36,254 nucleotides of DNA, taken from assembly GCA_031288475.1 (NCBI GenBank), contig JAITRJ010000036.1, positions 1-36,254 of the forward strand, read 5' to 3'. A program made the position numbers and the translations under genes. Shown here one piece after another: positions 1 to 36,254 of the stretch; within the stretch, counting starts at the first letter, position 1, and every line of letters starts with the position of its first letter. This DNA is from Helicobacteraceae bacterium. Its GTDB lineage: Bacteria > Campylobacterota > Campylobacteria > Campylobacterales > SZUA-545. The notes beneath the pieces were generated by a model, which saw only the letters and a list, made by a program, of their open reading frames with translations, had not been told where the DNA came from and made no database searches.

Positions 1-140
1 TTGGGTAAAGAGGAGGGTAACGAGAGGAGACGCCGCCCGCGTTTTTAACATTGGCAGAACAGAAACGCGGGGCTTAAACAGAGGATTATGACGACAAGAG
101 CCGAGTGTCACAGCGGGTGGTAATGAAATCCTTCGACATT

Positions 141-368
141 TCACGCGCAAAAAACAGCAGCCAACGTGAAAATGGTATCGAATCGTACGGGATAAGACGG
201 GTAGGGAATTACAACAGCATTATTTTTAGGAATACTTTCGCGGTCTACAATGACAAATTCGCCATTAGCAACAAAAGGTTCCATACTATCACCATAAATG
301 CGGATTAAATCAAGATGTTTAAATTCTGATACGCCAAACTCGGCGAGCAAAACGCCCCTTAGACTCAT
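141..368 (-). pseudogene. Fragment of S24/LexA-CI-like repressor C-terminal (peptidase) domain
   Basis: Translated LDLIRIYGDSMEPFVANGEFVIVDRESIPKNNAVVI matches the S24 'GDSMEP...G..V.VD' serine motif region. No HTH domain is readable upstream and the downstream sequence loses domain character. Confidence 0.55.
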
Positions 369-883
369 AGCGATGAAAAGGGTTGAGTTTAAAAAACGCT
401 AAGCAAATGACGCTTTAATAAAAAGCGAGGGATAGAATGTCTGCCCTTGGTCTTTGTTTGCGCGCAGCGGAATTATGGAAACAGTGTCTTGTCGTTGTTG
501 CGGGTGAAGCGCTAAGTAATCGCGCTCGGTTCCGAAACGCTTAGCCGCCTCACTCCCCGCCCCGCAACGACGGGAGACGAAACAGCGGGTCTCCGCGTCA
601 TTGCCGCGCGGCGCATTTAGTTAAAAGCCAGCGTAGTCAGTGTTGTTCTGATGTACAAGGTGGAGTTACAATCCGAACGCCGCCGCGCCGCAATCAAAAA
701 CTCTCGGCCGGTTTGGGCTAAAAGGCGGTAAGATAACGCAGGCTTTTTATAATAAGGAGCGCCGACGAGATCGCCGATACTCTCTTTGGCAATGGCGGCG
801 CGGATCGGCGCTCTGGTTTTATCCGCGCGCCCCTGCGGCGAAAGGCGGATCGGAAACATTCAAGAAAATGTAAAGAGACTGAA

Positions 884-2596
884 ATGAGCGGTTTTTATCT
901 TGGCAGAACGCTTGAGGGAAAACGTTTCGAGTTAGACCCAAAAGCGCTTTTGACGCACGCGGCGATCATCGGCATGACGGGCAGCGGCAAAACGGGGCTT
1001 GGTATCGCGCTTTTGGAGGAAGCGCTGCTCAGCGGCGTAAGCGCGATCGCGATCGACCCGAAGGGCGATCTAAGCAATCTGCTTTTGACCTTTCCAACGC
1101 TTAGCGAGGGCGAGTTCGCGCCGTGGGCGGACAATCCCGTTTCGGCGGCGGCGGAGTGGAGAGAGGGACTGGCAAAATGGGACTTGGGCGCCGAACGGAT
1201 CGCCGCGCTGAAACAATGCGCGGAGTTTAAGCTATACACGCCCGGCGCCGCGCGCGGAAAGCCGATCAACGCGCTTGGCTCATTCGCCGCGCCGCCTAAG
1301 GCGGTTATGGAAGACGGCGATCTGCTGTCTTCGCTGATCAACTCCAGCGCGACCAATCTTTTGGGCTTTATCAACGTAAGCGCGGAAACGGCGGGCAAGG
1401 AATCGACGCTTCTTGGCGCGATTATCGGCGCGGCTTGGACAAACGGCGAGGATCTGGATTTGGAAAAGATTATCCTGCGGATTGTCAAGCCGCCGTTTAA
1501 TAAGGTTGGAGTTTTCGAGCTGGAGAGCTTTATACCCGAAAACAAACGTTTCGAGCTTGCCGCCAAGTTTAACTCGCTGATTGCGTCCGGCGCGTTTTCG
1601 GCGTGGGCCAGAGGAGATCCGCTTTCAATAGAAGCGATTTATAGCGGCGCCAAACCTACGATCGCGATCTTTTCGATCTCACATTTGAGCGATAAAGAGC
1701 GTATGTTTTTCGTAACGCTGCTGCTGAACTCCGTTTTGGCGTGGATGCGCTCGCGGGACGGATCACCGGCGCTGCGATCGCTGCTGTATATGGACGAGAT
1801 ATTCGGCTATTTTCCGCCAAGCGCCAATCCGCCGTCAAAAACGCCTATGCTTACGCTGTTAAAGCAGGCGCGCGCCTTTGGTCTGGGAGTGGTTCTGTCT
1901 ACCCAAAACCCCGTCGATCTCGACTATAAAGGCTTAAGCAATATCGGAAGCTGGTTTATCGGCAGGCTTCAAACCGCGCAGGATCGCGAACGCGTAGGCG
2001 CGGGACTGATCGGCGTGAGCGCGGACTTTGACAAAAAGGAATTAGTTTCGCGGATCGCCTCTTTGAGCAAAAGGCGGTTTTTGGTCAAAACCGACCGCCT
2101 GGGGATATTTGAAACCCGCTGGACGCTGAGTTATCTTAAGGGTCCGCTGTCCCGCGATCAGATCAGGCTGCTCGCGGGATCGGAGGATACGGCGGAGGAG
2201 ATCACGCCGAGCGCGTCCGTAACGCTGGACGCTAACGCGGGCAGGAAAAAGGCGGCAATCATTAACCGCTTTGATCGCGAGAAAAAACGGCTAAGCGAAA
2301 AGCGCTCACGTCTGTTAATTAAACTGGACAAAGAGCAAAGCGACGTTAAGCGATCGGCTATCGGAACTATTGCCTCGATCGGAACGGGACTGCTTGGCGC
2401 GCTTTTCGGCTCAAAACGAAGCGCGGCGACGAAAATCGCCGGCGCGGTTAAGAGCGCCGCCGCCGTTCAAAAAGAGCGGGACGACGCGGCGCGGGTAAGA
2501 GAGGAGATCGCTGCTGCCGACCGCGAGATGCAAGAGCTTGAGGATCGCAAAAATAAAGAGCTTGCCGAACTGGGTTTTAACGACCAGCTTGTGTAA
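884..2596 (+). CDS. HerA/DUF87-like ATP-binding protein with C-terminal coiled-coil region
   Basis: Walker A GMTGSGKTGLG near the N-terminus, IDPKGDLSNLL, LLYMDEIFGYFPP (Walker B-like), STQNPVDLDYKGLSN; 570 aa intact ORF. Confidence 0.8.
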   Translation: MSGFYLGRTLEGKRFELDPKALLTHAAIIGMTGSGKTGLGIALLEEALLSGVSAIAIDPKGDLSNLLLTFPTLSEGEFAPWADNPVSAAAEWREGLAKWDLGAERIAALKQCAEFKLYTPGAARGKPINALGSFAAPPKAVMEDGDLLSSLINSSATNLLGFINVSAETAGKESTLLGAIIGAAWTNGEDLDLEKIILRIVKPPFNKVGVFELESFIPENKRFELAAKFNSLIASGAFSAWARGDPLSIEAIYSGAKPTIAIFSISHLSDKERMFFVTLLLNSVLAWMRSRDGSPALRSLLYMDEIFGYFPPSANPPSKTPMLTLLKQARAFGLGVVLSTQNPVDLDYKGLSNIGSWFIGRLQTAQDRERVGAGLIGVSADFDKKELVSRIASLSKRRFLVKTDRLGIFETRWTLSYLKGPLSRDQIRLLAGSEDTAEEITPSASVTLDANAGRKKAAIINRFDREKKRLSEKRSRLLIKLDKEQSDVKRSAIGTIASIGTGLLGALFGSKRSAATKIAGAVKSAAAVQKERDDAARVREEIAAADREMQELEDRKNKELAELGFNDQLV

Positions 2597-3006
2597 CGCA
2601 CAAAAGCGGGCTTAGCCGAAAAAGATTTGCCGCTTTCGCGCCGAAGCGCTTTTTGACGGTCTTGCGCGGTTTGATCATAGGCGCGTGCTTGTTTATTTGC
2701 CGCGATGAGCCGCCGTTTATATTAGAAAACCATCGCAAGAGCGTTCAAACGACAGTCGCCGCCGATCGGCGTCGCGGCGCTTTGAAACAGATTATTCGAG
2801 CCTATATCCTCCAATTTTTTCGCGGCAGGAAAGTAATCTTTCTATAATCTGACGCCTGTATTTTGCGGCGGCGCCGCCCCATTCGATCCCGCGCTCATAC
2901 GGCGGGCAGCATCTTCTTCCTTGGCAGCGATCCTAAGCAGATGAGACCATAATTTAACCGGTTTTTTGCGCAGGGCAGTCAGGCTCTTTCATTTTCCGCC
3001 AGATCG

Positions 3007-3140
3007 TTATTGATCTCTTTTCGCCGGGGAAACTTCATATTTCCGGTTGAATACGAGCGGCGGATCTGTCAATATCAGATCCACGCATTGGCTGCTTAAT
3101 GCTGTTTTGTTTTTTATTGAGGTTATATTTATTGATTGCA
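3007..3140 (-). pseudogene. Possible remnant of DNA N6A/N4C methyltransferase (DPP motif)
   Basis: Short ORF contains SINITSIKNKTALSSQCVDLILTDPPL, resembling the catalytic DPPY motif context, then stops; no complete MTase follows. Confidence 0.3.
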
Positions 3141-3195
3141 GAGGCGGATTACGAAAGGGAGACTGCCGCGGAAAATCAGTGAAGACAAAGAAAGA

Positions 3196-3224
3196 GGGGA
3201 TTGCGGATATTCTCCGCAATCCCC
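3196..3224 (-). terminator. Intrinsic-terminator-like hairpin downstream of the pseudopilin gene
   Basis: Perfect 12-bp arms GGGGATTGCGGA/TCCGCAATCCCC with 5-nt loop; on the minus strand followed by T-rich TCTTTCTTTGTC. Confidence 0.6.
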
Positions 3225-3274
3225 TGTGAAACGCCCGCTTTATAAAAAAGGGGCGTTATGCTAAACCATCGGAT

Positions 3275-3934
3275 TTAGTTACAATCACCGACATTAGGCA
3301 CTAGGACAGCACCCCCATTGACAGAAGGAGGGCTTAACTGAATCGTCCCAGGGACCGGGTTGTACCCCCAGCACATCCCTGAATGGATCTTCGCGTTATC
3401 ATCGACAACGCCTAGGGATGCCGGACCCTTAATCACTGTTGTAGCTGTATTGACAGACATAGAAGAGGGGAATATGTCTCCAGCCAATGTCTGCCATTGA
3501 TCCCGGCCATCCGGCTCAAGCGCCAACGCCAAGACACCGTCACCAGTGCCTTGCACTCTCGCTGTTGTCTGCAGGGCGCCTGTGAGCGCGTCGGTGCTAA
3601 TCCCTACCGGATAACCCGTTTCGCTGCGATTCTGCTCTCCCGCGTTTATCCCCCCCCCGGAAGGAATAAGACCAAGCGAATAAATAGTAGCGTAGTACTC
3701 GTTTCCATCATTACCGAAGGTAGTGATATTGATGTCCCTTCGTATGCCCGCTGTCAACGCCTTGCCCCGAATAGACACAACCGCCGTCCGGATGGAGTCG
3801 ATGCCAGCATCCTCGTTGGCAATCATCGCGTCATCCTGAACGCCGGCGAACCTAGGCAGAGCCACCATTGCTAAAATACCCATAATAACGATGACGAAGA
3901 TAAGTTCGATCATCGTAAACGCTGTACGCTTCAT
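3275..3934 (-). CDS. Type II secretion/type IV pilus-like pseudopilin (prepilin N-methylation signal)
   Basis: MKRTAFTMIELIFVIVIMGILAMVALPRF is a classic class III/prepilin N-terminus. AAGGAGG ribosome-binding site upstream of the ATG at 3934. The listed ORF extends artificially upstream. Confidence 0.85.
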   Translation of the reverse strand: MKRTAFTMIELIFVIVIMGILAMVALPRFAGVQDDAMIANEDAGIDSIRTAVVSIRGKALTAGIRRDINITTFGNDGNEYYATIYSLGLIPSGGGINAGEQNRSETGYPVGISTDALTGALQTTARVQGTGDGVLALALEPDGRDQWQTLAGDIFPSSMSVNTATTVIKGPASLGVVDDNAKIHSGMCWGYNPVPGTIQLSPPSVNGGAVLVPNVGDCN

Positions 3935-3962
3935 TGTGTACCTCCTTTGTTGAAGTGGGAGT

Positions 3963-3968
3963 ATTATA
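3963..3968 (-). promoter_or_regulatory. Candidate -10 box (GGTATAAT) for the pseudopilin gene
   Basis: Minus strand reads CGGTATAATACTCCC about 30 nt upstream of the pilin start codon. Confidence 0.45.
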
Positions 3969-4101
3969 CCGAAATTTTTGGAAAATAGCGCAAGATCCCG
4001 CAAAAAATTGCAATATTTCGCAGATTTTTGCGATTCGCGCCGTTTTTTGTCTTCCCGCCAATTGCCGCGCGCGGGTTTTTACGGCGGCGGAAGAGACCGC
4101 G

Positions 4102-5982
4102 CTACTTTGTCTTTGCCGTTTCGCTTCTTTCCATAAAACGCAGCATCTCGCAGCTTCCCAGCTCGCACGCGCTTTTAGCGTCCATGAGCGCTTCGGCTCT
4201 CTCGCCAAGCGCGTTGTAGTCGCTCGCGCGGTTTAAGTACGCCATAACGTATTTCGGATTCAGCTTTATGGCTTTGGAGTAGTCCTCCACCGCCTTTTTC
4301 CGCTCGTTAAGGCGCGAAAAGGCATACGCGCGGCCGAAAAAGGAGTCCGCGTCTTTTGGATCCAGCTCGATCGCCTTGTTGAAATCGCCGATCGCCTTGT
4401 TGAAATCGCCCGTCTTACCCGCAGAAACGCCCCTTCCCGCATAGCTTCGCGCGGAATTTGGATCGATCCTGATCGCGCGGTTGAAGTCGTCGATTGCGTT
4501 CGCCTGTCTGCCCTGCATATCGTACGTCACGCCCCGATCCGCGTAGGCGGCGGCAAAATCCTTTGCCAGATCGATTGCCCGCGAAAAGTCGCCGATCGCC
4601 TTCGTGAGGTCGTTTACGTCCCTGTACGCAATCCCGCGGCGGTAGTAAGTTTCGGCGCTGCGCGGAGAGAACTCCGCTGCGCGGCTGTAATCTTCGATCG
4701 CGCGTTTGGAATCGCCCAGAAGCTGACGCGTCAAGCCCCGCCTGAAGTAGCCGCTGTAGTCCCCGCCCAGCGAAATTGCCCTGTCGTAATCCATGAGCGC
4801 CTTTTTATAGTCGCCCAGCGCGAAATACGCTTCCGCCCGCTCCGAGTACGCTTCCCGATAAGACGAGCGCAATTCGATCGCCTTGTCGTAATCCATGAGC
4901 GCCTTTTTATAGTCGCCTTTACGGGCGTACAGCAAACCTCGGTTAAAAAGAGCTGCGGTGAAGTTTGGCTTAAGCTTGATCGCCTGATTGAAGTCGGCAA
5001 GCGCCTTGTCAAAATCTTTCAGATCGGCGAAAAAAGCGCCGCGCCCGTTGTAGGCGGCGGCAAGCGAAGGGTCGAGCCTGATCGCGCTGTCAAAATCGGT
5101 GATTGCTTTCGGATGCTCCTGATTCCACGCATAAACTACAGCGCGGTTCAGATAAGCCTCCGCGAACGAGCCGTCCGCTTTGATCGCGCTGTCAAAATCG
5201 GTGATTGCCTCCTTGATAGCGCCGCTGTAGTAGTGCAGCAGCCCGCGGTTGTTATAGGCGAAAGCGAAATCTGAGGAGGCGCCGATAGCCCGCGCGTATT
5301 CGTCAATCGCCGCCTTGCGGTTATTCAGCCCGTCGTACGCCATCGCTCTGGCGGCGAAAAGAAAAGGGGATGTTTCGCGGGCGGCTTCGGCGCGGTCAAA
5401 ACTGCTGACCGCCGCTTTGTAATCGCCGCTTTGCAAAGCGCGGTATCCATCTCCAATGCAGGTTATGATCTCGTCTCTTTTGCGCGCGAGAGCGTAATCC
5501 TCTCTCAGCCGCGCCAGTTCCACCGCGCTCATCGGCTTGCCGTTTCTGACTTTAAGCGCTTTCATATCCTTCAGCAGCGAACCGTTAAGCCTCACAATGT
5601 CTTTGAACGCCAGCAGCTTCTCTCTGGAACGCAGGATGTCTTCAATGTAACCGCGTACGGTGTCGCTGTTAAGCGTTGAGCTGAATCTGATGTTGATCGC
5701 GCTGTATCTCGCGTTCTCCTCCTCTACCGCCAGCTTCGTCAGTTTCATCAGGGCATAGCCTACCGCGTTCAGATCGCTGTCGTTTACTCCTTTAAGATAT
5801 GGGAATTTGGAAATATATTCCGATATTTCCAGCGGAATCTCCACGTTGGCGCTTTTAAGCGCCTCCAAACGGGCGTCATCTACGCTTTGCGCGTTACTCG
5901 CGGTTAACGTATAGGTTTTCTGGAAAGTTTTAATCTCGGCGCATAGGAGAGTACACGATAGAAGTATGAGCAGCAGTCTCAC
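4102..5982 (-). CDS. Secreted/periplasmic tetratricopeptide (TPR) repeat protein
   Basis: Signal peptide MRLLLILLSCTLLCAEI followed by a non-TPR N-domain and then many 34-residue TPR units (e.g. GDYKKALMDYDKAIELRSSYREAYSERAEAYFALGDYKKALMDYDRAI). Confidence 0.85.
   Translation of the reverse strand: MRLLLILLSCTLLCAEIKTFQKTYTLTASNAQSVDDARLEALKSANVEIPLEISEYISKFPYLKGVNDSDLNAVGYALMKLTKLAVEEENARYSAINIRFSSTLNSDTVRGYIEDILRSREKLLAFKDIVRLNGSLLKDMKALKVRNGKPMSAVELARLREDYALARKRDEIITCIGDGYRALQSGDYKAAVSSFDRAEAARETSPFLFAARAMAYDGLNNRKAAIDEYARAIGASSDFAFAYNNRGLLHYYSGAIKEAITDFDSAIKADGSFAEAYLNRAVVYAWNQEHPKAITDFDSAIRLDPSLAAAYNGRGAFFADLKDFDKALADFNQAIKLKPNFTAALFNRGLLYARKGDYKKALMDYDKAIELRSSYREAYSERAEAYFALGDYKKALMDYDRAISLGGDYSGYFRRGLTRQLLGDSKRAIEDYSRAAEFSPRSAETYYRRGIAYRDVNDLTKAIGDFSRAIDLAKDFAAAYADRGVTYDMQGRQANAIDDFNRAIRIDPNSARSYAGRGVSAGKTGDFNKAIGDFNKAIELDPKDADSFFGRAYAFSRLNERKKAVEDYSKAIKLNPKYVMAYLNRASDYNALGERAEALMDAKSACELGSCEMLRFMERSETAKTK
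4369..4410 (-). repeat. 21-nt tandem duplication inside the TPR gene
   Basis: gatcgccttgttgaaatcgcc occurs twice in direct tandem (4369-4389, 4390-4410), encoding GDFNKAI-GDFNKAI. Confidence 0.85.
4782..4917 (-). repeat. 34-nt identical direct repeat inside the TPR gene
   Basis: tgtcgtaatccatgagcgcctttttatagtcgcc at 4782-4815 and again at 4884-4917 (102-nt period, three TPR-length codon units). Confidence 0.85.
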
Positions 5983-6078
5983 CGTCGTTTCCTTAGATGT
6001 CAGGTTTCGTCTGTTTTTATTGTAACACAGAGAGAAAGTATCGCGCAGCAGAGCGTCGGCTGCCGTTGGCGCGGCTGG

Positions 6079-6096
6079 TTCGGAACATTTTTTGCT
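6079..6096 (+). promoter_or_regulatory. Candidate sigma-54 (RpoN) promoter for flgC
   Basis: TTCGGAACATTTTTTGCT has the GG-N10-GC spacing and closely fits TTGGCACN5TTGCW; lies about 28 nt upstream of the flgC ATG. Confidence 0.65.
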
Positions 6097-6122
6097 GTTA
6101 CTTTCGTTATAAGGATTTTGCT

Positions 6123-6620
6123 ATGGCGTTTCTTAATTCGTTTGACGTCAGCGGATACGGTCTGTCGGCGCAGCGGTTCCGACTGAACCTGATCAGCTCC
6201 AACATAGCCAACGCGAATACGACGCGCACCGACGAGGGCGGTCCCTACCGGCGGCAAAGCGTCGTTTTCCGCGCCGTGGATTTCGACAAACACCTCAACG
6301 CCAGACTCGCCGAAAACAGCGAGCCGTTGGGCTATGAGGATCCGCTGGACGAGGAACTGGGCTATGAAGACAAAATCAATCCCGCTATAATGACAGTATT
6401 GGTAGACAAGGTCGTCCGTGATGACACGACGCCGAAAATGCGCTATGATCCTACGCATCCGGACGCGAACGCAGAGGGGTACGTAGCCTATCCGAATGTT
6501 AATCCGGTGGTGGAGATGGCCGATATGATCGAAGCGTCCAGAGCGTATCAGGCGAACGTGGCGGCGTTTCAAAGCGCCAAGACGATGGCGAACAGCGCAA
6601 TTGATATGATGCGCGCTTAA
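6123..6620 (+). CDS. flgC: Flagellar basal-body rod protein FlgC
   Basis: MAFLNSFDVSGYGLSAQRFRLNLISSNIANANTTRTDEGGPYRRQ ... NPVVEMADMIEASRAYQANVAAFQSAKTMANSAIDM; the listed ORF extends upstream of the real ATG at 6123. Confidence 0.93.
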   Translation: MAFLNSFDVSGYGLSAQRFRLNLISSNIANANTTRTDEGGPYRRQSVVFRAVDFDKHLNARLAENSEPLGYEDPLDEELGYEDKINPAIMTVLVDKVVRDDTTPKMRYDPTHPDANAEGYVAYPNVNPVVEMADMIEASRAYQANVAAFQSAKTMANSAIDMMRA

Positions 6621-6636
6621 AATTTAGGAGCGGTTT

Positions 6637-6942
6637 GTGGCGGATTTACTGAATAAAGTTGGCGAGATTCTTCCCAAGGAGATTGGAGAACAAAGCCCCC
6701 GTTTTGATGAGGAAAACGGAGGCGTAAGCTTTGCCGATCTGCTGAAAAGCTCGTTTGACGAAACTAACGCTATGCAGGAGGAGGCGGAAAAAGCCGCCAC
6801 GGACGTAGCGACAGGCACGGTCAAGGATCTGCATCAGGCGGCTATCGCGCTGGGCAAGGCGGAGAGCAGCCTGAAACTGATGCTTGAAGTGCGCAACAAA
6901 GCGATCAGCGCGTATAAAGAGATCCTCAGAACGCAAATGTAA
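6637..6942 (+). CDS. fliE: Flagellar hook-basal body complex protein FliE
   Basis: Small protein ending LHQAAIALGKAESSLKLMLEVRNKAISAYKEILRTQM, typical of FliE; GTG start; directly after flgC. Confidence 0.9.
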   Translation: MADLLNKVGEILPKEIGEQSPRFDEENGGVSFADLLKSSFDETNAMQEEAEKAATDVATGTVKDLHQAAIALGKAESSLKLMLEVRNKAISAYKEILRTQM

Positions 6943-6945
6943 CCT

Positions 6946-8661
6946 GTGGAAAAAACGGGCAAAATCCTCGCGATTTTTCTGCTGATCATTCTCTTTTTCG
7001 CTATCTTCTTCGCCGCTGCGCTCAACGCGATCCGCAAGAGCGCGTACGAACGCAGTTACTACAAAAACGAGCCGATCTCGGCGATCAGAGGGGCAATCGT
7101 TACAAGCGACAACCTTACGCTTGCCGCGGGAAGGCGCAGTTACAGCGTGGCGTTCGACGGGCGATATGCGGAAGATAAGGAGCTGATAGCCGATTTGAGC
7201 GCGATCTTTCTGCGTAAGTCAAAGAAACAGATTATGGAACTGCTTGATAAAGACGTCAGAGTCTATCTGGCGCGCGATTTGTCCACGCAGGAGGCGAGGA
7301 ATTTCCATCATCTCTCAGGAGAACTTGATCGCAGGGGAGCGTTCAAAAGTTTCAATCAGAACGGAATGTGGGTGCGCTACGGTTTTGAGATCGTGGAAAG
7401 CGATTCCTCCGCCAGACTCTACCCCTACGGCGATCTCGCGCAGCCCGTTCTGGGGTTTGTGCAGAAGATAACCGGTTACGGTCAGATAGGATTGGAACGT
7501 TACTACGATATGCGGTTTAACGCCGAAAAAGATGGCGCGCTGAAAGCGCTTCGGGACGCTGGCGGCAATCTGATCTACTCCAACGCAATGAGCTTAACCA
7601 AACCAAGGCACGGCGTTTCGCTGCTGCTAAGCCTCAACGGAAGATTGCAGTCCGATCTGGAACGGGTTGTCGATGAGGCGCGATTGTTAAACGATGCGCA
7701 GGAAGTGATCGCGGCCGTTATGGAGAGCGAATCGGGGCGCGTTCTCGCGTTTGCCTCCAGCGCCCGCTTTGACGCAGCGAACATCACGCCTGAATCGCTT
7801 CGCAATGCCAGAATAAACGCCATTCAATACGCTTTTGAACCCGGCAGCGTAATGAAGCCATTTATCGTGGCGCTTCTTTTTGAGGAGGGGCTTGCAGGAC
7901 AGTTCGATCTGGTGCGTACATACGGCGGCAGATTTAAGCTCGGTAAAGAAACGATCACCGATCTTGCGCCCAGAGAGTGGATGAGCGTAGAGGATGTGGT
8001 GGTCTATTCAAGCAACATCGGCATCGCGCAGCTCGCGATGAAGTTAAATCCGTACAAGATAAGCGACGGCTTGAACGGATTTGGCTTTGCCTGCGAAAGC
8101 GGCATAGATCTGCCGTATGAGAGCGCCGGCGATTCGCCCGGTCTGAACGGATACCGAAGCGATGTATACCGCGCTACCACCGGCTACGGATACGGCATAA
8201 GGACAACCTTTATTCAGCTTCTCAAAGCGTATAACGTGTTTAACAACGGCGGCGTTAGCGTAACGCCCCGCCTGATCGACGCGGTATTCGGCGAAAACGC
8301 GCCTGCGATGGAGAACGCGGAAAGCGTCAGAGTCATCAGTCTGAATACCTCGCAGAGAATGCTTCAGATACTGCGCAAGACGGTCGTCAAGGGCAACGCC
8401 AAGCAGGCGCTGATCGACGGAATTTTTACCGCCGGCAAAACTGGCACGGCGCACATAGCGCGCGGCGGCGTCTATCTGAACGACTACCACAACTCCTTCT
8501 TCGGCTTTGCCAACGATGATATGAACCGCTACGCAATCGGAGCGCTGGTAATCGATCCAAAGAACCGCCATTACGCGAGCCAGACTGCCGCGCCGATCTT
8601 CAGAGACACCGTTTTACTGCTTAAAAAGTACGACCTTATCAAGTCAGCAGCGGTAAACTAA
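6946..8661 (+). CDS. ftsI: Class B penicillin-binding protein (FtsI/PBP2-like transpeptidase)
   Basis: N-terminal TM, SVMKPF (SxxK), SSN, KTGT motifs; fliE-ftsI adjacency as in Helicobacter/Campylobacter. Confidence 0.88.
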
Positions 8662-8665
8662 CGCT

Positions 8666-9553
8666 ATGGCAAGGCACTTAACGACTACTGCCGATCTGAC
8701 GAACGGCGAAATAGAGGCGGTTTTCGCGGAGGCGAACGGATACTTAAACGGCGAAACCAACCAGAAGCTGCGCTCGAAGCTGGTGATCAACATTTTCTTT
8801 GAAAACTCGACGCGTACAAGAAGCAGTTTTGAGGTAGCCTCGCGAAGACTGGGCGCGGAGGTGGTGAGCTTTGACGCGGCGAACAGCAGCGAAGGCAAGG
8901 GAGAGACGCTGCACGACACGGCGGCAAACCTTGACGCGATGGGTCCCAGCGCGATCGTAGTGCGGCACAAGAACGCGGGCGTTCCCAAGATGCTTTCCGA
9001 GTATGTAAACGCCAGCGTTATCAACGGCGGGGACGGGGCGCACGCGCACCCTACGCAGGCGCTTTTAGACCTCTTCACCCTGCGGCAGGCGCTTGGCGGC
9101 GTAGAGGGCAAAAGGATCGCGATCGTAGGCGACATACGAAACTCGCGGGTGGCAAACAGCAACATAGAGCTGCTCACCCGTTTTGGCATGGAGGTGATTC
9201 TGGTCGCGCCGCCTCACTTTCTACCCAATCGCCCCTCTATGCGATCGGCTTGGGACATCCGCGAGGTGATCGGCGAGGTCTCGGCTGTGATGGCTCTGCG
9301 TACGCAGACGGAGCGACACGATACGCCTATCTATGCGTCGCTTTCAGACTACGCGGCAAACTTCAAAATCACCAAAGAGATTCTGGGAGATCGAGACATC
9401 GTGGTTTTACACCCCGGTCCCGTTCACCGCAACGTCGATCTGGAGGATTGCGTTCTAACCGATCCGCGCTGTCTTGTGCTCAAACAGGTGAGAAACGGCG
9501 TAGCGGTGCGAATGGCGATATTGAGTAAATTTGTGCTGGGAGAGAACGTTTGA
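8666..9553 (+). CDS. pyrB: Aspartate carbamoyltransferase catalytic subunit
   Basis: [52 protein letters not shown] signatures. Confidence 0.95.
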
Positions 9554-10029
9554 TAGACGAGCTGATGAGAAACGAGGAGCTTTCGGAAATTGTCGCCGAT
9601 CACGCGGCGGAGCTGATTGGTTTTCTGCTCGACAGCAACGTTGAATTTTCTGTCGTGTGCAATATACAAGAGGTCGCGTTCGATCCGCCGCTGCCGGAAA
9701 AGATCGCCTCCGGTTTCAAGCAATTCGCCCTGTTTTTACTGAGCGGCTACGCGCTTGAGAGCGCCGATATGGACGACGATATGCTTTTTCTTATCTTTGA
9801 GGCGGGATTTGGCAGCGAGAACTTCGGCTCGACCGTCAGCGTTCCTACCGACGCTATACTGCAAATATCGGTTGACGGCACCGTCATTTTTGTCAACCTG
9901 TGCGCGCAGCCGCAGTACCGCCCCAAAACACAGCATGGCGGCGGGAGAGAAAGCGGCGAAGCGACGGTGGATAAGAGCCTGAAAGTATTTATGGATAATC
10001 CGCAAAATAAGCCGTTACTTAAAAAATAG
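9550..10029 (+). CDS. Conserved hypothetical protein overlapping the end of pyrB
   Basis: Intact 159-aa ORF, 4-nt overlap with pyrB, no shadow-ORF character. Confidence 0.65.
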
Positions 10030-10083
10030 CCGCCTTTCTAGGAATTTCCTGCAATAATACGCACATTTTAAAGGAGTGCGAAG

Positions 10084-11190
10084 GTGGAAAAAATTGCTCT
10101 TTATCAACCGCCGATAATCAGTATTGAAAAAAGGCATCTGAATCTTGCATTAAAGGGCGATCGCGGGGAGCTGCTGGAGGAGTTTGAGACGAGCGTAGCG
10201 CGAAAGCTCGGCGTCCCCTATGTAATTGCCGTGGCAAATCCAGTGCTGGCAATGCATCTTGCGCTCTGCGCGCTGGATATGAAACGCGGCGACAAGATGA
10301 TTACCACCGTAAACGCGCACCCCGGCGTTGGTCAGACGATCAGGCAGTTTGATTCGGAGCTTATCTTCTGCGACATCGAATCCGATACCTTTAATATCTC
10401 CTTCGACCTGATCGAGCCGCTTCTGGAAGACACCCGTTCCAAAAGGGTGCGCGGCATTATATGCTCGCTGACGGCTGGGCAGGCAGGCGATTTTAAACGG
10501 CTTTACGCAATAGCGCGAAAACGCGGCATGATAACGATCCTTGAGGGATTTGGCGCTTATGGGCTGGAGATGCGTTTCTCCGATAAAGAGCCTGATTTAT
10601 ACGTTACATCCATTGTGCCGCTGGAACTGCCGGCCGGCGCGAACATCGGGATCATCGCCACCTTCAGCAAAAAACTGCGTGACCGCGCCGCGCTGATCAG
10701 AAATTACGCCTTGAACTACACCACCTCGTACATATACGATATGGTGGAAGTTGGATACGCCTATATGCCCAGCGCCATCGATCTTGCGTACGCTATCAGC
10801 CTTCTGCCTTTCGTCGAAAAGGCTATCGCCCGCCGCCGCGTCATTGCCCGCCGCTATGATCGCGCGTTCGCGCAGTTAAAACACGTAACGCCGCCGGTAC
10901 GAAAGTACACGCACGCCTATGCCGCTTATATCGTGAAGATCGATAAGAACCGCGATGGTTTCGCCAAGTCGCTGATCGACAAAGGGATCACGGCGGAGGT
11001 GAACTACATTCCTCTGCACCTTATGAGCTACTACCGATCAAAATACGCGATCAAAATTACCGATTTCCCAAGGGCGCTTACAAATTATCAGAGTATTCTC
11101 TCCATCCCCATCTACTCCGCTATGAAAGACAGCGAGGCAAATCGGGTGATTAACGCCGTAACTGAGATCGATCAAAGCCGTATATGGTAA
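10084..11190 (+). CDS. DegT/DnrJ/EryC1/StrS-fold protein (aminotransferase-like, apparently lacking PLP residues)
   Basis: Overall DegT/PseC-like pattern (YVIAVANPVLAMHLALCAL; YDMVEVGYAYMPSAIDLAYAISLLPFVEKAIARRRVIARRYDRAF) with an altered active-site block TSIVPLELPAGANIGII. GTG start with AAGGAG upstream. Confidence 0.8.
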   Translation: MEKIALYQPPIISIEKRHLNLALKGDRGELLEEFETSVARKLGVPYVIAVANPVLAMHLALCALDMKRGDKMITTVNAHPGVGQTIRQFDSELIFCDIESDTFNISFDLIEPLLEDTRSKRVRGIICSLTAGQAGDFKRLYAIARKRGMITILEGFGAYGLEMRFSDKEPDLYVTSIVPLELPAGANIGIIATFSKKLRDRAALIRNYALNYTTSYIYDMVEVGYAYMPSAIDLAYAISLLPFVEKAIARRRVIARRYDRAFAQLKHVTPPVRKYTHAYAAYIVKIDKNRDGFAKSLIDKGITAEVNYIPLHLMSYYRSKYAIKITDFPRALTNYQSILSIPIYSAMKDSEANRVINAVTEIDQSRIW

Positions 11191-12083
11191 TTTTCTTTGA
11201 GCGGCTGCTCTTTGACCCAAAAGGGTTTTGGCAGCGGCTGATCGTCTTTTTGCTTTCACCGCTCGGTTTTCTTTTAGGCGAAATCTCCTACCGTCTGATG
11301 CTGAGAAAAAAACCGGTTGATTTTGGGATAAAAACGCTCAGCGTTGGGAACCTTACCGTGGGAGGAAGCGGGAAAACTCCGCTTACCGCCGCGATCGCCG
11401 CGCTGCTGCCAAAACCCGCCGTTATCCTTCGCGGCTATGGCAGAAAAAGTTCGGGTCTGATCGTTGTGGACAGAGAGACACCAATTGAAACGGCGGGCGA
11501 CGAGGCGCTGCTGTACAAACGCCTCGCGCCGCACGCTGTCGTGATTGTAAGCGCCGATCGAAAGGACGGGATTTTGAAGGCAGTGGAGCTTGGGGCGGAG
11601 CAGGCGCTTCTGGACGACGGCTTCCGCCACAGGGAGATCAAAAAGCTGGATCTCCTTATCCGCCCTAACCCAGAGCCGCTAAACCGCTTTGTCCTGCCTG
11701 CCGGCGCGTTCCGCTTGCCGGAAAAAGCCTATGCTTTAGCGGATATCGTCGCCGTTGAATCGATCGACTTTATCCGCGTAAGTGCCGTTTTGAACCCCGC
11801 AGATCGGATGGTTCTGGTAACGGCGATATCGCGGGCGCATAGACTCGATCCGTTTCTGCCAAAAGGGGTGATAGCAAAATACTCGTTTGGAGATCACCAC
11901 CTCTTTTCCCGCTCCGAATGCGAAAGAATTATTAAGAGGCACGACGCCGATTCGCTGCTGGTTACGGAAAAGGACGCGGTGAAGCTGGAAAGCTTTGGTT
12001 TCAATCTGAGCCTTCTTAAGCTTTCGATCAAACTGAGCGAAACCTTAAAAAGTAAAGTTTTGCGCTACTTCCTCACTGCATAA
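11184..12083 (+). CDS. lpxK: Tetraacyldisaccharide 4'-kinase
   Basis: TLSVGNLTVGGSGKTPLTAAIAALL, ILRGYGRKSSGLIVV, GDEALLYKRLA, LLDDGFRHREIKKLDLL: LpxK signature blocks. Confidence 0.93.
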   Translation: MVIFFERLLFDPKGFWQRLIVFLLSPLGFLLGEISYRLMLRKKPVDFGIKTLSVGNLTVGGSGKTPLTAAIAALLPKPAVILRGYGRKSSGLIVVDRETPIETAGDEALLYKRLAPHAVVIVSADRKDGILKAVELGAEQALLDDGFRHREIKKLDLLIRPNPEPLNRFVLPAGAFRLPEKAYALADIVAVESIDFIRVSAVLNPADRMVLVTAISRAHRLDPFLPKGVIAKYSFGDHHLFSRSECERIIKRHDADSLLVTEKDAVKLESFGFNLSLLKLSIKLSETLKSKVLRYFLTA

Positions 12084-13240
12084 TACGAAGTTGGCAAGAT
12101 TTGCCGCGCCTTTCTGGCTCTGTGCGTCAGCTTTGCCGCCGATACGATCAAGGCAGGCGTGCTTCGCTCGCTTTCGGGTGCGGGGCGATCTCGGAGATGA
12201 CGCTTAAGATCACCGTTCTTTTGCTGGTGGAAGAGCAGAATAAAAAGGGCGGGTTACCGAGCGGTCATCTTTTTTCGCCGCAGCCGCTTAAACGGCTGAG
12301 TGAGAGGGAGGCGCCATTACGCCGCCGCTATCGCTTCGTCGATTCGGAATATTGAAGATGGCGGAAATTCTACGCCGCGGTTGAAACCTTTATCTTCGGT
12401 TGCGCCGCGTTTGGGCTCGCGATCGCCTTCGGCGGAGACTCAAGAAGCAGTAGCTGGAAATTGGAATACTGAATTATGCAAAATCCCAAGATTATGCCAG
12501 TCGACGAACCGGTGATGAGAATGATCCCTTTGGAACAGAGAAGACGGGCGAGATTTAACCGCGCTGATAAGGGATATTCGGTTTGGCGGTGGAGCGCGAT
12601 ATGGAGTTATACGCGTGTTCAACGCCAAAGTTACCGTGCTGTACGAAACGAGGATCGGCGCTTATGGAGAGATCGACGCAGAATATTCAGAACGACGGAC
12701 TGGTTTAAAAGGGCATAACAGCGGATCGCTTTTTGCGAAGATCCACGCCGGACCGGTGAAGATTGAATCGTTTGCGGACGCGCTTCACGAGGTGTATGTA
12801 ACTGGTTATGAATGGACGCGAAACCGCGTTATGCTTCTGATCGTCCTTCTTGGAGATACAATCACCGCGCTGAAAAACAGATTACTTCAATCTGGCGGAC
12901 ATACTGCGCGAATATGAGCAAACAGCCATTTGATCTTGGAAACGATAGAAGGAAATATCTTTTTAACAAAAAGAGAGCGGGAAGGAACGTTAATCTTTTC
13001 CGCCGCGCAGATGGGCTTTGGCAAGAAAAACAGAGGGATAAAGCTGAATTCAGAGGCAGCGGTAATTATAAATTCATTGACTATCAAAGGGACAAGAGAA
13101 GGTACAAACGTTATGGAGCTGATGTCGCCACTGCGCCACTGTTAGAAGATTTAATATACGGCGTGGCGCGGACGATCGATATGGTGCAGATTGAAGCGAT
13201 TTCCGGGCGGGGCTAACCCAACCCCGTGATAAATATAAAC
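12084..13240 (+). other. Coding-poor segment with fragmentary overlapping ORFs (probable decayed gene(s))
   Basis: No single ORF spans it. Peptide-like stretches switch between forward frames (e.g. FNAKVTVLYETRIGAYGEIDAEYSERRTG..., TIEGNIFLTKREREGTLIFSAAQMGFGKKNRGIKLNSEAAVIINSL). Confidence 0.4.
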
Positions 13241-13241
13241 A

Positions 13242-13260
13242 CGCCCTCATAAAGAGAGCG
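13242..13260 (-). terminator. Possible terminator downstream of rpsI
   Basis: Minus strand CGCTCTC-TTTAT-GAGGGCG followed by TGTTTATATTTATC. Confidence 0.4.
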
Positions 13261-13273
13261 CAACAATCGACAT

Positions 13274-13690
13274 TTACCGTTTTGAGAATTGCGGGCTTCT
13301 TCGCGCCTTGTGCTTACCATATTTTTTACGCTCTACCACGCGCGAGTCGCGGGTAAGCAAACCATACGGCTTCAACACGGAACGAAAATCCCCCTCAAAC
13401 TGCGACAGCGCCTTGCTGATGCCATGCCGCAAAGCGTCCGCTTGCGCGGAGTAACCGCCGCCTTGCGTAAACGCGCTTATATCCACCGAGCTTTCCTGCT
13501 TTGTCAGCCGTAGCGGCTGCATCACGCGCATCTTGATTGCTTCGTGTCCGCCCAGCCAAGTGTCTAGATTCAGCCCGTTGATCATCAGCTTGCCAGTACC
13601 CGGCGTCAGCCGCACTTTCGCGATCGCTGTTTTGCGCTTGCCTGTGGCGTATGTATACGCCTGTTTTGTCTGTTTGCCCACTTTGCTCAT
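13274..13690 (-). CDS. rpsI: 30S ribosomal protein S9
   Basis: [20 protein letters not shown]...[22 protein letters not shown]...[25 protein letters not shown]. Confidence 0.97.
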
Positions 13691-14115
13691 TGATTCGCCT
13701 TTATCTGCGCCGTATGCGGATGTTCGTTTGAAGCGTAAACTTTCAGTTTTTTAAGCATTTCGCGTCCCAAATGGTTCTTTGGCAGCATACCGCGCGCGGC
13801 AAGCCTGAAGAGTTTTTCGGGGTTTTTTGCCAGCAGTTCGCCGCTCTTTTCGCTCTTTACGTGTCCGGTAAATCCCGTATGGCGGCGGTACTCCTTCTGC
13901 TGTTTCGTCTCCGTGCTGAAACGCACTTTTGAGGCGTTGATCACCACCACAAAGTCGCCGCAGTCCGCATGCGGGGTGAAACCGGGCTTGTGTTTACCGC
14001 GCAACTTCACGGCAATTTCGCCTATCAGACGTCCAAACGGCTTGTCCGCAGCGTCTATCAACAGCCATTCGCGCCGTACGGTCGCGGCGTTGAGGCTTTC
14101 TGTGAGTTTGCTCAT
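13687..14115 (-). CDS. rplM: 50S ribosomal protein L13
   Basis: [50 protein letters not shown]...[10 protein letters not shown]...[19 protein letters not shown]; start assigned to MSKLTES (14115). Confidence 0.96.
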
Positions 14116-14291
14116 ATCTACTGCCTTTTTCTGCAAATAAATGCGTGATTATAACCGCGCTGTCTTAAGCTCTACTTAATTTATGTCTGGTTTAAGATTG
14201 TTTTTCTCATCATATCCTGTCGAACTCTCTGTTCACGCGGGTTCAGCCATATCCACGGGTTTTGATTCTGGCTTTTGAGCGGTGTTTGAAA

Positions 14292-14320
14292 ATCGTCTGA
14301 TCGCGCGGCGATCAGACGAT
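14292..14320 (-). terminator. Perfect hairpin overlapping the pseI stop codon, terminator-like
   Basis: 13-bp perfect arms ATCGTCTGATCGC/GCGATCAGACGAT with 3-nt loop; on the minus strand followed by TTTTC. Confidence 0.55.
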
Positions 14321-15364
14321 AAGATCAAAAGATACGGCAGTTCCCCGCACAATGTCGCGGGCGGCTCTGCGCCCAACCACCAGGTTCAGCGTTTTTGGTG
14401 GCAGTCCATAACCCGGGCGGATTTTGCCTATATGATCGCGGCGGATTGTTTCGCCCTCTTTGAGATCGCGGATAAAGTACAGCGAACGCCTGAATATCAG
14501 GTTTCCACGCTCCATTTTTGATGGAGCGGATTTGCCTTCCCCCAGCGCGCAAAAGACCTCTTTTACTGCTGTCGAAAGGCGCTTAAACTCACCTGCTGTC
14601 GCTGAAAAACCGCTGTCTACGCCGCCGTTTTCGCGGCTGTCCGTAAAATGCTTTTCGATCACACCCGCGCCCAGAGCAACGGACGCGATTGCGGCGGAGA
14701 TTCCTTTTGTGTGATCGGACAGCCCTATAACCGTCTTGAATCGCCGCGCAAGCCGTTCAATCCGCCGCAGATTTGCCTCCCGGAGAGGAGTCGGATATGC
14801 GCTCACGCAGTGAAGCAGGATCGGCGCTCTGCCGCCCGCCTCAATTGCTGCGTTTACGCTCTCTCTGATTTCCTCCTCGTCAGCCATTCCCGTAGATATG
14901 ATAAGCGGCTTTCTGGTGGAGGCGGCGTAGCGCACCAGATCCAGATCGTTTATCTCGAAACTCGCAATCTTGTAAGCGGGCGCGTTGAGGTTTTCCAGCA
15001 GATCGACGCCGCTTTCATCAAATGGTGTCGAAAACAGCGTAATGCCGATCTTGCGCGCGCGATCAAACATAATCTTGTGCCACTCTGGCGGCGTCTGGGC
15101 GGTTTTATACAGATCGTAGAGCGTATAGCCGTTCCATAAACCGCCCCTGATGACAAACTCTTCCCGCGCGCAATCGATCGTCATCGTATCCGCGGTGTAC
15201 GTCTGTATCTTCACCGCGTCCGCGCCGCTCTTTTTCGCGATCTCAATCAGCCTTAAAGCGCGTTCCAGCGATCCATTGTGATTTGCGGAGAGTTCGGCGA
15301 TCAAATAGGGGGGGGACCCCCCCCCAATCTTGCGGTTATCTATCGAGATAGATAACCGACCCAT
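14312..15364 (-). CDS. pseI: Pseudaminic acid synthase (NeuB family)
   Basis: PPYLIAELSANHNGSLERALRLIEIAKKSGADAVKIQTYTADTMTIDC, STPFDESGVDLLE, SDHTKG, C-terminal SAF domain (RSLYFIRDLKEGETIRRDHIGKIRPGYGL). Confidence 0.9.
   Translation of the reverse strand: MGRLSISIDNRKIGGGSPPYLIAELSANHNGSLERALRLIEIAKKSGADAVKIQTYTADTMTIDCAREEFVIRGGLWNGYTLYDLYKTAQTPPEWHKIMFDRARKIGITLFSTPFDESGVDLLENLNAPAYKIASFEINDLDLVRYAASTRKPLIISTGMADEEEIRESVNAAIEAGGRAPILLHCVSAYPTPLREANLRRIERLARRFKTVIGLSDHTKGISAAIASVALGAGVIEKHFTDSRENGGVDSGFSATAGEFKRLSTAVKEVFCALGEGKSAPSKMERGNLIFRRSLYFIRDLKEGETIRRDHIGKIRPGYGLPPKTLNLVVGRRAARDIVRGTAVSFDLIV
15308..15325. repeat. G8-A-C9 homopolymer inverted repeat inside the pseI 5' coding region
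   Basis: Plus strand gggggggg-a-ccccccccc (15308-15315, 15316, 15317-15325); encodes GGG-S-PP in pseI on the minus strand. Confidence 0.95.
15334..15357. repeat. Perfect inverted repeat at the pseG/pseI overlap
   Basis: GGTTATCTATC-GA-GATAGATAACC: 11-bp perfect arms, 2-nt centre; contains the pseG stop codon and codons 3-10 of pseI. Confidence 0.95.
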
Positions 15365-16748
15365 CCTCGCCTCTCGCCTTTACAAACCGCAGCCCGTCAA
15401 AAACTTTGCAGGCGGCGGCGTTTGACGGCAGAACCTTTGCAGACAGCGGCACGTTGCCGAGCTGATTTACGAAAGTTTTTAACGCCAGCCCAAACGCCTT
15501 TTTACCGATGCCTCTGCTCCTCGCATAGTTGCTCAGCGCGAAAGATATCTGCCACTCGTTTCCGACACGCTCAAAACGGACAAATCCGACCGCAAGCGCC
15601 GCCTTGATCACGTAAAAGCGCGTAAAGGATCGATCGCTGAGCCAGCCGGTGAACCATTTGTGGTACTCATTCGGATCGATCGCGCTCAATCGTTGCATGT
15701 TGTCGCGTACGCATTTTTCATTCTCCAGATCGAAGAGCCACTTTTCGTCCGTTTCGGCAACCTCCCGCGCCGACAGCTCCGTATTTTCGCTCAACATCAG
15801 AATCTCCGCGACTCTCTGCGCGCCAAAGCCATCTACCAGGGCGCGCATCTTCGGAATAATCTCCGTTTTTACGCCGGCGCGCACGATCTCCTGCAAAGCC
15901 CGCGTGATATGATCCGTATCCACCCGATCGCGATAGCCCAGATACCTGATAAGCCCCCGTCTGTCAAGCTCTTCGGACAGCCCGCGCTGATTATCAGCAA
16001 TCGCCACAACGATGCTGAAAAGCCCCATAGCACACCGCTCGTAGCTTGTGGCTCCTCCGGCGCCGATTGCCAGATCGCATTCGTTCATCAGCGAGGCGAG
16101 GCTGGTCAGGTTTTCGTGAATGTGGATATTCCTGCCTTTTTTAGCCAGCTTGCGCACCATTTCCTGATGAACGCCGCTGGGTACGATCTCAAGCGATATA
16201 TCGGGGCGCCTGAGAGTAAGATAGGCGTCGATTGCCCTGCTCGTGAAGTTGTCCCTGTCGGCGTTGCCGAAATAGACAAATATCTTCTTGATCATACTTG
16301 TGCGCTCTCGCTTGATAATCATTGAGTACTCTGGCTGCAATAGGGCGTATCTCGTGCCCAAAAGCTGAACGCAGCGCTCGGGGACAAGCGTTTTATAGCG
16401 CTCGGCGCTCGCGTTCACGTTTTGATCGAGAAGATAATCCGCCATATGCTTTCTGTTCGCCAGATCGTCGATCACAACCACGCGCTTGCAGAAAACGTGC
16501 ATCTTGTTCTCAAACTCGTGATCGAGCGAGTACTGATCAACGACCAGATAATCAAACAGCTCGCTCACCTTGCTTGTAACGCTAAAACCGCTCTGGGTTA
16601 CGCGGTTGCGTAGGACATCGTCAATCGCGTCACACATAAAAACGGATTTTGCTCCGAGTTTGCGCAGCGCGTTTGCGAGGGTAAGGCAACGCATCAGATG
16701 CCCACTGCCAATCTCTGTCGAAGCGTCAGCTCTAAATAGGAATTTCAT
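15336..16748 (-). CDS. pseG: UDP-2,4-diacetamido-2,4,6-trideoxy-beta-L-altropyranose hydrolase (PseG) fused to a C-terminal GNAT acetyltransferase (PseH-like)
   Basis: N-term FLFRADASTEIGSGHLMRCLTLANAL...DQYSLDHEFE; GAGGATSYERCAMGL; C-term KWLFDLENEKCVRDNM...WFTGWLSDRSFTRFYVI...NYARSRGIGKKAFGLALKTF...PSNAAACKVFDGLRFV (GNAT-like). Confidence 0.85.
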   Translation of the reverse strand: MKFLFRADASTEIGSGHLMRCLTLANALRKLGAKSVFMCDAIDDVLRNRVTQSGFSVTSKVSELFDYLVVDQYSLDHEFENKMHVFCKRVVVIDDLANRKHMADYLLDQNVNASAERYKTLVPERCVQLLGTRYALLQPEYSMIIKRERTSMIKKIFVYFGNADRDNFTSRAIDAYLTLRRPDISLEIVPSGVHQEMVRKLAKKGRNIHIHENLTSLASLMNECDLAIGAGGATSYERCAMGLFSIVVAIADNQRGLSEELDRRGLIRYLGYRDRVDTDHITRALQEIVRAGVKTEIIPKMRALVDGFGAQRVAEILMLSENTELSAREVAETDEKWLFDLENEKCVRDNMQRLSAIDPNEYHKWFTGWLSDRSFTRFYVIKAALAVGFVRFERVGNEWQISFALSNYARSRGIGKKAFGLALKTFVNQLGNVPLSAKVLPSNAAACKVFDGLRFVKARGEDGSVIYLDR

Positions 16749-16797
16749 AAATCGTAGTAAATCAGAAATTAAATAAAATTACAAAAAAGGGCGGTCG

Positions 16798-17706
16798 ATG
16801 AAATTGGCGGTGATCGGGGCAGGCAAGTGGGGAGTAGCGTTGCACAACGCATTGCGGCAGGTGGACAAGGACGCCGTAATCACCTCTCGCAAACCCAAAA
16901 ATCTGGCAAATTTTACCGATGAGGCAAGCGCAATCGGCGCGGAGATGATTGTAATGGCGCTGAGCACGCAATCGACGGAGGGTTGGCTTAAAGAACATTT
17001 CCGATTCAACAATCAGGCTGTTCTGGTTTGCAGCAAGGGGATTGAGACCAGCGGCGGCAGATTCTTAAACGAGATATACGAGCGGTTCGTTCCAAGAAAA
17101 AATCTGGCGTTTTTAAGCGGTCCGGGTTTTGCGGCGGAGGTGATTCAAAATCTGCCTACCGCGCTTACAATCGCGGCGGCGGACGAACGGATTGCGGTGC
17201 GGTTTATGAGCTGTTTTCCAAAATGGATCAAAACCTACCGCACAAACGATGTGATCGGCGTGGAAGTAGCTGGCGCGTATAAAAACGTAATCGCGATCGC
17301 TGCCGGTGTGTGCGACGCGCTCAATCTCGGCAGCAACGCGAGGGCGGCGTTGATCACAAGAGGGCTTGCCGAGATGACCCGTTTTGGGATAAAATTCGGC
17401 GCGAAGCTGGAGACGTTTTTAGGACTTTCCGGTGTGGGTGATTTGGCGCTTACTGCAACAAGCGCCCTATCCCGAAACTACAGAGTTGGTCAGGCGCTGG
17501 GAAACAACGAACCGTTGAACGCTGTTCTGGAGCGGCTGGGAGAGGTGGCAGAGGGAGTGCCGACAGCGCAGGCGATCGTTATGCTCTCCGAAAAAAACAA
17601 ACTTTACACCCCTATCGCTAAAGAGGTGGTAGCGGTTCTGGACGGCAAGGAGCCGTTAAGGAGTCTTCAGACGCTTTTAGAGCGTACAAACGAGAAGGAG
17701 TTCTAA
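16798..17706 (+). CDS. gpsA: Glycerol-3-phosphate dehydrogenase [NAD(P)+]
   Basis: KLAVIGAGKWGVALHNAL, FLSGPGFAAEV, GAYKNVIAIAAGVCDALNLGSNARAALITRGLAEM, GLSGVGDLALTATSALSRNYRVG. Confidence 0.95.
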   Translation: MKLAVIGAGKWGVALHNALRQVDKDAVITSRKPKNLANFTDEASAIGAEMIVMALSTQSTEGWLKEHFRFNNQAVLVCSKGIETSGGRFLNEIYERFVPRKNLAFLSGPGFAAEVIQNLPTALTIAAADERIAVRFMSCFPKWIKTYRTNDVIGVEVAGAYKNVIAIAAGVCDALNLGSNARAALITRGLAEMTRFGIKFGAKLETFLGLSGVGDLALTATSALSRNYRVGQALGNNEPLNAVLERLGEVAEGVPTAQAIVMLSEKNKLYTPIAKEVVAVLDGKEPLRSLQTLLERTNEKEF

Positions 17707-17709
17707 ATA

Positions 17710-18945
17710 ATGGAAGAATTCTTAATTGCTGTGAAAAAGGCATCGCGCGTCGCCGCACAGCTTGGCGGCAGAGCGCGGACCGAAATGTTAAACGAGATGG
17801 CGGAGGCGCTGAAAAGCAGAAAAGAAGCCATTTTAAGCGCCAACGAGCAGGATGTTAAAAACGCGCGCTCCAACGCTCTCTCTTCGGCGATGATCGATCG
17901 GCTTTTGCTGAACGATCGAAGGGTCGACGAGATGGCGGAGGCGATCGGCGAAATTGCGGCGCTTCGCGATCCGCTGGGCGGCGTGATCGATGGCTGGACA
18001 AATCCGGACGGGCTTAGGATCGAGAAGGTTAGCGTGCCTATAGGCGTAGTGTGCGTGATATATGAATCGCGCCCGAACGTGACAGCGGACGCAGCGGCGC
18101 TTTGCCTGAAAAGCGGCAACGCGGCGATCCTCAGAGGAGGAAAAGAAGCGGCAAATTCCAATGAAGCGATCATATCGGCGCTGCAGGAGGCGCTTTTGCT
18201 GCGCGCTCTGCCGCCGGAGATGATCGCCGCGCCGCCCGATAACTCGCGCGAAGGGATAAAGGAGTTGATCGGTCAGAACCGATATATCGATCTGGTCGTG
18301 CCGCGCGGTGGCGCGGGTTTGATCCGCTTTGTGAGTGAAAACGCCGCCGTGCCTGTCGTGAAGCACGACAGAGGGCTGTGCCACCTCTACATTCACAAAA
18401 GCGCCGATTACGCAAAGGCGGAGAACATAGCGATCAACGCGAAAGTACAACGCCCCAGCGCGTGCAACGCGATCGAAACGCTGCTGATTGACGCGGATAT
18501 AGCGCCGTACTTTTTACCCCGCCTGAAAACGGCGTTCGATAGGGAAAAGACGGAACTTAGGGGATGTCAGAGCTGCCGCGCGATTATTGACGTGAAAGAA
18601 GCGGCAAGCGACGACTGGGCTATGGAGTATCTGGATAACATCCTCTCAATAAAGGTCGTTTCCGGTATAGACGAAGCGCTTGATCATATCGCCGCGTACG
18701 GTTCGATGCACAGCGAGGCGATTATCGCGGAGAGCGGCGGTGCGATCGAGCGGTTTTTGAACGAGGTAGACGCGGCGTGCGTCTATGCCAACGCCAGCAC
18801 TCGCTTCACCGACGGCGGGCAGTTTGGCTTCGGCGCCGAGGTCGGCATCAGCACCAACAAGCTACACGCGCGCGGACCGATGGGCGTCAAAGAGCTTACA
18901 ACGTACAAGTACCGCGTCTGTGGAAACGGTCAGGTCAGGATTTAA
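17710..18945 (+). CDS. proA: Gamma-glutamyl phosphate reductase
   Basis: GVVCVIYESRPNVTADAAALCLKSGNAAILRGGKEA, PRGGAGLIRFV, HDRGLCHLYIHKSADYAKAENIAINAKVQRPSACNAIETLL, STRFTDGGQFGFGAEVGIST. Confidence 0.96.
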   Translation: MEEFLIAVKKASRVAAQLGGRARTEMLNEMAEALKSRKEAILSANEQDVKNARSNALSSAMIDRLLLNDRRVDEMAEAIGEIAALRDPLGGVIDGWTNPDGLRIEKVSVPIGVVCVIYESRPNVTADAAALCLKSGNAAILRGGKEAANSNEAIISALQEALLLRALPPEMIAAPPDNSREGIKELIGQNRYIDLVVPRGGAGLIRFVSENAAVPVVKHDRGLCHLYIHKSADYAKAENIAINAKVQRPSACNAIETLLIDADIAPYFLPRLKTAFDREKTELRGCQSCRAIIDVKEAASDDWAMEYLDNILSIKVVSGIDEALDHIAAYGSMHSEAIIAESGGAIERFLNEVDAACVYANASTRFTDGGQFGFGAEVGISTNKLHARGPMGVKELTTYKYRVCGNGQVRI

Positions 18946-18947
18946 AA

Positions 18948-19121
18948 GTGCCGTATATAAACATAAAGCTCGCCGGAGAGCTTTCGATCGAGCAGAAACG
19001 GGAGATCGCCAAAGAGGTAAGCGCCGTAATTGATCGCGTAACGGGTAAACCATGTCGATCGTGCTATATCGTTTTTGACGAAGTCAGGCTACTAATTGGG
19101 CTAAAGGAGAGGAAATTTTAA
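18948..19121 (+). CDS. 4-oxalocrotonate tautomerase family small protein
   Basis: GTG-CCG start gives (M)PYINIKLAGELSIEQKREIAKEVSAVIDRVTGKPCRSCYIVFDEV; Pro1 and spacing typical of 4-OT. Hidden within the longer ORF 18777..19121. Confidence 0.75.
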   Translation: MPYINIKLAGELSIEQKREIAKEVSAVIDRVTGKPCRSCYIVFDEVRLLIGLKERKF

Positions 19122-19130
19122 GCGATCAAG

Positions 19131-19703
19131 ATGCGAAAAAGGATCCTTAACATACGAGATCTTTCGTTTGGCTACAAAGATCGCCTCTTGTACGAGGACT
19201 TCTCTCTGGAGGTTTTTGCGGGAGAGATTGTGGCTGTTGTGGGTCCGAGTGGTTGCGGAAAAAGCACGTTGCTTGAGCTGATCGCCGGCGCTTTGCAGCC
19301 TCGCGGCGGTACAATTGAGGCGGGAAGAATCTCGCAGATTTTTCAAGATTCGTACAGTTCTTTTCACCACAGTTTTACGATTGAGAGCCAGATACGAGAC
19401 GTTGCCGATATGACAGAGGCGGAAACGCTTTGCGCAAGACTTTGCGTTCAGCGCGAACTGCTCCTGAAAAAACCGTACGAGCTCTCCGGCGGGCAGTTGC
19501 AACGGCTTTCGATTTTACGCGCTCTGTTGATGAAGCCGGAGCTGATCCTGGCGGACGAGCCTACCAGCGCGCTTGACAATCTTACGCAGCTTGAGGTGAT
19601 GAAGCTTCTGATCTCTCTGCTGGATCAAGTCGGCGTACTGCTGATCACGCACGATACCGCGCTTGCAAATTGGTGCGCGGATAAAATTGTAAACCTCGCC
19701 TGA
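19131..19703 (+). CDS. ABC transporter ATP-binding protein
   Basis: Walker A GPSGCGKSTLL, signature LSGGQLQRLSILRALL, Walker B LILADEPTSALD, H-loop LLITHD. Confidence 0.9.
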   Translation: MRKRILNIRDLSFGYKDRLLYEDFSLEVFAGEIVAVVGPSGCGKSTLLELIAGALQPRGGTIEAGRISQIFQDSYSSFHHSFTIESQIRDVADMTEAETLCARLCVQRELLLKKPYELSGGQLQRLSILRALLMKPELILADEPTSALDNLTQLEVMKLLISLLDQVGVLLITHDTALANWCADKIVNLA

Positions 19704-19760
19704 CGCCTTTCGTTCAAGCCGTCTTTGCTCGGATATGCTGTTTTCCGTCAGCGCGCCTTC

Positions 19761-19807
19761 TTCGCCGTTTTTGCACAGCGTCTTTTCAGTCTGACAGATC
19801 AGCGAAT
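19761..19807 (-). pseudogene. Decayed fragment of dnaK (C-terminal region)
   Basis: 40 of 47 nt identical to 22201-22247 in dnaK; minus-strand reading SLICQTEKTL versus Dna[11 protein letters not shown]. Confidence 0.75.
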
Positions 19808-19815
19808 GACCGCGT

Positions 19816-21045
19816 TCAACGCGCTAGCACCGCATCGTTTCTTCGCTTATCGCGTATTTGCGCTAAGTTTATAGGCGTAACGTTTGAGCGCAAAAATCGA
19901 CGGAAACTCGAAGGAAGCGGGCAGTTTTGCAAAGCGCGCTGGGAAAATAGATAGCGCCTGTCGCACACGAAACCAAGCTCTTTCCAGTCGACTTCGCGGT
20001 TTAACGCCAGCGTCAAATCAGTCATCGCGTCGTTGGAAAATTCGCCGTTTTTAAGAAACAAGGCAAGAATTGAGCCGTCAAAATGGGGACTTTTATGCAG
20101 AAAGAATGGATCGGCGCGGCGGGTTTTGACATTGACATAAACGCGTGGACGCGCGCTGAGCGGATAGGCGCGTCCCCACTGCCACCAGTTTGACTCGTCA
20201 AAACGTCGAACGCGGCGATCGATCAACCGATCTTTATAAGCTTCCAAACGCGGATGTGGCGTATTGTAGATCATTCGTCTGGTCTTACCTGTCTGCGCGG
20301 TTTTTGAGTATACAAAGTCGAGATTACCGCTTGAATGCGTAAAAATATCGTCCGCTCCCGATACACCACCCACGCAAACTTCAAACAAATCGCTAAAAGA
20401 AAGATCGTAATCGCCACGCAGAAAAGCAAACTGTCCGTTAATTTCGGCAAAACGCCGCCCATCCGCCATATTACGATCAAAACGTCCCTTTTCAAAACGG
20501 AAGATCGCGCAGTTTGGCGTGAAACGCCCAAATATATTGCTGTCTCCCGTTTCAATGAAATGAGTAATTGAACCTTGTCCAAACAGCCATTTATTTAATT
20601 TTTTCGCGGCGGTTAATTTAATAAACTCACGAGGAACGATAAATATCAATTCACCGCCAATATTTAAATGTCTCACGCACTTTTCTATAAAAAATAAAAA
20701 CAGATTGCTCCGTCCGTCAAACAGATCGGATTTAAGCAGCTTTAACGTTTGCGGGCAAATATCCTGATAGCGCACGTAGGGCGGATTGCCGACAATCGTA
20801 TCAAATTTTTCGTCGATCGGATAATCGAAAAAATCTATCGTTTTAGCGTCAATCGGCGCAATTTTCTTGTCAATTTCGATCGCGACGCATTCGCGATTCA
20901 TTTGTTTGACGGCGTTAAAAAACGCGCCGCAACCAGCCGACGGCTCTAAAATCCTTCCGTTATTTCGACGCAGTTTAAGCATCTGCTCGACAACATTAGG
21001 CGGCGTCCAGACCTGACCCAAACTTTGTATATTGTGACTGATCAC
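19816..21045 (-). CDS. Type II DNA adenine-N6 methyltransferase
   Basis: SAM motif ILEPSAGCGAFFNAV, catalytic IVGNPPYVRYQDI, followed by REFIKLTAAKKLNKWLF; 409 aa. Confidence 0.88.
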   Translation of the reverse strand: MISHNIQSLGQVWTPPNVVEQMLKLRRNNGRILEPSAGCGAFFNAVKQMNRECVAIEIDKKIAPIDAKTIDFFDYPIDEKFDTIVGNPPYVRYQDICPQTLKLLKSDLFDGRSNLFLFFIEKCVRHLNIGGELIFIVPREFIKLTAAKKLNKWLFGQGSITHFIETGDSNIFGRFTPNCAIFRFEKGRFDRNMADGRRFAEINGQFAFLRGDYDLSFSDLFEVCVGGVSGADDIFTHSSGNLDFVYSKTAQTGKTRRMIYNTPHPRLEAYKDRLIDRRVRRFDESNWWQWGRAYPLSARPRVYVNVKTRRADPFFLHKSPHFDGSILALFLKNGEFSNDAMTDLTLALNREVDWKELGFVCDRRYLFSQRALQNCPLPSSFRRFLRSNVTPINLAQIRDKRRNDAVLAR

Positions 21046-21722
21046 AGTTTAATCCTGTCACCGAAATATTTATTGAAACTGCCCCAAGCGTCCGCGCGAA
21101 GCTTAAAAGTTTTTCCAAGCGTTTGCAGAATGTAGTTTTGCGCCGCGTCGCCGTTGCGGTCGTTTCGCTCGCGGTTTTTACTCCAGTCGCATTGAAACGG
21201 CGGGTTAGCGCCGTTTGGCGTAAACTCCGAAAGAGTCTTAAGGCTAGTCCAGAATACGTCACCCAAAACGAGCTTATTTACGATCAGAAAATAATAGTCC
21301 GCGTCAGGATTTTTGTTTAGATTTTTTGCTAAAAGATTAAAGAAACTATTCCAATCGTTAATGTTAAGTGTCTTCGGATCAACGCCAGTTAAAGCGTAAA
21401 AAACTCCACTTTTGCTTGAAAGATTATCGTTGCCCTTAAGCGTTGAAACTTTTATATTTATGGGCAGAAAAACGCCGCCTTTTTGCGATATTGCGAAGTC
21501 ATACCAGAATCGAGGCTGCGGCAGGGTAATGTTCAGTTTTGCGCTCTTAAAACGCTCGTTTACTAGGGCAAACAGGCAGAGCGCCTCGGCAATTTGCCGC
21601 TCGTTCGCCTGCGAGTTCAGCCGCCCGTCCGCTTCCGATTTTGCTAGATTGATAGCTTTATTAGCAAGCGAGTCGGACAGATAGGCGCTAAGACTATCCA
21701 GTATTTCCACTGCGTCTTTCAT
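21042..21722 (-). CDS. Putative type II restriction endonuclease partner
   Basis: 226-aa ORF overlapping the methyltransferase start by 4 nt; PRFWYDFAISQKGGVFLPINIKVSTLKG resembles a D-x(n)-(E/Q/N)xK nuclease core. Confidence 0.7.
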   Translation of the reverse strand: MKDAVEILDSLSAYLSDSLANKAINLAKSEADGRLNSQANERQIAEALCLFALVNERFKSAKLNITLPQPRFWYDFAISQKGGVFLPINIKVSTLKGNDNLSSKSGVFYALTGVDPKTLNINDWNSFFNLLAKNLNKNPDADYYFLIVNKLVLGDVFWTSLKTLSEFTPNGANPPFQCDWSKNRERNDRNGDAAQNYILQTLGKTFKLRADAWGSFNKYFGDRIKL

Positions 21723-21960
21723 ACATCTCCCAAACCAAAGCGTTTGCGAATAATAACAAAATCGATCCGCCTACAGTTTGAACGCTCCCAATTTTGCTTG
21801 GAGCGCGCACGACAAGCAAACGCGCAGCCCTTTTCAATCGGCGCAGCGTCCCTGAGGGAATCGCCCTCTTAAGCATAGCGCGCCCCGTTTGGCTAAAGGG
21901 CTATTTTATGGAGCTGTTTTAGCGCGGCGTCCCCGATTTTGCTTGAGGTAAGCGCCGCGC

Positions 21961-23847
21961 CTACTCCACTTCGGCGTCGATCACGTCGTCCTGTTTTGGT
22001 TTTGCGCCCTGATCGCCGCTTACGCCGCCGCCTTCGCCCGATTGCTTTTTATACATCGCTTCGGCGAGCTTGTGGCTTGCCTCCGTAAGCGCTTTGATCT
22101 TGTCGTCAATCTCCTGCTTGCTTGCCCCCTCTTTGGCGATCGTTTCTTTAAGATTGGCGATCGCCGTTTCAATCTTGCCTTTATCCTCCGCGCTTACCGC
22201 GTCGCCGCTTTCGCGCAGCGTCTTTTCGGTCTGGTAGATCAGCGAATCGGCTTGATTTCTGGCGTCAACAATCTCTTTGCGCTTCTTATCCGCCTCACGG
22301 TTGGCATCGGCTTCTTTAACCATACGGCCGATCTCCTCCTCGCTCAAGCCAGACGACCCCGTGATAGTAATTTTGTTCTCTTTGCCCGTGCCTTTGTCTT
22401 TGGCGTTGACGTTCAGAATACCGTTCGCGTCAATGTCGAAGGTAACCTCAATCTGCGGCGTTCCGCGCGGCGCTGCGGGAATGCCCGAAAGCTCAAACAT
22501 GCCAAGCGACTTGTTGTCGCGGCTGAACTCCCGCTCGCCCTGGAGCACGTGTATGCTCACCGCCGGTTGGTTGTCCTCTGCCGTGGAGAACACCTGCGAT
22601 TTTTTGACTGGAATCGTCGTGCCTTTTTCGATCAGTTTCGTCATCACGCCGCCTAACGTCTCTATGCCCAGCGAAAGCGGCGTTACGTCCAGCAACAGCA
22701 CATCTTTCACGTCGCCGCGAAGCACGCCGCCCTGTATCGCCGCGCCCGCCGCGACAACCTCGTCGGGATTAACCCCTTTGTGAAGCTCCCTGCCAAAGAA
22801 ATTTCTCACCACCTCCTGAACTTTAGGTATCCGCGTAGAGCCGCCCACCATCACAACCTCGTTGATCGCCTCTTTGCCGGCGTCCGCGTCCTTGAGCGCT
22901 GTTTTGATGTGCTGAAGCGTTTCGCTTATCTGATCGTCGATCATCGCCTCAAACCTGGCGCGGGTGAGCTTGGTAACAAGGTGCTTCGGTCCCGCCGCGT
23001 CGGCTGTGATAAACGGCAGGTTAATTTCGGTCTCCGTCGCGCTGGAGAGCTCTTTTTTCGCGTTCTCGGCAGCGTCTTTAAGCCGCTGAAGCGCCATTTT
23101 GTCGTTTTTAAGATCGATGCCGTTCTCTTTTTTGAACTCTTCAGCAAGCCAGTCGATCACGCGGTTGTCGAAATCGTCGCCGCCCAAGAAAGCGTTGCCG
23201 TCGGTGGAAAGCACCTCAAACACACCGTCGCCCACGTCGAGAACGGTAACGTCGAACGTGCCGCCGCCTAAGTCGTAAACAAGTATTTTTTCTGCTTTCT
23301 TCTTATCCAGTCCGTAGGCAAGCGACGCAGCGGTCGGCTCGTTGATAATTCTAAGCACGTTCAATCCCGCGATCACGCCCGCCTCTTTGGTCGCCTTGCG
23401 CTGCGCGTCGTTGAAATACGCGGGCACGGTGATTACCGCGTCGGTAATCGTTTCGCCCAAAAACTCCTCGGCGTCCTTTTTGAGCTTCATCAGCACCTTC
23501 GCAGAAATCTCCTGCGGCGTGTAGGTTTTGCCTTCTATATCCACCGCGCAGGCGCCGCCTTTATCGACGATGCTGTAGCTCACCTTCGCCTGAGCGCTTT
23601 TGGCGTTCTGCTCGTTCATCATCAAGCCCATAATCCGCTTGATCGAATAGATGGTCTTTTTTGGATTGGTGATCGCCTGCCGTTTGGCGCTGTCGCCCAC
23701 CAGAACTTCGCCTTTGTCGGTAAAAGCCACGACGCTCGGCGTGGTGTTGCGTCCTTCTTTGTTGGGGATAATTTTGGCTTCGCCGGCCTCGAAAATCGCC
23801 ATGCACGAATTGGTCGTGCCCAAGTCGATACCTAATACTTTGCTCAT
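21961..23847 (-). CDS. dnaK: Chaperone protein DnaK
   Basis: [42 protein letters not shown] ... [23 protein letters not shown] ... full-length Hsp70. Confidence 0.98.
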
Positions 23848-23849
23848 CT

Positions 23850-24371
23850 TTAACTCCTTTTATTTACTGAAACCAGCGACGGGCGCAGCAATCTTTCCTT
23901 GTAGCGCCAGCCCTGCTGCATAACCTGCGCGATCGCGTTGTCCTCCAGCGCTTCGTCGTCCGTCTGTGTAATTGCCTCGTGCAGCGCGGGATCAAAGCCG
24001 TTTTCATGCGTTACGGGCAGAACGCCGTACTTTTCAAACGCCTTGATCAGCGCCGCTTTGGTCAGATTGACCCCCTCTTTAAGCTGCTCGAAGTGATCGC
24101 TCTGATCGATTTTTAGCGCCATTTCCAACGCGTCGATCACGGGTAGGAGGTCTTTGGCAAAGCCTTCGCTGGCGTAATCGATCGCTTGATACTTCTCTTT
24201 CTCCAGCCGTTTTTTTATGTTTTCAAACTCCGCATAGGCTCTTAGGTAGCGATCCTGCGCCTCGTTATATTTGGCTTCAAAATCTATAGCTTCCGTGCTT
24301 TCCGGTTCCTGCCCCTGCGGCGCCTCGTCCGCGCCGCTTCCCTCTTCCGTCTCCAGCGCCTCCTCGCTCAC
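23850..24371 (-). CDS. grpE: Nucleotide exchange factor GrpE
   Basis: [45 protein letters not shown] ... FEKYGVLPV...[10 protein letters not shown]; start assigned to GTG at 24371. Confidence 0.92.
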
Positions 24372-25144
24372 GCGTCCTCCTTTCGTATATTGCTGATAAA
24401 TCCAAGATAATCGCGGCAAATCGTGCCGCACGCCAGCAGGATTGCGTTTTGGCTGTCCACGCTGGTCCTCTGCGCGAGAAACATAGCGTCGTTGCCAAAG
24501 TAGATGCCGCTGCTCATCTCAGCGATTATTTGACCGTCGTACAATCTGTCAAAATCAATGTCCGCCTTGGCGGAAAGCTCAATAAGCGTCTCCTTGTTAA
24601 ATCGCTCGACCTGAGAGCGCTCAATCTGCCACAGAGCGTGGTAAAGTGCGTCAATGCGGTTACTCCGCGCAATTGAGAGCAGATCACTTATATCGTAACC
24701 AAAAAACTCCGTCAGCAGCCGCTCGATCACGTTTGAGTACTTGATCGCCGCCGCCCCGCGCTCAAACTCCGCAATCAGCGTTCCCCGCTTTGTCCGACTC
24801 AGATCGACAAGACGGTTCTGGCTTCTGATGTGCAGAAGGGCGTAGAGTCCGAAATTCCTTGCCACGTCGGCTATTTTTCTCAGCTCGATCTCGCAGCTTT
24901 CGTCATAGCTGAGCGCCTCCCGCCAATAGCTTTTAAGCGCTGCGTTCGTCGGAATCCGCCCGCTGCTTGAGTGAATCTGCGTGAGATATCCCTCTTCCAC
25001 CAGCCGCCTGAAGTAATTGCGTATGGTTGCGCTGGAAAGATCGGCGGTAATCGCTGACCTGAGTTGCGAGGAACCTATCGGCTGCTCACTTTTGATATAT
25101 CTGTAAACCACCTCGCGGAGAATGGTTTTTTCAATCTCCTTCAA
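24368..25144 (-). CDS. hrcA: Heat-inducible transcription repressor HrcA
   Basis: ILREVVYRYIKSEQPIGSSQL...LSSATIRNYFRRLVEEGYLTQIHSSSGRIPT; upstream of grpE-dnaK. Confidence 0.92.
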   Translation of the reverse strand: MKEIEKTILREVVYRYIKSEQPIGSSQLRSAITADLSSATIRNYFRRLVEEGYLTQIHSSSGRIPTNAALKSYWREALSYDESCEIELRKIADVARNFGLYALLHIRSQNRLVDLSRTKRGTLIAEFERGAAAIKYSNVIERLLTEFFGYDISDLLSIARSNRIDALYHALWQIERSQVERFNKETLIELSAKADIDFDRLYDGQIIAEMSSGIYFGNDAMFLAQRTSVDSQNAILLACGTICRDYLGFISNIRKEDA

Positions 25145-25172
25145 CCTGACTGCCCGTTCTTCCTAATTAAAA

Positions 25173-25199
25173 TTAGCACTCTCTGCTTAGAATTGCTAA
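25173..25199 (-). promoter_or_regulatory. CIRCE element (HrcA operator), one degenerate half
   Basis: TTAGCACTC-N9-AATTGCTAA versus consensus TTAGCACTC-N9-GAGTGCTAA; left half perfect, right half 7/9; just upstream of hrcA. Confidence 0.85.
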
Positions 25200-25264
25200 C
25201 GCGAGTATACAATGTTTAGTGTGTTGTTGTCAAGGTTGATTTTTGAATCCCCCGTTTCACGCCT

Positions 25265-26088
25265 TCAGTCTCTTTCAAACACAAACTGGTTGCAGCCCAG
25301 CCTCCCTCCGTATGTAACAAGACGCGCACGGCTATCGCCTTGCGCGGTAAAAATCGAAGATCGCTTCCGGCTTGGCAACTTCAAACGGATAGCCGCCCAG
25401 CCAGCCGATCGTGTCGCATACCGCGTTTTGATATAAGTGTGAAGGGTGTAAAACGGGCGCGGCCTGCATAGGTCTCTGACAGCGATGGGAACCCAGACGC
25501 ACAATCACAGTAAAGCGCCCTTTCAACCATTTAACCGGGCGCGGCGAAGCGCAGCAGCTTTTTTTGCTCCGCGCCAGATCTTGGACATAAAGCCCCGATC
25601 GTTATAGATCGATATGAACAGCGTCCCGCCGTTTGGCTTAACAAGCCCCGCCTATATTTGAAAGCGCCTTCCACAGCCCCCGTGTGATGCAGAACGCCCA
25701 GACGACATCAAACCTGCCTAAGGATGCCAGATAGGCCGTGATCGAGAACACTTCCCTCGCTGATCGACCAGTCTGGATCATCCGCGAAGTAGCGATCTTT
25801 GAGGTTTTGCGTACAAGCGACGCACACGCAATCGTAGTCTAAGCTGACGACGTTCGCCTTCAGGCGTCTTGCCGCAAGCGAATGGATGCCGCTGCCGCTG
25901 CCGCTTCCCGCGTCCAGAAGCTTTTCCCCCTCCAGCGTATCAACTTCAAATATCTCCTTTAGGGCGCGTTCACTCTCCGCGATCTTCGCGTCGTTAAAGT
26001 TTTTGAGAAACGACGCCCAGTTTGAGCTAAAATCAAACCGTTCGCAGTTTGCTTGCATTCCGCCGCGCTTAACTTCGGACGTTTTCAT
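25265..26088 (-). pseudogene. Frameshifted class I SAM-dependent methyltransferase
   Basis: N-terminal segment EGEKLLDAGSGSGSGIHSLAARRLKANVVSLDYD in one frame; later segments in other frames (RFDVVWAFCITRGLWKALSNIGG; SPRPVKWLKGRF...IGWLGGYPFEVAKPEAIFDFYRARR; TYGGRLGCNQFVFERD). Confidence 0.75.
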
Positions 26089-26103
26089 ATTTTTGACCAG
26101 AGT

Positions 26104-26634
26104 TCAGTACAAACCGAAACGACCGTCTTTGCGCCAATAAACAACACGCATCGCGCTGCTATCCTTGTCGATAAAGACCAGAAACGACTGATTCGATTCG
26201 CGCAGAAAAAGCGTCGCCTCTTGAACGCTCATCCTGTTGTCTGGCTTCGTTTCGATCACCTCGTTTGGTTCCGTATCGCTGTAGACAAACGGAATATCTG
26301 CCTCCAACTGCTTGTGAGGCGTTTCTTTGCCAATCTTGCTGCTGATCTTATCCTTATAACGGCGCAGCACCTTCTTCGCCCGATCCGCCGCCAGATCGCA
26401 GGCGGCGTAAAAATCCTTGTCCGCGTGCTTGATCACCACGGTGTCGCGATGCGCCATATGAATCGTAAACTCAATCTGCACGTTCGGCTTGCCATGCTTG
26501 CTGTCGTCCTCTATGATCGCTTTAACCGCTATGATGTTCAGATTGTATTTTCCAAACTGCTCGAACGCCTTCTCGACATATTCGCGCATAGCGTCGGTAA
26601 GCTCAAGCCTTCTGGCGACAATACCTGTATTCAC
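26104..26634 (-). CDS. hpf: Ribosome hibernation-promoting factor, long form
   Basis: MNTGIVARRLELTDAMREYVEKAFEQFGKY...C-terminal EATLFLRESNQSFLVFIDKDSSAMRVVYWRKDGRFGLY; GTG start with AGGAGG. Confidence 0.9.
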   Translation of the reverse strand: MNTGIVARRLELTDAMREYVEKAFEQFGKYNLNIIAVKAIIEDDSKHGKPNVQIEFTIHMAHRDTVVIKHADKDFYAACDLAADRAKKVLRRYKDKISSKIGKETPHKQLEADIPFVYSDTEPNEVIETKPDNRMSVQEATLFLRESNQSFLVFIDKDSSAMRVVYWRKDGRFGLY

Positions 26635-26783
26635 GGCGCCTCCTTTTATAATCGTTATTTTTAAAGTATAAAATTATGCCTTGTGTAACATTTAAGCACG
26701 GTTTTACAAAGAGTCGTTGAGAGTAACGATGACAGGGCGGCAAGGGATGCGCTGTTGATTTTGTAAATTTTGAAGGAGAGGCG

Positions 26784-27593
26784 TTGAGGATAATGATGAT
26801 AGGGGACGTGGTGGCGAAGGTTGGGCGGAGAGCGCTCTTAGCCGCCCTTCCCGCGGCGAAAAAGATGTTTGATATTGATTTTGCGGCGGCAAACGGCGAA
26901 AATCTCGCGCACGGCTTTGGGATCACCGAAAAAACAGCGGGCGAGCTTTTTCGCGGCGGCGTCGATCTGATCACGGGCGGCAATCACACGTGGGATCGCA
27001 AAGAGGTCGTCCCCCTTCTGGAGAGCGCCCCTATTATCCGCCCGCTGAACTACCCCTTCGGCGCGGCGGGTAAAGGGATATTCCACGCTGACATAAGGGG
27101 CGGAAAACTGGCGGTAATTAACCTTCTCGGCTTTATGGGGTACGTGGATAACCCCTTCAACGCCGCGCTTCGCGCGGTAGACGAGCTGCGGGGCGACGGA
27201 ATCAAACACATCGTCATCGACTTTCACGCCGAAACCACGAGCGAAAAAAACAGCCTTCTGAAGCTGCTGGAAGGTAGAATCAGCGCACTGTGCGGAACAC
27301 ACACGCATATCGGCACCGATGATCTGCTGATAGCAAACGGTACCGGCTATGTGAGCGATATTGGATTAACGGGGATTAGAAACGAAGTGATAGGGATGTG
27401 TTCAAAGGAGCCGATTTCGCGGTTTACGACGGGTATCAGGCGGGCGTTTGAGGCATGCGAGGGAGAACTTACCATATTTCAGGCGGTTATCTTTGAGTTG
27501 GACGATCAGGGACGGTGCATGGACGCGTTTAAGATCAAGTCGTTTGACGGCGGCGAGATCGCCGTGTCAATGCGCCGCAGTCCGGGATGGTGA
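26784..27593 (+). CDS. ymdB: YmdB-family metallophosphoesterase (TIGR00282-type)
   Basis: MIGDVVAKVGRRAL, ANGENLAHGFGI, GGNHTWDRKE, DFHAETTSEK, GTHTHIGTDD, YVSDIGLTG. Confidence 0.9.
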   Translation: MRIMMIGDVVAKVGRRALLAALPAAKKMFDIDFAAANGENLAHGFGITEKTAGELFRGGVDLITGGNHTWDRKEVVPLLESAPIIRPLNYPFGAAGKGIFHADIRGGKLAVINLLGFMGYVDNPFNAALRAVDELRGDGIKHIVIDFHAETTSEKNSLLKLLEGRISALCGTHTHIGTDDLLIANGTGYVSDIGLTGIRNEVIGMCSKEPISRFTTGIRRAFEACEGELTIFQAVIFELDDQGRCMDAFKIKSFDGGEIAVSMRRSPGW

Positions 27594-28252
27594 TTGACTC
27601 TTCCGCCGATCTGCTGCTGAAACTGCACTCTATGAGGCTGATTAAGAGAGATCGCTTCCCCTTCTGGTGGCCTGGATATGGAACGTGGAGCGTACTGATA
27701 ACCGCGATTCTGACGCAGCAATCGCGGTGGCGCGGGGTTGAGCAGAGTATGGAAAACCTCTCCGCCGCGGGACTGGACTCCTGTCAAAAACTGGCAAGCG
27801 CCGATCCGGATGTTATCGCGCGGGCGATCTCGCCATCTGGATTGTACAATCAAAAGAGCCGTCGGATCGTAAAGCTGTTCAGGGCTGTGACAGCGGATTA
27901 CGGGTCGTTTGAAAACTTCGCGCGGCTTGTTACGAGAGAATGGCTGCTGGAAAGAGAGGGGATCTGGTACGAGAGCGCGGACTCGATTCTATGTTACGCC
28001 TGCAAGCGCCCCGTGATGGTGGCGGATCGCTACGCCGCGAAGCTGCTCGCGCTGCTGGGCAGAGAGACGGACGGGTACGACGAGACGCAAAGCCACCTTG
28101 CTGACGGCGTCAAGAACGAATTTAACCGCGTAAAAAAGGTTCTGGGGCTGAGTTTGGAAGCAACCTATGCCTATTTTCACGGAGCGATTGTAGAATTTAT
28201 GAAAGACAGGAAAGATATGGATATAAAAATCGCAGGGCTTTTGAGTGATTAA
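27587..28252 (+). CDS. magIII: 3-methyladenine DNA glycosylase, MagIII-like (EndoIII superfamily)
   Basis: FWWPGYGTWSVLITAILTQQSRW, SGLYNQKSRRI, VTREWLLEREGIWYESADSILCYACKRPVMVADRY, AYFHGAIVEF: recognisable H. pylori MagIII pattern. Confidence 0.82.
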   Translation: MVIDSSADLLLKLHSMRLIKRDRFPFWWPGYGTWSVLITAILTQQSRWRGVEQSMENLSAAGLDSCQKLASADPDVIARAISPSGLYNQKSRRIVKLFRAVTADYGSFENFARLVTREWLLEREGIWYESADSILCYACKRPVMVADRYAAKLLALLGRETDGYDETQSHLADGVKNEFNRVKKVLGLSLEATYAYFHGAIVEFMKDRKDMDIKIAGLLSD

Positions 28253-30854
28253 AAAAGCAAAACTGCTGCGAACAGCGGCGATTTTTCTGCTTCCTATCGC
28301 TCTCTTTCCGGTTGTGCCTGACGATGAGGAGTACTTTATAGCGAAAACCCAGTACGGGGCAATCATATACGCGCGGGGAGATGAAAATCTCTCTCAAAGC
28401 GCGGCGGCTTCGTGGCGCTTCCTGCGGGAGAGGTACGACAAAGAGTTCGGATACGATCTTGATGAACCAACGCTCATTCTCGCAAGCTCCAAAAATCAGT
28501 TTGCCAACGCGTGGGCGGGTTCAACCCCGCTTCTTTCAATGCAGTATTACGGCGGCGGCGCAGGTATGCTGGACTATTTCGGCTATGTCGACTGGATGGA
28601 AATGCTGCTGGCTCATGAGGGGGCGCATCTCTATCAGTTGGACAGCAAAAACGAGGTTATGTACGAACTTTTCGGACGGAATCATATGCCGCTTTTTGCC
28701 GGCATCCCCTTATGGACGTTTCCAAATCTTTTCCTGCCCGATCTTTTTCTGGAAGGCAACGCGGTATTTAACGAGACGCGCGTTACCGGCTGGGGGCGAT
28801 TAAACGGCGGCAGACACAAGGCACTTTTTCTTGTTCTCCTGAAAGCGAATCTGTTGGATACCGAGAGGGCGCTCAACAACCATATATTTTTCCCTTATAT
28901 GGAAGAGAAATATATCGTTGGAGGATATTTTCAGGCGTATCTCGCTTCTCAATACGGCGCTGATCGCGTAAACGGCTTTTTCAGGACAAACGGCAACCGC
29001 TTTATAAATCCGTTTCTGCTTAACAAAAGTTTCTACCAGCACTTCGGCGCCGATTTCAATACGCTGTTTGATCGGTTTATAAACAGCCACAGAGCGGACG
29101 CCGATCTCTTTGTCCTGCAAAAGGGAGAAAGCGTCTCAAAATCGCAGATTGACGCCCCTCTCGGAGGAGACGAGAATGCTCTGTTTATCTACGAAAGCGA
29201 CGGTAAAACATTCGCGGACATACTGATTCTCGATCGCCAAACGCTGAAGATAAAGCGCGTCCGCGGCAGCTTTTCAAGAGGGAAGCCATTCTGTTTTGAA
29301 GGGGAGTGCTTCACTGCCGCCGCTCTTTATACGTCGGCGGAGACGATCGAAACGTCACTGTTCGACAGGGACAGAGAGCCGCTTAAGTCCTTTAACGGCA
29401 AGGCGATAAACGATATAAGCGGGAAAAGAACGCTCTACCTCAAGACCAACGAAAGCTTCAAAAAAGCAGTTCTGTACGATCAAAACCGCAGAATAGGAGA
29501 AGTTGTCTCCTATGCGCTCTATGGATACGACGGCGCGGTTTACAGCGTTCGGTATGAAGAGGGTTCACGGGTTTTTTACAGAGGCGGCGATCGGCTGTTT
29601 TCCATCAAAACGGAGGCTTTTTTAAACGACGTTCTGCCAAACGGCGATCTGCTCTTCACCGCCCCAACCTTTAACGGGAACGGGCTTTTTATCTTTTCGG
29701 AAGGCGGGCTTTTGCGTCTTGGAAACGGCGATAACGTCATCGGCGCGAAGTGGGTAAGGGAGAATCTCTACCTGCTTCAGACAGTTACCGCCGATGGCTA
29801 CGAAACGCTGCTTGCCAGACTAGAAAAGAACAAGGATAAACCGACGCGGTTAAATTACGGGGGCGAAGAGGCGCTTGATTTCGCGAATCTGACGGACGAA
29901 ACGCTTGACGCCGTACCGTACAACGCCTTTGCGAATCTGCGTTTTTCATATTTTTATCCGTCAATTGGATTTTCGGACGCGGGGATGATCGGATCGGCGG
30001 ATTTTCTCTTTGTTGATCCGCTGGAGTTTAATACCTTGACATTGAGCTACGCTCATAACGCCGATGGCGAGGAGATCGGGCGGGCGGGCTACGAGAATCG
30101 GCGCTACCGTCTCTTTTACGGCGCGCAGGGCTATTTCAGCCCAGACAACGACAGCGGCGATAAAGACAAAAGAAAATTTGGCACGGACATACATATAGGC
30201 TACCTAATCGATCGGGATAACGTGAGCCAGATAAGCGCAATCGCGCGCAAGCTGTTCGACCCCAACGATAGAGATAACGCGCCGCTGATTGCCTCGATCC
30301 GATACGATTACGCCCTTTACTATCCGCTCGCGCCTGAAAACGAAACCGGCGTTTCGCTCTCGATCGGCGGCAGGCACAACGAGAGAAAATCGGAAAGAGA
30401 GTTCTCGTACGGCGCGAAGGCGGAGGCGCGGCAGCGGCTGTTTTCACAGCTCTATTTTTTGCTTGGGGCGAAATACTCCCGTTCGGACAGCTACTACGTG
30501 CTGCTGGAAGAATCACCAGCCGACATCGCTGACGAGATCAACTTTGAGCTTCTGCGCCTGCCTTACAGATACAGAACAGATCGTATCGTTGGCTGCAAAG
30601 CCGCTTTAAGCGCCGCGATCGACATGCCCGTTTACTCCTCCGTCATTCCAATCGGACTGCACCGGATAAAACCATCCGTCGCCTACGAACGGCTGGAGCT
30701 CGGCGAAATAAAATATCTGATTGAGGAAAAGAGCGCCACGGTGGAATTTGATATGCTTTTCACGCACCGTTTTGATTTTTCGCTGCGAGCGGCGTACGTA
30801 CATAACAGCGAAACCAGCGATAGCTGGATCGTAACGCTTGCCGCTGGATTTTAA
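28245..30854 (+). CDS. Large outer-membrane protein with N-terminal HExxH metallopeptidase-like domain and C-terminal beta-barrel
   Basis: Signal peptide; MEMLLAHEGAHLYQLDS (HEGAH) with downstream FLEGNAVFNETRV; repeated beta-strand middle region; C-terminal SDSWIVTLAAGF (terminal Phe, barrel-like alternation). Confidence 0.7.
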   Translation: MIKKAKLLRTAAIFLLPIALFPVVPDDEEYFIAKTQYGAIIYARGDENLSQSAAASWRFLRERYDKEFGYDLDEPTLILASSKNQFANAWAGSTPLLSMQYYGGGAGMLDYFGYVDWMEMLLAHEGAHLYQLDSKNEVMYELFGRNHMPLFAGIPLWTFPNLFLPDLFLEGNAVFNETRVTGWGRLNGGRHKALFLVLLKANLLDTERALNNHIFFPYMEEKYIVGGYFQAYLASQYGADRVNGFFRTNGNRFINPFLLNKSFYQHFGADFNTLFDRFINSHRADADLFVLQKGESVSKSQIDAPLGGDENALFIYESDGKTFADILILDRQTLKIKRVRGSFSRGKPFCFEGECFTAAALYTSAETIETSLFDRDREPLKSFNGKAINDISGKRTLYLKTNESFKKAVLYDQNRRIGEVVSYALYGYDGAVYSVRYEEGSRVFYRGGDRLFSIKTEAFLNDVLPNGDLLFTAPTFNGNGLFIFSEGGLLRLGNGDNVIGAKWVRENLYLLQTVTADGYETLLARLEKNKDKPTRLNYGGEEALDFANLTDETLDAVPYNAFANLRFSYFYPSIGFSDAGMIGSADFLFVDPLEFNTLTLSYAHNADGEEIGRAGYENRRYRLFYGAQGYFSPDNDSGDKDKRKFGTDIHIGYLIDRDNVSQISAIARKLFDPNDRDNAPLIASIRYDYALYYPLAPENETGVSLSIGGRHNERKSEREFSYGAKAEARQRLFSQLYFLLGAKYSRSDSYYVLLEESPADIADEINFELLRLPYRYRTDRIVGCKAALSAAIDMPVYSSVIPIGLHRIKPSVAYERLELGEIKYLIEEKSATVEFDMLFTHRFDFSLRAAYVHNSETSDSWIVTLAAGF

Positions 30855-30891
30855 TTTTGATAAAGATGGTTAAGGTATGAAATATATTAGC

Positions 30892-30897
30892 TATAAT
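30892..30897 (+). promoter_or_regulatory. Candidate -10 box upstream of the peroxidase gene
   Basis: TATAAT within TATTAGCTATAATGAATTC about 30 nt upstream of the ATG. Confidence 0.35.
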
Positions 30898-30926
30898 GAA
30901 TTCGGCGAACTTTTAAGGGAGTCGTT

Positions 30927-31970
30927 ATGACAAAAAAACGCCGCATTAGTTGGATCGTTTTTTTCATAAGCGTTGTCTTTATTATGGGCAATGCTATCTA
31001 TGTCATATACTTCAGCGAAAAAGAGGAAGCTCCGGCGGGTTCTTTGTTGCTGGAACGTGACGTATCGGTCGGCGCGCGTACATTAAAACGGGAGAACGAG
31101 CCGATATCGCCCATACGTAAACCGAAAAATCTCAACGCGGGAAAAGTGGAGCTCGGCTACGCGCTGTTTCACGATCCGCGCCTTTCAAAAGATGACACGA
31201 TCAGTTGCGCGAGCTGTCACGATCTGTTAAATGGCGGGGTGGATGACACGAAATTTTCCGTCGGCGTCGATGGGGCGGTCGGCAGCATAAATGCCATCAC
31301 TGTTTACAACTCTTCTCTCAACTTTGTTCAGTTCTGGGACGGAAGGGCGAAAAGCCTCGCCGAACAGACGGCGGGACCGATTACCAATCCGGTCGAGATG
31401 GCGTCCTCTTGGCAGCAGGTGATCTCTAAACTCAGCGCCGACGCCGATCTTTCCGACTATTTTATAAGAGTTTATGGTGAGAAGCCCGGCAGAAGGAATA
31501 TCGCCGACGCGCTCGCGGAATTTGAGCGATCTCTGGTAACCCCATCCCGCTTGGATCGGTGGCTCCAGGGAGACAACGACGCGCTGACGCCAGCCGAGCT
31601 AAGGGGATACAACGCGTTTGTCTCGCACGGATGCGCCGCGTGTCATCAAGGCGAGGGAATCGGCGGCAATATCTACCAGCGTTTTGGGATTATGCATGAC
31701 TATTTCGCCAACAAAGGGCAGATATCCCAGAGCGATATGGGACGCTTCAACGTAACAAAGCGGGAGGAGGATCGCTTCGTGTTTAAAGTGCCCAGCCTGC
31801 GCAATGTTATGCTCACCGCCCCCTACTTTCACGATGGATCATCCGAAACGCTTGAAAGCGCGGTTGTTCAGATGGGATACTTTCAGCTTGGGGAAAATCT
31901 GCCCAGCGGCGACGTAGAGAATATTGTGGAATTCTTAAACGCCCTTACGGGCGAAGAGCTGCAACGATGA
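30927..31970 (+). CDS. Membrane-anchored di-haem cytochrome c peroxidase/MauG-family protein
   Basis: N-terminal TM, two CxxCH motifs (CASCH, CAACH), FWDGRAKSLAEQTAGPITNPVEM, FKVPSLRNVMLTAPYFHDGSSETLESAV. Confidence 0.92.
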   Translation: MTKKRRISWIVFFISVVFIMGNAIYVIYFSEKEEAPAGSLLLERDVSVGARTLKRENEPISPIRKPKNLNAGKVELGYALFHDPRLSKDDTISCASCHDLLNGGVDDTKFSVGVDGAVGSINAITVYNSSLNFVQFWDGRAKSLAEQTAGPITNPVEMASSWQQVISKLSADADLSDYFIRVYGEKPGRRNIADALAEFERSLVTPSRLDRWLQGDNDALTPAELRGYNAFVSHGCAACHQGEGIGGNIYQRFGIMHDYFANKGQISQSDMGRFNVTKREEDRFVFKVPSLRNVMLTAPYFHDGSSETLESAVVQMGYFQLGENLPSGDVENIVEFLNALTGEELQR

Positions 31971-34852
31971 AAAAACTCACGCGGACGATTAGGTTTCTTC
32001 TTCCATGGATCCTGATGAGCATTTTAGGGGCGATTTTGTTTGTTCTCTACCTGCTCAGCGCCAATATTGACAGCGGTGATCGCAATCAGGTCGATCTTAA
32101 CATCAGGCAGGCGCTGGCGTTCAATACTCAAACGGAGCTTGACGTACTGCGCCTTCGCTACCGTCAGATATTAAGCTACGACTCTCTTACCGCCGCTTCC
32201 GCGATGATCGACGATCTGCTAATCTCGCTAAACAGCGAGTTTTCCAGACTGGGTCTGGAGCACGCGCTTGCCAAGCCTATGGAAAATTGGCGGACAAAGT
32301 CGGTTAACATTGAGGATTTTAAGCGTCAGAACTCCGTGCTGGTCAACTCTCTTTACCACTTCACAAACCTGATAAACAGACTGCAAGCCAACGAAAATAT
32401 AAACAGCAGGGAGGATATCCGCAGGAGCGTCAGCGCCGTTGAAAGAACTGTGTTGATCTATCTGAACGAACAGAAAGCGTCACTTGCGGAGGAGGCAAGC
32501 AGGTCGATCTGGGCGCTGGAGAAGTTAAGCGCGAAGCAAACGGGCGAGTTCGGCGCGCAGTTGCGGCTTCTGACGGCACACGCCAAAAAGATCGTGGAGA
32601 ATCATCTGCCGGTCTGGAGCCTGATCGTGGAGATGAACCGCAACGCCTTCGCGCTTGAGCTTAACAACGCCTATGCGGAATACATAGAGACGTACTCCGT
32701 GCTGGCGAGAAAAGCAGAGAGCTACCGCCGCCTGATGGCGATATTCTCCCTGCTGATGATCCTGACGGTGATGGCGATCGTGCTGAGATTGCAACAGATC
32801 GCGCAGGAGCTGGCGGAGAGTCACTCTCTACTGTACAACATTACCGATCACCTCATTGAAGGAATCGTGGGATTTGACGAGAAGCGAAATATATCCTTTA
32901 CCAACCGTAAGGCAGAATCGCTGCTGGAGCACGGCAGGGACGAATTGATCGGCAAAGGCGCTTTGGAGGCACTGCGCATCGTTGACGATAGCGACAGCGA
33001 GTTTGCCTCCGCTATGAAGCGCGGGACGCATTTTGATGGCGAGGTATGGATCGGGCGCAGAAATGGAACCCGCTTTCCGGCGTTCTTCCTCGGCGCTCCG
33101 CTACCTTCGCTGGAACACAGCGGAACGGTCGGGTATGTGGCGTCGTTCAGGGACGTTTCGTACCAACACGAAGCTCAGGCGAGAATGTCCCTTGCCGCAA
33201 AGGTTTTTGAAGGTCTTTCGGAGGCGATGATCATAACCGACGCGGACGCGGAGATTCAATCAGTCAATCCCGCCTTTACCATGATCACTGGTTACTATGA
33301 AGAAGAAGTGATAGGGAAGAACGTGGGCATAGTGCTTGGTTCGGGGCAGCACGATAAAGAGTTTTTCAGATTGCTGTGGGAGTCGCTGACCGAACAGGGG
33401 CAGTGGAGAGGCGAAGTGATCAACCGCAGAAAGACGGGCGAGCTTTTCCCCGAATGGCTTTCGATCACCGCCGTACGCTCTCAAAACGGTAACGTTGAAC
33501 AGTATATCGCGCTCTTTAATGATATATCTGATCGCAAGCAGGCAGAGGCGCACATCCGCCATCTTGCCTATCACGATCCGCTCACCGGTCTGGCGAATAG
33601 AATGCTTTTTAACGACCGTCTTGTTACCTCCATTCATCAGGCGCACCGCAACGGCAATATGCTTGCGGTGATCTATCTGGACCTCGATCGCTTCAAATCG
33701 ATCAACGATTCGCTCGGACATCCGATCGGCGATCAGATGCTTAAACTTGTCAGCGAACGCCTTTCCGGAACGATACAGGAGGGAGATACGATCGCCCGTT
33801 TCGGAGGCGACGAGTTTGCCGTACTTGTACCGAAAATTTCGGAGATTAGCCAAGCCTCCGCGGCGGCGCGGAAAATTCTTCAGGCGTTCAAAGACCCGTT
33901 CGCGCTCAACGGAAGGGAAATTTTCAGTTCCACCAGCATCGGAATCGCCATCTACCCCGATGATGCGGAGACGGCGGACGATCTGCTCAAACACGCCGAT
34001 CTGGCGCTCTACGCCGCCAAAAACGCCGGTCGATCGACATACTGGTTCTTTCAGGAGACGGAGAGTGACGACTATCTCTCACGGCTGGAACTGGAAACCG
34101 CTATGCGCCATGCTGTCAAAAAAGATGAACTGCGTCTTTACTATCAACCGCAGGTTCTTTCGTCCACCGGAAAGATATACGGTGTCGAGGCTCTGGTGCG
34201 TTGGCAGCATCCGACGCTGGGACTTGTCCCGCCTGATAAATTCATTTCGCTTGCCGAAAATATCGGCTACATTGAAGAGATTGGCGAATGGTGTTTAAAG
34301 ACCGCTTGCAACCAGTTTGTGGAGTGGCAAAGAAACGGAGTGCCGATCCGGCGCGTGGCAGTGAATGTCTCCGCGAGGCAGTTAAAAAACCCTCACTTTA
34401 TGGATAATGTCCTGCAAATCGTTCAGGAGACAGGTATGCCGATTGAATCGCTGGAGCTGGAGCTTACGGAATCTTCTATGAGCGACAACACGGAGAAGAT
34501 AATGATGCTGTTCGAGGAGTTCCGCGGACGGGGAATCAGGATCGCGCTGGACGACTTTGGCACGGGCTATTCCTCTCTCTCCTATCTGGCGATGTTTCCC
34601 GTCGACGTGCTGAAGATCGATCAGAGCTTTGTGCGGGCGATGGGAACGGCGAAAGACTCCACCTCCGTAACGCGGACGATCGCCGCTCTGGCGCATTCGC
34701 TGAATATGGAAATCGTAGCGGAGGGTGTGGAAACAGAGGCGCAGAGGAATATGCTCGCCGAGCTTGGCGTCGAGCTTTTACAAGGCTTTTTATTCTCCCG
34801 TCCCGTTCCCAACGAAAAGCTGTTGGCGCTCCCTTTGCTGCAACAGAGCTGA
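31967..34852 (+). CDS. DAHL-like sensor, PAS-PAS-GGDEF-EAL c-di-GMP signalling protein
   Basis: Two TMs flanking a helical periplasmic domain (VNIEDFKRQNSVLVNSLYHF), PAS domains, RFGGDEFAVL, EALVRWQHP, ALDDFGTGYSSLSYL, KIDQSFV, VAEGVET. Confidence 0.93.
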   Translation: MKKLTRTIRFLLPWILMSILGAILFVLYLLSANIDSGDRNQVDLNIRQALAFNTQTELDVLRLRYRQILSYDSLTAASAMIDDLLISLNSEFSRLGLEHALAKPMENWRTKSVNIEDFKRQNSVLVNSLYHFTNLINRLQANENINSREDIRRSVSAVERTVLIYLNEQKASLAEEASRSIWALEKLSAKQTGEFGAQLRLLTAHAKKIVENHLPVWSLIVEMNRNAFALELNNAYAEYIETYSVLARKAESYRRLMAIFSLLMILTVMAIVLRLQQIAQELAESHSLLYNITDHLIEGIVGFDEKRNISFTNRKAESLLEHGRDELIGKGALEALRIVDDSDSEFASAMKRGTHFDGEVWIGRRNGTRFPAFFLGAPLPSLEHSGTVGYVASFRDVSYQHEAQARMSLAAKVFEGLSEAMIITDADAEIQSVNPAFTMITGYYEEEVIGKNVGIVLGSGQHDKEFFRLLWESLTEQGQWRGEVINRRKTGELFPEWLSITAVRSQNGNVEQYIALFNDISDRKQAEAHIRHLAYHDPLTGLANRMLFNDRLVTSIHQAHRNGNMLAVIYLDLDRFKSINDSLGHPIGDQMLKLVSERLSGTIQEGDTIARFGGDEFAVLVPKISEISQASAAARKILQAFKDPFALNGREIFSSTSIGIAIYPDDAETADDLLKHADLALYAAKNAGRSTYWFFQETESDDYLSRLELETAMRHAVKKDELRLYYQPQVLSSTGKIYGVEALVRWQHPTLGLVPPDKFISLAENIGYIEEIGEWCLKTACNQFVEWQRNGVPIRRVAVNVSARQLKNPHFMDNVLQIVQETGMPIESLELELTESSMSDNTEKIMMLFEEFRGRGIRIALDDFGTGYSSLSYLAMFPVDVLKIDQSFVRAMGTAKDSTSVTRTIAALAHSLNMEIVAEGVETEAQRNMLAELGVELLQGFLFSRPVPNEKLLALPLLQQS

Positions 34853-34960
34853 GCTTACAGAATTTAACCGCCTCCGCTTAAGTTAGTACGCGCAAAAGGT
34901 GCGGTATGTGTTTTGTTTCTATCGGCGTTAGACGTTCGGGGCTCGATTGAAAACCAGTTT

Positions 34961-35230
34961 TTCCTTTTTGTTTGTCTTCTGAGCGCCTTTGCCGCGGGTT
35001 GTTCAGTCGGCACAAAGCTCAGGCGGCGGTTCAGACAACCGCGATAATCAACAGAAACCGGTCAACGAAAATGCAAATATATCTGCTTAACGATCTAAAC
35101 TTAATAGAAGGCGAAGCCGGCTTTGACTCGACCAGCGGCTGGAAACCTATCGGAGAGCTCCGGTATCCTTTCACAGGTCTTTTTAACGGAAACGGACATA
35201 AGGATAAACGGTCTTTGGCTAAACAAATTA
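34961..35230 (+). pseudogene. Remnant of a lipoprotein with GLUG-type repeat
   Basis: FLFVCLLSAFAAGCSVG (lipobox) in one frame, SSGGGSDNRDNQQKPVNENA and IYLLNDLNLIEGEAGFDSTSGWKPIGELRYPFTGLFNGNGH in another, then INGLWLNK after a further frame change. Confidence 0.55.
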
Positions 35231-35515
35231 TTTTGTCGTTCTGCTTTCGCGCTCACCACTCTCCTCGTTGTGGTAATACCCTTCATAGCAGCTTAATGTC
35301 AGCTTTGGCAGAGGAATCCTTGTAAACTCAGAGCGAGATTCCACGTAGTTTCCAGCGGCGACACTTTTTATATCTCCTGTACCCAATACTTTGGCAAATG
35401 CGTTGCTGCGATCGCAGATGTTAGCAGGGCATGAAAAATAGTATTCGCACATAACATTGCAGGTGTAGCGACGTATCAACGGTAAATAAAAAGCTACCCC
35501 GCTATGGTAGTTCAT
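35228..35515 (-). CDS. Hypothetical small protein (possibly truncated)
   Basis: 95-aa open frame MNYHSGVAFYLPLIRRYTCNVMCEYYFSC...LPKLTLSCYEGYYHNEES; no recognised domain. Confidence 0.35.
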   Translation of the reverse strand: MNYHSGVAFYLPLIRRYTCNVMCEYYFSCPANICDRSNAFAKVLGTGDIKSVAAGNYVESRSEFTRIPLPKLTLSCYEGYYHNEESGERESRTTK

Positions 35516-35537
35516 AGAAACCCTCTTCTACCTAAGG

Positions 35538-35863
35538 TTAAGCGTTAAAGTCCGCATGCTCTTTCGGACGCAGAGCCATAATGTAGCCAAACGTTCCGTC
35601 GATCGACAGGATCGGTTATATCTTCCGGCCATAGAAAAGTACTTGCGGACACGCCCCCCTTGATGTCATTTTCCAGATTTCTGGTAAATTGTCGAGGATT
35701 GGAGATATACCTACTAACTAAAGCACCATTTGGGCGCTTTTCTCTCTCCGCCGTAATCAACTTCGTAAACTTTGTCCTATCCGCCTTTGCCCAGATTTCT
35801 GACGACTCTAACTGTTTTGAAGTTTTTCGTGTGTATTAACGCGCCTTTTGTCAATTCCGCCAC
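35538..35863 (-). pseudogene. Decayed Ser/Thr protein kinase N-lobe
   Basis: Reading across frames: VAELTKGALIHTKNFKTVRVVRNLGKGG*DKVYEVDYGGERKAPKW / VSRYISNPRQFTRNLENDIKGGVSASTFLWPEDITDPVD / DGTFGYIMALRPKEHADFNA*; glycine-rich loop, VYEV and ALKW-like block, hinge-like segment. Confidence 0.65.
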
Positions 35864-36199
35864 ATTACGCTCCGATTTGCGGATCGCCGTGCAGCTTAGA
35901 CAAAACGGCGCAAACGAAATTATGCGAGATACGCGAAGGGGGGGGCGTTTATAAGCAAAACAACCTCCTTCTTCGTTAACTGTAGGCGTGTATTACGCCA
36001 ATTATTAATTAATCCAACGTCCTCCATCCAGTTGCTTTTAACAATCAAATTGGGGGATTGGAGACGACAATGTGTTGTTCCCGGCATTAACAGGTTGCGC
36101 ACCGTAGAGCCATCAGGCATACACCCCCCCCTCCCACGGCAGAGCTGACAGAGCGGCAGATACGAACCCGCTCCGCTGGCGCTGAATTGTCGTATCCAA

Positions 36200-36217
36200 G
36201 CATTCACGCGTGAATGC
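36200..36217. repeat. Perfect 18-bp palindrome
   Basis: GCATTCACGCGTGAATGC equals its own reverse complement; part of the motif (GTGAATG) recurs at the window end. Confidence 0.9.
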
Positions 36218-36254
36218 GGAGGACGTCTCCCTTATACCGTCTCTTTCGTGAATG

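Follow-up and report, generated by a model that had tools for sequence, protein, structure and literature searches.

A type II restriction-modification (R-M) operon, complete and apparently intact, lies between the gene for an ABC transporter ATPase and the dnaK 3′ end in a Helicobacteraceae genome, and a decayed 46-nt fragment of dnaK stands beside it. We consider it fairly probable that recombination brought the operon to the side of dnaK and duplicated part of that gene in the same event, and that the extra copy then decayed. The arrangement has the look of a common mark left by horizontal acquisition, an event of a known kind.

The window, that is, the whole stretch of DNA analysed, spans 36,254 nucleotides. 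From left to right, the ABC transporter ATPase gene (19131–19703, plus strand) forms the left flank and is followed after about 57–58 nt by the decayed dnaK fragment (19762–19807, with the dnaK sense on the minus strand). After a further 8–9 nt comes the end of the gene for a TaqI-like N6-adenine DNA methyltransferase with an NPPY motif (19816–21045, minus strand), whose start is overlapped by 4 nt by the gene for a type II restriction endonuclease of the PD-(D/E)XK fold (21042–21722, minus strand). An intergenic gap of 238 nt (21723–21960), unique in the assembly, separates the endonuclease start from the stop of the intact dnaK gene (21961–23847, minus strand), after which come grpE and hrcA. 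The dnaK segment that matches the fragment (22202–22247, minus strand) lies 240 nt inside the gene, counted from its stop, and therefore the R-M pair has the fragment on one side and the end of dnaK on the other, rather than a 46-nt copy on each side. The methyltransferase and endonuclease genes are the only genes between the two repeat copies, and the coordinates bear out an earlier reading of the sequence alone, which placed the pair between the relic and the dnaK 3′ end. There is no tRNA integration site in the window and no integrase in the interval, and except for dnaK itself the flanks of the operon are not repeated elsewhere in the genome. The endonuclease-dnaK gap also holds two hairpin-like units (21783–21815 and 21928–21960) with a common loop, CCCnATTTTGCTTG, which has two matches in the window where 0.15 are expected by chance.

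The dnaK fragment and the intact dnaK gene

Is the fragment a genuine copy of dnaK, and how much of it survives? A repeat finder run over 18000–25000 returned the fragment and the dnaK segment as the longest direct repeat, with 87% identity over 46 nt (40/46). The sequence-only reading, counting from 19761 against 22201, had reported 40/47 identical positions with six transitions among the seven differences; recomputation gives the same figures, the seventh difference being a transversion, and the peptide SLICQTEKTL that it read from the fragment and aligned to 10 dnaK residues is likewise correct. It had left open whether the match exceeds chance, which it does by far: the local alignment score is 62, whereas 1000 dinucleotide-style shuffles average 22.5 and never exceed 38, and a search of the 1.25-Mb assembly gives no strong second match other than the dnaK segment (E 9.6e-10). 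Gapped extension of the alignment reaches 56/73, and the flanks beyond the core do no better than shuffles, which equal them in 84% of cases on the 3′ side and 31% on the 5′ side. Since neither flank outside the core beats shuffled sequence, about 46 nt of the dnaK copy survive as a short remnant. Gapped alignment to the dnaK genes of this genome and its relatives likewise gave no significant support for a longer copy, and the suggestion that local alignment around 19700–19815 might lengthen the relic brought no significant gain on either side.

The best match of the fragment is the dnaK of its own genome (40/47). Among 30 other dnaK loci none exceeds 37, the score reached by G010 and G014, and the sister species G002 scores 36. 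Most of the differences from the resident dnaK are GC-to-AT transitions, a bias that would fit unselected decay, and three of the seven fragment-specific bases are present in relatives (in TAT, ACT and AAC codons, in G010 and others), so that the source may instead have been a close relative. The fragment differs from its own dnaK by 13–15%, less than the 27.5% divergence at dnaK fourfold sites between this genome (G000) and G002. Therefore the duplication does not appear clearly older than the split of these two lineages, and these values, which come from few sites and carry a wide error, would be compatible with a duplication made at the time of the split or later. The intact dnaK, for its part, keeps the same identity to G002 and G010 across the repeat. 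This evenness shows the gene to be native and vertically inherited along its whole length and not replaced by a donor end; a foreign dnaK tail was rejected on this basis, and the donor end expected under the earlier suggestion of a segment from a related genome carrying its own dnaK end is not seen.

The R-M enzymes and their origin

The methyltransferase matches PF07669 and the PADLOC model MTase_II (3.3e-122), carries the motif GNPPYVRY near residues 86–93, of which NPPYV is kept in 6/6 aligned sequences, and has the BseCI and TaqI methylases as its nearest solved structures. No family model in Pfam, NCBIfam or PADLOC recognizes the endonuclease, and its predicted structure (pLDDT 91) resembles R.SwaI, HincII and EcoRV. 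Thus, in motifs and in the predicted fold of both enzymes, the pair is like type II systems that combine a TaqI-like methyltransferase (M.TaqI, M.BseCI) with an endonuclease of the EcoRV/HincII/SwaI kind. The pair differs from these systems in that the endonuclease family lacks a Pfam model and in its conserved core, D75 with P87-x-N89-x-K91, where N89 occupies the position that is D or E in most PD-(D/E)XK enzymes. This Asn is invariant in 12 homologues. Endonuclease homologues stand beside methyltransferases at 11 of 80 loci, and also in G007, G011, G013 and G044. Both reading frames are intact, and the pair should act as an ordinary defense and self-maintenance system, in which the methyltransferase would mark adenines and the endonuclease would cut unmarked DNA. 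Most homologues lack an equivalent of the last ~20 residues of the methyltransferase (encoded from about 19884 downward); because they stop near residue 385–390, the tail may be read into junction sequence. The methyltransferase homologue of G044 is likewise longer.

A tree of 83 methyltransferases puts the window enzyme inside a clade of Betaproteobacteria, mostly Rhodocyclales (support 100/99), apart from the enzymes of family members G007, G009 and G011, which group in another clade with those of Bacteroidota and other Campylobacterota. Its branch is long and its exact sister unsure. Because the enzyme groups with those of Rhodocyclales and not with those of its own family, the R-M pair was acquired horizontally, with betaproteobacterial affinity; the GC content of the R-M genes is 45–46%, below the 52% of the window and the 55% of dnaK. 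The Rhodocyclales methyltransferases closest to the window enzyme (L120–L159) have no endonuclease homologue within 5 kb and look like solitary chromosomal methyltransferases. The junctions of R-M genes with a dnaK 3′ end that the earlier reading anticipated in other genomes were not found: dnaK lies within 5 kb of the methyltransferase at 0/80 loci in GTDB genomes, the R-M copies of family members have other neighboring genes, all of them different, and none of the other copies has a dnaK fragment nearby.

The sister junction and the proposed route of entry

The window was compared with G002, a sister species of the same genus whose DnaK is 95% identical. The window is collinear with this genome at about 87% over 13186–19703 and 21962–26938, and there too the ABC gene and dnaK occur in the same order and orientation. 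The G002 junction lacks both the R-M genes and the fragment, and the genome has one dnaK copy. In their place stand about 900 nt with a tRNA-Gly(CCC) and the flavodoxin gene fldA. The search for an empty site thus yielded the expected flanks free of operon and fragment, but not the ABC gene directly next to dnaK. Insertion with a long target duplication needs an empty site that is single-copy and otherwise identical, and the G002 junction differs from this in its content. No remnant of tRNA-Gly or fldA occurs in the window gap; in the window's own assembly the tRNA-Gly is on contig C21 and a flavodoxin end is on C28, where ppk and the gene for a Na/Pi transporter lie close by. Since the flavodoxin gene of G010 is also near ppk and the Na/Pi gene, the content of the G002 junction is itself probably derived, and the ABC/dnaK junction is variable in both genomes. 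A CRISPR array with 32-nt repeats, GTCGCGCCCATCGCGGGCGCGTGGATTGAAAC, is present in the window's genome at L115 (G000:C47, 90–1370) and at the end of L114 (G000:C21); a single copy of this repeat occurs near the tRNA-Gly on C21, and in G002 a degenerate one (17 nt) lies upstream of the tRNA-Gly in the ABC/dnaK junction.

We propose that the type II R-M operon inserted at the dnaK 3′ end, next to the ABC ATPase gene, at about the time when the lineage split from G002, or after. The event would have used or made a duplicate of some of the dnaK 3′ region, and the non-functional copy on the left would have been largely lost and have decayed, with 46 nt left beside the methyltransferase end. We infer the recombination route and, from the adjacency of fragment and operon alone, their origin in one event. 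By one route, the R-M unit inserted with target duplication; by the other, foreign DNA integrated through a homology anchor in dnaK while its second end joined illegitimately. The evidence fits either route. The Kobayashi group has described R-M units whose target duplications are on the order of 100 bp (PMC3874152, PMC3031569). The present locus is like these in that an R-M operon without other mobile genes, beside a direct repeat of chromosomal sequence, is seen by comparing related genomes; it is unlike them in that 46 decayed nt are all that remains, the repeat does not abut the operon on the dnaK side, and there is no clean empty site. Homology-facilitated illegitimate recombination has been proposed for Vibrio T6SS modules (PMC5361080). 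Here, similarly, a conserved gene could serve as the anchor while the other end joins without homology, with foreign genes added and others displaced, although the dnaK fragment would be an extra feature that this route does not need.

In favor of acquisition with duplication of a dnaK piece are the significance of the fragment and its closest match to the host's own dnaK, the collinearity of G002 on both sides of a junction without operon or fragment, the foreign phylogeny of the methyltransferase together with the low GC content of the R-M genes, and the modest divergence of the fragment, the even dnaK identity and the GC-to-AT differences. Of the earlier reading, horizontal acquisition and a sister junction free of operon and fragment are supported; the lack of a clean empty site counts against the explanation. 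Also against it, the 46-nt copies are asymmetric about the operon, the right copy being internal to dnaK; and because only 57 nt separate the fragment from the ABC gene, whatever else of the dnaK tail was duplicated must since have been lost by deletion.

Alternatively, the fragment could be independent of the operon, as debris of an earlier joining of ABC and dnaK or of an unrelated tandem duplication, the R-M genes having come later into an unstable gap. We regard this as unlikely but deserving of weight. Within the family ABC and dnaK are neighbors in G000 and G002 only, with wholly different gap contents, and almost every family member has different genes downstream of dnaK; yet G002 has the same junction and no dnaK fragment, and the fragment ends 9 nt from the methyltransferase stop. 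It is more doubtful that fragment and operon arrived together on DNA of a related genome in which the R-M genes lay next to dnaK. The three bases shared with relatives would agree with such a source, but the host's dnaK is still the best match, no R-M system with this kind of methyltransferase was found near dnaK at the 80 loci, and the methyltransferase is of betaproteobacterial type whereas the fragment belongs to the host's own family. An integrative island can restore the end of its target gene and leave the displaced piece at its opposite edge, and the general layout of the locus is like this. That the 46-nt dnaK segment was the attachment core of such an island, its integrase since lost, is nevertheless very improbable: the element differs from site-specific islands in having no integrase or recombinase gene, the interval has no tRNA, the core is only 87% identical, the dnaK tail that an island would have brought should be foreign and is not, and the defense loci beside dnaK in G001 and G010 have no such repeats. 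Finally, a chance match or an assembly chimera is scarcely credible, for although the draft assembly is in 58 contigs, the genome-wide E is about 1e-9 and collinearity with G002 on both sides makes a chimera unlikely.

Defense genes on the 3′ side of dnaK

Could the dnaK 3′ side be a more general integration point, as the sequence-only reading had suggested? In G001 (L060, 7460–12471) PDC-M11A/B and type I methyltransferase and specificity genes lie 3′ of dnaK, and in G010 (L061, 8449–12234) SIR2, HerA and a DUF3644 gene (PDC-S19) lie directly 3′ of it. The type I methyltransferase frame of G001 is split in two. Counting the window, unrelated defense systems thus occur 3′ of dnaK in 3 of 10 family genomes and in 0 of 20 genomes of other families, a comparison that includes the discovery case (p 0.03, or 0.09 when it is left out) and treats the genomes without regard to their kinship; in those 20 genomes, the 89 proteins encoded within 5 kb of dnaK give no PADLOC match at 1e-20. 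The other evaluable family members have ordinary 3′ genes with single-gene model matches (PycC, mad3 and a nicking-endonuclease model), which we judge incidental, and the 5′ side of dnaK, taken as a control, shows isolated matches only (mad3 twice, PDC-S01 and mad8). The unrelated systems in G001 and G010 speak for an integration point; against it, no junction sequence is shared after dnaK and no dnaK duplicates lie beyond the defense genes of G001 and G010. Likewise, there is no integrase among the genes scanned 3′ of dnaK in these two genomes. Together the counts are no more than suggestive of a defense hotspot 3′ of dnaK in this family.

At the least, the locus adds one more type II R-M pair without a transposase or integrase beside a duplicated piece of a housekeeping gene. 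It is a long shot, in our judgment, that the dnaK 3′ side is a genuine defense landing site in this Campylobacterota family, where systems would be gained without an integrase by dnaK-anchored recombination and dnaK fragments would be the scars. If dnaK does anchor such gains in the family, essential conserved genes would serve as landing sites for defense genes without att sites.
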